A stretch of DNA of 64,000 bases from Chryseobacterium vaccae (GTDB taxonomy: Bacteria; Bacteroidota; Bacteroidia; Flavobacteriales; Weeksellaceae): positions 992,001 through 1,056,000 of the forward strand of contig NZ_VSWH01000001.1 in the NCBI RefSeq assembly GCF_009602705.1. Direction: 5' to 3'. Positions 1-64,000 of this stretch are shown one piece after another. The first letter of the stretch is position 1, and each line of letters opens with the position of its first letter. The translations under genes and the position numbers were made by a program. The notes under the pieces were generated by a model. It was not told the origin of the DNA and made no database searches. It saw only the letters and a list, made by a program, of their open reading frames with translations.

Positions 1-28
1 TAAACACTTGTTATGGGTGCCCTTCATA

Positions 29-55
29 ACTTCCCTCTTCCAGCTCCCAGCTTCA
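29..55. repeat. Dispersed intergenic element, copy A
   Basis: This stretch reads ACTTCCCTCTTCCAGCTCCC followed by AGCTTCA. Close relatives of it occur between genes near 35984, 38493, 38603 and 51511. It is noncoding and lies ahead of the transaldolase-like gene. The copy may begin before the window edge, so its left limit is not known. Nothing else is seen in positions 1-140. Confidence 0.5.
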
Positions 56-144
56 AACCTCTATAATTCGAACTGAGGTTAATTCAAATAGTATGCTTAT
101 TACAATCAATCTCAATTAAAATTTTACACTCACAAAGGAATCCT

Positions 145-152
145 TATCTTTG
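145..152 (+). promoter_or_regulatory. Promoter -7 box of the aldolase gene
   Basis: TATCTTTG fits the Bacteroidota -7 consensus TAnnTTTG. Transcription should begin near 156, giving a leader of about 20 nt before the ATG at 177. This favours 177 over an in-frame ATG at 150, which overlaps the box. Confidence 0.6.
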
Positions 153-176
153 CAGCAAATAAATCGATCAAACAAA

Positions 177-830
177 ATGAAATTTTTTATTGACACAGCC
201 AATTTAGAGCAGATCAAAGAAGCAAGAGACCTTGGAATTTTAGATGGTGTTACCACGAACCCTTCCCTAATGGCAAAAGAAGGAATCCAGGGATCTGAAG
301 CGATCAAGAATCATTATAAAGCGATCTGCGAACTTGTAGACGGTGATATTTCTGCTGAAGTACTTTCTACTACTTACGAAGAAATGATCAAAGAAGGTGA
401 GGAATTAGCGGCTATCCATGAAAATATCGTGGTAAAGATCCCGATGATCAAAGACGGTATTAAAGCATTGAAATATTTCTCTGATAAAGGGATCAAAACG
501 AACTGTACGTTAATCTTCTCTGCGGGGCAGGCTCTTTTAGCGGCTAAAGCAGGGGCAACTTATGTTTCTCCTTTCCTTGGAAGATTAGATGATATTTCTA
601 CTGACGGTCTTAACCTTATTCAGGAAATCAGACTGATCTTTGATAACTATATGTATGAAACGGAGATCCTTGCGGCTTCTATCCGTCACTCTATGCACAT
701 CATAGACTGTGCTAAGATTGGTGCTGATGTAATCACCTCTCCGCTTCCTCCAATCTTGAGCTTATTGAAACACCCATTAACAGACAGCGGACTGGCTCAG
801 TTCATTGCTGATTCTCAGAAATTAGCTTAA
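177..830 (+). CDS. fsa: Transaldolase family protein (fructose-6-phosphate aldolase type)
   Basis: A 217-residue TIM-barrel aldolase of the short transaldolase/FSA family, cytoplasmic. Family members transfer or cleave dihydroxyacetone units on sugar phosphates through a Schiff-base lysine. The N-terminus FFIDTAN, then [19 protein letters not shown] (Lys87 is the likely Schiff-base residue) and [15 protein letters not shown] are family landmarks. The length fits the short class rather than the roughly 320-residue classical transaldolase. The ATG at 177 is chosen because the upstream in-frame ATG lies on the promoter box. The gene is monocistronic and is followed by a strong hairpin terminator. 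Whether it acts as transaldolase in the pentose phosphate pathway or as an aldolase cannot be told from sequence. Confidence 0.9.
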
Positions 831-853
831 TACTGAATGTTATTCAGATATAA

Positions 854-890
854 AACTCCCGAAATCGTTGATTCCGGGAGTTTGTTTTTA
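854..890. terminator. Bidirectional terminator
   Basis: AAACTCCCG (854-862) pairs with CGGGAGTTT (876-884), and a T run follows on the plus strand. It lies between two convergent genes and probably ends both. Confidence 0.8.
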
Positions 891-1754
891 TTTCAACAGA
901 TCAATTTCGAGGATATTGTTCTGCCTTTTTAAATTATCTTTTATTCTTTTTTCCTGATCCCGTCTGACTTTTTCAGGATCTATAATTTTTCCTGTACTGT
1001 CTCTTACTTCCGTAATCACACCATCACCCATCATTTTTCTATGCCCTTTCATTGGATCATTCAGGAAATCTTTAAAAGCCTTTTTATATTTATTTTCATT
1101 TACTATAATCAAAGGATCATAACGTTCTTTGTCTTTGACACTTTGCCATTCATATCCTGCAGGAAGCTTTTTAGCCCCTTTTAGCTCAAATGAATGGGAA
1201 TTTGAAGCATCTTCAAGCTTCACAATCAATCCGGGCAAACCATGAAATTTATACGGGCCGTCCTGAATGGGCAGGTCTGTTGTAAACCATGCCGTCCATT
1301 TTCTTCCGGCAAATTCACAGGTTGCTTTCTGTGTGGAAAATTCCCCTATTTTGGCTTTATTAGGAAGAATTTTCCAGTTCTGCGTTCTCCCGTCCTGAAC
1401 CTGGTATTCATCAGTTGCTAAAATGGTGTAGTAGTTAACGGAATAATCGGGATATGATTTTTCAATACTGTATCTCACTTTTCCTTTGAATTTCATTCCT
1501 GTAAGCTGAAGATCTGTTGTTCCGCTTTTTATCTGCTTTTCAAAATTGGCATTCATAATGGAATCAGACTCAAAATAATCTTTGCTGTAAAATTTTGATC
1601 CTTTGGGAGAAATATCCAAAAACATCATTTCTGCCTCCTGCTTATCTTTAGCGGTAGAATCAATGATAAACTTATACTCATAGGTAAAACGCTGGCTCTG
1701 CCCGTAAAAGAATAGCCCTGATAAGAGACAGAACAAAAAAATACTCTTTTTCAT
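888..1754 (-). CDS. GLPGLI family secreted protein
   Basis: A 288-residue exported protein with an N-terminal signal segment (MKKSIFLFCLLSGLFFYGQS). It has the family signature: CEFAGRKWTAWFTTDLPIQDGPYKF, in part, followed by GLPGLIVKLEDAS around residues 165-185. GLPGLI proteins are common in Bacteroidota, are often encoded beside TonB-dependent receptors, and have no settled function. The C-terminus is rich in Lys/Arg and ends LEIDLLK, like its paralog at 2447, which ends IEPDLVN. The start lies 12 nt after the stop of the acetyltransferase gene, so the two probably share a transcript. A third paralog lies at 52624. Family assignment is firm; function is unknown. Confidence 0.88.
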   Translation of the reverse strand: MKKSIFLFCLLSGLFFYGQSQRFTYEYKFIIDSTAKDKQEAEMMFLDISPKGSKFYSKDYFESDSIMNANFEKQIKSGTTDLQLTGMKFKGKVRYSIEKSYPDYSVNYYTILATDEYQVQDGRTQNWKILPNKAKIGEFSTQKATCEFAGRKWTAWFTTDLPIQDGPYKFHGLPGLIVKLEDASNSHSFELKGAKKLPAGYEWQSVKDKERYDPLIIVNENKYKKAFKDFLNDPMKGHRKMMGDGVITEVRDSTGKIIDPEKVRRDQEKRIKDNLKRQNNILEIDLLK

Positions 1755-1766
1755 ATTTATGATTTT

Positions 1767-2339
1767 TTAAAATGTGTTGTTTTCTTCAATATTCTTTATA
1801 ACCCTGCACGGATTTCCCACTGCTACAACATGGTGAGGAATATCTTTAGTTATTACACTTCCGGCTCCTATCACAGCATTATTTCCGATAGATACTCCCG
1901 GCAATACCACGACATTTCCACCCAGCCACACATTATTCCCTACAGTAATGGGATGGGCGTACTCCAGACCTTTATTTCTCTGTTCAGCATCTAACGGATG
2001 TCCCGCGGTATAAAAACTACAGTTTGGGCCTATGAAAACATTGTCACCGAAGGTTACTTTGGCACAATCCAGAATGGTAAGATTATGATTGGCATAAAAA
2101 TTTTCTCCAACCTCGATATTATATCCGTAATCACACCAGAAAGACGGTTCTATACAAATGTTTACCCCCGTATCTTTAATGATTTTCCGAATCACTTCAT
2201 TTCTTTTCTGAGTATCCGAATTTTTTAACTGATTATATTCCAGACACAGATCTTTACAGGCCATTCTTTCGCGGATCAGTTCTTTATCGTAATTAGCATC
2301 ATAAAGCAATCCTACTGCACATTTTTCCTTCTCTGTCAT
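1767..2339 (-). CDS. Sugar O-acetyltransferase (maltose/galactoside acetyltransferase type)
   Basis: A 190-residue enzyme that should transfer acetyl from acetyl-CoA to a sugar hydroxyl in the cytoplasm. Residues 1-55 form the helical Mac domain (CAVGLLYDANYDKEL, RERMACKDLCLEYN). From about residue 70 onward come left-handed beta-helix hexapeptide repeats: NVFIGPNCSFYTAGHPLD, NNVWLGGNVVVLPGVSIGNN and AVIGAGSVITKDIP. The His in TAGHP is the expected catalytic base. The C-terminus VAVGNPCRVIK is typical of the family. The natural acceptor sugar cannot be read from sequence. The gene sits between two GLPGLI genes and is probably cotranscribed with the one downstream. Confidence 0.9.
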   Translation of the reverse strand: MTEKEKCAVGLLYDANYDKELIRERMACKDLCLEYNQLKNSDTQKRNEVIRKIIKDTGVNICIEPSFWCDYGYNIEVGENFYANHNLTILDCAKVTFGDNVFIGPNCSFYTAGHPLDAEQRNKGLEYAHPITVGNNVWLGGNVVVLPGVSIGNNAVIGAGSVITKDIPHHVVAVGNPCRVIKNIEENNTF

Positions 2340-2390
2340 AAAAAATTTATGGTTTTAATTTAATGCTAAAGTATGATAATAAAAAAGAAA

Positions 2391-2424
2391 ACAGGATAGT
2401 TTATAATACCTATCCTGTTTTTTT
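2391..2424. terminator. Terminator after the second GLPGLI gene
   Basis: ACAGGATAG (2391-2399) pairs with CTATCCTGT (2410-2418). A/T runs on both sides let it work in either direction. It separates the upstream GLPGLI gene from the acetyltransferase gene. Confidence 0.75.
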
Positions 2425-2446
2425 AAGATTAAAAAATGAAATAACT

Positions 2447-3349
2447 TTAATTCACCAGATCCGGCTCGATCGGATTATTATTTTTCTTAAGGGTTTCCTT
2501 GGTTCTTTTTTCTATTTCCCTGAACACTTCGTTGGGATCAGACATTTCTTTTCCATCCGGTGTTTTTACTTTAAAAACCACTTTGGAATTATCACTTCCT
2601 CCCCTGTTCATCATTTCTCTCATATTTTTAGAGGGATCATTCACATAGGCTTTCCATGCTTTTTTATATTGCTCTTTTGATATTTCAAGCTCCTTGCCAT
2701 CCATTCCCAATATCCTCACATTACCCGGAAGGGTCATTTCTTTTTCCTGTTCCGGAGTCTGTATAGCTTTGTTGCCCACAAGGGTCATCGTATGGGAACC
2801 TGTAGCATCTTCAATTTTGACGATCAGCCCCGGAAGGCCGTAAAACTTATATGGTCCATCCTGAAAAGGAATATCAGAGGTAAACCAAGCGGTCCATTCT
2901 CTGCCTCCGAAGCTTGTTGTTGCTTTTTGAGCATTGTATTCTCCGATCTTCTGCTTTTCAGACAGAATTTTCCAAACCGGTTTTTTATCTTCCAGTATTT
3001 TATATTTATCTGTAGAAACACTGGTAAAAAGATAGGTTTTAAACTCAGGATATTGTTTTGTTACTTTATAAGAAACCTGGCCCAGCTTTTCTCTTCTGTT
3101 GACACTAATGCTTCCTAACCCAGATTTCAGCTGCTTCTCCAGATCTGCTCTGGAAGTTGAATCTGCAACAAATTTATCATGGCTATAGTAGGTTGAGCCT
3201 TCTTTATTAATATCGAGCAGCATCATTTCTTTCTTCACGTCTTCTTTATTGTTGGAATCCGGGATGAATTTATACTCATAAAAGAATCTGTTGGTTTGTG
3301 CTCCGGTGAGAATACCTGCGAGCAGTAAAAGTAAAATCTGAATTTTCAT
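2447..3349 (-). CDS. GLPGLI family secreted protein
   Basis: A 300-residue paralog of the protein at 888. It has a signal peptide (MKIQILLLLLAGILTGAQT), the block TSFGGREWTAWFTSDIPFQDG and the name motif GLPGLIVKIEDATGSHT. It differs from the 888 copy by an insertion around residues 195-220. The gene stands alone between two terminators (3363-3398 upstream, 2391-2424 downstream), so it should have its own promoter in the short gap after the M56 gene. I see no clear TAnnTTTG box there. Function is unknown. Confidence 0.87.
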   Translation of the reverse strand: MKIQILLLLLAGILTGAQTNRFFYEYKFIPDSNNKEDVKKEMMLLDINKEGSTYYSHDKFVADSTSRADLEKQLKSGLGSISVNRREKLGQVSYKVTKQYPEFKTYLFTSVSTDKYKILEDKKPVWKILSEKQKIGEYNAQKATTSFGGREWTAWFTSDIPFQDGPYKFYGLPGLIVKIEDATGSHTMTLVGNKAIQTPEQEKEMTLPGNVRILGMDGKELEISKEQYKKAWKAYVNDPSKNMREMMNRGGSDNSKVVFKVKTPDGKEMSDPNEVFREIEKRTKETLKKNNNPIEPDLVN

Positions 3350-3362
3350 AGTGTATCTTTAA

Positions 3363-3398
3363 ATAAAAAGCTTTGTCATTCTTTGATTGACAAAGCTT
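3363..3398 (-). terminator. Terminator of the BlaI/M56 operon
   Basis: On the minus strand AAGCTTTGTCA (3398-3388) pairs with TGACAAAGCTT (3378-3368) and is followed by TTTATTT. The 11-bp stem is perfect. Confidence 0.85.
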
Positions 3399-3407
3399 AA
3401 TGGAACT

Positions 3408-5264
3408 TTATTTCTTTGTCTGAATTCTTATTTCTCCGCGTCTGATGCTGGCTGAGTTGTGCTTATTAATGGTGATACTGGCGATTTTTTCAGGTTTCAG
3501 GGCTTCCATTTCTTCTCTGGAAACTTCTCTCCCATCTATGAATATCTTGGTGTTATTCCATTCATTCAGCTTGAACCTTTTTATTCCGTTCATCGTGATC
3601 TCTCCTTTAGGATCTTTTCGGATAAAATCAGCTTCCATTTCCATCATTTTTGGCATTTCACCCATCTTATCAGAATTGAAAGATTTAAAAACATACACAT
3701 TTCTTTCATTTCCATCCAGAGCTCTTCGTTGTGCCTCCAGTTTGGCTCTTTCACCTTCCAGTTTCGCACTTTCTATATCAAGTTTCGCTTTCTTTCTTGC
3801 GATTTCAGCTTTTACCTTAGCCACTTTTGCTGCTTTTTTTGCATCTTCAGCAGAAGCTTCTGCTTTAGGGCTCCAGTTTTCGTATACATAATCGTTGGAC
3901 TTGAAAAATCTCACTTTAGGCGCTTTGGGCGGCGAAGGAGGTGTTGCTGGAGCTCCCGGCGCTCTTGGTGGTGTAGGAGGAGTGTCGGGGAAGTCAATAT
4001 TCAGATTAGACAGATCTGGTATTTCCACTCCAATATCTTCCAGCGCTTTCATTTTGTTTTTCCATTCACTGGATTTGAAATATTCATTCACTTTTTTAAA
4101 TTCCGAAGCATCAAAAGCATAAACCATTTTAAAATCATCAGAACTTGTGATTCTTCCAATCTCTCCGGAAAGTTCACCAATCTCTTCAAGGTTTTTCTCA
4201 AATTCTTTACTGTCAGGCTTCAGAGTTTTCAGAGCCTTACTTTTCTCCTGTATTTTTTGTCCGAGAGCCGTAATTTTTTTCTGACTTTCAGGTTCTTTAA
4301 AAAATTGAGATTTTACTGCTTTTTCGGTTTTCTGAGGAGTAACGGTATCTTTTTTAATCTGAGAAACAGCTTTCTCAATTACTATATTGGTTTCTTGAAT
4401 TTCTTTGTTCTTAGCATTTACCAGATAAGCAAAGGCTACTGAAAATAAAACCGGAAGGGCAAAAATTCTGCGCGCATATCCGAATTTGGTTTTTGGTTTT
4501 TGTAACATTTTGAGTCGTTTTTTTAGATTTGAACTTAGAAACGGACTTGTGGCAGGCAACTGGGTTCCGGAAAAGTGGCTTGCTAAAAGCATCTGCGCAA
4601 ATGCTTTGGTGTCCGATTGCTTTACGGCTTTTTTATCAGCCAGGTATTCGTGTATTAAACTAATTTCTCTTTTGATGATATGAAAGAAAGGATTGAACCA
4701 GAAAACAGAGGTAATGATTTCGATAAAAATTTTATCAAATGAGTGTTTCTGTTCAATATGCACCATTTCGTGCTTTAAAATCTGTTTTCCAATGTCAGAA
4801 TTCAGGGTAATTGTATTCTTCCAGAAAAGATTTTTAAAGTAAGAGAACGGAGCTTCGGTAAGGTCAGTACGATAGAAGTTAATTCCTTCAATATTTTCCT
4901 TTTGAAACTGACTTTTAAGCTGTTGGATCCTGATGACCCCATAGATCAGTTTCCCTAAAAAATAGAGAGTAACCAGTCCCAGAGCTGAAAAAATAATTCT
5001 AAAATAAGTGTGGTCATTGTTAATATTTTTTTCTGTGTTAAAATTTTGCAGCTTATCAAGAAGCATATAGACATCATTATTAACCTCTATGGTAAAATCT
5101 TCTATTTTAATCAGCGGGAGCAGCAATGATACAACCATGGCAGCCAACAGATAAAACCTGTTATAATGATGAAACGTCTTGTCTTTTAAAGACAACTGGT
5201 AGTACAAAAATGTTACACCGGAGCATAAAATTACTTTTCCAAAATATAGAAGTAATGTTTCCAT
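3408..5264 (-). CDS. M56 family (BlaR1-type) membrane metallopeptidase
   Basis: A 618-residue inner-membrane zinc protease of the BlaR1/MecR1 family. Membrane segments are visible near residues 5-22, 36-52, 90-110 and 267-285. The zinc motif HEMVH is at 165-169, with FNPFFHIIKREISLIHEYLAD following. In known systems such proteases sense a signal and relieve repression by the partner BlaI. The part beyond residue 300 is unlike a penicillin-sensor domain. It holds a Lys/Glu segment, a Pro-rich run (PPTPPRAPGAPATPPSPPKA), a long Ala/Lys/Glu coiled-coil region and a TonB-plug-like tail (FIDGREVSREEMEALKPEKI). The signal it detects is therefore unlikely to be a beta-lactam. It starts 6 nt after the BlaI gene. 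Confidence 0.88.
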   Translation of the reverse strand: METLLLYFGKVILCSGVTFLYYQLSLKDKTFHHYNRFYLLAAMVVSLLLPLIKIEDFTIEVNNDVYMLLDKLQNFNTEKNINNDHTYFRIIFSALGLVTLYFLGKLIYGVIRIQQLKSQFQKENIEGINFYRTDLTEAPFSYFKNLFWKNTITLNSDIGKQILKHEMVHIEQKHSFDKIFIEIITSVFWFNPFFHIIKREISLIHEYLADKKAVKQSDTKAFAQMLLASHFSGTQLPATSPFLSSNLKKRLKMLQKPKTKFGYARRIFALPVLFSVAFAYLVNAKNKEIQETNIVIEKAVSQIKKDTVTPQKTEKAVKSQFFKEPESQKKITALGQKIQEKSKALKTLKPDSKEFEKNLEEIGELSGEIGRITSSDDFKMVYAFDASEFKKVNEYFKSSEWKNKMKALEDIGVEIPDLSNLNIDFPDTPPTPPRAPGAPATPPSPPKAPKVRFFKSNDYVYENWSPKAEASAEDAKKAAKVAKVKAEIARKKAKLDIESAKLEGERAKLEAQRRALDGNERNVYVFKSFNSDKMGEMPKMMEMEADFIRKDPKGEITMNGIKRFKLNEWNNTKIFIDGREVSREEMEALKPEKIASITINKHNSASIRRGEIRIQTKK

Positions 5265-5270
5265 AATCAG

Positions 5271-5636
5271 TTAGTCTTTGTTTTTAAGTTCGTTCAGTAA
5301 CATTTCCAGATCTTCTACAGTCATTTCATTCTTTTCTACCAGGAAAGAAACGGCACTTTTGTAAGATCCTTTAAAATAGTTTTTCACAAGGCTTTTCATT
5401 GTTTTCCCTGAATACTGTTCTTTAGAAACCAATGGAAAATACTCATGCTGTCTTCCATGTACGTGATAATCTACGAATTCTTTATCTTTCAATACTTTTA
5501 AAATAGTAGAAACGGTGTTGGTGTGCGGTTTTGGTTCAGGAAAAAGATCGAGAACATCTTTTAAAAAGCCTTTTTCTATTTTCCATAGGTATTGCATTAC
5601 CTGTTCCTCTGCTTTTGTTAAAGTCTGAATTTTCAT
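5271..5636 (-). CDS. BlaI/MecI/CopY family transcriptional repressor
   Basis: A 121-residue repressor. The N-terminal winged helix spans residues 1-75 (LTKAEEQVMQYLWKIEKGF, then PHTNTVSTILKVLKDKEFV) and the C-terminal dimerization helices residues 85-121. Family members bind TACA/TGTA dyads and are cleaved after signalling by the M56 partner, encoded 6 nt downstream. A TACA-AA-TGTA dyad lies on its own promoter (5710-5719), so autoregulation is likely. No beta-lactamase gene is in the window, so the controlled genes beyond this operon are unknown. Confidence 0.93.
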   Translation of the reverse strand: MKIQTLTKAEEQVMQYLWKIEKGFLKDVLDLFPEPKPHTNTVSTILKVLKDKEFVDYHVHGRQHEYFPLVSKEQYSGKTMKSLVKNYFKGSYKSAVSFLVEKNEMTVEDLEMLLNELKNKD

Positions 5637-5709
5637 ATTCTTATCATTTAATCGTTCGTGTGATACCGTTTTATTACCCTTAAAATCTATATCACTAAGA
5701 AATTAGTTA

Positions 5710-5741
5710 TACAAATGTAGAAATAAATATAATGCTCACAA
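5710..5741 (-). promoter_or_regulatory. BlaI operon promoter with overlapping TACA/TGTA operator
   Basis: Read on the minus strand, TTG (5741-5739) is followed after 19 bp by TACATTTG (5719-5712), a full Bacteroidota -33/-7 promoter. The -7 box is part of TACAAATGTA (5710-5719), whose arms TACA and TGTA match the known BlaI/MecI half-sites. A bound repressor would cover the -7 box. The remaining AT-rich 5742-5920 shows no gene. Confidence 0.7.
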
Positions 5742-5926
5742 CTATTTTTCTAGTGATAAAAACAAAATTAATATAATTAACTGAAAATCAGTAAAATAAA
5801 TTTTATTAAAATATGTTAAATTTTCAACATTCTGATTTTTGCACCTTATTAATCGGCAGAAAAACATGAAATTACACTGTAAATTCTTAAAACTTGTTAA
5901 TTTTTATTAAATAAAATTAAAATGAA

Positions 5927-5959
5927 TTTGTTTTAACCGGGAAATTATATTTATTTTAG
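5927..5959 (+). promoter_or_regulatory. Probable promoter of the secreted protein at 5977
   Basis: TTTG (5927-5930), a 21-bp spacer and TATTTTAG (5952-5959) give a -33/-7 pair with one deviation from TAnnTTTG. The leader would be about 15 nt. Confidence 0.4.
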
Positions 5960-5976
5960 TGCTTTAAAAATTTCTC

Positions 5977-6558
5977 ATGAAAAGATATAATTTATTGATT
6001 GTACTATTACTGCTTATTTTTAACGTTACTACGGCTCAAAAGAAGAACTCTCCTGCTGCAGATCTCAGCATTCTGAAGGAAACTAAAACAAAGATTGAAA
6101 ATACAGTTCCATTAGTTATTACCCACTTACAAACAATTGCGGACAAGGAAGGCGATGGTAATATTGTGACTAACGGAAAGACAACATTAAGTAAAGAATA
6201 CGGCATTCTGGAATCTGAATGGTTCCTGTACAGAAATAATATGAAGAACTGCATCCTAAACAATTCTTCCAAAAAAGCTAAAAAATGTATGGAATACCAC
6301 ACGCTGTATCTGAGAAATACATTTACTAATTACAGCAATTATATCACCAATCTTACCAGAAAGAACGGATATCTTGGAGTAGAAGGCGATACAAAATTTG
6401 ATTTTAAGCCAGCAGAAATTGCAACAAAATTAAGTGAAGCTTATTTCAATGCCAATGATGCTGCCGGAAGAATGAAAGGAGAGCAGAAAAAAGACTTCTT
6501 AGGACAAACAATGTCTGATGATAATAAGCTGACTCCTTTTGCTCAGTTAGCTCAATAA
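5977..6558 (+). CDS. Secreted protein of unknown function
   Basis: I do not recognise this 193-residue protein. Residues 1-20 (MKRYNLLIVLLLLIFNVTTA) form a clear signal peptide. The mature part is mostly helical and charged, with a Cys pair in MKNCILNNSSKKAKKCMEYH (residues about 89-108). The rest shows no repeat or metal site. The gene has its own promoter-like pair upstream and a strong terminator downstream, so it is monocistronic. It is likely periplasmic or cell-surface. Confidence 0.75.
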   Translation: MKRYNLLIVLLLLIFNVTTAQKKNSPAADLSILKETKTKIENTVPLVITHLQTIADKEGDGNIVTNGKTTLSKEYGILESEWFLYRNNMKNCILNNSSKKAKKCMEYHTLYLRNTFTNYSNYITNLTRKNGYLGVEGDTKFDFKPAEIATKLSEAYFNANDAAGRMKGEQKKDFLGQTMSDDNKLTPFAQLAQ

Positions 6559-6578
6559 TCGTTGTATAAAATAAACTG

Positions 6579-6607
6579 AATCCTGCTTAAGAAAGCAGGA
6601 TTTTTTT
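6579..6607 (+). terminator. Terminator of the secreted-protein gene
   Basis: AATCCTGCTT pairs with AAGCAGGATT, followed by TTTTTT, ending near 6607. Confidence 0.8.
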
Positions 6608-6611
6608 ATGA

Positions 6612-6863
6612 CAAAAAAGCAGGTCCACAAATAAATGCGACCTGCTCTTAATTCGAAATTCATACAACCCATTTCTGATCTTATGATTTCGGTAAATTCT
6701 GTGATTGGTAGAGGGAACTAATTATGTTAAAAAAGGATCTCCGCCTGAAAGCAGTTATGGGTACTAATCATAAAAACATTCGGGAAAAAGTAGAAAATGA
6801 TGGCGGAGACCATTAAACATAAATAAACTCTGTAAACCAGTCTTCCTCTGATTGACAAGAGCA
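6612..6863 (-). ncRNA. Candidate small RNA of about 250 nt
   Basis: The minus strand here has its own promoter (TTTG, 21 bp, TACTTTTG at 6867-6874) and its own intrinsic terminator (6613-6646). The longest reading frame between them that I found has 28 codons (from 6813, beginning MVSAIIFYFFPN), and nothing marks it as a gene. GGTCTCCGCC (6811-6802) can pair with GGCGGAGATCC (6745-6735), closing a long internal hairpin. The layout is that of an independently transcribed sRNA. I do not recognise the family; it does not show tmRNA, RNase P or SRP RNA landmarks. A short membrane peptide encoded by the small frame is the alternative. Confidence 0.45.
6613..6646 (-). terminator. Terminator of the candidate small RNA
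   Basis: On the minus strand AGCAGGTC (6646-6639) pairs with GACCTGCT (6625-6618) and is followed by TTTTTT. It is separate from the plus-strand terminator just to its left. Confidence 0.7.
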
Positions 6864-6866
6864 GTA

Positions 6867-6899
6867 CAAAAGTAGGATTCCGGGCTGTATTTATCCAAA
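6867..6899 (-). promoter_or_regulatory. Promoter of the candidate small RNA
   Basis: Minus-strand TTTG (6899-6896) and TACTTTTG (6874-6867) are separated by 21 bp, a standard Bacteroidota geometry. The predicted start is near 6863. Confidence 0.55.
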
Positions 6900-6906
6900 A
6901 AAACCT

Positions 6907-6960
6907 GTAGAATTAAACAACACTTTCTGTAGAAGTAATTCTACCTTAGATTACGTAGAA
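6907..6960. promoter_or_regulatory. Cluster of GTAGAA sites with a palindrome
   Basis: GTAGAA occurs at 6907, 6929 and 6955, with the inverse TTCTAC at 6939. Together they make the dyad GTAGAAGTAATTCTAC (6929-6944). It lies upstream of the small-RNA promoter and resembles a binding region for a dimeric regulator. No gene is seen in 6875-7010. Confidence 0.35.
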
Positions 6961-7010
6961 ATAACTAATGAAGGTATGTAAAATGCTTCCTATATGTACA
7001 TTTATTACTT

Positions 7011-7463
7011 CTAACTTCTTACCCACCAGTGATAATAATTGTGTAGTCCGTCATATTCAAAACCACAGCGCGGATAAAGTGTATTTCCAATATCATTGGT
7101 TTTCTCTGTTTCAAGCATCAGTCCACAGGCTTCCGTTTCCTCGCACCATTGTTTACTTCTGTCTATAAGGCCAACTGAAATTCCTTTTCCTCTGTGATCT
7201 GGATGCACAAAAAGATCGCTTAAAAGCCATTGCTTCTGAAGTTTCGTGTAATGGAATAATTTGTAAAGCTGTACAAAACCAACGGCTTTTCCTTCTACAA
7301 AAGCAAGAAAAATATCCGATTCATTGTTCAGCAGTCTTTCTTTCAGGAAGGCTTTTCCTTTTTCCACATCAGATTCCTGACGATAAAAAATACGGTACAG
7401 ATTAAAAAGTTCTGCAGCTTCATTCAGATCTTCAAGACCTGCTTTTTTAATGGTGTAATTCAT
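7011..7463 (-). CDS. GNAT family N-acetyltransferase
   Basis: A 150-residue single-domain acetyltransferase using acetyl-CoA. The core motif LFVHPDHRGKGISVGLIDRS, with the pyrophosphate-binding HRGKG, lies around residues 86-105. A strand FLAFVEGKAVGFVQLYKL precedes it. The C-terminal GNTLYPRCGFEYDGLHNYYHW is typical of GNAT folds. The substrate is unknown. It is divergently transcribed from the MocR regulator with about 90 bp between them, so MocR may control it. Confidence 0.9.
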   Translation of the reverse strand: MNYTIKKAGLEDLNEAAELFNLYRIFYRQESDVEKGKAFLKERLLNNESDIFLAFVEGKAVGFVQLYKLFHYTKLQKQWLLSDLFVHPDHRGKGISVGLIDRSKQWCEETEACGLMLETEKTNDIGNTLYPRCGFEYDGLHNYYHWWVRS

Positions 7464-7491
7464 TGTCGTAATTATTTTTAATTGACTGGAG

Positions 7492-7499
7492 CAAAAATA
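7492..7499 (-). promoter_or_regulatory. -7 box of the GNAT gene
   Basis: Minus-strand TATTTTTG fits TAnnTTTG and gives a leader of about 25 nt. It lies back to back with the MocR promoter. Confidence 0.5.
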
Positions 7500-7509
7500 T
7501 TTCTAAATA

Positions 7510-7550
7510 GGACTACATTTGTATTCCAGATTATAATTATCAAGTAGTCC
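7510..7550 (+). promoter_or_regulatory. MocR promoter and inverted-repeat operator
   Basis: TACATTTG at 7514-7521 is the -7 box of the MocR gene. The inverted repeat GGACTAC (7510-7516) and GTAGTCC (7544-7550) has its left arm on this box and its right arm just before the ATG. The arms are 34 bp apart centre to centre. MocR proteins usually regulate the divergent gene and often themselves, so this is a plausible operator. Confidence 0.55.
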
Positions 7551-7553
7551 AGT

Positions 7554-9002
7554 ATGTTTCCATTTGAGCACCTTATTATTATTGATAAAGAAAGCAGTAT
7601 GCCTATTTACAGGCAGATTGCAGTATCCCTCATTAATGCCGTCAGAAGCGGATCTTTAAAAGCAGGAACCCATCTTCCCGGAACCCGGGAGCTGGCCCGT
7701 ACCCTGGGGCTACACCGTAAAACAGTTATTGCAGCCTACGAGGAACTTCATGCCCAGGACTGGATTACTATTGTTCCAAGAAAATATACTGCTGTGTCGA
7801 ACCGGATCCCGGTATTCAAACCCAGGGAATGGTCTCACACGGGTTCTTTACCTGCTTATCAGAACAATTTTGATCTTCCGTTTAAAATGATTCGTGAAAC
7901 CGAAATGACTGACGCCTGGAATACAGTTCCTGATATTATTATTGACGACGGGCATCCGGACATAAGGCTGTCTCCCATTGATGAGCTCCTGAAAACGTAC
8001 CGCTCTTATACTTCAAAAAGACATACCATTAAAAATGCGGGTATCGGTACCGGACAAGGTACATTAAAACTCAGGGAAGAGCTTGCCCGTTATCTTTCTG
8101 AAACAAGAGGTCTCCATATTAATCCTGAGCATCTTCTGATTACTCATGGCGCCCAAATGAGTATTTATCTTTCAGCACAGCTTCTTTTAGGCCCAGAATC
8201 TGCTGTTGTCGTAGGAAAACCCAATTATCCTATAGCCAATGATGTATTTAAACAAACCGGTGCTTCTATTATTGAAATTCCCGTAGATGAGCACGGCATC
8301 AATACAGATCTTCTTGAAGACCTCTGTCAGAAGAGAAAGATCAGTGCTATATATGTTATTCCCCACCATCATTATCCAACTACCGTAACGCTCAGTGTAG
8401 ACCGCAGAATGAAGCTGCTGGAACTCTCTATGCGGTTTTCATTCACCATTATAGAAGATGATTACGACTATGATTATCATTATACCTCTTCTCCATATCT
8501 TCCGCTGGCAAGTAGTAATCATAGCGGAAATATTATTTACATTGGTTCCTTTTCAAAAATTCTGGACCCGTCACTCCGTATAGGTTTTATGGTCGCGCCA
8601 AAAAATTTTATTGCCCAATGTATTGCATTAAGAAAACTCATTGATGTAGGCGGAGACGGCTATATGCAGAATGCCTTAGCCTCATTAATCAGACAGGGAG
8701 AGCTGAAACGGCATCTTAAAAAAGCAAAGAAAATCTATCATCAGCGCAGGAATTTTTTAGATATTGTATTAAAAGAAAAATTAGGGAATTCTGTTTCTTA
8801 TCCCCTTCCTTCTGGCGGAATGGCCATTTGGATAAAGTTGAATTCCGAGTATTCAGTCCGAAAACTGGCACAAATTCCCGGCCTGGAAATTATCCGTACA
8901 GATGAAGAGCAGAATGCTTTCCGTTTTGGTTTTGCCTCAATGGATGAGAAAGAACTGGAGACTGCTGTGGATATTTTGAAAAAATACATTTTGAAGAAAT
9001 AA
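7554..9002 (+). CDS. MocR-type regulator: GntR winged helix fused to a PLP aminotransferase domain
   Basis: A 482-residue chimeric regulator. Residues about 12-78 are a GntR winged helix (PIYRQIAVSLINAVRSGSLK, then LPGTRELARTLGLHRKTVIA). From about residue 130 a fold-type I aminotransferase domain follows, with the PLP lysine at 335 in GSFSKILDPSLRIGF and the Asp of IEDDYDYDYHY upstream. Known relatives (PdxR, GabR) respond to PLP or amino compounds and activate a divergent gene. Here the divergent gene is a GNAT acetyltransferase, which is unlike the pdxST or gabT arrangement. The target pathway is therefore open. Confidence 0.92.
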   Translation: MFPFEHLIIIDKESSMPIYRQIAVSLINAVRSGSLKAGTHLPGTRELARTLGLHRKTVIAAYEELHAQDWITIVPRKYTAVSNRIPVFKPREWSHTGSLPAYQNNFDLPFKMIRETEMTDAWNTVPDIIIDDGHPDIRLSPIDELLKTYRSYTSKRHTIKNAGIGTGQGTLKLREELARYLSETRGLHINPEHLLITHGAQMSIYLSAQLLLGPESAVVVGKPNYPIANDVFKQTGASIIEIPVDEHGINTDLLEDLCQKRKISAIYVIPHHHYPTTVTLSVDRRMKLLELSMRFSFTIIEDDYDYDYHYTSSPYLPLASSNHSGNIIYIGSFSKILDPSLRIGFMVAPKNFIAQCIALRKLIDVGGDGYMQNALASLIRQGELKRHLKKAKKIYHQRRNFLDIVLKEKLGNSVSYPLPSGGMAIWIKLNSEYSVRKLAQIPGLEIIRTDEEQNAFRFGFASMDEKELETAVDILKKYILKK

Positions 9003-9121
9003 AAAGTTGAAACGGGAGATTTTTTTATTAATCGCTAAGCTAAACAAGGAGAAATAATATCGGGCATTTTTTAAGATAAACAAGGCCGCTTCGCTTATAT
9101 TTGAAATACAAGGTTATAAAT

Positions 9122-9152
9122 AAAAAAGAGAAGCAGTATAGTACTGCTTCTC
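9122..9152 (-). terminator. Terminator of the tRNA operon
   Basis: GAGAAGCAGTA (9128-9138) pairs perfectly with TACTGCTTCTC (9142-9152). On the minus strand it is followed by a T run (A run at 9122-9127), placing it at the 3' end of the tRNA array. Positions 9003-9121 show no gene. Confidence 0.85.
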
Positions 9153-9164
9153 ACTTTGTCTTAG

Positions 9165-9237
<73 letters not shown>

Positions 9238-9275
9238 GTGTATTTTTAGAGTGTTTACCGAAAACACTGTCTTAG

Positions 9276-9348
<73 letters not shown>

Positions 9349-9386
9349 GTGTATTTTTAGAGTGTTTACCGAAAACACTGTCTTAG

Positions 9387-9459
<73 letters not shown>

Positions 9460-9497
9460 GTGTATTTTTAGAGTGCTTACCGAAAGCACTGTCTTAG

Positions 9498-9570
<73 letters not shown>

Positions 9571-9608
9571 GTGTATTTTTAGAGTGCTTACCGAAAACAC
9601 TGTCTTAG

Positions 9609-9681
<73 letters not shown>

Positions 9682-9692
9682 ATATTGGATTG

Positions 9693-9700
9693 CAAATGTA
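9693..9700 (-). promoter_or_regulatory. -7 box of the tRNA array
   Basis: Minus-strand TACATTTG matches TAnnTTTG. The start would be near 9689, about 8 nt before the first tRNA. No good -33 TTTG was found. Confidence 0.55.
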
Positions 9701-9770
9701 CGACTTTTTCTTTAAAATCCTAATTTTTCTTTTAAATAAAGGACTTTTATAAAAACTATTTTATTATTTG

Positions 9771-9778
9771 TATCTTTG
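9771..9778 (+). promoter_or_regulatory. -7 box 4 nt before the ATG of the TsaC/Sua5-like gene
   Basis: TATCTTTG ends 4 nt before the ATG at 9783, so the predicted start site coincides with the start codon and the mRNA may be leaderless. It also rules out an earlier start at 9768, which lies on the box. Confidence 0.5.
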
Positions 9779-9782
9779 TTCT

Positions 9783-10394
9783 ATGGCAAAAATATTGAAA
9801 ATCTATCCAGACAATCCACAGGAAAATCTTGTGAATGAGGTTATTAAAACACTCAACAACGGCGGACTGATCATCTATCCTTCAGATACGGTGTATGCTT
9901 TGGGCTGTAATATTTTTGACATTAAAGCCATGGAAAAACTGGCCCAGATGAAAAAAATCAAACTGGATAAGGCTAAATTCTCTATTATCTGTAATGATCT
10001 CAGCCATCTTTCAGACTTTACAAGACCTGTAGAGACCTCCGTTTTCAGATTTCTGAAAAGTCATCTTCCCGGACCTTTTACTTTCATTCTTGAAGCCAAT
10101 AAAAGTGTGCCGCTGGCTTATAAAAACCACAAAACAATAGGTATCCGTGTGCCGGACCACCCAATCCCACAGCTTATCGTGGAAAAACTGGGACATCCTA
10201 TTGCTTCTACTTCCATCAAAGATGATGACGAAATCATTGAATACTCTACTGATCCTGAACTCATCGCGGAAAAATATGACCACCTTGTAGATATTGTTAT
10301 TGATTCCGGGTATGGAGACAATGTGGCTTCTACAATTGTGGATCTTACTTCCGGAGAACCGGAGATTATCCGTCAGGGAAAGGGTATTGTTTAA
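9783..10394 (+). CDS. L-threonylcarbamoyladenylate synthase family protein (Sua5/YciO/YrdC)
   Basis: A 203-residue protein with the YrdC fold. YrdC and Sua5 make the threonylcarbamoyl-AMP used for t6A37 tRNA modification, while YciO relatives have a less certain role. Visible family motifs are GGLIIYPSDTVYALGC, the Lys/Arg-lined region around KLDKAKFSIICNDLSHLS, and HLPGPFTFILEA. KTIGIRVPDHPIPQLIVEKLGHPIASTS follows, in part. The short length fits YrdC or YciO rather than two-domain Sua5. It begins a plus-strand run that continues with the CPBP gene. Confidence 0.85.
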   Translation: MAKILKIYPDNPQENLVNEVIKTLNNGGLIIYPSDTVYALGCNIFDIKAMEKLAQMKKIKLDKAKFSIICNDLSHLSDFTRPVETSVFRFLKSHLPGPFTFILEANKSVPLAYKNHKTIGIRVPDHPIPQLIVEKLGHPIASTSIKDDDEIIEYSTDPELIAEKYDHLVDIVIDSGYGDNVASTIVDLTSGEPEIIRQGKGIV

Positions 10395-10430
10395 TTCAGG
10401 ATTTAAATTCAAAGTTCGAGGTTGACAGCT

Positions 10431-11132
10431 ATGGAGCTTAATGGAAAATATTCTGTAGGAATTCTGCTTACTTTTGTTCTTCTGGCTGCTGTGATGCTCT
10501 ATATTTTTCCTGTCATCAGTATGATCACAGGCGCAAAAAGTGTTACAGCAAACATTTTTTTCATCAGTAGGATCGTCATATGGATCGTTTTAGGGATCAT
10601 ATTTCTTTATGGTATTTTTGTAGAGAAAGGTCCTTTTCTGCTTTGGAAAGAAAAAAAATATCCAGTCTCATTTTATGCAAAAGCCATTATCAGCTTATAT
10701 TGTATCTGTGCTTTCGGTGGTGCTTTTCTGAATGCAATGGTCAGGTTTTTAATGAATGAGGAAATCAGCGGTAAACTTCTTCAGCTTTCTTTGGTTTTTA
10801 AAAACAATTATTTGTTAATCGTTTTTACGTGTTTTACAGCCGGAGCGGTTGAGGAATTTCTGATGCGAGGATATCTACAACCCAGAATTGAGAAAATATA
10901 TAACAGTCCGGTTTCAGGAGTTATTGTTTCTTCTATTGTATTCGGAATTCTTCACAGCACTTACGGAACCATAAGTCAGGTTGTTGTTCCTTTCTTCATT
11001 GGAGCCGTTTTTGCTTTGTTTTATAAAAAATATTCAAATATTAAAATTCTGATCATCTGTCATTTTATGATTGATTTTATTTCTTTGATGATGATGAATT
11101 TTATTGATTTTAAACATTTATCTGTATTTTAA
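10431..11132 (+). CDS. CPBP family intramembrane glutamic endopeptidase
   Basis: A 233-residue polytopic membrane protein with about six to eight hydrophobic segments. It carries the ABI/CPBP motifs: GAVEEFLMRGYLQP (EExxxR), FGILHSTYG (FxxxH) and CHFMIDF near the C-terminus. Eukaryotic Rce1 relatives cleave prenylated proteins. Bacterial members have varied roles including bacteriocin self-immunity, so the substrate is not known. The ATG at 10431 is preferred over a TTG three codons earlier. Confidence 0.88.
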   Translation: MELNGKYSVGILLTFVLLAAVMLYIFPVISMITGAKSVTANIFFISRIVIWIVLGIIFLYGIFVEKGPFLLWKEKKYPVSFYAKAIISLYCICAFGGAFLNAMVRFLMNEEISGKLLQLSLVFKNNYLLIVFTCFTAGAVEEFLMRGYLQPRIEKIYNSPVSGVIVSSIVFGILHSTYGTISQVVVPFFIGAVFALFYKKYSNIKILIICHFMIDFISLMMMNFIDFKHLSVF

Positions 11133-11136
11133 CATT

Positions 11137-11895
11137 ATGAAAATTATCACTTCGCCGGCGAAATTGATGAACGTTGAGAATTCAACAGATCTTTTGAGAT
11201 CTACTACTCCGAAATTCATCGAAGATGCGGCATTTATACACTCTTATTTAAAAGAAAAATCACCGAAATACCTTTCCGAGCTGATGGAAATTTCGGCTAA
11301 ACTGGCGGATGAAAACTGGGAAAGAAACCAAAAGTGGAAAGCAAAACCCACGGCTAAAGAATCCGCTCCGGCTATGTTCGCATTTACAGGAGAGGTGTAC
11401 AGAGGGCTTGATGCCAAAACGCTGGATCAGAAAGCAGTGGACTATCTTCAGAAAAATTACAGAATGCTTTCAGGGCTGTATGGCCTGCTGAAGCCTTCGG
11501 ACAAAGTAATGCTTTACAGGCTAGAAATGGGACGCCCTTTTCAATTCGATCAATATAAAAATCTTTATGAATTCTGGAGAGAAAAGATTACAGAACAGCT
11601 GAATTCGGAAATGAAAAAAGGAGAAATCCTCCTTCATCTGGCCAGCAATGAATATGGTAAAGTAATCGACAGAAAAAAATTAAACCATAGGGTCATTGAT
11701 TTTGATTTTTATGAATTAAAAGAAGGAAAGCTGAAAACCATCGTTGTTTATACCAAGCACGCCAGAGGACTTGTGGTAAGATTCTGTGCAGAAACCAATG
11801 CACAGACCCTTGATGATGTGAAAGCATTCCATTATGAAGGCTACCTGATTGATGAAGAAAAGTCTACAGATACTAAACTGGTTTTCACAAGATAA
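11137..11895 (+). CDS. yaaA: Peroxide stress protein YaaA
   Basis: A 252-residue cytoplasmic protein of the YaaA/DUF328 family, which in E. coli limits free iron during peroxide stress and binds DNA. The N-terminus MKIITSPAKLMNVE and the blocks FTGEVYRGLDAKTL, YRMLSGLYGLLKPSDKVMLYRLEMG and LLHLASNEYGKVID are diagnostic. The ATG at 11137 is chosen because everything before it in frame overlaps the CPBP gene. It is followed with no gap by prmC. Confidence 0.94.
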   Translation: MKIITSPAKLMNVENSTDLLRSTTPKFIEDAAFIHSYLKEKSPKYLSELMEISAKLADENWERNQKWKAKPTAKESAPAMFAFTGEVYRGLDAKTLDQKAVDYLQKNYRMLSGLYGLLKPSDKVMLYRLEMGRPFQFDQYKNLYEFWREKITEQLNSEMKKGEILLHLASNEYGKVIDRKKLNHRVIDFDFYELKEGKLKTIVVYTKHARGLVVRFCAETNAQTLDDVKAFHYEGYLIDEEKSTDTKLVFTR

Positions 11896-12738
11896 ATGAC
11901 TATATCAGCATTCAAAAAATATTTCAGCACTGAGCTTTCTGAATGGTATACCGATTCGGAAAGTGCTTTTCTGACGACCCTATTTATTCAGAAAATTGTT
12001 GGATTTGATTCGTTTCATCAGCGAAGATTTTCAGATCAGGAGCTTCTTAAAGCTGATGAGGAACAGCTTATAAAAGTTATACATGAACTAAAAACCGGAA
12101 GACCCTATCAGCAGATTCTTGGCGAAACAGAGTTTTACGGAATGATTTTTTTTGTAGATGAAAATGTCCTGATCCCACGTCCTGAAACGGAAGAGCTTCT
12201 TGAAATAGCCATCCATAAAATCCGGCATTCAGGGCTTGAGAAGGCTAGAATTCTGGATATAGGAACCGGAAGTGGTGTTATTCCTCTGGTTTTAAAAAAA
12301 CATTTTCCGTATGCTGAGATCTCTTCAGTTGATTTCTCAGGAAAAGCCCTGCAGACCGCCAGAAGAAACGCTGAACATCATCAGCTAGAAATTAATTTCA
12401 TTCATGCTGATTATCTCAACTTAGAACTGGATGGTGATTATGACATTATTATTTCCAATCCTCCGTATATCGGAATTGAAGAAGAAACCGAGATTGCAGA
12501 TTCCGTTAAGGAATTTGAACCCCAAATGGCACTCTTCTCCCCTGTTGCGGATGCTTTGATTTTTTACAGGAAAATTGCTGAAGATTCTAAAAAATTTTTA
12601 AAAGACCGCGGATTTCTATTTTTAGAAATTAATCAGAAACTAGGACCGGAAACCTTAGATCTGTATCAATATTTCTCTGAAGCTCAACTCATCAAAGACC
12701 TGTCAGACAATAATCGTTTTATTTTCGGAATAAAATAA
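11896..12738 (+). CDS. prmC: Peptide chain release factor N5-glutamine methyltransferase
   Basis: A 280-residue SAM-dependent enzyme that methylates the GGQ glutamine of release factors RF1 and RF2. The helical N-terminal domain (1-80) is followed by NVLIPRPETEELLE, the SAM motif ILDIGTGSGVIPL and the catalytic NPPY at 188-191. The length is normal for PrmC. The start codon directly follows the yaaA stop, so the two are translationally close. Confidence 0.95.
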   Translation: MTISAFKKYFSTELSEWYTDSESAFLTTLFIQKIVGFDSFHQRRFSDQELLKADEEQLIKVIHELKTGRPYQQILGETEFYGMIFFVDENVLIPRPETEELLEIAIHKIRHSGLEKARILDIGTGSGVIPLVLKKHFPYAEISSVDFSGKALQTARRNAEHHQLEINFIHADYLNLELDGDYDIIISNPPYIGIEEETEIADSVKEFEPQMALFSPVADALIFYRKIAEDSKKFLKDRGFLFLEINQKLGPETLDLYQYFSEAQLIKDLSDNNRFIFGIK

Positions 12739-12750
12739 AAACACTGCACC

Positions 12751-13110
12751 ATGAAAATCATTGCCCATTCAATCCGTTCTGTAAAAATTGCAGAAATAAT
12801 TGCAGATGAAATCCTTATCAGGTCGGCCGAAGATGGTCTGGATCTTCTCGGGGACATTTATTACCAGGGCTTTGACAAGGTTATTATCTATGAAAAGAAT
12901 ATCACGCCTGATTTTTTTGACCTTAAAACCAAAATTGCAGGCGAAATTCTTCAGAAGTTCTCCAATTACCGGATGGGACTTGCCATTGTAGGAGATTTCA
13001 GCCGATATGAAAGTAAAAGTATCAGGGATTTTATCTTTGAAAGCAACAAAACCAAGCATATCAACTTTGCAGAAACTATTGAGGATGCTCTTAAAAGACT
13101 ATCTGAATAA
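12751..13110 (+). CDS. DUF4180 domain-containing protein
   Basis: A 119-residue single-domain protein matching my recollection of DUF4180: start ISVKIAEI-like (SVKIAEIIADEILIRSAED), a central GLDLLGDIYYQGFDKVIIYE and KTKIAGEILQKFSNYRMGLAIVGDF near the C-terminus, each in part. No catalytic motif is obvious and no function is established for the family. It follows prmC by 12 nt. Confidence 0.8.
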   Translation: MKIIAHSIRSVKIAEIIADEILIRSAEDGLDLLGDIYYQGFDKVIIYEKNITPDFFDLKTKIAGEILQKFSNYRMGLAIVGDFSRYESKSIRDFIFESNKTKHINFAETIEDALKRLSE

Positions 13111-13177
13111 CAAAATTACAGGATCGGAAAATAATTTGTCCGAATCTCTCGTTATTGGGAAAACTAAACCATCTATA

Positions 13178-14434
13178 ATGCTGAAAAAAATAAGTTTATT
13201 ATCAGGAAGCCTTCTATGTTCTTTTTTCTCCGCACAGGAATTTACCCAATATAAAAATGGCCTGATCTACAGTGAAAACGCGATGAACAAGCTTGGGAAA
13301 GTTGTCGACTCGCTCAATTTAAAATATAAAACCTGCGATCTGACTAAAGTTTTTTATTCCCAGCTGCAGACTATCGGATATGCTGTAAAAATGGATACAG
13401 GAAATGTATCAGAGGCCAAAAAAGATATGGACCTGAATATTCCTATTGAGGATTTCATCAGAAAATATCCGGAAGCGGTCATTGAAAAAGACCTTTTAAT
13501 CATAAAATCAAAAGAAAAAGATGATGAGCGGAATGATATTATTCGGATCAGGGAAATTCCTGTCAATGGTTATTATGCGACGAGTATAGGGTTCAATTAT
13601 ACAAAAGAGCTGTATAATGGACCCTCAAAAAATAAATGGGCTTATAATTATTGGGAAAAAAGCTCAAATTCTGATGAACAGATTTACGGTTTTTTCTTTC
13701 CCGAAAACTTTAAAAGTATTCCTCTGGCTCCTAAATATTCCCGGCAGATTATCTATTCTGAATGTTTAATTGACCCTTCTGTTTCCAAATTCAAAGAAGA
13801 TGCAAAAAGTGAAAGATTTGGTGTATCTTTTCCTAAAGGAGACTTGAAAAAACTTTCAAAACAGGAAAAAGAAAAATTGCTGGACGAATTAAGGTCAATA
13901 GAATTAATTGGCAACTGCAGCCAGGATTCGGCACCGAGAATGCAGGGAGTATATATGGCCCTTTTATCCGCAGAAACAGCCAATTGGGAAGTGTTTCTCA
14001 AATCGCATCTTGATATTGTGAATGACCGTTTTGAAAGGGTCTCCGATTCCGGATACGCCAGAGAAAGAAGAGGAACTTATATAAAAGAACTGGAATCCCT
14101 TAATATCAACGTACCTGATCTTTTGTTTGGAATAACATTCAGAATAGAAAACCCTGTAAACAATCATTATTTTGGAGATGTTTCAAGATTAGGAAAAGCT
14201 GTTTCAGAATCAAAAGATGTGGAACTGTTTCTCTCACAGCTTTTGTCCATGATTAGCGATAAAAACCTCGATGACTATAATAGAATTGCTGCCTATTTTT
14301 TCTATTTAAACTGTAATTACTCCATCAAAAGTAAAAGAGAAAGAAAGATCAACTCGATGAAACTGATAGAAGCTATAAAAAGGCTTCCAAAATATTTAAC
14401 GGATCAGATTAAAATTGAAAGTATTCAGGTTTAA
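13178..14434 (+). CDS. Secreted protein of unknown function
   Basis: I do not recognise this 418-residue protein. With the start at 13178 it begins MLKKISLLSGSLLCSFFSAQ, a good signal peptide. Earlier in-frame ATGs overlap the DUF4180 gene and would bury it. The mature part is hydrophilic with two Cys-containing stretches (KYKTCDLTK and SECLIDPSV) and a helical C-terminal third (residues 300-418). No repeats, sorting domain or lipobox are seen. It probably ends the run that starts with the TsaC-like gene. The location is periplasm or surface. Confidence 0.7.
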   Translation: MLKKISLLSGSLLCSFFSAQEFTQYKNGLIYSENAMNKLGKVVDSLNLKYKTCDLTKVFYSQLQTIGYAVKMDTGNVSEAKKDMDLNIPIEDFIRKYPEAVIEKDLLIIKSKEKDDERNDIIRIREIPVNGYYATSIGFNYTKELYNGPSKNKWAYNYWEKSSNSDEQIYGFFFPENFKSIPLAPKYSRQIIYSECLIDPSVSKFKEDAKSERFGVSFPKGDLKKLSKQEKEKLLDELRSIELIGNCSQDSAPRMQGVYMALLSAETANWEVFLKSHLDIVNDRFERVSDSGYARERRGTYIKELESLNINVPDLLFGITFRIENPVNNHYFGDVSRLGKAVSESKDVELFLSQLLSMISDKNLDDYNRIAAYFFYLNCNYSIKSKRERKINSMKLIEAIKRLPKYLTDQIKIESIQV

Positions 14435-14765
14435 AAGAAAAGGCAAAATAAGAGCCTGTATTAAAGTTTTATCAGAACAGCATATTAATACAATATAATT
14501 ATCAGGTCGCTCCTACGGAGCTCACCTTAGATCATGTATAAATTCTATGAACAGAGTACTCCTAAGGAGCACTTAAAAAGTTCAAATAACATCATATTTT
14601 TTTACAGAAATTTATAAATTGATCATCAATTATAACACTTAATATAAGTCTGATTTTCTTATCCCGAATTGAGGCTGACTGAGATAAAAATTTGAATGTT
14701 ATACAAAAAATCAAATTAGAAATTTTCACAGGCTCTAAATGATTTGATAATAAATTTCTATCTCA
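14435..14765. other. Intergenic region with two short palindromes
   Basis: No gene is seen. The region lies between two convergent genes. It holds GCTCCTACGGAGC (14509-14521) and CTCCTAAGGAG (14559-14569), two similar near-palindromes about 50 bp apart. They look like remnants of a dispersed noncoding repeat. No strong T-tailed terminator was found. Confidence 0.4.
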
Positions 14766-15734
14766 TCACTTATTTTTCTTTTCAAAAAAACGTACCGCAT
14801 CTTCCACAGCCTGATCTACAGTCTGATAATGAACTCCCAGTTCCTCAGCAGATTTTCTGTTGGAGTAGAAATTATTGATCCGCAATGCTTTCATATTGGG
14901 AGAGCTGAGGCTGGTTCTGATCTTCAGTTTTCGAAGGCCGTCTCCCAGATAACCAAGAAATGCAAGTCCCGAATCAGGGATAGGAATCATTACAGGATTC
15001 CGGTTGGTCACCTGGTTTACTTTTTTGAAAAAGTCTTTATAGCTCAGGTTTTCTCCGGCCAGTAAATACTTTTCCCCATTTCGTCCATTTTCAAAGGCTT
15101 TTATAACCCCGTTGGCGGCATCTTCTGCGTGTACAAAATTTTTGCCTCCTTTTGGATAGAAGACCATTTTTTTATTCAGAGCCCAGAAGATAATTTTTCC
15201 GGAACTGGGCTTGTGGTCATACGCTCCGATCATAAAAGTAGGATTCACAATGATAATCTTTGTCGTCCTGTTCTGCTGAAGAAGATAATTTTCGGTTTCC
15301 AGCTTACTTTTGGCGTAGAACGAACGGGTAAAAGGATAGCGTTGTGGTGCTTTTTCACTCCCCCACACTTCTGTGCTGCCATATCCTAAAGTATTGGCTG
15401 TACTCACAAACAAAAACGTCCCTACTCCGGCTGCATCCGCCTGTGAAAACAGATGAATCGTTACATCGTAATTTATTTTTCTGTATTCTTCATAATACAG
15501 CAGATCCTGAGCGGTTTCTGCGGCCATATGAATCATTGTATCTACTTCCTGCAGATGTCCTGAAATATCTGAAAACAAATCTCCTTCTACAAACCTGAGG
15601 TTTTCATTTTCTTCACCCAGCCAGCTGCTTTTCTTGCGCACCAGAGCAATAACAAAATAACCATATTCTAATAATTTTATAACGGTATTAGTTCCCAGAA
15701 GCCCTGTGGCTCCGGTTACAAAAACTTTTTTCAT
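14766..15734 (-). CDS. NAD-dependent epimerase/dehydratase (extended SDR)
   Basis: A 322-residue extended SDR. The nucleotide-binding motif TGATGLLGTNTVIKLLEYGY is at residues about 7-26, DTMIHMAAETAQDL around 65-78, and the catalytic YAKSK around 139-143. The sequence resembles dihydroflavonol-4-reductase-like bacterial proteins acting on isoprenoid, sugar or lipid intermediates. The substrate is unknown. Its start overlaps the stop of the upstream classical SDR gene by 4 bp (ATGA), so the two are translationally coupled and probably act on the same pathway. Confidence 0.87.
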   Translation of the reverse strand: MKKVFVTGATGLLGTNTVIKLLEYGYFVIALVRKKSSWLGEENENLRFVEGDLFSDISGHLQEVDTMIHMAAETAQDLLYYEEYRKINYDVTIHLFSQADAAGVGTFLFVSTANTLGYGSTEVWGSEKAPQRYPFTRSFYAKSKLETENYLLQQNRTTKIIIVNPTFMIGAYDHKPSSGKIIFWALNKKMVFYPKGGKNFVHAEDAANGVIKAFENGRNGEKYLLAGENLSYKDFFKKVNQVTNRNPVMIPIPDSGLAFLGYLGDGLRKLKIRTSLSSPNMKALRINNFYSNRKSAEELGVHYQTVDQAVEDAVRFFEKKNK

Positions 15735-16516
15735 GCTTCGATTTCTTTTTTGATGGCACTGGTCATCAGGGGAAGCTTAATCCAGATCGGAAGGATTTTC
15801 ATCATCAGCCAGCTAATTGGATTAACCATAATAACGGAATCTTTTTTAAAGAGCTGACGAATACAGTAAGCGGCCACTTTATCAGGATCCAGCAAAGTAA
15901 GCCTGCCTAAAAAACCTTGTTTTTCAATTCTCCGGCGCACATCAATATTGGTTTTCATGGCCCCGGGATTTACCACGCTTACACATACATTGGTATCTTT
16001 CAGTTCTTCGTGCAGTCCTCTGGAAAAAGAATGAATAAAGGTTTTTGAGGCCGGATATACAGTTTTAAAGCCAATCGGAGAGAACGCAGCCATACTGGAT
16101 ACGTTTAAAATATAGGCTTTGGGCTGTTTCAAGAGATTGGGAAGCAGCTGGTGTGTAATCAGGGAAGTTGCAGCAACGTTTACCTGAAGAATGGTATTGA
16201 TATAATCCGGAGTGGCATCAATAAATTTTTTGGTCCCTCCCAGTCCTGCGTTATTGATCAGGATATGAATCTCGAAAGAAGTATTCAGCCAGTCTGTAAG
16301 CTTCATAACATTCTCGTTCACGGAGAGATCTACTTCATAATAATGAACCTTTATCCGGTAAACTTCTTCCAGCTCTTTGGAAAGTTCTTTTAAATGCTGC
16401 CCCGGCAGACTTACCAGAATAAGATTGATCTTATTTTTTGCCAGGTTTTCAGCAAACGATTTTCCAAGTCCCTGACTTGCTCCTGTAACCACCGCATATG
16501 ATTCTTTGGTATCCAT
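15731..16516 (-). CDS. Classical SDR family NAD(P)-dependent oxidoreductase
   Basis: A 261-residue short-chain dehydrogenase with TGASQGLGKSFAENLAK for cofactor binding, NNAGLGG and the active-site YPASK (VYPASKTFIHSFSRGLHEEL). The hydrophobic C-terminal part (MVNPISWLMMKILPIWIK) suggests membrane association or a lipid-like substrate. The start at 16516 is preferred because the in-frame ATG at 16537 lies within a TAGCTTTG promoter box. It is the first gene of a two-gene operon with the extended SDR. Confidence 0.88.
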   Translation of the reverse strand: MDTKESYAVVTGASQGLGKSFAENLAKNKINLILVSLPGQHLKELSKELEEVYRIKVHYYEVDLSVNENVMKLTDWLNTSFEIHILINNAGLGGTKKFIDATPDYINTILQVNVAATSLITHQLLPNLLKQPKAYILNVSSMAAFSPIGFKTVYPASKTFIHSFSRGLHEELKDTNVCVSVVNPGAMKTNIDVRRRIEKQGFLGRLTLLDPDKVAAYCIRQLFKKDSVIMVNPISWLMMKILPIWIKLPLMTSAIKKEIEA

Positions 16517-16534
16517 AACACAAAATTTATGGTA

Positions 16535-16542
16535 CAAAGCTA
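16535..16542 (-). promoter_or_regulatory. -7 box of the SDR operon
   Basis: Minus-strand TAGCTTTG fits TAnnTTTG. The start near 16531 leaves about 15 nt before the ATG at 16516. Confidence 0.55.
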
Positions 16543-16660
16543 TTCCGGAATCTGTGCTGAAATGTTCAGGATTATCTGCGTGAACCTATTTTAAAGCACA
16601 AATAAACACAGATTCAAACAATTAAAAATCAACACATTAAACAAACAAGAACGTAAGACT

Positions 16661-17767
16661 TTATAAATCCGAACCATTTTTATATTCAGAAGGGGTCTGA
16701 TTGGTCAGTTTTTTAAAGGTGGTATTAAAAGAAGTTTTGGAATTGAAGCCAGCTTCGTAAGCAATACCCAGAATCGATAATTTACTGTCTGCCTCTTTCA
16801 GAAGTTTTTTAGCATACTCAATACGGTATTCATTCACATACTGGAAAAAGTTTTTCCCAAATCCTGTATTGATCACATAAGAAAGCTGATGGGTGGATAC
16901 TGAGAGAAGTTCAGAAAGTTTAATCAGGTTCAGTTCACTGTTGAGATAAGGTTTCTTTTTGTTCATAACCTCTTCAAGAAGCCCTTTGATCTTCAGCAGC
17001 TCTTCATCTGGAATCAGTTTTCGTTTGATTTCCTCTTCATCGGAATCATTGTTGATTGAGATCAGTTCTTCGCGCTGTTTTTCTTCTACAGGATAGATTT
17101 CCTTCTGCTTCAGGGAATAATAGCCTACAAAATAAATAACGAGCAGAAAGGCCCCGTTGATGAAGAAATTCAGGGAGACGGAATTATAAGACAGATTGTA
17201 AACTACATAAATAATGTTGATCACAAAAATGATCAGAATAATATATTCCAGCCAGTTCAGGTTGATTCCTTCTGTATTCGCAGAGAACTGCTGTATTCTT
17301 TTCTGGTGCTTTCTGATGGTAACATAAGACAGACCTGTATAAAATAACGCCTGAAAGAGAATCAGCCCAATAAAAACAAACTGAAAAAAAGAGCTGTTAT
17401 CAACACCTAAGCGTGGCAGCAGAAGATTAATCAGAAAAATGACAGGAAGAATAGAATACTTAAGGTCTGTTACTTTAAATTTAAAAGAAGGATTGGTGAA
17501 GAACAAAACACTGAAGTAAAACATAATCGGGGTAAGAAACTGTACGACCTGAACAGAAAGGATGGAATGAATTTCCACCGGAACATCTTTCACCAGCGTT
17601 AACACCTCATCGAGCCAGAAACTCGACCACAAAAAGAGAAATATTCCGAACCAGAAATTGGCTTTCCGGTTTACTTTTAACGGATTGGACAGCTTCAGCA
17701 GAGACAACAAAACCAATGAGCCATAGATTAAGACAACGATGAAACGGTTTAATTCTGATGTGCTCAT
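16661..17767 (-). CDS. AraC family regulator with an N-terminal seven-helix membrane domain
   Basis: A 368-residue membrane-anchored regulator. Residues about 5-230 contain some seven hydrophobic helices. The C-terminal 100 residues are an AraC/XylS pair of helix-turn-helix motifs (LSELLSVSTHQLSYVINTGF, then ILGIAYEAGFNSKTSFNTTF and the closing TPSEY). Such proteins probably sense a membrane or extracellular signal; the ligand is unknown. The start at 17767 is chosen because the TTG start seven codons earlier lies inside the TATCTTTG box at 17786-17793, which also gives the gene its own promoter. Confidence 0.85.
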   Translation of the reverse strand: MSTSELNRFIVVLIYGSLVLLSLLKLSNPLKVNRKANFWFGIFLFLWSSFWLDEVLTLVKDVPVEIHSILSVQVVQFLTPIMFYFSVLFFTNPSFKFKVTDLKYSILPVIFLINLLLPRLGVDNSSFFQFVFIGLILFQALFYTGLSYVTIRKHQKRIQQFSANTEGINLNWLEYIILIIFVINIIYVVYNLSYNSVSLNFFINGAFLLVIYFVGYYSLKQKEIYPVEEKQREELISINNDSDEEEIKRKLIPDEELLKIKGLLEEVMNKKKPYLNSELNLIKLSELLSVSTHQLSYVINTGFGKNFFQYVNEYRIEYAKKLLKEADSKLSILGIAYEAGFNSKTSFNTTFKKLTNQTPSEYKNGSDL

Positions 17768-17785
17768 TGGTTTTGATATTTTAAT

Positions 17786-17793
17786 CAAAGATA
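17786..17793 (-). promoter_or_regulatory. -7 box of the AraC-type gene
   Basis: Minus-strand TATCTTTG overlaps the last few bases before the rhomboid stop region and gives a leader of about 15 nt to the ATG at 17767. Confidence 0.5.
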
Positions 17794-17798
17794 GCTTT

Positions 17799-18440
17799 TT
17801 ATCTTATTTTTTTCCTTACAAAGATCTGGTAAGACAGATAAATCAATGGAAGCGACATGGCTCCCAGATAAAGCATATTTTCCACAGCCAGCTGCGGATG
17901 CACTGCCACGGCGTATACAAGTCCAAAAAATGCTCCTCCGAGGTGGGCGGCATGGCCCAGATTGTCCCATTGTTTAGGATTCAGCATCATGTAAACGGAG
18001 TATCCAAAATACAAAGTTCCGAATATCCAACCCGGAAGAAAGTTCACCTCAATAACGTTCGGGGCCATTGCTATAGCGGCAAAAATAATTCCGGAAACAG
18101 CTCCTGATGCTCCGATAGCGGAATACCACGGCTGATTTTTATAGATCAACAGGCTGAACAGGTTTCCAAGGATCATAGAACCGAAATAAATGATCAGAAA
18201 GCCTATATCTCCAAAAAAATGGGTTACGGCAGCCTGAAAGAAATACAGTGAAAGCATATTGAAGAACAGGTGCATAAAATCTGCATGCAGAAATGCTGAG
18301 CTGATCAATCTTATATATTCCTTACGGTTTTCAATGGCTGCCACATTGAATTTATATTTCTCAAATAAAGCAACATCATTGAAGCCTCTGTAGCTGAACA
18401 AACAGGTTGCGGCAATAATGACCAGAACTGGTATACTCAT
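17799..18440 (-). CDS. Rhomboid family intramembrane serine protease
   Basis: A 213-residue rhomboid with about six membrane segments. The catalytic Ser112 lies in GASG and His166 in AAHLGG, the family's Ser-His dyad. HLFFNMLSLYFF matches the HxxxN part of the second helix. It would cleave membrane proteins inside the bilayer; the substrate is unknown. The start is 13 nt after parC, so it is probably carried on the parE-parC transcript. Confidence 0.93.
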   Translation of the reverse strand: MSIPVLVIIAATCLFSYRGFNDVALFEKYKFNVAAIENRKEYIRLISSAFLHADFMHLFFNMLSLYFFQAAVTHFFGDIGFLIIYFGSMILGNLFSLLIYKNQPWYSAIGASGAVSGIIFAAIAMAPNVIEVNFLPGWIFGTLYFGYSVYMMLNPKQWDNLGHAAHLGGAFFGLVYAVAVHPQLAVENMLYLGAMSLPLIYLSYQIFVRKKIR

Positions 18441-18453
18441 AATTTTTTAATTC

Positions 18454-21042
18454 TTAATTTTCAGATTCACCGTCCTGGAACAAATCTCCAATAACCCCTC
18501 CGTCTTCATCCACAATCCCGTCTCCGGTTTCAGGTTCTTCATACACTTCAGGTTCTTCTTCAGGAGGTTCAGGAATGGTAATATTAATGGCTTTTACTTT
18601 AAATTTTGTAAACTGGTTTCCGATGGCTTTTATTCCTTTTACAGCAATAAACTCATCGATATTAATCATTTCAGGATCTCGGTCTTTGCCTTTGTCTTTG
18701 GCAAAAATGATCTCAGCTGAAGCTCCATCCGCTACAATTACATTCTCGATAAAGGATTTGGAATGTTCAGACGGCATAAAGGTCTGTACATTCACTGTAT
18801 TTTCCAGCAGGAATCTTTTGATGAAATAAATATCTTTTTCTCCATCATAATAGATGCAGGTTACCGGCTGCTGCGGCTTCCATTTTTCCAGAACCAGATA
18901 TTCGTCATCAAAACGGTTACCAAGATCGAAAGAGACCAATTTTACTTCACCGTTGGTGTTAATTGTAAGAATTCGGTCATCACCTTTGAAGCTCCCCAGC
19001 AGGGTTCCTCTTCCATCGGCATTCAGTCTTCTCACTGTATCATCAAACCAGATTCGTCGTGGAGCCAGTGTAGAAACGCCTTCTTCTTTCATATCAACCT
19101 TCTTTACGGAGTATTTCGTCACCAGATTTCCTTTGGAATCTCTTCCTTTAATGGCAAGATCAGAGAAATCAATCTCCATTTTATTCTTTCTGATTCTTGG
19201 ATTTGGTTTCAGCAATACAGTCACTGTTTCAGCTTCACCGTTAGGATTGGCTGAGAAATACAGGACTTCCGAACCTTTTTTATCAGAAGCCAGCGGATAA
19301 TCCGTATTTCGTGTTACCGCAGTAACAAAGAAACGTTTCATATAATACGGTCCTTCTTTTCCTTCACGGTAAATCATGTTGTACACGGTACGCTTATCAT
19401 TTTTCTTCCAGACTGCAACGTGCAGAATATCTTTTCCGATAAAGGTTTTGGCTTCCACTTTTACCACTTTCATGCTTCCGTCTTTCCTGAATGTAATGAT
19501 ATCATCAATATCTGAACAGTCGAACATGTATTGATCTTTTCGAAGGGATGTTCCGATAAAGCCTTCTTCAAAATTGGCATAGAATTTTTCATTGGCTACG
19601 GCTACTTTTGTTGCATCAATGGTATCGAAAATTCTAAGCTCTGTTTTTCTCTGCCTGTCTTTTCCGTATTTCTTCTGAATGTTCAGATAATAATCAATAG
19701 CATAAGCAATCAGGTTGCCAAGATTGAATTTAACCTGCTCTATTTTACCTTCAAGGGCGGCTATATTTTCTTTAAATTTATCTAAATCGAATCTTGAAAT
19801 TCTCTTGATTCTGATCTCAGTAAGTTTTACAATATCTTCTTCTGTTACTGCTCTTAAAAGGTGCTTGGTATGAGGTTTCAATCCTTCATCAATGGTTTTC
19901 AGTACTTCATCCCAGCTTTTTACCTCTTCAATATCGTGGTAAATTCTGTTTTCGATGAAAATTCTTTCCAGAGAAGAGAAATGCCAGCTTTCCTGAAGCT
20001 CATGAAGTTCTATTTCAAGTTCTTTTTTAAGAAGCGAAACGGTGTGCTCCGTGTTCATTCTCAGGATCTCTGAAACATTCAGGAACATTGGTTTATCCCC
20101 AACAATCACGCAGGCGTTCGGAGAAATCGTTACCTGACAGTCTGTAAATGCATACAGGGCATCAATTGTTTTATCCGGTGAAACATCGTTATGAAGATGG
20201 ATAAGAATCTCGACTGCATCTGAGGTGTTATCTTCAATCTTTTTGATTTTGATTTTCCCTTTTTCATTGGCTTTCAGGATAGAATCAATCAGGTCACTCG
20301 TCGTTTTGGAAAACGGCAGCTCGGAGATAACCAGAGTATGCTTATCCGTCTGGGTAATTCTGGCTCTGGCTCTTACTTTTCCGCCTCTGTGCCCGTCATT
20401 ATACTCTGAAACATCCAGATAACCCGCCGTCAGAAAGTCAGGAAACAGTTCAAATTTCTTTCCTTTCAAGTGAGCTACAGATGCGGCAATCAGTTCATTG
20501 AAATTATGCGGAAGGATCTTTGTGGAAAGCCCTACTCCAATTCCTTCTACTCCCTGAGCCAGAAGTAACGGGAATTTTACGGGAAGGTCTATGGGTTCAT
20601 TATTTCTCCCGTCATAAGACTTTGCCCATTCTGTTGTCTTAGGGTTGAAGACCACTTCCAGTGCAAAAGGGGTCAGCCTGGCTTCAATATACCTCGCTGC
20701 TGCCGCAGAATCTCCCGTATAGATATTTCCCCAGTTCCCCTGGGTATCGATCAGGAGTTCCTTCTGCCCGATCTGCACCATGGCATCGGTAATGGAGGCA
20801 TCACCGTGAGGGTGATACTTCATGGTGTTTCCTACGATATTGGCCACTTTATTGTAGCGCCCGTCTTCCAGCTCCCTCATAGAGTGCATGATCCTTCTCT
20901 GTACCGGCTTCAGACCGTCAAATACTGAAGGGATGGCTCTATCAAGGATTACATAGGAAGCATAATCCAGAAACCAGTCTTTATAAAGTCCGGAGACTTT
21001 CTTTAAGCTCTCGCCCTCATGGGAGAATTCTTCTGTCGTCAT
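18454..21042 (-). CDS. parC: DNA topoisomerase IV subunit A (GyrA/ParC family)
   Basis: An 862-residue type II topoisomerase subunit that cuts and rejoins DNA. The N-terminal YASYVILDRAIPSVFDGLKP and the active-site Tyr118 in AARYIEARLT are clear. The motif KYHPHGDASITDAMVQ has Ala82 where E. coli ParC has the quinolone-contact Ser80. After about residue 500 there is a diverged beta-propeller and an acidic tail (PEEEPEVYEEPETGDG). Pairing with an adjacent parE-like gene favours topoisomerase IV over gyrase, but the distinction is soft in Bacteroidota. Confidence 0.9.
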   Translation of the reverse strand: MTTEEFSHEGESLKKVSGLYKDWFLDYASYVILDRAIPSVFDGLKPVQRRIMHSMRELEDGRYNKVANIVGNTMKYHPHGDASITDAMVQIGQKELLIDTQGNWGNIYTGDSAAAARYIEARLTPFALEVVFNPKTTEWAKSYDGRNNEPIDLPVKFPLLLAQGVEGIGVGLSTKILPHNFNELIAASVAHLKGKKFELFPDFLTAGYLDVSEYNDGHRGGKVRARARITQTDKHTLVISELPFSKTTSDLIDSILKANEKGKIKIKKIEDNTSDAVEILIHLHNDVSPDKTIDALYAFTDCQVTISPNACVIVGDKPMFLNVSEILRMNTEHTVSLLKKELEIELHELQESWHFSSLERIFIENRIYHDIEEVKSWDEVLKTIDEGLKPHTKHLLRAVTEEDIVKLTEIRIKRISRFDLDKFKENIAALEGKIEQVKFNLGNLIAYAIDYYLNIQKKYGKDRQRKTELRIFDTIDATKVAVANEKFYANFEEGFIGTSLRKDQYMFDCSDIDDIITFRKDGSMKVVKVEAKTFIGKDILHVAVWKKNDKRTVYNMIYREGKEGPYYMKRFFVTAVTRNTDYPLASDKKGSEVLYFSANPNGEAETVTVLLKPNPRIRKNKMEIDFSDLAIKGRDSKGNLVTKYSVKKVDMKEEGVSTLAPRRIWFDDTVRRLNADGRGTLLGSFKGDDRILTINTNGEVKLVSFDLGNRFDDEYLVLEKWKPQQPVTCIYYDGEKDIYFIKRFLLENTVNVQTFMPSEHSKSFIENVIVADGASAEIIFAKDKGKDRDPEMINIDEFIAVKGIKAIGNQFTKFKVKAINITIPEPPEEEPEVYEEPETGDGIVDEDGGVIGDLFQDGESEN

Positions 21043-21050
21043 CTGTTATT

Positions 21051-21527
21051 TTAATCGTTTTTCTCTTTATTGGTTTTTACTACTTTATTCAGAGAGAGTT
21101 TTAAATCGTTTACTTCTTTTCTGGTTAAATATGAGATATCATATTTAAGCATGGTAGAACCGTTATTCTTACTGGTAATCTTTACGTATAATCTTTTGAG
21201 GAAGAAAATACTCACGATCTCATATTCTATCAGTTTATATTTTGGAAATTCATCATGAAGAGGCTTATCCAAAAAAGGAATGATATTCCTGTTTTTAAAG
21301 TTCAGCGCTTCGCCGTCGCTGTCATATTCAAAAATCTGCCTTCCGTTCAGATAAAACACTCCCAGGATTAGAATGGGAACGATCAGCAATAGATAGCTTA
21401 TCTTTCCTACAGCCTGAAATCTGTATTCATTTAATAAAAATGCAGTGATTCCAAATACGACCATCATCAGCAGCAATGTGTTTACAAAATTATAAACAGA
21501 TGCTTTGTTGCGGTTGCTTAGTCTCAT
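21051..21527 (-). CDS. Small membrane protein between parE and parC
   Basis: I do not recognise this 158-residue protein. Two membrane segments lie near residues 12-32 and 42-60, followed by a soluble C-terminal part (FEYDSDGEALNFKNRN, YLTRKEVNDLKLSL) that resembles a PH-like fold only by impression. It starts 39 nt after parE and ends 8 nt before parC, so it is cotranscribed with the topoisomerase. No role in DNA topology is implied by its sequence. Confidence 0.75.
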   Translation of the reverse strand: MRLSNRNKASVYNFVNTLLLMMVVFGITAFLLNEYRFQAVGKISYLLLIVPILILGVFYLNGRQIFEYDSDGEALNFKNRNIIPFLDKPLHDEFPKYKLIEYEIVSIFFLKRLYVKITSKNNGSTMLKYDISYLTRKEVNDLKLSLNKVVKTNKEKND

Positions 21528-21566
21528 TTTGGTATTTTGGTGTTTGGTGTCTTTGGTTGTCAGCTT

Positions 21567-23453
21567 TTAGCTGGTTGCTGCTTCGTCTAAGATTTCTTTT
21601 TTATCAATATCAGTGTCTTCTACTACCAGATTTTCAAGGATGAATACCTGTCTGTCCGGAGTATTTTTTCCCATATAGAATTCCAGCAGCTGCTCTATGG
21701 TCTGGTCTTTACCTACGACTACAGGTTCCAGGCGGATATCTTTTCCGATGAAGTGCTTAAATTCATCAGGAGAGATTTCACCAAGTCCCTTGAATCGGGT
21801 AATTTCAGGATTTTTGCCTAATTCGTTCAGAGCTTTTATCCTTTCCGCTTCTGAGTAGCAGTATCTTGTTTCTTTTTTGTTTCTTACTCTGAAAAGTGGG
21901 GTTTGCAGAATGTAGAGGTGTCCGTTTTTGATTAGATCCGGGAAGAATTGCAGGAAGAATGTAATCATCAGCAGACGGATGTGCATTCCATCCACATCGG
22001 CATCGGTTGCAATAATTACCTGGTTGTATCTTAAGTCTTCCAGGCTTTCTTCAATATTTAGAGCCGCCTGAAGAAGATTGAACTCTTCATTTTCGTATAC
22101 TACTTTTTTGGTCAGGCCATAGCAGTTCAATGGTTTTCCTTTAAGAGAAAATACCGCCTGGGTTTCTACATCTCTTGATTTTGTGATGGATCCGGATGCA
22201 GAGTCTCCCTCTGTAATAAATATCTGGGTATCTCCTTTTCTTTCAGCCTTCTGATCGTTATAATGCTGTCTGCAGTCTCTCAGTTTTTTGTTGTGTAAAG
22301 ATACTTTTTTAGCTCTTTCTCTTGCTAGTTTCTGAATTCCGGAAAGTTCTTTTCTTTCTCTTTCGGAGATGAGGATCTTTCTTTGGATCGCTTCTGCAAT
22401 CTCAGGGTTTTTATGAAGGAAATTATCAAGCTTGCTTTTCAGGAAATCAATGATAAAAGTTCTTACGGTTGGCCCGTTTGGTCCCATATCATTAGATCCT
22501 AGCTTTGTTTTGGTCTGTGATTCAAATACCGGTTCTTCTACATTGATGGAGATAGCCGCAATAATGGATTTTCTGATATCTGAAGCATCAAAACTTTTAT
22601 TGAAGAACTCACGGATTGTTTTTACATAGGCTTCACGGAAGGCATTAAGATGCGTTCCCCCCTGTGTGGTATTCTGTCCGTTTACGAAAGAAAAATAGGT
22701 CTCTGTCTGGGATTTATCAGAATGGGTAATGGCCAGCTCTATATCATTGTCTTTCAAATGAACGATAGGATATAGAATTTCGCTTTCCAGTTCTTCTTCA
22801 AGTAAGTCTTTAAGTCCGTTTTCAGAATAATAGGTTTCTCCGTTGAAAAGAATTTTCAGTCCGGGATTCAGATACGCATAATTGCGCAGCATTCTCTCGA
22901 TATATTCTTTTCTGTATTTGAAATGAAGGAAGATATCTCCATCAGGAATGAAGGAAATTTCGGTTCCGTTTCGGTCCGAAGTCTCTTTTTCATCATAGTT
23001 TTCTTTGATGAGACCTCTGGAAAATTCAGCCATCTTCATTTTTCCGTCACGGAAAGATCTTACCCGGAAGTAATCTGAAAGGGCATTAACGGCTTTAGTA
23101 CCTACCCCGTTCAGACCTACAGATTTTTTGAAGGCTTTACTGTCGTACTTTCCTCCCGTATTCATTTTAGAAACGGCATCTACTACCTTTCCCAGGGGAA
23201 TTCCACGGCCAAAGTCACGGATCGTAACTTTTCCGTCATCCAGTTTTATTTCAATTCTTTTCCCTGATTTCATTCTGAACTCATCAATAGAGTTGTCCAG
23301 AATTTCTTTTAGGAGGATATAAATACCGTCATCAGCGGAGGAACCGTCCCCCAGTTTCCCGATGTACATTCCGGGACGCAAACGGATGTGTTCCTGCCAA
23401 TCGAGGGTTCTGATATTATCTTCTGAGTAGGTTGGATTTATTTCTTGTGACAT
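21567..23453 (-). CDS. parE: DNA topoisomerase IV subunit B (GyrB/ParE family)
   Basis: A 628-residue ATPase subunit. The GHKL ATP site includes [10 protein letters not shown], the DFGRGIP loop and [12 protein letters not shown]. The TOPRIM domain shows [12 protein letters not shown] and [12 protein letters not shown]. The length fits ParE-type proteins without the gyrase insert. The ATG at 23453 is preferred; the ATG five codons upstream is nearer the promoter boxes but remains possible. It is the first gene of a run with the small membrane protein, parC and rhomboid. Confidence 0.91.
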
Positions 23454-23465
23454 ATATGATTTCAG

Positions 23466-23481
23466 CAAACATACAAAAGTA
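23466..23481 (-). promoter_or_regulatory. Tandem -7 boxes of the parE operon
   Basis: Minus-strand TACTTTTG (23481-23474) and TATGTTTG (23473-23466) abut. Either could serve as the -7 element; the first gives the more normal leader. Confidence 0.45.
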
Positions 23482-23596
23482 CGAAATTGTCTAAAATTAT
23501 CCGAATTTTTTCAAGCTGATTTTTTGAATATTCAACCCTAAACCTTGTGTTTATTAACTTATCATATTATATATTTACATTATTATTCAACATCGC

Positions 23597-26515
23597 GTGA
23601 TAAAAAGATTTATTTTTTGCTTTTATTTTATTTTTCCGGCGGTCCTGATTTTATTTTCAGCACAGATTCCCGGGATGGTAAACTATACTGAAGAAGATGG
23701 GTTAGAGAGCTCTTACACCTATCATCTAAGGCAGGATAAAAATGGTTTTATCTGGATTGGCAGTGATAACGGGTTGTTCAGATTTGACGGGAAAGAGTTC
23801 AAACAATACGGGAAAAAAGAGGGATTAAAAAACGTTGACATCATTTCCTGTGAACCTCTTCCCAATGGCGAGGTTTTCATCCTCCCCTTTCTGAATGACT
23901 TTGCTTATTTAAAAAATGGCAAGATGATCAATCTGAATATCAATGATTATATAAAAAATCAGTTTTCAGGTACTATCCCAAAAATCACCCGTGACGGAAA
24001 CAGGCTTTATTTATATGGATATACTAATCCTCAGAATATTTTTATTTATGAAAATGGGAAAGTAAAAAGAATCCCCATTCCTTTGGACTATACACGAACA
24101 TTTGGAACTGTAAAATTTGACTTTCAAACTCACAATCTCTATTTGCATGATGGCCTAAAAACTGAAATTCTGGTGTACAATATCGTCAGCGGAAAAAAAA
24201 GGACTATAAAAGCAGATAAGGCAGGTCTGATTTGTGAAAAAGATAATTTCCTGGTTTTTAATAACAAAGGAAAGATTGATATTTACCAGCAGTCCGATCC
24301 GTTTCATCTCAAGAAAATCCTGTCTTATGATACAAAAGAAAAAATATTCTATGGTGTTATTGATAAAAACAACAAGCTTTGGCTCAATCTTCAAAACGGC
24401 GGGGTTCTTTACTTCAACCAATCTTTACTTGACAATAAAAAAAATCTGCCACCACCTGTAAAAATATTAAACAATTATGTCATCAATAATGTCCTGGTAG
24501 ATAAGGATGATAATGTATGGTTCAATTCCAGAAACAACGGTGTTTTTTTTATCACAAAATCTCTTTTTACCAACCATATCAATTTATTGGTAAAAAACAA
24601 CTCCGAATATATTAAGGCTATCGCGAAAGATAATGATAGGATTATCTTGGGATACAACAGTTCTTACGGGGCCATTATTGATAAGAATGGCAAAATACAG
24701 GATATGACGCTGGATAAGGATAATAAGGATGAGAATAGATCAGTCTATATCAACCATAATACCGCTATTTTTGGACTTTCAATTAAAATTATCATTCATA
24801 ATTTTTCTAAAAACACCAATAAACAGCTATTCTATAATATAAAAAATATTGTCCCCTATACGTCTGACTCTGTATTTTTCTGTACGGCTAATGATCTGAT
24901 GGTGTATAATTTAAAAAATGAAAAATTAACTACCCTTTTCAGTGAACGTACCTATACGGTTCTGCCTTACGATAAAGATAATTTATTCGTCGGCAGTTTC
25001 AGCGATCTGTATAAATTCAATATCAAAACGAAAAAAAAGACCTCATTTTTAAAAGGGTATTATTTTTCAGATCTCAAAAAATTACGGGAAAACACTTATC
25101 TGGGCGCTACCAACCTCAACGGGATTATTATTTTCAATGATAAAGGGATTATAAGAAAGATTGAAAAAAGCAACGGGCTGATTAATGACCAGGTCAAGAA
25201 AATAGAAATAGAAAATGAAAATACATTCTGGGCAAGCACCAATTCCGGGATCTCCAGAATTGAATTAACAGAAAACAATCTCCGAATCAATAACTTTACC
25301 CAAACCGATGGTCTTCCGTCTAATGCGGTTGCCGGTTCTGTTATAAAAAATGATACCATTTTTATTGGCACCTCCAAAGGATTGGGAATATTCCCGATAA
25401 AAAAATTATTGGCTCAGGAGAAATCCATTCATAAAAAGGTCATTATCAATTCTGTAACCATTGAAGATAATGAATATCACAATCCAAAGGAAAACCTGAC
25501 TGCCCATACCAATAATACGGTCATTTTCAACCTCAGTTTTCTTGATTATGCCTCCCAGGGAAAGATAAGCTATAAATATAAGATTGAAGGGCTTAATGAC
25601 ACCTGGCAAATAAGTAATTCCTCAAAACTCATATTCAGCTCTATACCTCCTGGAGATTATGTCCTGCGGGTTTACGGGTTAGGCTATAATGGAAAGCAGT
25701 CTTATGCTTCTACAGATTTTGCTTTTAAAATCAAACCCGAATTCTGGCAGACCTGGTGGTTTAAACTATTGCTGGCCGCCATCGTCACAATTATTCTATC
25801 TGCTCTGATTAATTCTTATCTGCAGAAAAAACGTAATAAAAAGCTGGAAAAATTCTATCATGAGAAGAAAATTGCACAACTTGAACTGCAGGCTATTAAA
25901 GCGCAGATCAACCCGCATTTTATTTATAACTGCCTGAATTCCATTAAGTATCTGCTGTTTAAAGAAGATTATGAGGAAACTGAAAATTATCTGGATATAT
26001 TTTCCCAGCTGATCAGGAAAACACTTCATTATTCTGAAAAAACCTTCATGCCTATCCGCGAGGAAGTAGAATATCTCTCTCTATATATGGATATGGAGAA
26101 GCTTCGCCAAAACGAACTTTTCGATTATGAAATCCATCTGTCCGAAGGGGTAAACACAAACTGGGTGATTCCTTCACTGCTCATTCAGCCTTTTGTAGAA
26201 AATGCGATCAAGCATGGGATTTCCGGTTTAAGATCTGAAAAAGGTTTCATCAGGGTATCTTTTGATCATACGGATTCTACCCTCTGCATAACGATTGAAG
26301 ATAATGGCCGGGGAATCCAGTCTAAAAACGAATCTTCCGCCGATGAAAATTCCTTTGGATTAAAATTATCAAAAAAAAGAATCCAGACTTTTAAACAGCT
26401 TTTTGAAACCAATATTATCCTGGAAGTCATTAATCTTTCTGAAAAATACGGAAAGCAGGGCACCCAGATAAAACTTTACATTACGCCTTATGAAAACACA
26501 AATTTGCATCATTGA
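23597..26515 (+). CDS. Sensor histidine kinase with beta-propeller and Y_Y_Y domain (LytS-type kinase)
   Basis: A 972-residue membrane sensor starting with GTG. A signal segment (1-22) leads into a periplasmic two-component-regulator propeller of many degenerate blades (for example DKNGFIWIGSDNGLFRFDG and ENTFWASTNSGISRIE). A Y_Y_Y domain (YKYKIEGLNDTWQIS) and one membrane helix near 715-735 follow. The cytoplasmic His_kinase domain has the phospho-acceptor His774 in QINPHFIYNCLNSIKYL and an ATPase region ending FVENAIKHGI and DNGRGI. This hybrid-free layout matches LytS-type kinases paired with LytTR regulators. It overlaps the regulator gene by 26 bp. Confidence 0.92.
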   Translation: MIKRFIFCFYFIFPAVLILFSAQIPGMVNYTEEDGLESSYTYHLRQDKNGFIWIGSDNGLFRFDGKEFKQYGKKEGLKNVDIISCEPLPNGEVFILPFLNDFAYLKNGKMINLNINDYIKNQFSGTIPKITRDGNRLYLYGYTNPQNIFIYENGKVKRIPIPLDYTRTFGTVKFDFQTHNLYLHDGLKTEILVYNIVSGKKRTIKADKAGLICEKDNFLVFNNKGKIDIYQQSDPFHLKKILSYDTKEKIFYGVIDKNNKLWLNLQNGGVLYFNQSLLDNKKNLPPPVKILNNYVINNVLVDKDDNVWFNSRNNGVFFITKSLFTNHINLLVKNNSEYIKAIAKDNDRIILGYNSSYGAIIDKNGKIQDMTLDKDNKDENRSVYINHNTAIFGLSIKIIIHNFSKNTNKQLFYNIKNIVPYTSDSVFFCTANDLMVYNLKNEKLTTLFSERTYTVLPYDKDNLFVGSFSDLYKFNIKTKKKTSFLKGYYFSDLKKLRENTYLGATNLNGIIIFNDKGIIRKIEKSNGLINDQVKKIEIENENTFWASTNSGISRIELTENNLRINNFTQTDGLPSNAVAGSVIKNDTIFIGTSKGLGIFPIKKLLAQEKSIHKKVIINSVTIEDNEYHNPKENLTAHTNNTVIFNLSFLDYASQGKISYKYKIEGLNDTWQISNSSKLIFSSIPPGDYVLRVYGLGYNGKQSYASTDFAFKIKPEFWQTWWFKLLLAAIVTIILSALINSYLQKKRNKKLEKFYHEKKIAQLELQAIKAQINPHFIYNCLNSIKYLLFKEDYEETENYLDIFSQLIRKTLHYSEKTFMPIREEVEYLSLYMDMEKLRQNELFDYEIHLSEGVNTNWVIPSLLIQPFVENAIKHGISGLRSEKGFIRVSFDHTDSTLCITIEDNGRGIQSKNESSADENSFGLKLSKKRIQTFKQLFETNIILEVINLSEKYGKQGTQIKLYITPYENTNLHH

Positions 26516-27215
26516 TGACGAAAAACACGGTAGAGATTATGTCTCCCTGTTATTAAAAAAAGAATTCCCGGAAATCCAGATCAGTTTTGAGGCCTCCAGT
26601 GTGGAAGAAGCTTACATTTATCTTACCAAAAATTCACCGGATATTTTATTTCTTGATATCCGGCTGAGTGACGGTACTGCTTTCGATCTGTTATCTAAAT
26701 TTAAAGAAATTACCTCTCAGATTATTTTCATTACCGCTTTTGAAAATTTTGCCATTCAGGCCATTAAAAACGGAGCCACAGACTATCTTCTGAAACCTAT
26801 TAAAAAAATTGATTTTATTATTGCGGTTAATAAAGCTCTTGACAATATAAAAAAAATGCAGCCTGCCCAAAATACAGTGCTTCAGGATCATAAAATCATC
26901 CTCTCTACTCTGCAGGGATTCAAAATAGTGGATATTTCCGATATCGTCCACTGTGAGGCCGATTCAAGCTATACAACCTTTCATCTCGCCAATAAAATTA
27001 AAATCATGGTATCTAAGACCCTGCATGAGTTTGAGGCGGTTCTTCTGGAGCATAATTTTTTCAGAATTCATCACAAGCATCTTATTAATATTGCCCATCT
27101 GCAGGAATACATTAAAGGCCGGGGCGGACAGGTGGTGATGAGCGACTGCTCCGTACTGGATGTCTCATACCGCAGAAAAAATGATTTCCTTTACAGAATA
27201 GGAAAAACGGACTAG
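26490..27215 (+). CDS. LytTR family response regulator
   Basis: A 241-residue regulator. The receiver domain spans residues 1-120 with phospho-acceptor Asp56 (ILFLDIRL), IIFITAFENFAIQAI and the Lys of LLKPIKK. The LytTR DNA-binding domain spans about 140-240 (DIVHCEADSSYTTFHLANKI, FFRIHHKHLINIAHLQEYI). LytTR domains bind paired direct repeats, and such a pair lies just downstream of this gene at 27227-27259. It overlaps the kinase gene, so the two form a cognate pair. Confidence 0.94.
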   Translation: MKTQICIIDDEKHGRDYVSLLLKKEFPEIQISFEASSVEEAYIYLTKNSPDILFLDIRLSDGTAFDLLSKFKEITSQIIFITAFENFAIQAIKNGATDYLLKPIKKIDFIIAVNKALDNIKKMQPAQNTVLQDHKIILSTLQGFKIVDISDIVHCEADSSYTTFHLANKIKIMVSKTLHEFEAVLLEHNFFRIHHKHLINIAHLQEYIKGRGGQVVMSDCSVLDVSYRRKNDFLYRIGKTD

Positions 27216-27226
27216 TCTTATTTTAC

Positions 27227-27259
27227 GACGCACTTACTTGCTCATCCGTCGCACTTATT
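27227..27259 (+). promoter_or_regulatory. Direct-repeat pair, candidate LytTR operator
   Basis: GACGCACTTACT (27227-27238) is repeated as GTCGCACTTATT (27248-27259), exactly 21 bp apart, or two helical turns. That is the known geometry of LytTR binding sites. It lies about 70-100 bp upstream of the peptide gene. Weak -7 candidates follow (TACTTTTT at 27269, TATTTTAG at 27292). Confidence 0.55.
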
Positions 27260-27325
27260 AGTTATAAATACTTTTTCAACGGAGTCTTTTCTATTTTAGT
27301 CATACTAATCAATAAAAATATTATT

Positions 27326-27526
27326 ATGAAAAAAATAACGGAAAAGGCTCTGAAAAAAAGTCTGATGAATTCCATTAAAGGCTGTAATGGCAGTATTACA
27401 CCTGGTAATCCGGCCTATACTCCACCAGTTACTCCGATTGTAACACCCGCATATCCTATCAACAGTACGTATTATACACCACCTAATAATGGTCTTCCCA
27501 ATAACGGCTGGGAGGTTCCGAAATAA
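27326..27526 (+). CDS. Small Pro/Asn-rich peptide, bacteriocin-like
   Basis: A 66-residue polypeptide. The Lys-rich N-terminal 19 residues (MKKITEKALKKSLMNSIKG) resemble the leader of the GG-type mini-proteins at 35489 and 35710, but end in GC rather than GG. The rest is rich in Pro, Asn and Tyr (PAYTPPVTPIVTPAYP and similar) and has one Cys. It has its own terminator and lies directly after the kinase/LytTR pair and the direct-repeat site. It could be a secreted signal or antimicrobial peptide; no exporter gene is in the window. Confidence 0.65.
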   Translation: MKKITEKALKKSLMNSIKGCNGSITPGNPAYTPPVTPIVTPAYPINSTYYTPPNNGLPNNGWEVPK

Positions 27527-27531
27527 AAAAG

Positions 27532-27566
27532 CAGATCTCGTTCCCCGGTTTGAGATCTGTTTTTTA
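27532..27566 (+). terminator. Terminator of the small-peptide gene
   Basis: CAGATCTC (27532-27539) pairs with GAGATCTG (27552-27559), followed by TTTTTT. Confidence 0.8.
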
Positions 27567-27601
27567 GTAACATACCATATCAACCACTTAAAAATAAAAA
27601 C

Positions 27602-30346
27602 ATGAAAACAAAACTTATTCTTTTTAATAAGAGTATTGCCCTGATTCTATTCATATTTTGGGGTAATACTCTATCGGCTCAGGAAGCCCTGCTCAACCCT
27701 ACAGCAACAGTTTATGATGGATTAAGTGATAATATAAGCACTTTTGAATGTCCTGCTTTCAGTATCGCGGAAACTTATGAGGAATATAATCAGCAGGAAT
27801 CGGGAGCAGAACTTTTTGCCAAAAGATTTGATACTGATATCACAACATTGAATTCAGGGAAGTGGGAAAAACTAAATGACCTGCATGTATGGCGGTACAG
27901 AATCACCTCAAAAGATGCCTATTCTATGATGCTTATATTTAAAAATATGCGTCTTCCGGAGGAGAGCAGCCTTTTCCTTTATAATGAGGATATGAGCTAT
28001 GTTGTAGGTCCAGTAACTCATACTTATAATACAGAAAGTGGTATATATCCTACTGAACTGATCCCAGGAAGCAGTATTATTGTAGAATTGGTTATTAAAG
28101 GAAGCAGCTATCAGGAAAACAATTCTTATTTTACCATTGGTAGTGTATCCCATGATTTCTTAGATGTATTTGAGCTGGCAAGCGGAACTGCAGCCCCTGG
28201 AAAAATTCTGAAATGCCATAATGATATTAACTGCAGCGCTGGCAATGAATGGCAAACGCATAAAAGAGCTGTTGCTCTGGTTACTATAGGAGGGCAAGGG
28301 CTTTGTTCAGGTTCCCTGATTAATAATACAGCCTTTAACGGACGATCTCTTTTCCTTTCCGCTACGCATTGCTACGGATTATTTAACAGCCCGGAGAATA
28401 GTGTTTTTTATTTCAATCATGAAAAAGAAGAATGTAATGGCAGTAACCGGGATTACAGAAAGAATGATGATGTCATCAAAATATCAGGAGCCAGTCTGAT
28501 AAGCTCCAATAATTACGCCGATATGCTTCTTCTTCAACTAAACGACAGAATGCCCTCTTCTTACAGACCTTATTTCCCTGGATGGGACAGATCTGAAGAT
28601 AATCCTAAAAAAGGTGCTGTTATTCATCATCCTAAGGGAAATCCTAAAAAAATAACGTTGGATAATGATATTATAGCACCTAATACTTCTCCCGTATTAG
28701 CCTGGTACGCTGGTACTATGTGGGAATCATGGCCTGATAGCGGTACCATAGAAGGAGGTTCATCAGGGTCTCCCTTGTTTAATCAGAATGGAAGGATCGT
28801 AGGCCACACAACAGCAACCAAAATTAACGGATATGACTATGGTTTTTTTGGTGAACGGAAACCTATATATGTATGTCCGCCTAATAATATTTCTCACTTC
28901 GGCCGTTTATCTGCATCCTGGAATTATGCAGGGGCATCCAACCAAAGCCTTAAAGATCATTTAGACCCCAATAATACCAATCAAATGTCTATACAAGGGC
29001 TTATTCCTGCCGGATGGAGACATCATAAATTTCCGACCAATCTAAATAGCAGAAAAATGCAAAGCGGTGACTACGATGGTGTACACGTAGGATTGGGCAA
29101 CCAGATATTCTACAGAGCTCTTAGCGGTCAGGTTCAGATGTATTACTGGACTTCTAACGGCTGGCAGCACGCTACTATTCAGCCTAATAATTCATATTCA
29201 AATCTGGTTGGTGGTGATATTGCCGTAGGTTTAGGAAACCAGATCTTTTACCGCAGTATGAATGGTAATGTACAAACAATGTACTGGGCGAATAATTCCT
29301 GGCAGCATGGTGTTGTAGGAGGTGCTGTTCACTCTGCACCGCACAGTCTGGCACTGGGCGAAAACAATAGTGTCTATTATCGGGGAACGAACGATAAATT
29401 GTACATTTTATACTGGAGTAATAATGCATGGCATTCTGGTGACATTTCGGGATCTGTCAGCAACAACACTAAAATTGCAGGAGATGTGGTTGTGGGCAAC
29501 GGTGCTCAGATATTTTACAGAGGCGGGGACGGAAAGCTGCAAATGTATTACTGGGGTAATAACGCATGGGTACATGCCTATGTAGACCCGGCCGGAAGCA
29601 ATGCTTCTTCTTCTTATAACATACAAAATGCAGCAGGAGCAATAAGTATTGATAAAGACAATAATAATACGATTTATTACCGTGGAACCGATAACAATAT
29701 GCACAGGTATTACTGGAACAATACATCTTGGCAGCATCAATGGTTAGGGGGCAACAATGATGCTAAAGTATATGGGGACATTACTGCCGGAGAAGGAAAC
29801 CAGATTTTCTACCGTGGTATTGATGCAAAAATGCACCTGTATTATCTGGGCAGTAATAATACATGGGTACATGACTGGATTGAAACCAGCCTGCAAACTC
29901 CAAATGCCCATAATGTAGCAGGTTCAATAGGCAAAGGCCCCGGAAACGTCTTATTCTACAGAGGAAATAACGGATTTATGCAGCATTATTTCTGGAATGG
30001 TGCACAGATGTTGAAAAGCAGTAAAGAGAATGAATATTTCGGCATGGATAAAACCCCTCCAAGCCCTACCATACCTAAAGAAATTCCTGCCAGTATCTTT
30101 TCAACAATGACGCCTAATCCGGCAAAAGATCATATTATATTAACAACTGACTGTAAATCTCAAACTACGATTGCTATTACCATTACAGATATGCTTGGAA
30201 AAACAGCCATGAATTCTTCCCATAAAGCAGACTCTGGAAAAAACACCATTACTCTGGATATTAATAAACTGAATACAGGTGTTTATTTCGTGAAAGTACA
30301 AGACACTCAGGGAGCATCTGCTGTACACAAACTAATTAAAGAATAA
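27602..30346 (+). CDS. T9SS-exported trypsin-like serine protease with beta-propeller repeats
   Basis: A 914-residue secreted protease. After the signal peptide (1-25) and a pro-region, a trypsin-like domain spans about 215-430. His256 (SATHC), Asp307 (YADMLLLQL) and Ser390 (GGSSGSP) form the triad. Residues about 480-810 hold some six or seven repeats of about 50 residues with the pattern NQIFYR...MYYWxxxxW, probably a carbohydrate-binding propeller of the PLL/tectonin kind. The last 80 residues (MTPNPAKDHIIL to VHKLIKE) are a type A T9SS sorting domain. It lies after the LytTR/peptide genes and may belong to the same regulon. Substrate and regulation are inferred, not shown. Confidence 0.88.
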   Translation: MKTKLILFNKSIALILFIFWGNTLSAQEALLNPTATVYDGLSDNISTFECPAFSIAETYEEYNQQESGAELFAKRFDTDITTLNSGKWEKLNDLHVWRYRITSKDAYSMMLIFKNMRLPEESSLFLYNEDMSYVVGPVTHTYNTESGIYPTELIPGSSIIVELVIKGSSYQENNSYFTIGSVSHDFLDVFELASGTAAPGKILKCHNDINCSAGNEWQTHKRAVALVTIGGQGLCSGSLINNTAFNGRSLFLSATHCYGLFNSPENSVFYFNHEKEECNGSNRDYRKNDDVIKISGASLISSNNYADMLLLQLNDRMPSSYRPYFPGWDRSEDNPKKGAVIHHPKGNPKKITLDNDIIAPNTSPVLAWYAGTMWESWPDSGTIEGGSSGSPLFNQNGRIVGHTTATKINGYDYGFFGERKPIYVCPPNNISHFGRLSASWNYAGASNQSLKDHLDPNNTNQMSIQGLIPAGWRHHKFPTNLNSRKMQSGDYDGVHVGLGNQIFYRALSGQVQMYYWTSNGWQHATIQPNNSYSNLVGGDIAVGLGNQIFYRSMNGNVQTMYWANNSWQHGVVGGAVHSAPHSLALGENNSVYYRGTNDKLYILYWSNNAWHSGDISGSVSNNTKIAGDVVVGNGAQIFYRGGDGKLQMYYWGNNAWVHAYVDPAGSNASSSYNIQNAAGAISIDKDNNNTIYYRGTDNNMHRYYWNNTSWQHQWLGGNNDAKVYGDITAGEGNQIFYRGIDAKMHLYYLGSNNTWVHDWIETSLQTPNAHNVAGSIGKGPGNVLFYRGNNGFMQHYFWNGAQMLKSSKENEYFGMDKTPPSPTIPKEIPASIFSTMTPNPAKDHIILTTDCKSQTTIAITITDMLGKTAMNSSHKADSGKNTITLDINKLNTGVYFVKVQDTQGASAVHKLIKE

Positions 30347-30454
30347 TGAATGAAATGTATCCCGAAATTTAAGTAAGTTTAATTCTTTCAAAATAGATAA
30401 TACGGAACTTAAAACCTGTAAAAAAGCACAAGACATCATAAAGTTCCGATATAA

Positions 30455-30490
30455 AACAGTAGAGATCTTAGAATTTCTACTGTTTTTTTA
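30455..30490 (+). terminator. Terminator of the protease gene
   Basis: AACAGTAGA (30455-30463) pairs with TCTACTGTT (30476-30484), followed by a T run. Confidence 0.8.
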
Positions 30491-30592
30491 TTTAGCTCGA
30501 CATAAAAATTCTGCAAATCCCGGAAACGTTCAATTTTTTCATGTTGTCAATCTAAATATTTCATTAAATTCGATTTCAATAAAAATCGTTTT

Positions 30593-31753
30593 ATGATACA
30601 ACTTCCTTTATCAAAGCTTTCCAATGTAGGAACTACTATTTTCAGCCAGATGACTCAATTGGCCAATGAAAATGAAGCCATTAATCTGTCTCAGGGATTT
30701 CCGGATTTTATGCCGGATTCTGAACTGCTGGATCATGTAGATTATTTTGTTAAAAAAGGCTTTAATCAATACGCCCCGTTGGGAGGAATGCCGGTATTGA
30801 AGGAAGAAATTGCCAGAAAAATAGAGAACAGCCATCGAGCCGTTTATCATCCGGATTCCGAAATAACCGTTACCGCAGGTGGTACGCAGGCTATTTTTAC
30901 AGCCATTGCTGCTTTTGTGAAAAAAGATGATGAAGTGATCATTTTTGAACCGGCTTATGATTGTTATGAACCAACAGTAGAACTTTTTGGTGGCATTGTC
31001 AAACGTTTTGAAATGAAAGCTACGGATTATGAAATCGACTGGGCAGCTGTAAAAGGACTGGTAAGTGAAAAAACTAAAATGATTATTCTGAATAACCCGA
31101 ATAATCCTTCAGGAAAGATTTTAAAGGAAAAAGATCTGCAGGAACTTATCCAACTCGTAAAAGGAACTTCCATTCTTATTTTGAGTGATGAAGTATATGA
31201 AAATATTGTTTTTGACGGGAAACAGCATTTAAGCATCTGCCAATATCCTGAACTTAAAGAAAGAAGCCTTTTGGTAGCTTCATTCGGAAAGCTTTTCCAT
31301 GTTACAGGGTGGAAAACTGGTTATTGTGCCGCTCCCAAAAACCTGACTGATGAGTTCAGAAAAGTACACCAGTTCAATGTTTTCTGTGTAAATACTCCCA
31401 TCCAGCTGGCATTGGCAGAATACATGAAAAATGATGAACATTATCTTCACCTGAACGCGTTTTTCCAGGAAAAAAGAGATTTTTTGCGAAAGGGACTGGC
31501 CGGAACTTCTTTTAAGCTTCTCGACTGTGAAGGCACTTATTTTCAGGCGGTAAAATACGATGCCATTTCAGATCAGAATGATTTTGATTTTGCCAGCGAG
31601 CTTACCATCCGTCATAAAGTAGCCAGTGTTCCTTTTTCATCGTTCTATCAGAATAAGAGAAATGACCACGTAATCCGACTGTGTTTTGCAAAAAAACAGG
31701 AAACCCTAGAAAAAGCGATTGAACACCTTTCAAAAGTAAAGCCTTTTATATAA
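30593..31753 (+). CDS. PLP-dependent aminotransferase, methionine aminotransferase type
   Basis: A 386-residue class I aminotransferase, cytoplasmic. SQGFPDFMPD at the N-terminus, NNPNNPSGKIL and the PLP-lysine motif SFGKLFHVTGWKTGY are visible. RLCFAKKQETL near the end carries the carboxylate-binding Arg. The sequence is closest to YbdL-like methionine/kynurenine aminotransferases, from memory of the N-terminal motif. Its 3' end overlaps the convergent cardiolipin synthase gene by 8 bp. Confidence 0.88.
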   Translation: MIQLPLSKLSNVGTTIFSQMTQLANENEAINLSQGFPDFMPDSELLDHVDYFVKKGFNQYAPLGGMPVLKEEIARKIENSHRAVYHPDSEITVTAGGTQAIFTAIAAFVKKDDEVIIFEPAYDCYEPTVELFGGIVKRFEMKATDYEIDWAAVKGLVSEKTKMIILNNPNNPSGKILKEKDLQELIQLVKGTSILILSDEVYENIVFDGKQHLSICQYPELKERSLLVASFGKLFHVTGWKTGYCAAPKNLTDEFRKVHQFNVFCVNTPIQLALAEYMKNDEHYLHLNAFFQEKRDFLRKGLAGTSFKLLDCEGTYFQAVKYDAISDQNDFDFASELTIRHKVASVPFSSFYQNKRNDHVIRLCFAKKQETLEKAIEHLSKVKPFI

Positions 31754-33212
31754 GCGGAGAAAGCAGCCTTGCCAGATGTTCAAAGAAGACTTTATATTTA
31801 GGTCTTTTTCGCCATGTATCTAGAAAAATCTCTTCACAGTCATTCATATCTTCGAGAAAAATGCTGTGAAGTTTTTCGTTGATCTTGTAATCAAATACCA
31901 ATGCATTGACTTCAAAATTCAGTTCCTGGCTTCTGACATCCATATTAGCTGTTCCAATGCTTGAAAAATTATCATCGATAAGCATGGTTTTGGCGTGAAT
32001 AAACCCTTTTTTATAAAAGAAAACCCGGACATTATTCTCTAAAAGTTCCTCGTAATAGGAATAAGCCGCTGCATTCACAATGACGGAATCTCCTGACTTC
32101 GGAACCATCAGCCTTACATCCAGACCGGAAACAGCTGCCTGTTTAATGGCATCCAGCACTGTTTCTACCGGAATGAAATAAGGAGTAACCATATAGATTC
32201 TTTTTTTGGCCGCGAGAATGGCCGAATGGGTGCTCAGCATAATGGAAGGCTTAGTATCCGGCCCGCTGGCTGCTGTCTGTACCAATGAACTGCCTCCGCC
32301 AATGGTTTTATAATCAAAATAATCCTGTGAAATTTCCGGAAACTTTTCCGTGGCAAAAGTCCAGCTGCTTAAAAACAGAAACTGGAAGTAAAAAGCTGCT
32401 TCTCCTTTGATGTACAGATGTATATCCCGCCAATACTGTTTAGGATTGGGATTGATGTATTTATCTGACACGTTGATTCCCCCTGTAAAGACTTCAGATC
32501 CGTCCACAATAATGATTTTCCTATGGTCTCTGTAGTTCACCCTGTTGGCCAGAATTCTGAAGGTAATTTTATTTACCGGAGATACTTCCACACCACCTTC
32601 TTTAAGTCTTTTTAATAGTTTCTTCCCTATCTTTCCGCTTCCCATATCATCATAAAGAAAACGCACTTTTAAACCTTCTCCTGCTTTTTTTATCAGAAGA
32701 TCAGCAAGCCTGTTCCCTACTTCATCGTTATCATAAATATAGTATTCAAGATGGATATGATGCCTGGCTCTTCCAAGCACCTCAAACACTTTGGCAAACT
32801 TTTCCTCTCCGTTTACCAGTACTTCGGTGTGATTTCCCTGCGATAACGGAGAACGGGCAGCGTGATACAGAAAGTTAACCGTTGTGATAAAGTTCCAGAC
32901 TTCTTCTTTATGTTCTTCAAGTGTTTTGTCATGGGTCTTTTGAATATATCCGGCCACTGTACGGTATACCTGTTCATTCCGTTCTATTTTAAAGGTGTAA
33001 AATTTATTTTTCCTGTAATTGACTCCAAATACAAAGTAGATAATAATTCCTGCTACAGGCAGAAAGATGATGAGCATGAGATAAGCCAGCGTTTTGCTGG
33101 TCGTTCGTGTATCCATAATGATCTTACCGGCAAGAAAGACCGTTCCCAAAAGATATAAGACTTCAAGCCCAAGCAGGATATAGGGAAACTGATCAAAGAA
33201 TTCTTTAAACAT
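31746..33212 (-). CDS. cls: Cardiolipin synthase (phospholipase D superfamily)
   Basis: A 488-residue inner-membrane enzyme joining phospholipids to cardiolipin. Two membrane helices lie at residues about 11-32 and 41-62. The two HKD motifs are HRKIIIVDGSEVFTGG (about 222) and HAKTMLIDDNFSSIG (about 400). Both catalytic His/Lys/Asp sets are intact and the length is standard. It is monocistronic. Confidence 0.94.
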   Translation of the reverse strand: MFKEFFDQFPYILLGLEVLYLLGTVFLAGKIIMDTRTTSKTLAYLMLIIFLPVAGIIIYFVFGVNYRKNKFYTFKIERNEQVYRTVAGYIQKTHDKTLEEHKEEVWNFITTVNFLYHAARSPLSQGNHTEVLVNGEEKFAKVFEVLGRARHHIHLEYYIYDNDEVGNRLADLLIKKAGEGLKVRFLYDDMGSGKIGKKLLKRLKEGGVEVSPVNKITFRILANRVNYRDHRKIIIVDGSEVFTGGINVSDKYINPNPKQYWRDIHLYIKGEAAFYFQFLFLSSWTFATEKFPEISQDYFDYKTIGGGSSLVQTAASGPDTKPSIMLSTHSAILAAKKRIYMVTPYFIPVETVLDAIKQAAVSGLDVRLMVPKSGDSVIVNAAAYSYYEELLENNVRVFFYKKGFIHAKTMLIDDNFSSIGTANMDVRSQELNFEVNALVFDYKINEKLHSIFLEDMNDCEEIFLDTWRKRPKYKVFFEHLARLLSPLI

Positions 33213-33491
33213 CTGAGTGCTGTTAAGATTATGATATTAAAGATAGGGAAAAAAGAAAAGGTAAATTAGCATATACTAAAGCTGTTTAAACTTTTTTATT
33301 AAACCACGGAGGTACAAAAGATTTATTTTAAATACTTTAGTGATTTTTTAAGTTTAAATACTTTGCGCATAAAAGTTCACATAAGCTCTTTAAAAATCTA
33401 CGATTTTTATTCTTTTGAGAACCTTATCATATCTAATATCTATGCAAATAGCTTTTGTCTTTTGTGGTTAAGCTTCAAACGAGTTTGCTTA
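33213..33491. repeat. Intergenic region with an inverted-end element
   Basis: No gene is seen. TTAAACCACGGAGGTACAAA (from 33299, running on to 33320) resembles the inverse of CTTTTGTCTTTTGTGGTTAA (33452-33471). The pair frames about 170 bp of AT-rich sequence. It may be a decayed short mobile element or a dispersed noncoding repeat. Confidence 0.3.
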
Positions 33492-33530
33492 TAAAAAAAG
33501 AACCAATTTCATTCAATTGGTTCTTTTTTT
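33492..33530 (-). terminator. Terminator of the SDR gene
   Basis: AAGAACCAATT (33498-33508) pairs perfectly with AATTGGTTCTT (33515-33525), with A and T runs on both sides. Confidence 0.8.
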
Positions 33531-33556
33531 ATTGTAATATCGTGTTCGGAAATAGT

Positions 33557-34321
33557 CTATAAAAACATTCCTCCTGAAGCTTCAATTCTTTGTCCGTTGA
33601 TCCAGCCAGCGTCTTCTGTACACAGGAAGGCCACTATTCCACCGATATCATCCGGAAGACCAGCTCTGCCTAATGCTGTTATACTGGAGATCGTGGAATT
33701 GACTGCTTTATCATCTCTGGTTCTTCCACCGCCAAAATCGGTTTCTATAGCGCCTGGTGCAATAACGTTAGCCTTAATTCTTCTTGGTCCCAATTCTTTA
33801 GCCATATATTTCGTCAGCATTTCCACACCTGCTTTCATCGAGCCGTAAATGGATGATCCGGGTAGGGCAAATCTTGCCAGTCCTGAAGAAATATTGATAA
33901 TTCCTCCACCGTCATTCATGAATGGAAGCATTTTCTGGGTCAGGAAAAAGACCCCTTTAAAATGGATATCAACCATATCATCCAGCTGCTCTTCGGCTAC
34001 TTCCATAATCGGAGCATACAGAGCTGTTCCTGCATTGTTAACCAGAAAATCTATTTTCGGGCTTCCTGTTTCCTGTTCAAGATGTTCTGTTATCTGCTTT
34101 ACAAAAGCTGCAAAACTTTTCACATCTCTGGTATCCAGTTGAAAAGCTATAGCGTTCTGTCCCAAGGCTTTTATTTCATTAACGACTGTTTCCGCTTCTT
34201 CTTTACTGTTTTTATAAGTAATGATCACATCAAGTCCTTTTTGGGCGATTTTAAGAGCTGCGTTTTTACCAAGTCCGCGGCTTCCTCCTGTTACTAAAGC
34301 TATTTTTGTTTTTGCTGTCAT
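33557..34321 (-). CDS. SDR family oxidoreductase
   Basis: A 254-residue classical SDR. LVTGGSRGLGKNAALKIAQK binds the cofactor, LVNNAGTALY is the structural motif, and the active site has Ser (NISSGLARF) and YGSMK. CTEDAGWINGQRIEASGGMFL is the usual C-terminal block. It may act on keto or quinone compounds; the substrate is not predictable. The AraC-type gene 85 bp upstream on the same strand is the likely regulator. Confidence 0.9.
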   Translation of the reverse strand: MTAKTKIALVTGGSRGLGKNAALKIAQKGLDVIITYKNSKEEAETVVNEIKALGQNAIAFQLDTRDVKSFAAFVKQITEHLEQETGSPKIDFLVNNAGTALYAPIMEVAEEQLDDMVDIHFKGVFFLTQKMLPFMNDGGGIINISSGLARFALPGSSIYGSMKAGVEMLTKYMAKELGPRRIKANVIAPGAIETDFGGGRTRDDKAVNSTISSITALGRAGLPDDIGGIVAFLCTEDAGWINGQRIEASGGMFL

Positions 34322-34406
34322 TTTGTTTGATTTTAATAATACAAAGTTGGATTATTTCCGGGCAGGAATGTTTGCCCGAATCAATCTGAAATTTGCAAAA
34401 TTCAAA

Positions 34407-35345
34407 TTATAAGCGAAACTGAAGCGGAGTAAAGGATGTTTTTCTTTTAAAAAAGTTTGAAAAGTGGGCAATTTCCTCAAAACCGAGCGCATAGGAAATT
34501 TCAGACACATTCCATTGGGTCTGCCGAAGCATGATCTTGGCCTCCTGAATAAGGCGGTCTGCAATAAATTCTGTGGTGGTTTTCCCTGTATTTTCTTTTA
34601 ATTTCTTATTCAGATAGTTTACATGTATAGCCAATCTGTCGGCATAGTCTTTTGCTGTTTTCAGCTGTAGCCGCTGTTCTGAAGATTCAATCGGGAATTG
34701 TCTTTCCAGAAGTTCTATAAATAGAGAAACTATCCGTAATGAAGCATCATTAGCTGTTGAAAGCGTAGCTGCCGGCTGCAATTTCTGTCCGTAATGAATC
34801 AATTCAAGTACATAATTCCTGATGAGATCATACTTAAAGATGTACTCGGAATCTATTTCCTTTTTAATCTTTGTGAATAAAATTTCAATTTCATCTGCCA
34901 GCTCATCCTCTATTTCAAACAATGGTACGTTTCCGGGCTGGAATATCGGCAGGTCTTCCAAAGAAAACATGGATTGGGATTTAACAAAAAAATCTTCTGT
35001 AAATACACAAAAACTTCCGGATTGATCGGGATCCTGGGGAACCCAATGGTAAGGAACTTTAGGCGTAGCGAATAATAAGGCATTCTTTTCTATAGGAATG
35101 ATCTTATCTGCATACTCGGCCCTGTTTTTACCTCTGATTAAACTAATTTTGTAATATTTCCGCCTGTTATAAGGCATTTCTGAGGTTGTTTTTGTCCTTT
35201 CTATGGTCTGCCGGATATCAAATACATTAAAATGTCCGATGTCTTTATGAAGGCCCTTCGGGAAAATACTTTCGAGATCTTTTCCTAGCTTGGCGGTCAT
35301 CTCTTTATAGAAATCTTCAAGTGATGCGTGGGATATTTTTTCCAT
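34407..35345 (-). CDS. AraC family transcriptional regulator
   Basis: A 312-residue regulator. The N-terminal 180 residues look like a cupin-type ligand domain. The C-terminal 100 carry two helix-turn-helix motifs (YLNKKLKENTGKTTTEFIA, then VSEISYALGFEEIAHFSNFF and KRKTSFTPLQFRL). The start at 35345 is preferred to 35399 because TATATTTG (35373-35366), a -7 box, lies inside the longer frame. It probably controls the SDR gene downstream, and possibly the divergent GG-leader peptides. Confidence 0.85.
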   Translation of the reverse strand: MEKISHASLEDFYKEMTAKLGKDLESIFPKGLHKDIGHFNVFDIRQTIERTKTTSEMPYNRRKYYKISLIRGKNRAEYADKIIPIEKNALLFATPKVPYHWVPQDPDQSGSFCVFTEDFFVKSQSMFSLEDLPIFQPGNVPLFEIEDELADEIEILFTKIKKEIDSEYIFKYDLIRNYVLELIHYGQKLQPAATLSTANDASLRIVSLFIELLERQFPIESSEQRLQLKTAKDYADRLAIHVNYLNKKLKENTGKTTTEFIADRLIQEAKIMLRQTQWNVSEISYALGFEEIAHFSNFFKRKTSFTPLQFRL

Positions 35346-35365
35346 TTCAGACAATTTGTACAATT

Positions 35366-35373
35366 CAAATATA
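35366..35373 (-). promoter_or_regulatory. -7 box of the AraC gene
   Basis: Minus-strand TATATTTG fits TAnnTTTG and gives a leader of about 17 nt to the ATG at 35345. Confidence 0.5.
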
Positions 35374-35488
35374 CGAAACTGCTCAGAATGGAAATTCATA
35401 AAAAAAACATTTTTTTATCCACACAAAGTGATATATTTCATTTATTTTTTCTACATTCGTTATAACTAATACACTAAAAATCAAAACA

Positions 35489-35692
35489 ATGAAAAAGCAA
35501 ACCTTATCCAATGCAAAGAAGCTTAGCAAAAAGCAATTGAGAACTATCGCCGGAGGACTTCTTAACTGTATGGAACCGATATTGTGTACTAACCCACCGT
35601 GTGATCCGCCTTCTGACCCTAACGGATGTACCATGTATTCTCCTAAATGTGCACAAAGAGAGTGCAGAGTACCGATTGAGATCATTCCATAA
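35489..35692 (+). CDS. GG-leader bacteriocin-like mini-protein
   Basis: A 67-residue polypeptide. The leader MKKQTLSNAKKLSKKQLRTI ends in AGG, the double-glycine cleavage pattern of class II bacteriocin-type peptides. The core has six Cys, in LLNCMEPILCTNPPCDPP and later segments, which could form disulfides or be modified. It is paired with a second such gene 17 nt downstream and shares one terminator with it. No peptidase-containing ABC exporter is in the window. The possible promoter is TACATTCG at 35452-35459. Signal, toxin or surface peptide are all possible. Confidence 0.75.
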   Translation: MKKQTLSNAKKLSKKQLRTIAGGLLNCMEPILCTNPPCDPPSDPNGCTMYSPKCAQRECRVPIEIIP

Positions 35693-35709
35693 TTTTAATA
35701 CAACGGGTT

Positions 35710-35874
35710 ATGAAAGATTTCAAAAACGGCAGAAAACTAAATAAAAAAGAGCTAAGAACGGTTTCTGGCGGATTGATGAGGTGCCTTAATCTGGATACAC
35801 GAAGATGTAGAACTACCGGAGTTACATGTGCAGAACCTGAATGCAGATATGTACCGGATCCGTTATATCCATAA
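35710..35874 (+). CDS. Second GG-leader mini-protein (54 aa)
   Basis: A 54-residue polypeptide beginning MKDFKNGRKLNKKELRTVSG and then G, a leader clearly related to that at 35489 (KLxKKxLRTxxGG). The core has four Cys (MRCLNLD, RRCRTTGVTC, EPECRYVPD). It is short enough to be missed by length cut-offs. A start 17 nt after the first peptide gene and a strong terminator 26 nt after it support a real two-gene operon. The cores differ while the leaders are conserved, as in bacteriocin families. Confidence 0.7.
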   Translation: MKDFKNGRKLNKKELRTVSGGLMRCLNLDTRRCRTTGVTCAEPECRYVPDPLYP

Positions 35875-35899
35875 TATAATTTTAAATGATCACTTATAA

Positions 35900-35933
35900 A
35901 AAAACGTATCTGAATTTCCGGATACGTTTTTTT
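35900..35933 (+). terminator. Terminator of the GG-peptide operon
   Basis: AAAAACGTATC (35900-35910) pairs with GATACGTTTTT (35921-35931), ending in a T run. Confidence 0.85.
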
Positions 35934-35954
35934 AAGTTACTTGAAATCAAATCA

Positions 35955-36011
35955 TCTTAAAAAAGCTAAAAGCGACTTTTATGACTTTCCCTCTTCCAAC
36001 TCCCAGCTTCA
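35955..36011 (+). repeat. Dispersed intergenic element, copy B
   Basis: TCTTAAAAAAG, ACTTTTATGA and ACTTTCCCTCTTCCAACTCC occur in the same order as in the inverted copy near 38493-38560. The end AGCTTCA is shared with copy A. Confidence 0.5.
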
Positions 36012-36023
36012 AGCTTGTATCAA

Positions 36024-37103
36024 TCAGACCACTATACCTCCTACCCATTGTATTTCCCATTTTCCATTTTTGTATTCTGCCGAATAATCATTAGAAGAGC
36101 TGCTTCCGAATTCGTAAATATAGAATATGTCGGGATTTTTTGCATTCTTCTGTATTTTGGAAATGCCTCCGTCAGTGATATCCGTTATCCTTGTATAAGC
36201 AGTCTGCTTTCTTTTATCTTCTGAGATAAATAGTACCCTGAATCCCGGATTAACCTGATGAAAATAATCACAGCCACTTTCATATACCAGAAAAGAATAA
36301 TTCCTTTTGTCCTGATTTTCTTCTCCATAACCATTATTTAGGAGCAGCAATTCATAAAGTTGGGTAAATTTATTTTTATCGGACTTATACATAGGATTCA
36401 TATCTTCAAAATCATTAATGCCGTCTCCGTCTGTATCTTTATTATCCGAATTCAGACCTAAACTTTTCTCAAAAATATCGTTATAACCATCCTTATCTGT
36501 ATCCTTCATTAAATCCTTCAGCTTTATTTTGAATAATTTCCCGTCTTCCTGCGCCGAATAATCATCATATCCCGGAAGTCCCGGCACTTTAATGATTTTC
36601 ACCAGACTGCCTTCTATCTGAAGGTATTCTTCCTGAATAATAGGCTGTTCCTGAATTTTATTGAAATAGTAATGACTAAAACTAAGACCCAAAAAGTAAG
36701 CTGAAGGCTTATTATTTTCTATCTTTAATAACCAATACCCTAAATTATTTCTGGCCAGGGCATAAAGCACATTTCCTACCTTCTGTTGAGCAGTATACCA
36801 GAATTGTTTGGAAAACTTCTCATCAAACACTTTAAAATCAGTTTCTTTTCTTTTGAAGTTCTCTTCATATTCCTTATCGTAAGTATGGTCTGCTATGCTG
36901 TCTTTTTTAAAATCCCGGTATTTTGTCAGGTTTATAATTTCAAGGTAAGCGGGTTTTTCATTAAGGATCTGCTGTACTGTATAGGGTTTCTGCTCTTCGT
37001 ATGGACCATAAAGCTCGTCTTTACTGGCAACAAAACAGTTCTCTTCAGCAGATTTTGAACACGAAAAAAGCAGGGCAAGGACTGCAAAATATAAAATTTT
37101 CAT
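36024..37103 (-). CDS. Lipoprotein with thrombospondin type 3-like calcium repeats
   Basis: A 359-residue protein with a lipoprotein signal (MKILYFAVLALLFSCSKSAE, Cys15 in LFSC). Residues about 200-240 hold two Asp-rich motifs (DTDKDGYNDIFEKSLG and DTDGDGINDFEDMNP) like TSP type 3 repeats, which bind calcium. The rest has no recognised domain. The probable location is the outer membrane, facing the periplasm or the cell surface. It begins about 80 bp after ychF but has a hairpin between, so independent expression is likely. Confidence 0.78.
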   Translation of the reverse strand: MKILYFAVLALLFSCSKSAEENCFVASKDELYGPYEEQKPYTVQQILNEKPAYLEIINLTKYRDFKKDSIADHTYDKEYEENFKRKETDFKVFDEKFSKQFWYTAQQKVGNVLYALARNNLGYWLLKIENNKPSAYFLGLSFSHYYFNKIQEQPIIQEEYLQIEGSLVKIIKVPGLPGYDDYSAQEDGKLFKIKLKDLMKDTDKDGYNDIFEKSLGLNSDNKDTDGDGINDFEDMNPMYKSDKNKFTQLYELLLLNNGYGEENQDKRNYSFLVYESGCDYFHQVNPGFRVLFISEDKRKQTAYTRITDITDGGISKIQKNAKNPDIFYIYEFGSSSSNDYSAEYKNGKWEIQWVGGIVV

Positions 37104-37186
37104 AGTTAAAGTTTGCTACATGAATGCAAAAAACGCTCCCAAATTCATGGAAACGTTTTTTAATTATAACGAACTTTAATATTTTC

Positions 37187-38278
37187 TTATACGTTGAATC
37201 TGAAATGCATAATATCACCGTCTTTTACGATATATTCTTTCCCTTCTACGGAAAGTTTTCCGGCTTCTTTTATCTTCACTTCTGAACCGTAAGTAACGTA
37301 ATCTTCATATTTAATTACTTCTGCACGGATGAATCCTTTTTCGAAATCTGTGTGAATTACCCCTGCAGCCTGAGGAGCTGTCCATCCCTGTCCTATGGTC
37401 CAGGCTCTAACCTCTTTTACTCCGGCTGTGAAGTACGTCTGAAGTTTCAACAGGTCATATGCTTTTCGGATCAGACGGTTTACTCCCGGTTCCTGAAGGC
37501 CAAGTTCATCAAGGAAGATTTCTCTTTCTTCAAAAGTTTCCAATTCATTGATGTCTGCTTCAATCTGAGCAGCTAAAACTACTACTTCAGCCCCTTCATT
37601 TTTAGCCATTTCTTCGATTTTACCAATCCATTCGTTTCCGTTTTTGATTGAATTTTCGTCTACGTTACAAACATAAAGAACAGGCTTATTTGTCAAAAGC
37701 TGCACTTCACCGATAATTGATTTTGCAAAATCATCTACAGCAAATTCTCTTGCATTTTTTCCATCTTCCAGGAATTTCTGCAGATTCTGAAGGGTTTCAT
37801 AGGTAAGAATATCTTCTTTTTTCCCTGACTTAATGAATTTTTTAGCTTTTTCAACAGCTTTACCTACCGTTTCAAGATCTTTCAATTGCAGCTCGATATC
37901 GATAATTTCTTTATCTCTTAACGGGTCTACAGATCCTTCAACGTGAACGATATTTCCGTTATCAAAGCATCTTAAAACGTGGATGATGGCTTCACACTCA
38001 CGAATATTGGCAAGGAACTGATTTCCCAGTCCTTCTCCTTTGCTGGCTCCTTTTACGAGACCTGCAATATCAACAATTTCCACAACAGCCGGCAAAACTC
38101 TCTCTGGCTTCACTATTTTTTCCAGTTCAAACAATCTCTGGTCTGGTACAGATACCGTTCCTAAGTTCGGTTCTATGGTACAGAAAGGATAGTTTGCTGA
38201 TTGAGCTTTTGCGTTGCTTAAACAGTTAAAAAGGGTTGATTTACCTACATTCGGAAGGCCTACGATTCCACATTTCAT
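37187..38278 (-). CDS. ychF: Redox-regulated ATPase YchF (Obg-family)
   Basis: A 363-residue P-loop NTPase, an OLA1/YchF member that prefers ATP. GLPNVGKSTLFNCLS (G1), DIAGLVKGASKGEGLGNQFL (G3 region) and the C-terminal TGS domain (TYFTAGVKEVRAWTIGQGWT, then VKDGDIMHFRFNV) are diagnostic. It is cytoplasmic and ribosome-associated in other bacteria. The length is standard. A TATCTTTG box lies about 110 bp upstream. Confidence 0.96.
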   Translation of the reverse strand: MKCGIVGLPNVGKSTLFNCLSNAKAQSANYPFCTIEPNLGTVSVPDQRLFELEKIVKPERVLPAVVEIVDIAGLVKGASKGEGLGNQFLANIRECEAIIHVLRCFDNGNIVHVEGSVDPLRDKEIIDIELQLKDLETVGKAVEKAKKFIKSGKKEDILTYETLQNLQKFLEDGKNAREFAVDDFAKSIIGEVQLLTNKPVLYVCNVDENSIKNGNEWIGKIEEMAKNEGAEVVVLAAQIEADINELETFEEREIFLDELGLQEPGVNRLIRKAYDLLKLQTYFTAGVKEVRAWTIGQGWTAPQAAGVIHTDFEKGFIRAEVIKYEDYVTYGSEVKIKEAGKLSVEGKEYIVKDGDIMHFRFNV

Positions 38279-38385
38279 ATTGTAAAATTCAAAGTTTTAA
38301 GGTTTAGGTTTAAAGTTCAGTACATTAGGTTTAAAGTTTTCTTAAGACTTTTTGCTGCATTAATGAACCTTGAACTTTAAGCGTG

Positions 38386-38393
38386 CAAAGATA
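38386..38393 (-). promoter_or_regulatory. -7 box of ychF
   Basis: Minus-strand TATCTTTG fits TAnnTTTG and leaves a leader of about 100 nt. Confidence 0.45.
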
Positions 38394-38492
38394 GTGATTT
38401 TAGAATGAGTTTCATAATAAAAAAATCTGCCAAATTCTGACAGATTTAAGTAATGTTCATCGGGAATAAGAATTTCTGGTTTATAAAGATGT

Positions 38493-38630
38493 GAAGCTGG
38501 GGGCAGGAAGAGGGAAGCAATTGAGGTTATAAATCATAAGTTTTTATCCTTTTTAAGACAATTAAATTGTATATGATCATTAATAATTATAAACAAAATT
38601 AACTTCCTGTCTCCCTCTTCCTGCTCAAGC
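38493..38630. repeat. Dispersed intergenic element, two inverted copies
   Basis: GAAGCTGGGGGCAGGAAGAG (38493 on) and the inverse-oriented CTCCCTCTTCCTGCTCAAGC (38611-38630) face each other across about 85 bp. They share a GCAGGAAGAGGGA core. The whole could fold as a long hairpin. It fills the 38279-38680 gap between ychF and ferritin, where no gene is seen. Confidence 0.45.
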
Positions 38631-38680
38631 ATCTTAACCTTAAGTCCAATCTGAAATCAGGTTAAATTTATTCAAAGGTT

Positions 38681-39232
38681 TTATGGATTATTCCCCGTGG
38701 CTTCCTGAGCCAGCGGCACGTCATTTGGTGCATCCTGCAGAACTCTGTCCAGTGTAAATAAGGACTCGTCTGTAGCACGGTCGCCACCTGCAATTTTTAA
38801 TTTATCAATCAGATTTTGGGCCAATGTTTCCTCTTCAATCTGTTCCTGAACAAACCATTGCATAAAGTTCCATGTTGCCCAGTCTTTTTCTTCCAGTGCC
38901 AGATCTACAATTTTATAGATGGCCGTAGTGTTATCTACCTCATGTTTGAAAACACCGTCAAAGCAGGCTGATAGAGATTCAGGATCAGCTGGTGGTTCGG
39001 GAATAGCCTCTACTTTAGGTTTTCCGCCTCTGTTCAGAATGTATTCCATGAATTTAATAGAATGATTTCTTTCTTCCTGTGCATGCCTGTATAGAAAATT
39101 GGCAATTCCCTGATATCCTTTATCATCTGCCCAGATTCCGTAAGATAAAAAAACGTGTGATGCGTGAATTTCTTTGTTCATCTGAGCACTCAATGCTTTT
39201 TCCACATTGGTGGAAAGTCGGTTAGTATTCAT
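38681..39232 (-). CDS. ftnA: Ferritin (bacterial non-haem type)
   Basis: A 183-residue four-helix iron-storage protein. Ferroxidase residues are visible in the helices: Glu in NKEIHASHVFLSYG, Glu-Glu and His in HAQEERNHSIKF, and Glu in WFVQEQIEEET. It stores iron as ferric mineral in 24-mers. The C-terminal tail (about 20 residues, VPLAQEATGNNP) is slightly longer than in E. coli FtnA. It is monocistronic. Confidence 0.93.
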   Translation of the reverse strand: MNTNRLSTNVEKALSAQMNKEIHASHVFLSYGIWADDKGYQGIANFLYRHAQEERNHSIKFMEYILNRGGKPKVEAIPEPPADPESLSACFDGVFKHEVDNTTAIYKIVDLALEEKDWATWNFMQWFVQEQIEEETLAQNLIDKLKIAGGDRATDESLFTLDRVLQDAPNDVPLAQEATGNNP

Positions 39233-39664
39233 AATGTTATATTTTGGTGATTATGGAATTTATCATGCAAAAATGGTTCCGATAAAGCATTTATGGTAAA
39301 CAAAATTAAATCAACTACTATTATATCCTATTGAATTTCATCATTTTACAGTGATAATTTATAGTTATTCTAAAATAAATTGGCTGGTTCTCCCGTATTA
39401 CCGTTTCAGTAAGCTGGCTGTTTTCAGATCTTCTCTCAGCTTTATAATGTAAATAAAACAATCAAATCAGAAAAAAGCGATGGCATCCCTACTTTTGAAG
39501 AGAAATTGAAAATTTCATCTAATGGGCTAAAATTGTGAATATTGGAAAACGCGGGGCGCAAAGCATTTTAAACTGTTATACGCATTTTAAGGCGCAAGAA
39601 AACCCAAGGTTTTCAGCCAGCTTTTATTCTCAATTAATCATTTAATTTATTGTGAGTGTATACA
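39233..39664. other. Noncoding region upstream of ferritin
   Basis: No gene is seen. It contains the ferritin upstream region, with a CATTTTTG near-match to the -7 box around 39275, and AT-rich sequence. GGCGCAAAG and GGCGCAAG appear near 39551 and 39591, possibly part of a decayed noncoding repeat. Confidence 0.35.
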
Positions 39665-39713
39665 TAAAAAATCTGCTTTATTTGCGGGAAAACTCTCACA
39701 GATAAAGCAGATT
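39665..39713 (-). terminator. Terminator of the GHL10 gene
   Basis: AATCTGCTTTAT (39670-39681) pairs with ATAAAGCAGATT (39702-39713). On the minus strand it is followed by TTTTT. The loop is long (20 nt). Confidence 0.65.
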
Positions 39714-39787
39714 GAACGGATTTATCATGAAGCAAACAACTTTCTGAATTTTGAATTATTCAATAGTTTTGCTTTTTTTAAGCAGGT

Positions 39788-41392
39788 TTATTTCACTTTC
39801 CTTGCTGAATAATCACTTTCGTTTCCTAGCCTGTCTACTGCTTTTATGGCCACAGCATTCAGTTTTTGTCCGTTTTTATTCTTCGGAATATCTTTAGAAA
39901 GGGTGTCAAGTGTGAGAATTTCAGTTTCCCAAACACCATTGTATTGAGTGAAAAGAATCCATTGGAAGACATCTCCTATATTTTTCGTACTCCATCTGGC
40001 CTGAGCGGCATTTCCACCATCTGTAATAAATAGAGTGGGAATTTGTAACGGATCTGCTTTAATCCATGGAGATTTCGGAACCAGAGCTTTTTCTTTGTAA
40101 GGTCCATTTTTCAGAACAGGAAGCATATTGGGATTTTTGGTAAGCCCGGCAATACTCCAATGTATTTCTCCGGCATCATTCTTTAAGACCTGCCTGGAAA
40201 TCTCGATCTGATTTTTAATTTCAGTGGGACGGTCTGCTACCTTTATTTCAACGGTATTTAATCCCGGCCATACGTGGCGGTTCATTACATTTTCTGACTT
40301 CCACCAGTTCAGCAAAGCTTCAAATCCCTGTCCTTTAGAATCAATCGGCCAATACAGCTGTGGTGAAAAATAATCTACCCAGCCTTTATTCAGCCATAAT
40401 TTAGCATCTGCATACAGTTCGTCATATTGGGAAGATCCTACGATTCCGGCAGGATAGCCAGGCTTCCAGATTCCGAACGGGCTGATTCCGAATTTTACAT
40501 AGTTTTTTTCGGCATGAACTTCTTTATAGATTCTTTCTACAAATTTATTGACATTATCTCTTCTCCAATCTGCTCTGGATAATGTTCCCCCGTTTCTCAG
40601 ATATTCATTCCATGATGCATTATCAGGAAAGTCTGCTCCTCTGTTATAAACGGCATAAGGATAAAAATAATCATCAAAATGAACGGCATCAATATCATAT
40701 CTTTTCACAATGTCTTTTACTACATTGGAAACATGTCCCTGAGTTCTTGGATTTGCCGGATCAAACCAATACATTCCGTTCTTCAGCTTCACTACAATAT
40801 CAGAGAGTTTACTGGCCATTGAATGCCCATTCACACTTCCTCCGTTTGAGTGATGAGCACGATAAGGATTTAACCATACGTGAAGCTCTAATCCTCTTTT
40901 GTGAGATTCTTCAATCCAAAATTGCAGGGGGTCGTAATTTGGATACGGAGGTGTTCCGGTCTGCCCGGTCAGGAAATACGACCAAGGTTCAATACTGCTG
41001 GTGTATAAAGCATCTGCAGAGGGTCTTATCTGAAAGATGACAGCATTGAAGTTATTTTCCTGAAGCATATTCAACATACTGATTGCTTCAGCTTTTTGCT
41101 GCTCAACCGATAAATTATTTCTTGAAGGCCAATTAATGTTTGCCACACTCGCAATCCAAGCTCCACGAAATTCACGCTTGATTACTGGAAGATTCACTTT
41201 AAAATCTTCTTCACCTAATGCTGTCGCAATAGGCGGAACTTTTGCAGGATTCGGAGCTTTAACCGTGTTATTTGATGACTTTACTGTTTTTGTCGTTTTG
41301 GATTTAGGTCCGTTTTCCCTCACAGCACAAGAAATGCTGAAAGATGCAAAGAAACCTAATATGCAGACTAATTTTATTTTAGTGATTTTCAT
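39788..41392 (-). CDS. GHL10 family glycoside hydrolase-like lipoprotein
   Basis: A 534-residue surface or periplasmic lipoprotein (signal ending SISC, Cys22). The catalytic-type TIM barrel of the GHL10/YddW family spans about 70-400: REFRGAWIASVANINWPS, NAVIFQIRPSADALY, DAVHFDDYFYPY and KFGISPFGIWKPG. Family members act on peptidoglycan-type or other glycans lacking the stem peptide; the exact substrate here is unknown. A fibronectin-like C-terminal part follows (residues 430-534). It has its own promoter. Confidence 0.88.
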   Translation of the reverse strand: MKITKIKLVCILGFFASFSISCAVRENGPKSKTTKTVKSSNNTVKAPNPAKVPPIATALGEEDFKVNLPVIKREFRGAWIASVANINWPSRNNLSVEQQKAEAISMLNMLQENNFNAVIFQIRPSADALYTSSIEPWSYFLTGQTGTPPYPNYDPLQFWIEESHKRGLELHVWLNPYRAHHSNGGSVNGHSMASKLSDIVVKLKNGMYWFDPANPRTQGHVSNVVKDIVKRYDIDAVHFDDYFYPYAVYNRGADFPDNASWNEYLRNGGTLSRADWRRDNVNKFVERIYKEVHAEKNYVKFGISPFGIWKPGYPAGIVGSSQYDELYADAKLWLNKGWVDYFSPQLYWPIDSKGQGFEALLNWWKSENVMNRHVWPGLNTVEIKVADRPTEIKNQIEISRQVLKNDAGEIHWSIAGLTKNPNMLPVLKNGPYKEKALVPKSPWIKADPLQIPTLFITDGGNAAQARWSTKNIGDVFQWILFTQYNGVWETEILTLDTLSKDIPKNKNGQKLNAVAIKAVDRLGNESDYSARKVK

Positions 41393-41430
41393 AAAATGAT
41401 ATCAAGAAAGAATTTCTGAGTTGTAAAAGA

Positions 41431-41460
41431 CAAAACTAATGATATAAAGATAATTTCAAA
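41431..41460 (-). promoter_or_regulatory. Promoter of the GHL10 gene
   Basis: Minus-strand TTTG (41460-41457), 18 bp, then TAGTTTTG (41438-41431). The leader is about 35 nt. Confidence 0.55.
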
Positions 41461-41483
41461 AATCTTACACTGTAAAATTTAGT

Positions 41484-41515
41484 TAAAAAAAAGGTGCAGA
41501 AAATTTCTGCACCTT
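41484..41515 (-). terminator. Terminator of the porin-MFS operon
   Basis: AAGGTGCAGAAA and TTTCTGCACCTT (41491-41515) form a 12-bp stem around a single A, with a T run on the minus strand. Confidence 0.85.
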
Positions 41516-41540
41516 AATTAAATGTAAATGAATGGATAAT

Positions 41541-42956
41541 TTAAACTTCTGAAAGACTTTGGTTTGCCTTAGCATTCACTGTATCTACATTTTCTTCTTC
41601 GGTAAGATCTGTTTTGTAGGTTTCAGGAACAAACAAAATATTGACAATAATTGCAATAACAACCAATAAAACCGGATAAGCCAACCCAATGAAAGGAGTC
41701 AAAGCAACGCTTACCACAAATGAAGTCTTAATAAATTCAGTTACAAAGGTTGTCGCCCCACCGATAAAGCCGTTCCCCATGTTTTGAGCAAATCCCATAC
41801 TTGTATAACGGATTTTGGTTGGGAAAATCTCAAGCATAAATGCACCTAAAGGTCCATAGGTTGCTGCTCCGGCTACAGAAAGAAGGAAACTGATTCCCAT
41901 AATCTTTAAAGTTGCGGCAGTGCTGATGGCATGAACTTCCGTTAAGCCATCCGGATTTCCGATTTTCATAAATAAATAGAATGAGGTTGGAATTAAGATT
42001 AAACTTGAAATTAAACCGCCAATCAGTACTTTTTTCCGTCCGATTTTATCACTTAAAGCTCCAAAATATTGGTAGAAATAAGCACTGAACAAAGTAACAA
42101 CACCTGTAATCATTAAAACTGTAGTTTCTTCTAATTTCACAGCACGCTGCATGAAGAAAAGCGTGACGAAAAGGCTGGTCTGCATTACAGAACTTTGTGC
42201 TGCATTACCTCCGAAAATAGCTTTCAGCATCAATTTAATATTTCCTTTTGTGGTAAACGCTTCTTTTACTGGAGCTTTACTTGTTTTTCCTGCTTTTTTA
42301 AGCTCTTCAAAAACCGGACTTTCATGAAGTTTTTTTCTGGCGAAATAACTTAAAAGAACCAAAACTGAACTTAATAAAAATGGAATTCTCCATCCGAAGC
42401 TATTGAAATCTGTTTCAGACATCATTGTTCTTGTCACGAAGATTACACTTAAACAAACCAAAAGTCCGATAGGAACCGTTGCCTGAATAAAACCTGTGTA
42501 AAATCCTCTTTTATTTGCCGGTGCGTGTTCTGCAACGTAAATTACAGCACCTGCATATTCGCCACTGATAGCTAATCCCTGCATTAATCTGCAAACTAAA
42601 AGTAAAATTGGAGCAGCCCAGCCAATGCTTGAAAAATTGGGAATACACCCAATCAGGAAGGTTGAAGCTCCCATTAAGATTAATGAAAGAAGGAAAGAGT
42701 ATTTTCGTCCAATTTTGTCACCAATATTTCCAAAAATAAGTGATCCAATTGGTCTGAACATGAATGATGAAGCGACTACGGCCAATGTTTCTAAGAAGTG
42801 GGATGACCCGTCAGCAGGGAAAAGGTTTACCGAAAGTGAACCTGCCAGAATAATTGCCAGAAACATATCGTACCATTCGATCAAGGTTCCTGCAGATGAC
42901 GCAATAATAACAGTCAGAATGCTGTTTTTTTGCTTTGATTGTGTTGTAATATCCAT
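41541..42956 (-). CDS. MFS transporter, metabolite:H+ symporter (MHS) family
   Basis: A 471-residue inner-membrane carrier with 12 predicted helices. The start SSAGTLIEWYDMFLAIILAG and the loop GDKIGRKYSFL are typical of MHS-family carriers such as ProP, ShiA and KgtP. The second half repeats the loop as LSDKIGRKKVL. Likely substrates are osmolytes or organic acids. It follows the porin gene by 34 nt, so outer- and inner-membrane uptake are encoded together. Control by the palindrome at 44387 would apply to both. Confidence 0.9.
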   Translation of the reverse strand: MDITTQSKQKNSILTVIIASSAGTLIEWYDMFLAIILAGSLSVNLFPADGSSHFLETLAVVASSFMFRPIGSLIFGNIGDKIGRKYSFLLSLILMGASTFLIGCIPNFSSIGWAAPILLLVCRLMQGLAISGEYAGAVIYVAEHAPANKRGFYTGFIQATVPIGLLVCLSVIFVTRTMMSETDFNSFGWRIPFLLSSVLVLLSYFARKKLHESPVFEELKKAGKTSKAPVKEAFTTKGNIKLMLKAIFGGNAAQSSVMQTSLFVTLFFMQRAVKLEETTVLMITGVVTLFSAYFYQYFGALSDKIGRKKVLIGGLISSLILIPTSFYLFMKIGNPDGLTEVHAISTAATLKIMGISFLLSVAGAATYGPLGAFMLEIFPTKIRYTSMGFAQNMGNGFIGGATTFVTEFIKTSFVVSVALTPFIGLAYPVLLVVIAIIVNILFVPETYKTDLTEEENVDTVNAKANQSLSEV

Positions 42957-42990
42957 TTTAATTTTTCGTTTTAATTTTTAGAAATCATTT

Positions 42991-44325
42991 TTAGAACATA
43001 AAGAAAGTCGCGACGTGGAAGCGGTTGTTTCGTGCATTGTATTCGTTTCCGATACCTCTTCCGTTGCTTTGAGCATTTCCCCAGGTGGCTACTGTATTCT
43101 CAACCTCAAATCTCAGACGAATTGCTTTGCTCAAAATCCAATCAACACGCGGAACCACTCTCCATAAATGATCAACACTTCGCCCTCCTGGAGTTGCAGA
43201 AATTGCGCCCCAAGAAGAAGTTACACCATAAGTTGTCGCTACTCTTCCTTCAACAGGATCATTAGCACCCATGTTTTTCACATAACCTGCGAAAAGTCCG
43301 AATGCCACTTTTTTAGCAGTTGTCTGTTGAAAATCAATCCAACCGCTTCTTGTATTCATTGTTCTGAAAATATCTGCCTGTCCCGGTGCTGCATAGCCTA
43401 TGAAACCTCCCAGCATCACGAGTGATGCAGAGTTTTGCCCCATCATTGCAGATGCACTGATTGTCAAAGGTTTTGTGATTGCTTTTGCGTATGCCATTGC
43501 TGTAAAGCTTTTCACACGGTTATTGTTCACGATTGGCGGTGTTCCTGAAGACAGTTGTGGTCTTAACTCTTCGTATTGTGCGGCAATTCCAGCAACAAAT
43601 TTTGAAGATTTATATTGAAACTGTAAATGAGTCGAAGGCATTCCGCTGTCTCGGTAAGGTGTGGTGTTTGGGGTAAAATCACGCTGCGAGTTGATAGCGG
43701 CAATTACTTTAAATTTATCTGAAAGTTTATGTGTCAATCTTACCTGAGGATTTCTGTTTAATGCAAAAATCGGAGAACCTGTACTGTAGTTAACCACATT
43801 CGGAAGACAGTCAAGAATTACCATTGGATGCCAGTACTGCCCTACTCCAAGCTGTGTTTTTTCCCAGTCTAAAGTAATGTATGCATGTCTTAAACGAAAC
43901 TCGTTGATTCCGCCTTCTGTGGCACCAAAAAATTCACCTTCCAAAATACCTGCTGTTTTTGCTCCTAAAACATCCGGACCTTTTACATTGATACCCGCTC
44001 GTGAAACGACTGAAAGCATATGAAATTTTGGGGAATCGTTGATATCCTCACCATTCACATCCAGTGCACGATCTCTTGGATAAAGCGGAACGATGTTTTC
44101 TCCTGCACCAATGTTTTGTCTGGTATCGTAGAAAATATCATTTCGGATGAAACCATAAAAGTCAACTTTTACTTTTGCTTCTTGAGGTTGAGCCACAATA
44201 ACTGGCTTTGCACTAACTAAAGAGTCATTAATTGTTTTGTCTGATGTATTTTGCTGTGCATTTCCCAATATTGAAACACTCAGCAAAGCACCAGCTAAAG
44301 TGCGTTGTAAGAATTTTCTTTTCAT
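42991..44325 (-). CDS. Outer-membrane porin (DcaP-like)
   Basis: A 444-residue beta-barrel protein with a signal peptide (cleavage after GNAQ, about residue 24). The barrel begins VKVDFYGFIRNDIFYDT and ends with the aromatic residue in FHVATFFMF, as outer-membrane barrels do. The sequence resembles DcaP-type trimeric porins for small anionic solutes. It is upstream of and cotranscribed with the MHS transporter, forming an envelope-spanning uptake pair. An 18-bp palindrome overlaps its promoter. Confidence 0.83.
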   Translation of the reverse strand: MKRKFLQRTLAGALLSVSILGNAQQNTSDKTINDSLVSAKPVIVAQPQEAKVKVDFYGFIRNDIFYDTRQNIGAGENIVPLYPRDRALDVNGEDINDSPKFHMLSVVSRAGINVKGPDVLGAKTAGILEGEFFGATEGGINEFRLRHAYITLDWEKTQLGVGQYWHPMVILDCLPNVVNYSTGSPIFALNRNPQVRLTHKLSDKFKVIAAINSQRDFTPNTTPYRDSGMPSTHLQFQYKSSKFVAGIAAQYEELRPQLSSGTPPIVNNNRVKSFTAMAYAKAITKPLTISASAMMGQNSASLVMLGGFIGYAAPGQADIFRTMNTRSGWIDFQQTTAKKVAFGLFAGYVKNMGANDPVEGRVATTYGVTSSWGAISATPGGRSVDHLWRVVPRVDWILSKAIRLRFEVENTVATWGNAQSNGRGIGNEYNARNNRFHVATFFMF

Positions 44326-44365
44326 ATCTAAGTTTTTTTCAGTGAAGCCCTTATTGCTTCATTTC

Positions 44366-44404
44366 CAAACATACAAATTTTATTAAAACTAACAAGTGTT
44401 AGTT
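44366..44404 (-). promoter_or_regulatory. Porin promoter with an 18-bp palindromic operator
   Basis: Minus-strand TTG (44395-44393), 19 bp, then TATGTTTG (44373-44366) is a near-ideal promoter. The -33 box lies inside AACTAACAAGTGTTAGTT (44387-44404), whose 8-nt arms are perfectly inverted around AG. The design suggests a dimeric repressor, for example of the TetR family; no such gene is nearby. Positions 44405-44624 are AT-rich and without a gene. Confidence 0.7.
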
Positions 44405-44624
44405 AGTATAATTAATAAAATGTATTTATTAAAATCATATGTTAAATTGAATTAAAGCAATGAAATTCATAAAAATACAAATCAAAACATACTGAAAACT
44501 CACACTTTACAACAAATAACAATTAAATTCAAAATAAACGGATTAACTATATTAAGTTTGCAAAGTTTTTTAAAAACAGTAATAAAAATATTTGAAAACT
44601 GACAAAAATCATAAATATGAGCAT

Positions 44625-44650
44625 AAAAAAAGCCCCGAAAAATCGAGGCT
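44625..44650 (-). terminator. Terminator of typA
   Basis: On the minus strand AGCCTCG pairs with CGGGGCT (one U-G pair) and is followed by TTTTTTT. Confidence 0.75.
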
Positions 44651-44674
44651 AAATTATAATTTAAGAATTTCAGA

Positions 44675-46480
44675 TTAAGCTTTTGCTGATCTTTCTACTC
44701 TTTTTCTTTCTTCTTCAGAAAGAAGTTTTTTACGCATTCTGATGAAGTTTGGAGTTACCTCGATACATTCATCATGCTGAATATATTCCATACACTCTTC
44801 AAGAGAGAATAAGATTTTTGGAGCAACACCTGTATCTTTATCTTTTCCAGAAGCTCTCATGTTGTTCAACTGCTTCGCTTCTACGATGTTTACAACAAGG
44901 TCGCCTGGTTTATTTTGTTCACCGATGATCATCCCAGCATAGATTTCCTCACCTGGATCTACGAAGAATTTACCTCTGTCCTGTAATTTAGCAATAGAGT
45001 ATTCTGTTGCCGGACCTTGAGTTTTGCTGATTAACACCCCGTTGTTTCTTCCAGGAATAGCTCCTTTGAAAGGCTTATATTCTGTGAAACGGTGTGCCAT
45101 AATAGCTTCCCCCGCAGTAGCAGTCAACATCTGAGAACGTAATCCGATTAATCCTCTTGAAGGAATTTCGAATTCCATATGCTGCATTTCTCCTTTCGTT
45201 TCCATAATGTGAAGATCTCCTTTTCTCTGAGTAGCTAAATCGATTACTCTTGAAGCGAATTCTTCAGGAACATCCACTACCAAGGATTCATAAGGCTCAC
45301 ATTTTTCACCGTCAATTTCTCTCAGGATTACCTGCGGCTGTCCGATAGTCATTTCATACCCTTCTCTTCTCATTGTTTCAATTAAAACAGATAAGTGAAG
45401 AATACCTCTACCGAATACAAGGAACGTGTTTGCATCATCAGTCTGCTGAACTCTTAATGCTAAGTTTTTCTCTAATTCTTTTGTTAATCTTTCTTTCAGG
45501 TGATTAGACGTAACATATTTACCGTCTTTACCGAAGAAAGGTGAATTGTTGATAGAGAACGTCATGTTCAATGTAGGCTCATCAATTGCCGTTCTTTCCA
45601 ATGGTTCAGGATTTTCAAGATCAACGAAAGAATCACCAATCTGGAAAGCATCAAAACCTACTACGGCACAGATATCACCTGCCTGTACTTCGGTTACTTT
45701 TTTCTTTCCTAATCCTTCGAAAACATAAAGTTCTTTTACTTTACCTTTCAACACTTTACCATCTGCCTGAGCAAGACCAATCCACTGAGATTCTTTGATC
45801 TCTCCTCTTGTTACTTTCCCGATGGCAATTCTTCCTAAGAAAGAAGAGAAATCTAAAGAAGTAATCTGCATCTGAAGGTTTCCTTCTTCTACTTTTGGAG
45901 CAGGAACGTATTGTAAAATCCCGTCTAATAGTGGTAAAATATCTTCGGTCTGCTCTAATGAAGTGTTGAACCAACCTTGTTTTGAAGATCCGTAGAATGT
46001 AGGGAAATCAAGCTGTTCTTCAGTAGCTTCAAGGTTGAAGAATAAATCAAATACCTGATCGTGAACTTCGTCCGGACGGCAGTTTGGCTTATCTACTTTA
46101 TTGATTACCACTAATGGTCTCAATCCTAATTCCAGAGCTTTCTGAAGTACGAATCTTGTCTGTGGCATTGGTCCTTCGAACGCATCCACCAATAGAATAA
46201 CTCCATCAGCCATTTTCAATACTCTTTCTACTTCTCCACCGAAATCGGCGTGACCAGGAGTATCAATTACGTTAATTTTTGTGTCTTTATAAGTAACAGA
46301 AATATTCTTGGATAAGATGGTGATCCCTCTTTCTCTTTCAAGATCATTGTTATCCATAATTAATTCCCCGCTTTCCTGATTTTCACGGAAAATGTTGGTA
46401 GCGTGAATGATTTTGTCAACCAGAGTCGTCTTCCCGTGGTCAACGTGTGCGATAATCGCAATATTTCTAATGTTTTGCAT
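44675..46480 (-). CDS. typA: Translational GTPase TypA/BipA
   Basis: A 601-residue ribosome-associated GTPase of the EF-G type, involved in ribosome assembly at low temperature or under stress in other bacteria. AHVDHGKTTLVDKI (G1), RGITI (G2), DTPGHADFGGEV (G3) and NKVDKP (G4) are visible. The C-terminal TypA-specific domain (GRNNGVLISKTQGPATEYSI, in part) is intact and the length is normal. It has its own promoter and terminator. Confidence 0.97.
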   Translation of the reverse strand: MQNIRNIAIIAHVDHGKTTLVDKIIHATNIFRENQESGELIMDNNDLERERGITILSKNISVTYKDTKINVIDTPGHADFGGEVERVLKMADGVILLVDAFEGPMPQTRFVLQKALELGLRPLVVINKVDKPNCRPDEVHDQVFDLFFNLEATEEQLDFPTFYGSSKQGWFNTSLEQTEDILPLLDGILQYVPAPKVEEGNLQMQITSLDFSSFLGRIAIGKVTRGEIKESQWIGLAQADGKVLKGKVKELYVFEGLGKKKVTEVQAGDICAVVGFDAFQIGDSFVDLENPEPLERTAIDEPTLNMTFSINNSPFFGKDGKYVTSNHLKERLTKELEKNLALRVQQTDDANTFLVFGRGILHLSVLIETMRREGYEMTIGQPQVILREIDGEKCEPYESLVVDVPEEFASRVIDLATQRKGDLHIMETKGEMQHMEFEIPSRGLIGLRSQMLTATAGEAIMAHRFTEYKPFKGAIPGRNNGVLISKTQGPATEYSIAKLQDRGKFFVDPGEEIYAGMIIGEQNKPGDLVVNIVEAKQLNNMRASGKDKDTGVAPKILFSLEECMEYIQHDECIEVTPNFIRMRKKLLSEEERKRVERSAKA

Positions 46481-46498
46481 ATAGGATTTTTACGGGTG

Positions 46499-46506
46499 CA
46501 AAAATA
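46499..46506 (-). promoter_or_regulatory. -7 box of typA
   Basis: Minus-strand TATTTTTG fits TAnnTTTG; the leader is about 15 nt. Confidence 0.5.
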
Positions 46507-46559
46507 GTGATTTTAAATGAATTAATTAAAAAGTTTATGCAATATTTAACAATTTCATA

Positions 46560-46841
46560 ATGAGAAAATTAGATAAAATCCTTTTAAAATCTCCGGAAAA
46601 GGGATGGGACATCAGGTTCTGTTATTTCTTTATTTTACCGTTTGTACCGATAATTTCATGCAACTATAGGATCAATCTACCCGGAAAATACTTTGAATAT
46701 TTGTATTGGATGTTCATTTTTTTTATCTCTATAAATTTCAAATATTATTTTAAAAAATTCAATGATAATATAACACGTCAAGTTCTGTCGCTGTCTCCTA
46801 TTACTTTTGTCTCAGAAGTTTTCCTGCAGGAAACGGAATAG
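46560..46841 (+). CDS. Possible small membrane protein
   Basis: A 93-codon frame coding for a basic N-terminus, then two hydrophobic segments (CYFFILPFVPIISC and YLYWMFIFFISINF). I do not recognise it. It lies 24 nt before the beta-helix gene and might be cotranscribed with it. Low complexity and lack of motifs leave open that it is not a gene. Confidence 0.35.
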   Translation: MRKLDKILLKSPEKGWDIRFCYFFILPFVPIISCNYRINLPGKYFEYLYWMFIFFISINFKYYFKKFNDNITRQVLSLSPITFVSEVFLQETE

Positions 46842-46865
46842 TAATAACATCAAAAAAAACAAAAA

Positions 46866-48677
46866 ATGGCAACAATTGAATTAAATGATCCCTTCACCGG
46901 AGAGTGGACTGTTTTTACGGAAGCAACCCATAAATATGACGGAACTCTTATTACAACAGGTAATACAGATGATATTATTTATAAAAATGTAAACAATGTA
47001 TTTTACCGCAGAGTACTTCCCAATGACACTGTAAACGTAAGATGGTTTGGAGCTTCCGGAGATGGAAACACCAATGATACTCAGGCTGTACAGAATGCTT
47101 GCAATATCAGAAAAAACATCTATTTTCCCGAAGGTATTTACCTTGTAAATATTGAAGTAAAACACAAAGCCAAAATATTTGGAGCTAGCAGCAGCACTAC
47201 CTTTATAAAACCTTATGATTATAATCAACCTGCTATGATTTTAAATGACCAAAAGGCTCCTTACTGGCAGTATGCAACAATTATTGAAGAATTAACTTTC
47301 GAAGGCGGAAATCAAACAGATTGGAAAGGCTATGGTATCAGTATGGCTAAAGCTCACGAATCAGAATACAGTTCTCAGGATGAATTCAATGGTAATATCA
47401 CTTTCAGGAATGTAGATTTCAAATTTTTTAATAAGGGATTACAGGGGTTATTCGGAAACATTGGAATGGATTTTTATTCTGTGGGAATTCATCATAATAA
47501 ATACGGGATGTATTTTCTTGATAATAAATTTGGAACCAATCTGGATATTATGCATGCTGGTAATAAGTATTTTTATAGCGGTGAAATATCCGGAAATGAA
47601 GTAGGTATATATATTCATAATGAAACGGAAGGGTTTGGAGGAGTAACTTTCAGTAATGTTATCTTTGAGCACAATGATATCAATACCTATATCAACGGTA
47701 ACAATGCTATTACTCCAATTGTTATTGAATCGTGTTGGAATGAAGGATCCGGGACTGTCAAAAAGACTACTCCTATATCAATAGACACATGATCCGGCAA
47801 CACAAAGGGGTAGAAAAACATTAATCCGCACACTCATATTTTTGAAGGAAAAAACTTAAACTGTAACGTAAATAATTCATTTGTATCTGATTATTATATC
47901 AATGGAGAGAACATCATTGTAAAAGCTACAAACTGTTATACAGAATCTAACATCGGAGTTAACGCTGCAGAGTCAAAGGTTGTAGGGTACAATAGTAATT
48001 TAATTTTATATCGACCTTCCACAATTTTCGGTCTTCCTAAAAATGACAATATTATCTTGGCAGATAGTCTTGATTACAGCCGGACAGTACACATCAATAA
48101 TAACAGCAACAGTGCTGTTACGCGTCCAGCCATCAGCACGCCGAGATTTAACAAAGTTGGAAATATCAAAAATAAATTAAAATCTGTAACCCTGGAAACC
48201 TCCGAAATTCTTACAGGTAATCTGGCTCCGGTAACAGGAATGGTCGTAAATGATGGTGTTATTTTTGAAACATGTAATCAGTTCAACATTCCTTTTCCGA
48301 CTTTGCCATCAGGCGGTGATCCTAACTATGTTACAAGCTATATGCGACTGGAAAACAGCCTGGTAAATACTCATCCAAACAAAGGAGGATATTATGTAAT
48401 CACTTTTGACATGAAAGTTAATTCCGGTGATCCTACTTTTTTTGTGTGGAATGAAAATGAATATCAAGTCATGCAGTATACCCCAACAGTCAAAAATAAA
48501 TGGCAGACCATCGTAGGTTATGCTTCAGCAGATCCTTTGGACACTCATCTTAGCTTTTTTCTGGATATATCAGCTCTGGCACCAGTAGACATCCACTTAT
48601 CAGCCTATCAGGTTTTAAGATTTGACACTTCAATTGAAGCGAAATCGTTCCTGGAAAGTAAAGTATTTGCTTTGTAA
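46866..48677 (+). pseudogene. Pectate-lyase-like right-handed beta-helix protein, broken
   Basis: The first part (308 codons) has the tail-spike/pectate-lyase 3 start VRWFGASGDGNTNDTQAVQN and beta-helix repeats. It stops at TGA (47790), and a second stop, TAG, follows at 47811 in the same frame. After that the same frame is open to 48677 and continues the protein, including a C-terminal ligand-binding-like module. Between the two stops the +1 frame reads HDPATQRGRK and joins NINPHTHIFEG, so two compensating small deletions (an AC step and an A in the run at 47814-47818) explain the break. Without them it would be about 604 residues. It may be recent decay, a sequencing error, or slippage-controlled expression. 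Confidence 0.6.
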
Positions 48678-48690
48678 ATGATCATAAAAA

Positions 48691-48711
48691 GCTCCCCAAA
48701 AAAGGGAGTTT
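48691..48711. terminator. Short bidirectional terminator
   Basis: GCTCCCC pairs with GGGAG across six A residues between two convergent genes, with T-rich flanks. Confidence 0.5.
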
Positions 48712-48720
48712 TGTCCTTTT

Positions 48721-48975
48721 TCAATGCCTCATCAACCTATACAGCAGCACCAAATCAATTAAAACCACCAGAAAAAACTTGACAAGAAATGATTTTTTTG
48801 AAGTTTTATGATTGAAAATGATCATTCCTGAAGCAGCTCCTATGATTCCTCCCAGAAGTGAAAGTCCTAAAAGGGCATTTTCAGAGATCCGTCTTTTATG
48901 GCTTTTAGAAAGATACTTATCATAACCGTAAACAATGAATACGATTATGTTTATAAGAAAGAGATACAATAACAT
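48721..48975 (-). CDS. DUF1294 family membrane protein
   Basis: An 84-residue protein with two or three membrane helices. The motif YGYDKYLSKSHKRRISENAL then GGIIGAASGMIIFNHKTSKK is the DUF1294 signature (DK...RRI.E, GG..G...GM..F.HKT.K). Function is unknown. The start at 48975 is chosen because TATTTTTG at 48987-48980 lies inside the longer frame starting at 49005. The box ends 4 nt before the ATG, so the mRNA may be leaderless. Confidence 0.83.
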   Translation of the reverse strand: MLLYLFLINIIVFIVYGYDKYLSKSHKRRISENALLGLSLLGGIIGAASGMIIFNHKTSKKSFLVKFFLVVLIDLVLLYRLMRH

Positions 48976-48979
48976 TCCA

Positions 48980-48987
48980 CAAAAATA
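48980..48987 (-). promoter_or_regulatory. -7 box 4 nt before the DUF1294 ATG
   Basis: Minus-strand TATTTTTG, same spacing to the start codon as at 9771. TTTG at 49006-49003 is a -33 candidate with a short 15-bp spacer. Confidence 0.45.
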
Positions 48988-49059
48988 CTTGTTCTGGAAA
49001 AACAAATAATGTATTTTTAGTCATTATTAAAAAAAAAATTCAATCAGTAAATAAACAAG

Positions 49060-51477
49060 ATGTCAAAAAAACTAATACTATTATTTACTTTAAATGTATT
49101 CATGGGCCTTTCAGCTCAGGATAAAGCAGAATTGGCCATCCAGACCCTTGAAGAAAAATATCCTCAGGAAAAAATACATTTATTGCTGAATAAAAGCAGC
49201 TATTTAGCAGGAGACCATATATGGTTCAAATCTTTTGTATTTGATGGATACACTCCTTCTGATATTTCGACCAATCTTTTCGTAGAATTATATGACAGGA
49301 ATAAAGTACTCATTGATAAAAAACTAGTTCCTTTATTCGATGGTCAGGGCAACGGAAGCTTCACTCTTCCTGAATCTATGAAAGAAGACGTGTATTATAT
49401 GAGAGCCTATACTACCTGGATGACTAACTTCAGTGAGGGCTTTCAACTGGTAAAAGAGATTCCTGTCTATAATCCGGCTTCTCCTGAAAAACTGGAGCTC
49501 AACATCAATTCTCCATGGACAGCTTCTGTTTACCCTGAAAGCGGTACATTTATCAACGGAATCAATACAAAGCTTGCTGTAAGAATACAATCTAAAGGGG
49601 CTATGCCTTCCAGTTGGAATGGTTATGTTGTTGATACGGCAAAACCCGATGAGAAGATTGCAAGTTTTAAAGGTTTTGATGAAAATGTAGGCTCATTCCG
49701 AATGACTCCCCAAAGCGGTAAAACATATAAACTCTTTGTAGAGGACGCAAAAGGAAACCAGCAAAGCATTAATCTTCCTGCTGTTTCATCTTCCGGAATT
49801 AATCTTCAGGTTGAAAGCAGGACAGATGGTATCAAATATTCATTAAAATCAAAAAACATAGCTAATCCCAGTACTTTTTACAAAGTTATAGGTACAATTA
49901 ATAATCAGTTGGTTTTTAAGTCTGTCATCAATACATTATCTGACGAAAAAGTGTATACGATACCTGCCGGACAACTTGTTAACGGAATTCTCCAGATCAT
50001 TGTTATTGATGACAAGGATGCTGTTATTACCCAGAGACTTTGCTTTGTAAAGCCTGACCAGCTAAAAGTGAAACAGCCTACCCTGTCTTCTTCATTAAAT
50101 GAAGCCCCGCGTGCTTTAAATTCTTTCAAAATAAATACAGATAATAGTGTGTCTCATTATACTGTAGCTGTGGCGGATGGCCGTTTTCAAAGTACAGAAG
50201 ACGACAACAGCCTTTTAAGCACATTATGGCTTACGGGAGATATAACTTCGAAACTGTCTTCTCCTTATCAGTATTTTACAAAAGGGCATAATTCCGATGC
50301 ACTGGATGCTGTTCTAATTTCTGAAAAATGGAAAAGATTTGACTGGAAATCTGTTATGGCAGGAGATTTCCCGATCATCAGAAATAATCCGGAACAATAT
50401 ATTTCTTACAAGGGAAAGGTATCTGTATTAGGAAAGCCGGCCCCTAATGCCACTTTAAACTTAATATTTAACACAGAAAAGCAAAGCATGGGCCTTTATC
50501 CTGTGAAAACAGATGCGAATGGATTCTTCACATTGGGCGGACTGATTTTTCACGATCTGTTTAAATTTCATTATCAGTTAAATGGAGAGAATAAAGAAAC
50601 CAAAGTTCCTAAAGAGCAGGTTCAGGTTATTTTTCAGCCCAATTATAATTTTGTCCCGTACAGAAGCAGCCTGCCTGAAAGCAGATACATTCTCACGAAG
50701 CGCTTACCCAATGATCCTCTTCCTGAAGAGATTACCCGCTCCATAACTACAAAAAGCAATCAGAAATTGATTAATGAAAAAATAATCAATATTCAGGAGG
50801 TAAAATTAAGAGCACAGAAAAAAGACCTGACCAAGAAACTCAATGACGAATTAAGCAGTCCTTTATTCAGGAGCAGTAATGAAACCGTATTTGATTTTGT
50901 TAATGATGAAGGTAAAGCTCAGGGACACACGAATGTGATGCAATGGCTGCAAGGCAGGGTTGCAGGTCTTCAGATACAGCAAAGAGAGGGTGCTTTTGTT
51001 CCTTTAATCAGGGGGGCCCAGCCTATGATCTATCTGGATGAGATGATTATTAGCCCTGAGCAGATTTCATTTCTTTCCATGTCTGATGTTGCTATGGTAA
51101 AGATTATCAAAGACTACTTCATGGGAGGATTTGGCGGTGGATCCGGCGGTGCTATTCTCATCTACACCAAAAGAGGCGGAAGCCAGGGGAAAATCCCCAC
51201 TTCTGAGATGTTTACCCAGCTCAAGCAGGTTTCACTCAGAGGATATGACAAGCCTGAGCTATTTAATAACCTGGACTATTCAGGCGGAGCATTTAACCGT
51301 ATTCAACAAGACAGCCGAAGCACTCTTTACTGGAACCCAGCCTTTGATGTGGATTCCAGCGACGATTCTTCTATTAAATTTTATAACAATGACGATGCTA
51401 AAAATTACCGGATCATTATTATGGGATTCGATAAAGAGAGTAATCTTCCTTTATATTATAATGAAATCGTTAAATAA
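49060..51477 (+). CDS. TonB-receptor plug domain protein with MG2-like N-terminal region, no barrel
   Basis: An 805-residue exported protein (signal MSKKLILLFTLNVFMGLSAQ). Residues about 30-130 resemble the MG2 domain of alpha-2-macroglobulin (KIHLLLNKSSYLAGDHIWFK, KEDVYYMRAYTTWM). Around 450-510 a carboxypeptidase-regulatory-like repeat occurs (GKVSVLGKPAPNATLNLIF). Residues about 615-710 form a TonB plug (VMQWLQGRVAGLQI, then GGSGGAILIYTKRGG). The transmembrane barrel of a real receptor is absent, so it is not a transporter by itself. Such proteins are common in Bacteroidota and of unknown role. It is probably anchored at, or acts on, the outer membrane. Confidence 0.8.
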   Translation: MSKKLILLFTLNVFMGLSAQDKAELAIQTLEEKYPQEKIHLLLNKSSYLAGDHIWFKSFVFDGYTPSDISTNLFVELYDRNKVLIDKKLVPLFDGQGNGSFTLPESMKEDVYYMRAYTTWMTNFSEGFQLVKEIPVYNPASPEKLELNINSPWTASVYPESGTFINGINTKLAVRIQSKGAMPSSWNGYVVDTAKPDEKIASFKGFDENVGSFRMTPQSGKTYKLFVEDAKGNQQSINLPAVSSSGINLQVESRTDGIKYSLKSKNIANPSTFYKVIGTINNQLVFKSVINTLSDEKVYTIPAGQLVNGILQIIVIDDKDAVITQRLCFVKPDQLKVKQPTLSSSLNEAPRALNSFKINTDNSVSHYTVAVADGRFQSTEDDNSLLSTLWLTGDITSKLSSPYQYFTKGHNSDALDAVLISEKWKRFDWKSVMAGDFPIIRNNPEQYISYKGKVSVLGKPAPNATLNLIFNTEKQSMGLYPVKTDANGFFTLGGLIFHDLFKFHYQLNGENKETKVPKEQVQVIFQPNYNFVPYRSSLPESRYILTKRLPNDPLPEEITRSITTKSNQKLINEKIINIQEVKLRAQKKDLTKKLNDELSSPLFRSSNETVFDFVNDEGKAQGHTNVMQWLQGRVAGLQIQQREGAFVPLIRGAQPMIYLDEMIISPEQISFLSMSDVAMVKIIKDYFMGGFGGGSGGAILIYTKRGGSQGKIPTSEMFTQLKQVSLRGYDKPELFNNLDYSGGAFNRIQQDSRSTLYWNPAFDVDSSDDSSIKFYNNDDAKNYRIIIMGFDKESNLPLYYNEIVK

Positions 51478-51510
51478 TCTGAATTTGGATTAAGGAAACT
51501 GAGATTAAAG

Positions 51511-51549
51511 GTTGGAAGATGGAAGAATGGAAGATGGAAGTTACTTCCG
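51511..51549. repeat. Dispersed intergenic element, degenerate copy D
   Basis: GGTTGGAAGATGGAAGAATG followed by GAAGATGGAAGTTACTTCC is a GGAAGAxGGAAG relative of the element at 29, 35984 and 38493. AAATCAAATCACTTTAAAAA (51574 on) resembles the flank of copy B. Confidence 0.35.
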
Positions 51550-51682
51550 GTTACAGGTATTTGAAGATCACTGTAAAATCAAATCACTTTAAAAAAGATC
51601 AACATGTATTATGGATGACCTTCAGAACTTCTCTCGAACTGAGATTAAATAACAAGGATTTTCCATTCAGAAATATCCGGAC

Positions 51683-51714
51683 AAAAAAAACCGCTTCAGA
51701 AAAATGAAGCGGTT
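51683..51714 (-). terminator. Terminator of the YceI gene
   Basis: AACCGCTTCA (51689-51698) pairs with TGAAGCGGTT (51705-51714), with a T run on the minus strand. Confidence 0.85.
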
Positions 51715-51739
51715 CTTTGTTATGTATAATCTGATAAGC

Positions 51740-52417
51740 TTATTTCTTAGCCTTTACATCCACAGCAATCTCGATATCCTTGCTAATCATCCATTCTGCA
51801 GGATCTGCTTCTGAAGTACCGAATTTGATTCCCCAGTCAGCTCTGTTTACAGTGAATTTAGCCTGAACAGCTGCTGTACCTTCAGCTACATCTACTTTAG
51901 CAGGGAAAGTTACGTTCATTGTTTTTCCTAATAAAGTAAGGTTTCCGCTTACTGTTTTATTAGCTCCTGCTACGGCATCTTTAGGGGCTTCTTTAAGATC
52001 AGCTACGCTTGTGATTTTAAAATCTGAAACCGGATTTTTTTCAACGTTAAAGAAATCTTCATTTTTTAAGTGGGCTACAAGATCTTCAGGTTTTTTATCT
52101 TTTTCAGTTACTGAAGCCGGATCAACTTTCAGAGACTTCATATCAATTACGAAGTTTCCTGCAGTAACCTGTCCTCCTTCAACACTTAAATCCCCTGATT
52201 TTACATTAAGTGTACCCCAACGTGGAGCAAAACCTCCTTTATGGAAAGCTTTCCAGTTTACGATAGAAGCCACAGTATCCACTGCCAACACTTCTCCTTT
52301 GCTTTCTGCAACAGTCTGCTCCTGAGCTGCACCCGGAGTTTCCGCTGATTTTTCTTTATTACATGATGCTGCAAGCAATCCTACTCCTACTAATGCAATT
52401 ACGCTAAGTTTTTTCAT
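51740..52417 (-). CDS. YceI family lipoprotein
   Basis: A 225-residue lipoprotein (MKKLSVIALVGVGLLAASCN, Cys19). The YceI lipocalin-like barrel starts near residue 45 (VDTVASIVNWKAFHKGG) and shows the family elements NFVIDMKSLKVD, SDFKITSV, TVSGNLTLLGKTMNVTFPAK and FTVNRADWGIKF. YceI proteins bind isoprenoid-type lipids in the periplasm. It is monocistronic. Confidence 0.92.
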   Translation of the reverse strand: MKKLSVIALVGVGLLAASCNKEKSAETPGAAQEQTVAESKGEVLAVDTVASIVNWKAFHKGGFAPRWGTLNVKSGDLSVEGGQVTAGNFVIDMKSLKVDPASVTEKDKKPEDLVAHLKNEDFFNVEKNPVSDFKITSVADLKEAPKDAVAGANKTVSGNLTLLGKTMNVTFPAKVDVAEGTAAVQAKFTVNRADWGIKFGTSEADPAEWMISKDIEIAVDVKAKK

Positions 52418-52488
52418 ACTATTTAGTTTGTTTAAAAAATTTTCTTTACTTAAAGTTTAAAAATTCAAAATCATCAATTTTGAGATTC

Positions 52489-52496
52489 CAAAAATA
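52489..52496 (-). promoter_or_regulatory. -7 box of the YceI gene
   Basis: Minus-strand TATTTTTG fits TAnnTTTG; the leader is about 70 nt. Confidence 0.45.
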
Positions 52497-52623
52497 GAAA
52501 ACCTCATCCTATTATCACCTTAACATACATCAAGAAATAAATTTATTGCTCTGATTTTTCTAATAAGGCAAGTAAAACAGTGAAAACCTTTATCAGATAT
52601 CTCGATGATTTCAGCTCTATTCT

Positions 52624-53427
52624 TTATTTATACTCCACTTTATGATTCAGTTCTATAGGGTTATTTTGTGCGCGGATATGTTTCTTCATCATTTCTCTCA
52701 TCTCTCTTAAATCAGTTTTCACGACATTTCCTGCCTCATCATAGTTGGTAATAGCAGATGGTTTTACGGCAGAAAGCGGATCACTGTAAAAGTCGCTCTG
52801 AAGCTTTTCATAATCGCTCCACGCAATCATTTTTTCAATTTTTGCAGGATACAGCTCTTTCCAGTTGGAGTTCTTTACCTGAACCAAATTAAACTGAAAA
52901 TCGGATTTTTCATCATTTATTTTTACAATTAATCCGGGTAGCCCTTTAAAAATATAAGGTCCGTCAGAAATGGCTATATCTGTGGTAAACCATGCTTCCC
53001 AGTTTCTTCCTCCATAACTTACTTCAGCTTTCTGACAGTTATAGCTGCCGATCATTTGTTTCTCATCTGAAATTTTCCAGTCAAGCTGGTCTGTAATATC
53101 AATAGCATATGTTTTATATACTATCGGAACAAAAACATATCTTTTGGTTTCATTAGACGTGAAATTCTTTTTGACATATAGCTGTCTGTTATTAAATTGG
53201 GTATCATATCCTTCAGGAGTTCCTCTCTTTACCCTCAATGAATCTGATCTCCTGAACTTGTTGGAACGAAACAGGGACTCCTTTTCCCTTACGTCCAGAT
53301 AATAGGTAAGTTTTTCAGTTTTGGTGCTGTCTGAGTTCGGTTTGTATCTCAAATCATAAATAAAGCTTGAATTCTGTCCGAAAAGGAATGAAGAAAATAA
53401 AATGAGAATAATTAAATGTACTTTCAT
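52624..53427 (-). CDS. GLPGLI family secreted protein (third copy)
   Basis: A 267-residue exported protein (signal MKVHLIILILFSSFLFGQNS) with EVSYGGRNWEAWFTTDIAIS, DGPYIF and GLPGLIVKINDEKSDF. It keeps the C-terminal Asn-Asn-Pro-Ile-Glu shared with the 2447 copy. It stands alone at the cas-distal edge of the CRISPR locus. Function is unknown. Confidence 0.87.
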   Translation of the reverse strand: MKVHLIILILFSSFLFGQNSSFIYDLRYKPNSDSTKTEKLTYYLDVREKESLFRSNKFRRSDSLRVKRGTPEGYDTQFNNRQLYVKKNFTSNETKRYVFVPIVYKTYAIDITDQLDWKISDEKQMIGSYNCQKAEVSYGGRNWEAWFTTDIAISDGPYIFKGLPGLIVKINDEKSDFQFNLVQVKNSNWKELYPAKIEKMIAWSDYEKLQSDFYSDPLSAVKPSAITNYDEAGNVVKTDLREMREMMKKHIRAQNNPIELNHKVEYK

Positions 53428-53485
53428 GAGTTATTATTTAATAGTTTTTATGGTTATCGTTTATAAAGAAACTGGCTGCCTGGAC

Positions 53486-53493
53486 AAAAATAA
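53486..53493 (-). promoter_or_regulatory. -7 box of the third GLPGLI gene
   Basis: Minus-strand TATTTTTG fits TAnnTTTG; a second one lies at 53604-53611. Apart from these and the start of the small lipoprotein, 53428-53616 shows nothing. Confidence 0.4.
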
Positions 53494-53616
53494 TTTCATA
53501 ATAATAGGCAGTTTGTAAGTGCTACAGGCGGTTTGTTGTAATGATCTTTATCACATTCCGGCTGATCTCACTTCTGTTTCATTAAAAAGTATTTTTTTTG
53601 CATCAAAAATAAAGCC

Positions 53617-53742
53617 ATGAAAAAAATTCTATTCCTGTCCCTCACTGCCAGCCTGCTTATTTCCTGTAGTTCCTACATTGACGAGCCGGTAATCATTACA
53701 GATCCTGTAAAAGAAATTCTTCAAAAATTATTATCTTCGTGA
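53617..53742 (+). CDS. Small lipoprotein frame whose end is made by a CRISPR repeat
   Basis: A 41-codon frame starting MKKILFLSLTASLLISCSSY, a textbook lipoprotein signal with Cys17. It runs on through DEPVIITDPV into the first CRISPR repeat, which encodes the last 11 codons (KEILQKLLSS and the TGA stop). It could be an intact mini-lipoprotein or, more likely, a larger gene truncated where the array begins. Repeat R0 differs from consensus only in its first 16 bases, the part that overlaps the lipoprotein coding sequence most naturally. Confidence 0.5.
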   Translation: MKKILFLSLTASLLISCSSYIDEPVIITDPVKEILQKLLSS

Positions 53743-56680
53743 TTAGTCACAGCTCAGCAAGAGAAATTTAATGATCTTCTGGTGCTGTGAAGAGCCTTCA
53801 AAATTTATTATCTTCGTGATTAGTCACAGCATAGCTAACGAGAAATTATCAGGTGATATGGCTGTGAATTGCTTTCAAAAATTATTATCTTCGTGATTAG
53901 TCACAGCCTTCCGGGAGCGCTGACGTTAAATAATCGTGTTGTGAATTGCTTTCAAAAATTATTATCTTCGTGATTAGTCACAGCTCTTTGAGCAGTAGTG
54001 CTGCAACAGTTCAAGTTGTGAATTGCTTTCAAAAATTATTATCTTCGTGATTAGTCACAGCGCCTCAGTATTAGCATCGAAAACAATTTGCGTTGTGAAT
54101 TGCTTTCAAAAATTATTATCTTCGTGATTAGTCACAGCTCCAGGGCGGTAGACAACATGGCCGTTGTTGTTGTGAATTGCTTTCAAAAATTATTATCTTC
54201 GTGATTAGTCACAGCTCTTTGAGCAGTAGTGCTGCAACAGTTCAAGTTGTGAATTGCTTTCAAAAATTATTATCTTCGTGATTAGTCACAGCGCCTCAGT
54301 ATTAGCATCGAAAACAATTTGCGTTGTGAATTGCTTTCAAAAATTATTATCTTCGTGATTAGTCACAGCTCCAGGGCGGTAGACAACATGGCCGTTGTTG
54401 TTGTGAATTGCTTTCAAAAATTATTATCTTCGTGATTAGTCACAGCCTGGCCCCAGTTAAAATGGTTCGTCTGAATGTTGTGAATTGCTTTCAAAAATTA
54501 TTATCTTCGTGATTAGTCACAGCAGCATTCCAAAAGGACTGGTAAATAACTACGTTGTGAATTGCTTTCAAAAATTATTATCTTCGTGATTAGTCACAGC
54601 AGCTTTTAAGTGTACCGATACTGTAGGCGGGTTGTGAATTGCTTTCAAAAATTATTATCTTCGTGATTAGTCACAGCAAATAGATTTCATTTCATCAGCC
54701 GTATCACGTTGTGAATTGCTTTCAAAAATTATTATCTTCGTGATTAGTCACAGCGCTGAGTTCACCATTAGCACAAACAGTTCTGTTGTGAATTGCTTTC
54801 AAAAATTATTATCTTCGTGATTAGTCACAGCTGACATAGAATTTCATTATGATTGTACCTGGTTGTGAATTGCTTTCAAAAATTATTATCTTCGTGATTA
54901 GTCACAGCAGAAGCGTCTTGCACCTGCTCAAGCGTTCCGTTGTGAATTGCTTTCAAAAATTATTATCTTCGTGATTAGTCACAGCTATTTCCGGCTGTTC
55001 GCATCCATCGTAATAGTTGTGAATTGCTTTCAAAAATTATTATCTTCGTGATTAGTCACAGCTTGTCGTCGTGTATTCTGTACCAAATCATAGTTGTGAA
55101 TTGCTTTCAAAAATTATTATCTTCGTGATTAGTCACAGCAATAATTCTTCAAACCTTTTCAGAAAACAAGTTGTGAATTGCTTTCAAAAATTATTATCTT
55201 CGTGATTAGTCACAGCAATTCCATTTGGCGAACTCATTATCGATTGGTTGTGAATTGCTTTCAAAAATTATTATCTTCGTGATTAGTCACAGCAGATATA
55301 AAAAAAGCAATGGAAAGCAATGAGTTGTGAATTGCTTTCAAAAATTATTATCTTCGTGATTAGTCACAGCTTCTTTTTAAACCTCAACGCCTTTTGATAG
55401 GTTGTGAATTGCTTTCAAAAATTATTATCTTCGTGATTAGTCACAGCAATTAAATTCTACTTCAGAGCTTTCTTCCTGTTGTGAATTGCTTTCAAAAATT
55501 ATTATCTTCGTGATTAGTCACAGCTCCCAATGCTTTTTCTTTTTGTTTGATCCTGTTGTGAATTGCTTTCAAAAATTATTATCTTCGTGATTAGTCACAG
55601 CATCAAACTTATCAATTTCATACCCTTCTGGGTTGTGAATTGCTTTCAAAAATTATTATCTTCGTGATTAGTCACAGCGAGAAAAGAGGTCAAAACATTA
55701 AAGGTAAAGTTGTGAATTGCTTTCAAAAATTATTATCTTCGTGATTAGTCACAGCTTTTCCAGTTGTGAATGATTTGCCCTTGTGGTTGTGAATTGCTTT
55801 CAAAAATTATTATCTTCGTGATTAGTCACAGCGGGTTTAAGTTTTGTAAGGCTTAAACAATAGTTGTGAATTGCTTTCAAAAATTATTATCTTCGTGATT
55901 AGTCACAGCCAACCTTTCCGTTGGAAATCATGTGCAGCCGTTGTGAATTGCTTTCAAAAATTATTATCTTCGTGATTAGTCACAGCTTCTAGCATTTTCT
56001 TCTGCGACTGCCTTTCGTTGTGAATTGCTTTCAAAAATTATTATCTTCGTGATTAGTCACAGCATGGGGTAAATGTTGATCATTGTAAGTAAGGTTGTGA
56101 ATTGCTTTCAAAAATTATTATCTTCGTGATTAGTCACAGCTTTTATGCTCAGCATTAGACATATCATATTGTTGTGAATTGCTTTCAAAAATTATTATCT
56201 TCGTGATTAGTCACAGCTTAGAAAAGTATTAGGACTTGGAACTATTAGTTGTGAATTGCTTTCAAAAATTATTATCTTCGTGATTAGTCACAGCAATATT
56301 ATATTCTATTTAGTCCTGGCATTAGTTGTGAATTGCTTTCAAAAATTATTATCTTCGTGATTAGTCACAGCCGTTTTCTATGTAAGTGTCTTTGAATTGG
56401 TCGTTGTGAATTGCTTTCAAAAATTATTATCTTCGTGATTAGTCACAGCTTCTCCTATTCTGTCCTTTTTGTAAAAACAGTTGTGAATTGCTTTCAAAAA
56501 TTATTATCTTCGTGATTAGTCACAGCTATTCACTTTGTAACTTGGGCTGAAACCAAGTTGTGAATTGCTTTCAAAAATTATTATCTTCGTGATTAGTCAC
56601 AGCCATAATCTCTTTGTTTTGTTTCTTTGCTTCGTTGTGAATTGCTTTCAAAAATTATTATCTTCGTGATTAGTCACAGC
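53707..56680 (+). CRISPR. Type II-C CRISPR array: 39 repeats of 47 nt, 38 spacers
   Basis: The consensus repeat begins GTTGTGAATTGCTTTC and ends ATTAGTCACAGC (47 nt). Spacers are 30 nt, except one of 31 nt (56372-56402). The first repeat (53707-53753) is diverged in its 5' third, the second (53784) has several changes and the third (53861) one; from 53938 on the repeats look identical. Three spacers (53985-54168) recur in the same order at 54216-54399, leaving 35 distinct spacers. The ends GTTGTGA and TCACAGC can pair. Pairing to the tracrRNA shows crRNAs are read on the plus strand. The array converges with cas2 on the terminator at 56685. Confidence 0.98.
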
Positions 56681-56684
56681 CTCA

Positions 56685-56719
56685 AAAAACAATCTGCTGA
56701 AAATCAGCAGATTGTTTTT
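56685..56719. terminator. Shared terminator of array and cas operon
   Basis: AAAAACAATCTGCTGA (56685-56700) pairs perfectly with TCAGCAGATTGTTTTT (56704-56719). A 16-bp stem with A and T ends works in both directions. Confidence 0.85.
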
Positions 56720-56737
56720 GTTTTTAGGATTTAAAAA

Positions 56738-57966
<1,229 letters not shown>

Positions 57967-57971
57967 AATTA

Positions 57972-60900
57972 TTATTCTCCTATTTTGGTAATTTCTCCTA
58001 AATGATTCAATCTGACTTTTATTGGATTTAAAGAAAATAAAGAGCCTAAACTTCTAATATTATAAAGTCTTTTACTTTCTTTAGCTCCATCAGTTTTCTT
58101 TAAATCAGAATTTTTAGTTTCTAAATGATGCCTGAACCAATAATTATTTTCAGAAATACTCCATACCAAATACAAATATTTACTCAATAAAGATTTATCA
58201 TTATTTTTTCTTGCTTCATCAAATTCATCTTGCGATAAACCCAGAATAAACATTTCATTTTGCTGCATACTGAACTTCAAATTGAGTTTATCAGCTGGTA
58301 ATTTATTCAAAAATGATCCTGGAAGTTCTTTATCTAATAATTGGCTCCAAACATCTGATGAATTTCCAATAACAGCAGGAATATTATATTTTTTCCTTTC
58401 TACTGCATGCCAAAATGTACAACTGTGCTGAACAAGCTTATTATCTTTATCTTCATAAATGGCGATATGATGATTATTTCCTGTCAGAACAAAGCCTATA
58501 TCTTTACCATCTTTGTCTTTCTTAATTGTCTGTAAATTATTAGCATCGGGACGGGCAAACAAACGGACTGTTATAATCGGAATTTGTTTTTCCTCATTAA
58601 ACCAAAGGATATCTTTGAAAGCTTCCTTTTCCTTATTTCCAAATTGAGCAAGTCTTTCTTTTACCAAAAATTTTACTTTTTCATCAACAATATCATCGGC
58701 TTGACTTGCTTTTAAATTTTGTAATTTATATTTCAATACCGTTGCATCATTGTAACAAGATGCTTTTTCTAGAATTTCAGAATTTTCTTCGTTTAAAAAG
58801 ATTGGATTTTTCTTTAATGTTGATAAAGCCTTTTTAGAATTATTTTCATTTTCTGAAAGCCTTGTTTCAACAAGATTTTTAATCCCTGGATTTACAATTT
58901 TATCTGAGTTTTCAAATAAATATTTTAAAGGTTTATCATTCTCAATTACTTTTATTTTCCCATAAACAGATTGTTCATGTAAAGCTCCTCTTGGAACAAT
59001 CACACCTGTCGCTTTATTTTTTCCTGTCGCTTTAAATTTGGTTATTGTTGCTACTTTTTTACCTGCTTTAAAAGAAATTAAAACCCTGTCTGCTTCTTGC
59101 ATCACTTCTTGTGTACTAAAAGGTTTCTGAGTTTTTAGATACTTTTCTAAAAGTGTAGTTTTTTCATTAAATTCTATTTTAGCTTCCTCAACTTCTTTTA
59201 CCATCAAATCTTTTGTTTCACTCGAATTCAAAGTATTTATCCTATGAATAAAACTTTGTCTTGTACAGGCAATTACCAAAGCATCAATCGCGTGATGACG
59301 ATGATCATCTCTTTTTGTCCAGTTTTCGATTTCTTCTTTTTGATGTTTTCTTTTTCCGTGTTCGCTTGTCCACTCTTTGGTGACGGTTTGTCCTAATTCT
59401 TTGTATTTAGGCATTTGAAGATTCATTAAAACATCATCCCAACCCCATAAATTACGGAGTTTTGCAGTCACTCCACCTTCTGTTGTTGTTACATTATTGC
59501 ATATTTTATGTAAAATATCCCTTGATTTGCGAGAAATATATTGAGTATCCCTCAATTGTCTGTCAATGAAATTTTCCCAAAGCTTTTTATCTGTTTCCGT
59601 TTCTTTTCCAAGTTTCTTTCTTTCAAGATATTCTTTATGTGAAACTTTCAGCCTTTGCATTTTACTGTAAGAGATAATTCCTCTCTTGAACCAGTCATCC
59701 ACCCGTTCCGAATATACCCTAACCTGTTCATCGCCTTTTGTCGCAATGTAATCGTACGCAGTTTGATTCGTTTTTGTTGAGTTGCATTTTCGATGAACCA
59801 AAACTTTGTTGGTCTGAGAGTCATCAAACAATAAAGCTTTCGGTACAATATGGTCAACATCATAAGCATCTCCACTTAAAGCTTCTGTTAAATTGAAGAT
59901 TTCTCCACAATAAATACATTGATTATTGACGTGAGCATCTTTCAGATTTTTACTAAGTGATGGAAATATGAACTTATATTTTTGAATGTACCGTTTGGTT
60001 TCAGGCAAGCCTAATTCAATCAGCCTTTTTCCGATTTCTTCATTAAGTTTTTTATTTTTAGAATTTTGTAAATCGGTCTCGTTTCGCTCGTCTTTACTTT
60101 GTTTAAGCTCACGTGCAAGTTCAACTCTAATTTCAGATGGTTTTCCGTATTGCTCAAGAATTGCGTTAACCACATTAATCATCTGGTTCAGAATTTTCTC
60201 AACAATAGGTTGTCTCAAACTATTTTTAGGAAGAAGCTCTAATCGGCTTAAAGTAATTTGTTGTTCTTTTTCTTCTTTCGTCAGAGAATTGGAATGATTA
60301 TAGCCCGCTAAGCTACAAGATTGAGAATAATTATAGCCTTCCATCAGAAAAGGAAGAATTTTTCTCATCGATTTATTCGATTTATTTCCGAAAGCCTGTT
60401 TATTAAAATCGATACTAGATAACTTTTCGGCAACTTCTTCATCAAAATCAAATCTTTTAATTAAAGCATTTTTACATTCATCTAAATCCTTCAGAGAATA
60501 AATGGTATGCCACAGTTGATACAACGGCTCTCTTTCCAATGATGCATCAAGTTCAAGTCCTGCTCTTTCTTCAAGAATTTCTCCTGTCCTCTTATCTACC
60601 AATATCGCAGTATAATTTGAAGTAATGATAGATACATCAAAATTCAAAAGTTCATTATCGCCTAAAACACTATGAAGAACTGCATATGTTTCATTTCCTT
60701 TAATGCCTTTCAGGATTTGCTTGTTCACATATACATTTTCTCTTTTTAATTCTAAAATTTCGAGAAGTTTAGTAAAGCTTAAATTTTCATTTTTAAATAA
60801 ATAATCTGCTAAAATTTCCTTCTCCTTTAAATCCGGAATTTTTTCACCCCATTTATATTTGCTTCCTTCTGGATTTTTTATTTTTAATGTAATTGTATTC

Positions 60901-61781
60901 ACAACTTCCCAGATTCGGCAAAGCTGAAACAATGGAGACGTTTTAGGAGCAACTTTTGGCCCGACAAATACCAATTTATTTTTGTTTTTTCCCTTATCAA
61001 AAATAGTTTTCTCAAAGCCTTCAAATTCACAGATACTCACTAATCCTTTTTGAGATTTCAATTTCCTTTGAAAATAAATGATTTCATTTCTTAATTGATG
61101 AACCACCTTATCTGTAAGAAAATCGTGTTTGTCTTTTTGAGCATTAATAATAGTATCAAACTCTTCTATATAAGCTTCTCTTGGATAAACTTCTTCTTTG
61201 ATTCTGAAATACTGCTGATTATTTTTGTCTGAAAACGCGTTAGAAAGTCCTTCATAAAAATACTGCCCAATAGTCTGATTTCTGTCTTTTAACTGAGCGT
61301 AACGTCCTTTTACCGCCTGAACGTAATCTGTATCTTTTTTGTCGGAATTAGCCTCACTTCTGGCAGACTTATAACCTCTTTTCTGATTAAGCATATAGAG
61401 AATACGCCCTAATTGTTCTGCAGAAATATTTTCATTAGGATTAGCAGAATCACTTCTCAGTTTCCATAAATCAAGCATTGGAAGTTTCAATAATTCTTCT
61501 GATGGGAAGATATTGTATTTTTTTAGAATTTTCTTTAAATCACTTTTCTTTAATTGTTTTCTATCATATCCTTTTCGCTGAGTACGGCTTACTGTTCTAC
61601 TTTGATTTTTTGTGATTGACAAACCTCTTTGAAATTCTTCTTTATCACTTGTTGACAAAGGAATTATTCTGGAGCCCATTGCAATAATGCGAATAGGAAT
61701 ATTATTTTCATTAACCTCTATTAAGGCCCAGCCAATGGAGTTGGTTCCCAAGTCTAATCCAAGTATATTTTTAATCATCAT
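57972..61781 (-). CDS. cas9: CRISPR-associated endonuclease Cas9 (type II-C)
   Basis: A 1269-residue RNA-guided nuclease. RuvC-I is GLDLGTNSIGWALIEV (Asp10). The Arg-rich bridge helix follows (SRTQRKGYDRKQLKK, about 63-77). RuvC-II is IRVELARELKQ (Glu about 554), HNH is DVDHIVPKALLFDDSQTNKV (His644, with the NxxxHRKCNSTK follow-up), and RuvC-III is HHAIDALVIA (Asp833). The zinc-type CIYCGE precedes HNH. All catalytic residues are intact, so the enzyme should cut. Two ATGs start the gene (61781 and 61778). Its divergent neighbour is the tracrRNA. Confidence 0.97.
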   Translation of the reverse strand: MMIKNILGLDLGTNSIGWALIEVNENNIPIRIIAMGSRIIPLSTSDKEEFQRGLSITKNQSRTVSRTQRKGYDRKQLKKSDLKKILKKYNIFPSEELLKLPMLDLWKLRSDSANPNENISAEQLGRILYMLNQKRGYKSARSEANSDKKDTDYVQAVKGRYAQLKDRNQTIGQYFYEGLSNAFSDKNNQQYFRIKEEVYPREAYIEEFDTIINAQKDKHDFLTDKVVHQLRNEIIYFQRKLKSQKGLVSICEFEGFEKTIFDKGKNKNKLVFVGPKVAPKTSPLFQLCRIWEVVNTITLKIKNPEGSKYKWGEKIPDLKEKEILADYLFKNENLSFTKLLEILELKRENVYVNKQILKGIKGNETYAVLHSVLGDNELLNFDVSIITSNYTAILVDKRTGEILEERAGLELDASLEREPLYQLWHTIYSLKDLDECKNALIKRFDFDEEVAEKLSSIDFNKQAFGNKSNKSMRKILPFLMEGYNYSQSCSLAGYNHSNSLTKEEKEQQITLSRLELLPKNSLRQPIVEKILNQMINVVNAILEQYGKPSEIRVELARELKQSKDERNETDLQNSKNKKLNEEIGKRLIELGLPETKRYIQKYKFIFPSLSKNLKDAHVNNQCIYCGEIFNLTEALSGDAYDVDHIVPKALLFDDSQTNKVLVHRKCNSTKTNQTAYDYIATKGDEQVRVYSERVDDWFKRGIISYSKMQRLKVSHKEYLERKKLGKETETDKKLWENFIDRQLRDTQYISRKSRDILHKICNNVTTTEGGVTAKLRNLWGWDDVLMNLQMPKYKELGQTVTKEWTSEHGKRKHQKEEIENWTKRDDHRHHAIDALVIACTRQSFIHRINTLNSSETKDLMVKEVEEAKIEFNEKTTLLEKYLKTQKPFSTQEVMQEADRVLISFKAGKKVATITKFKATGKNKATGVIVPRGALHEQSVYGKIKVIENDKPLKYLFENSDKIVNPGIKNLVETRLSENENNSKKALSTLKKNPIFLNEENSEILEKASCYNDATVLKYKLQNLKASQADDIVDEKVKFLVKERLAQFGNKEKEAFKDILWFNEEKQIPIITVRLFARPDANNLQTIKKDKDGKDIGFVLTGNNHHIAIYEDKDNKLVQHSCTFWHAVERKKYNIPAVIGNSSDVWSQLLDKELPGSFLNKLPADKLNLKFSMQQNEMFILGLSQDEFDEARKNNDKSLLSKYLYLVWSISENNYWFRHHLETKNSDLKKTDGAKESKRLYNIRSLGSLFSLNPIKVRLNHLGEITKIGE

Positions 61782-61867
61782 TCTAATTTTTGATACTACA
61801 TAAAAATAGAAATAAAAAAAACATCCGAATTACGGATTTCCATAATTCTATTAAAGATTTTTTCTTC

Positions 61868-61875
61868 TATATTTG
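61868..61875 (+). promoter_or_regulatory. -7 box of the tracrRNA
   Basis: TATATTTG fits TAnnTTTG and places the RNA start near 61879. No good -33 box was seen. Confidence 0.55.
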
Positions 61876-61878
61876 TAT

Positions 61879-61957
61879 TAATAATTTTGAAAAGCAATTC
61901 ACAATAAGGATTATTCCGTTGTGAAAACATTCAAGGCGGGGCAACTCGCCTTTTTTC
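61879..61957 (+). ncRNA. tracrRNA
   Basis: The stretch 61882-61906 is the inverse complement of the first 26 nt of the CRISPR repeat: after reversal, 23 of 25 positions match, the two mismatches lying together (TC for CA). Next comes AAGGATTATTCC, a short hairpin like the tracrRNA nexus. Then comes GGCG-loop-CGCC with a T run (61933-61957), the terminator. The gene is divergent from cas9, a normal II-C position. Its complementarity fixes the crRNA strand as plus. Confidence 0.85.
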
Positions 61958-61995
61958 GTTTTAAAATCCTATTTTAGCCATCCGAAAACAGAACA

Positions 61996-64000
61996 ATGAC
62001 GACCGTAGAATTTATACAGAAGCAGCTCAATATTTCTGAAAAGAGCATCAACAATACATTACAATTATTAGCAGAAGACTGCACCATTCCTTTTATTTCA
62101 CGGTACCGGAAGGATAAAACCGGGAATCTGGATGAAATACAGATTGAGCAGATTGCAAAGATCAGTAAACAGTTTGATGAGATTATAAAGAGAAAAGAAT
62201 CTATTTTAAAATCTATTGAGGAACAGAATGCTTTAACGCCTGAGCTTCGTCAAAGGATTGAAGAGAGCTATGATCTACAGGAGCTGGAAGATTTATACCT
62301 GCCTTTCAAAAAACGGAAGAAAACCAAAGCAGATGCTGCTAAAGAAAAAGGATTGGAACCTTTAGCCAAAATCATCATGAGTCAGAAAAACAATGATGTT
62401 CTGTTTCTGGCTTCAAAATATATCAACAATGAAGTTTCGTCTGAGGAAGAGGCTCTTCAGGGCGCCAGAGATATCATGGCAGAATGGATTAATGAAAATA
62501 TGTACGTCCGTAAGAATCTCCGCCGGATCTTTCAGCGTAAGGCTGTAGTAACCTCTAAAGTGGTAAAAGCCAAAAAGGATGAGGAAGAAGCCCAAAAGTT
62601 TTCGCAATATTTTGAATGGGAAGAAAACCTTGGCAGAACTCCTTCCCATCGACTTCTGGCTATGTTAAGAGCCGAAGCAGAGGGTTTTGTGAAAACAAAC
62701 GTCAGCATTGACAAAGAAGAAGCCATCGATTTCATTGAAAAAGCAATTATCAAATCCAATAACGAAAGTTCTGAGCAGATTGCTCTTGCTGTAAAAGACA
62801 GCTATAAAAGACTTTTAGAACCTGCTATTTCCAATGAAGCATTGCAGGAGGCTAAGGAAAAAGCTGATCAGAAAGCCATTCAGATCTTTTCTGAAAATTT
62901 AAGTCAGTTACTTTTAGCACCGCCTTTGGGAGAAAAAAGAATTCTGGCTATTGATCCCGGTTACAGAAGCGGATGTAAAGTCGTTTGTCTGGATGAAAAA
63001 GGAGATCTCCTCCACAATGAAACCCTCTACCCTCACGCTCCGCAGAATGAAAGCGGAATGGCCATGAAAAAGATCCGTTCTATGGTGAATGCTTACAACA
63101 TTGAAGCCATTTCCATCGGAAACGGAACAGCAAGCCGTGAAACAGAGTTCTTTATTAAAAAAATCGCTTTTGACAGGCCGCTACAGGTTTTTGTAGTTTC
63201 GGAAGCCGGAGCATCTGTTTATTCGGCCAGTAAAATTGCAAGGGATGAATTTCCAACCTATGATGTGACGGTGCGTGGCGCTGTTTCCATCGGAAGAAGA
63301 CTTTCCGATCCTTTGGCAGAACTGGTAAAAATTGATGCAAAATCCATTGGTGTTGGCCAATATCAGCATGATGTAGACCAAACCCAATTGAAGAGCGAAC
63401 TGGATTCCACGGTAATGAAATGTGTAAACTCTGTGGGTATTAATTTAAACACAGCCAGCAAATCGCTATTAAGCTATGTTTCCGGAATCGGAGAAAAAAT
63501 GGCTGAAAATATCGTTACTTACCGCGCTGAAAACGGAGCTTTTGAAGACCGGAAGCAGCTTAAAAAAGTACCAAGACTTGGAGAAAAAGCTTTTCAGCAG
63601 GCCGCTGCATTTGTCAGAATATCCAATGCTAAAAACCCTCTGGACAATTCTGCCGTACACCCTGAAGCGTATGGAATTGTAGAAAAAATGGCTAAAGATC
63701 TCGGTATTAAAACCAATGAACTGATTGCCAATAAAGAAAAAATTGCTTTGGTAAAACCAGAAAACTATATTACCGGAGAAATCGGAATTTTAAGTATTAA
63801 AGACATCCTGAAAGAGCTTGAAAAACCGGGACTGGATCCACGAAAAGCAGCTAAGGTTTTTGAGTTTGATCCAAATGTAAAAAGCATTAAAGATTTAAAA
63901 ACAGGAATGATCCTTCCGGGGATCGTCAACAATATTACAGCATTCGGATGTTTTGTAGACCTTGGAATCAAAGAAAGCGGACTGGTTCATATCTCCCAGC
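61996..64000 (+). CDS. tex: RNA-binding transcription accessory protein Tex (5' part)
   Basis: The first 668 codons of Tex, cut by the window end. It begins MTTVEFIQKQLNISEKSINN. The YqgF/RNase H-like domain (ILAIDPGYRSGCKVVCLDEK) lies about residues 314-333, the helix-hairpin-helix domain (VSGIGEKMAENIVTYRAENG) about 495-515, and the S1 RNA-binding domain starts near 635 (GMILPGIVNNITAFGCFVDL). Tex is a conserved nucleic-acid-binding factor linked to transcription. Its relation to the CRISPR locus is only positional. Confidence 0.95.
   Translation, partial: MTTVEFIQKQLNISEKSINNTLQLLAEDCTIPFISRYRKDKTGNLDEIQIEQIAKISKQFDEIIKRKESILKSIEEQNALTPELRQRIEESYDLQELEDLYLPFKKRKKTKADAAKEKGLEPLAKIIMSQKNNDVLFLASKYINNEVSSEEEALQGARDIMAEWINENMYVRKNLRRIFQRKAVVTSKVVKAKKDEEEAQKFSQYFEWEENLGRTPSHRLLAMLRAEAEGFVKTNVSIDKEEAIDFIEKAIIKSNNESSEQIALAVKDSYKRLLEPAISNEALQEAKEKADQKAIQIFSENLSQLLLAPPLGEKRILAIDPGYRSGCKVVCLDEKGDLLHNETLYPHAPQNESGMAMKKIRSMVNAYNIEAISIGNGTASRETEFFIKKIAFDRPLQVFVVSEAGASVYSASKIARDEFPTYDVTVRGAVSIGRRLSDPLAELVKIDAKSIGVGQYQHDVDQTQLKSELDSTVMKCVNSVGINLNTASKSLLSYVSGIGEKMAENIVTYRAENGAFEDRKQLKKVPRLGEKAFQQAAAFVRISNAKNPLDNSAVHPEAYGIVEKMAKDLGIKTNELIANKEKIALVKPENYITGEIGILSIKDILKELEKPGLDPRKAAKVFEFDPNVKSIKDLKTGMILPGIVNNITAFGCFVDLGIKESGLVHISQ

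Follow-up and report, generated by a model that had tools for sequence, protein, structure and literature searches.

Decay at the upstream end of a type II-C CRISPR array in Chryseobacterium vaccae and probable spacer acquisition at the cas2-side end

The window, a 64,000-nt stretch of the Chryseobacterium vaccae genome (contig NZ_VSWH01000001.1), contains a CRISPR array whose repeats are degenerate at the end where the reading of crRNAs begins, which raises the question of the end at which new spacers enter. The array alternates 39 repeats, each of 47 nt, with 38 spacers, which are 30 nt long in 37 cases and 31 nt in one (spacer 35, 56372–56402, the sole non-30-nt spacer of the array). Mismatches to the consensus number 10, 5 and 1 in the first three repeats from the left and are absent from the remaining 36, a gradient that confirms the initial annotation, in which the left-end repeats were described as degenerate and the right end as uniform. 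The divergence of the leftmost repeat, put there at 16 bases, is real but shorter, comprising 10 substitutions at positions 3–13, with the other 37 positions matching. The locus includes the following features:

53707–56680, plus strand: CRISPR array, crRNA sense from left to right
53707–53753, plus strand: repeat 1, changed at positions 3–13 with the 3′ (putative promoter) half intact; apparently the oldest, 'extra' repeat
53784–53830, plus strand: repeat 2, five changes, four of them within positions 1–16
53861–53907, plus strand: repeat 3, a single change at position 2
53938–54399, plus strand: three-unit duplication, in which spacers 4–6 recur as spacers 7–9
56681–56737, no strand assigned: downstream (3′) leader of 57 nt, with a CTCAA box at the last repeat followed by a hairpin, reaching the cas2 stop
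56685–56719, no strand assigned: leader stem of 16 bp with a T-rich tail on the plus strand; covariation partly supported in 90 relatives
56738–57076, minus strand: cas2 (NCBIfam TIGR01573)
57073–57966, minus strand: cas1, type II (cas1_NMENI; NCBIfam TIGR03639, 288.9 bits against a cut-off of 120)
57972–61781, minus strand: cas9 (Csn1; NCBIfam TIGR01865)
61868–61875, plus strand: TATATTTG box upstream of the putative tracrRNA, found as a sequence match
61885–61958, plus strand: putative tracrRNA, with the anti-repeat TTTTGAAAAGCAATTCACAA at 61885–61904, ending with a GC hairpin and a T run

The locus is an ordinary Chryseobacterium type II-C CRISPR-Cas9 system, not an anomaly, and its arrangement has already been described for II-C. 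As in type II, cas9 is accompanied by cas1 and cas2 adjoining a repeat–spacer array, and the tracrRNA anti-repeat is predicted to pair with the repeat; as in subtype II-C, the three genes cas2, cas1 and cas9 adjoin one another on a single strand, with neither csn2 nor cas4 seen at the locus. No closed frame of at least 80 aa was found in 61782–64000, frames crossing the window end being excluded. The oldest, degenerate repeat stands at the 5′ end of transcription and a conserved leader at the 3′ end, as in II-C arrays with downstream acquisition; a leader upstream of the first repeat, as in subtype II-A, is not seen, the left flank being unconserved. Type II-C systems with cas1, cas2 and cas9 were reported for two Chryseobacterium species in PMC10634447, in the accessible text of which the word 'leader' does not occur. 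A genome search with the array repeat found no second array of the same repeat. A search of phage and plasmid records with the whole array found no clear protospacer of the array; its matches were 13 phage records (Riemerella-type repeat copies and one weak match) and two plasmid records with weak repeat-like matches.

The reading direction of the crRNAs is indicated by the tracrRNA. The anti-repeat core AAAGCAATTCACAA is located on the plus strand at 61891–61904, just upstream of cas9, and the predicted duplex of an intact repeat with the tracrRNA has an energy of −27.8 kcal/mol, as against −15.3 ± 3.0 kcal/mol for 200 shuffled repeats; the crRNAs are therefore read from left to right on the plus strand, as had been proposed in the initial annotation. 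The TATATTTG box fits the −7 element consensus, TAnnTTTG. Bacteroidota promoters differ from the sigma-70 type, and a sigma-70 promoter scan gave 15 sites versus 13.1 in shuffles, with no excess. Predicted pairing with the tracrRNA amounts to −25.8 kcal/mol for repeat 3, −17.6 kcal/mol for repeat 2, which is inside the shuffled range, and −12.6 kcal/mol for repeat 1, no better than shuffled repeats. Since repeat 2 provides the tail of crRNA 1, and its pairing is at the shuffled level, spacer 1 is probably a silent memory, whose crRNA is predicted not to pair with the tracrRNA. Rfam matches, all of them sub-threshold, were discounted as strand evidence; they comprise a minus-strand hit to CRISPR-DR50 (28.9 bits versus a gathering score of 47, E = 0.38) and matches of two sRNA families over the leader.

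The polarity of decay was followed across related arrays. The 127 sources parsed were 126 related loci and the window, and 14 of them had no array. Named loci were taken from a Cas1 scan (the best 80 of 120 relatives), and the same-genus set comprised 46 stretches from 92 genus genomes with Cas1, some species being present twice. Merging of identical spacer lists reduced 113 arrays to 97 non-redundant ones, of which 89, the window included, formed the polarity set, with four or more repeats and a left flank of 150 nt or longer. The terminal repeat is mutated at the cas2-distal end in 75/89 arrays and at the cas2-proximal end in 2/89, and in none of the 89 is the right end worse than the left; the count left out any terminal repeat that differed at more than 19 positions, and so underestimates decay. 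The recurrence of the same polarity in so many arrays rules out chance. Four of the 14 'intact' left ends hide a further, more decayed remnant, which raises the number of decayed left ends to 79/89; in the other 10/89 no decayed left repeat is recognisable. Among the inner repeats, 144 of 3028 carry mutations. In arrays with at least eight repeats, the leftmost fifth holds 73 of the 144 mutated repeats other than the first; this second 144 includes last repeats and is not the inner-repeat figure. At least three repeat hits were obtained in 67 of the 80 named loci (the best 80 of 120), all in one orientation relative to cas1, five of these 67 having, in addition, a lone hit on the opposite strand.

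Spacer content was compared among the same arrays. No two of the 97 non-redundant arrays have an identical spacer in common, and among 3252 spacers there is no cross-locus pair at three or fewer mismatches. The IMG/VR contig L174 was considered as a test of the acquisition end and rejected; its 30 spacers equal the first 30 of locus L085, but the end is a contig edge, and the two are probably the same array. Internal spacer duplications occur in 27/97 arrays, often with several units in order.

Decay of the left repeat is half-sided: among the 75 such repeats that are mutated, changes affect 556/1200 cells of positions 1–16 versus 158/2325 elsewhere, and the TAnnTT core (positions 26, 27, 30 and 31) is changed in 1/300 cells, as compared with 157/2025 at the other positions of 17–47. 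These 75 repeats flatter the promoter core, because the four most decayed remnants, all of which have lost TAnnTT, fell below the identity threshold. With the remnants included, the 79 decayed left repeats are changed in 602/1264 cells of positions 1–16, and the core in 8/316 versus 188/2133 at the other positions of 17–47 (P = 3e-5 by a Fisher test that treats positions and related arrays as independent). TAnnTT is thus kept in 74/79 decayed left repeats, or 74/75 without the four remnants, and the extended TAnnTTnG is present in 97/97 consensus repeats. A −33 TTG element was not found at any fixed position in the decayed left repeats.

On the other side of the array, the leader that the initial annotation had expected between 56681 and cas2 is present, and its CTCAA box and palindrome recur across 96 right flanks. 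Ungapped pairwise identity over the first 10 nt of flank is 0.82 on the right versus 0.29 on the left, and CTCAA stands at the start of 93/96 right flanks. A perfect stem of at least 8 bp occurs in 80/96 leaders, versus 5/88 left flanks and 31/1920 simple shuffles, and a T-rich tail follows the hairpin in 63/96 leaders. The hairpin is certainly a recurring inverted repeat; as a conserved structure, it is supported by covariation in part. Over 90 distinct leaders, 161 cells show changes on both stem sides, versus 54 in shuffles (0/500 as high), and paired cells drop from 90% to 31–53% when the partner is slid by 1–3 columns, two measures that relatedness can inflate. The pair counts, which suffer least from relatedness, show no excess for stem pairs with two-sided changes (7 versus 6.8 shuffled) and a weak excess of pair types (22 versus 19.5 shuffled, 24/500). 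Terminator-like sites in the window, of which the leader hairpin is one, show no excess over shuffles (2 versus 2.5). The hairpin may be a terminator for the convergent array and cas operon, an acquisition signal, or both.

The best explanation, to which a probability of about 0.94 can be given, is that new spacers enter this type II-C array at the downstream, cas2-side end while the upstream end decays, with promoters carried by the repeats. Cas1–Cas2 would insert every new spacer where the last repeat meets the 57-nt leader, copying the last repeat; the right end is uniform and the left end oldest because the rightmost repeat would be copied at each insertion. The 3′ half of each repeat would be its own promoter, firing rightwards into the next spacer, an activity suggested by the TAnnTT core that is seen there. 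With promoters in the repeats, no upstream leader would be needed for transcription, and the two jobs of the usual leader would be split. The 5′ half of a repeat would, in turn, supply the left-hand spacer with its tracrRNA-binding tail, and the 3′ half would act as promoter for the right-hand spacer. As repeat 1 has no spacer to its left, its 5′ half would be free (or favoured) to drift, with the promoter half usually kept; such drift is possibly favoured as it avoids an empty guide. The leader hairpin may also stop transcription between the convergent array and cas operon.

The opposite polarity, in which the leader lies at the left end, as in II-A, acquisition occurs at 53707 and the left repeats differ through, for example, recombination, is extremely improbable. 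It would place the leader in the unconserved left flank, with an identity of just 0.29, although both the CTCAA box and the hairpin are on the right, and the most mutated repeat of the array, by the 75/89 versus 2/89 count, would have to template every new repeat. According to the available text of PMC12638026, orientation tools disagree for II-C and subgroups with different acquisition ends have been suggested; the same paper cites several studies for 3′-end acquisition in type II-C. An arrangement with no classical leader, in which Cas1–Cas2 integrates at the last repeat whatever follows it and the hairpin is a mere convergent terminator, is improbable too. The T-rich tails and the position of the hairpin between convergent units are what it would predict, but a terminator leaves the near-invariant CTCAA box, which lies outside the stem, unexplained, and box and palindrome are also present beside phage mini-arrays with no annotated adjoining cas2.

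Another alternative accepts acquisition at the right end and concerns the cause of decay. The left decay would be mainly adaptive, selection having killed the tracrRNA pairing of the first repeat and so kept an empty guide (extraneous crRNA) off Cas9. This proposal, put forward in PMC12080349, agrees with the crowding of changes in positions 1–16 and with the drop of the predicted pairing of repeat 1 to the shuffled level, and yet it is rather unlikely. The same pattern would be expected from relaxed constraint on a useless half combined with purifying selection that preserves the promoter half, and the available text of PMC12080349 itself concedes that positive selection was not definitively shown. 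Moreover, the changes in repeat 2 also lie mostly in positions 1–16, where they harm spacer 1, and 22 mutated second repeats carry 43 changes in positions 1–16 and 34 in 17–47.

For II-C, earlier publications already describe acquisition downstream, promoters within the repeats and decay in the first 15 nt of the first repeat; for Riemerella, acquisition at the right end has been published. In the accessible parts of PMC12080349, II-C arrays are described as acquiring via the last repeat and as having a promoter within every repeat. The first repeat is there the oldest as well as an extra one; 60% of such extra repeats are mutated, versus 5% of other repeats, with the changes mainly in the initial 15 nt, and promoter retention is suggested in the discussion. 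The present array does not differ essentially from the arrays described in those parts; what is particular here is the restriction to one bacterial group (75/89) and the position counts for the TAnnTT core.

Among known systems, CRISPR1 of Riemerella anatipestifer (II-C) is close. As far as the available texts of PMC5006608 and PMC6008519 describe it, it has a 47-bp repeat, 30-bp spacers, the order cas9-cas1-cas2 with the array beside cas2, and a leader with a palindrome, all as here; most unique spacers are at the cas2-side end. The 16-nt anti-repeat reported upstream of cas9 (PMC5006608) fits the Chryseobacterium repeat, and new units were experimentally inserted between cas2 and the array (PMC6008519). 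In contrast to the present locus, the leader has 107 bp, rather than 57, the cas2 side is termed upstream, and those texts, in their available parts, report no repeat promoter. The II-C system of Flavobacterium columnare, according to the accessible part of PMC8092290, likewise has a 3′ leader, putative repeat-borne promoters and a terminal repeat marked in a figure, and its transcription runs towards the leader, as judged from eight reads on the array. It differs in having a 36-bp repeat, toxin–antitoxin genes within the locus and acquisition shared with a VI-B array.

The phage matches of the whole-array search include 12 Riemerella-type records; 11 were examined, the twelfth being the RefSeq copy of RAP44. 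These RAP44-like Riemerella phages carry cas-less II-C mini-arrays at the following places:

L165, 2440–2620: mini-array of RAP44
L166, 2440–2780: mini-array of CRP19
L197–L205: mini-arrays of the other phage records

In each of the 11 records, a degenerate repeat is followed by a 30-nt spacer and an intact repeat, and the right end is formed by the host-like leader CTCAAAAATAAACCCATTGATTTTCAATGGGTTT. The left spacer is common to all of them, bar the last spacer base in GDF21. CRP19 has the same left part and two extra units, with one identical new spacer in both, directly before the leader. A shared left end and a different right end, the pattern that the initial annotation had asked for in related strains, are seen among these 11 phage mini-arrays of the same repeat family. 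GDF21, the nearest relative of CRP19 in flanking DNA (99.4% over 77% of the query), has one spacer, and the parsimonious reading is that the extra units of CRP19 would represent a gain at the downstream, leader end; in principle, the other records could instead have lost units, or CRP19 could be misassembled.

The older spacer of the mini-arrays matches the tape-measure gene in another record of GDF21 (PP067980.1, L220:401–430) at 27/30 positions, with three mismatches in the 5′ half; as GDF21 itself carries the same mini-array, this is possibly a near-self match and not a clean case of targeting a rival. The newer CRP19 spacer has a 29/30 match in each of two of 320 family genomes (L218, L219 and L223), and one of these targets lies about 0.7 kb beyond an integrase-like gene, within the following gene, whose function is unknown. 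Both target genomes are probably Riemerella, judging by their Riemerella-like repeat and leader and by the prophage of one of them, G310, which matches Riemerella phages at 94–97% identity over parts of its length. On its 3′ side the older spacer's target is flanked by CAATAA, and the newer one's, in both genomes, by CAATAC. In the accessible text of PMC6008519, the Riemerella motif GWATTN is put 5′ of the protospacer, counting from the cas2 side. On the other strand this motif would read NAATWC, which the newer spacer's flank matches in full and the older one's at 5/6 positions; its position at the 3′ flanks would fit crRNAs read towards the leader.

These records suggest, tentatively and at somewhat less than an even chance, that RAP44-like phages draw on the host's Cas proteins to keep a memory of other mobile elements up to date, and that phage mini-arrays which seemed leaderless, the II-C leader being short and downstream, in fact carry one and grow by ordinary Cas1–Cas2 acquisition. 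The reading is weakened by the older spacer, since its target lies in an array-carrying phage. Virus-borne mini-CRISPR arrays described in PMC6858448 are similarly cas-less, with one or few spacers and a host-like repeat and leader; as far as the available text shows, they differ in being archaeal and in having a leader that precedes the array, whereas the Riemerella phage leader is downstream. Contrary to the discussion in that text, where bacterial phage mini-arrays are described as lacking leaders, a leader is present in the 11 Riemerella phage records, the G310 prophage and the IMG/VR contig L179. Among the papers listed by a literature search on Riemerella phage mini-arrays, which covered few subscription journals, none dealt with them, and a term search of the GDF21 paper (PMC12845321) did not find the word CRISPR.

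Several further phage sequences contain parts of such arrays. The G310 prophage (L221:7665–7780) has a solitary intact repeat and leader near the tape-measure gene. The IMG/VR phage contig L179 (7870–8115) has a two-spacer mini-array with a degenerate first repeat, variable repeat length and a downstream palindromic leader, about 1.6 kb from the tape-measure gene. A scan of viral contigs for the leader pattern returned three contigs, of which L226 is a Riemerella-type phage contig, with the leader but only a remnant of the repeat (L226:6140–6228) and with neighbouring genes that begin like those of the G310 prophage. The other two were rejected as phage leaders, L177 being probably a host array end and L227 probably a chance match inside a gene. 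In a 17-mer scan of 30 viral stretches (L167–L196), several, for example L175, L182 and L188, had a single repeat-like copy. The record 'Shigella phage Henu10' (L205, OQ791282.1) has the mini-array at the record coordinates of Riemerella phage PT15, and its host label is doubtful.

The orientation is likely set for the whole array family, so that the newest spacers in Chryseobacterium and its relatives would be expected beside cas2, where transcription stops. Dating of spacers, orientation by software or a search for an upstream leader would reverse the spacer order in such arrays. The short conserved leader motif provides a handle for spotting arrays competent for acquisition, phage-borne ones included. 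The least expected by-product of the analysis is the cas-less phage mini-arrays of the same repeat family with a downstream leader of their own, and it is there that the residual interest lies.
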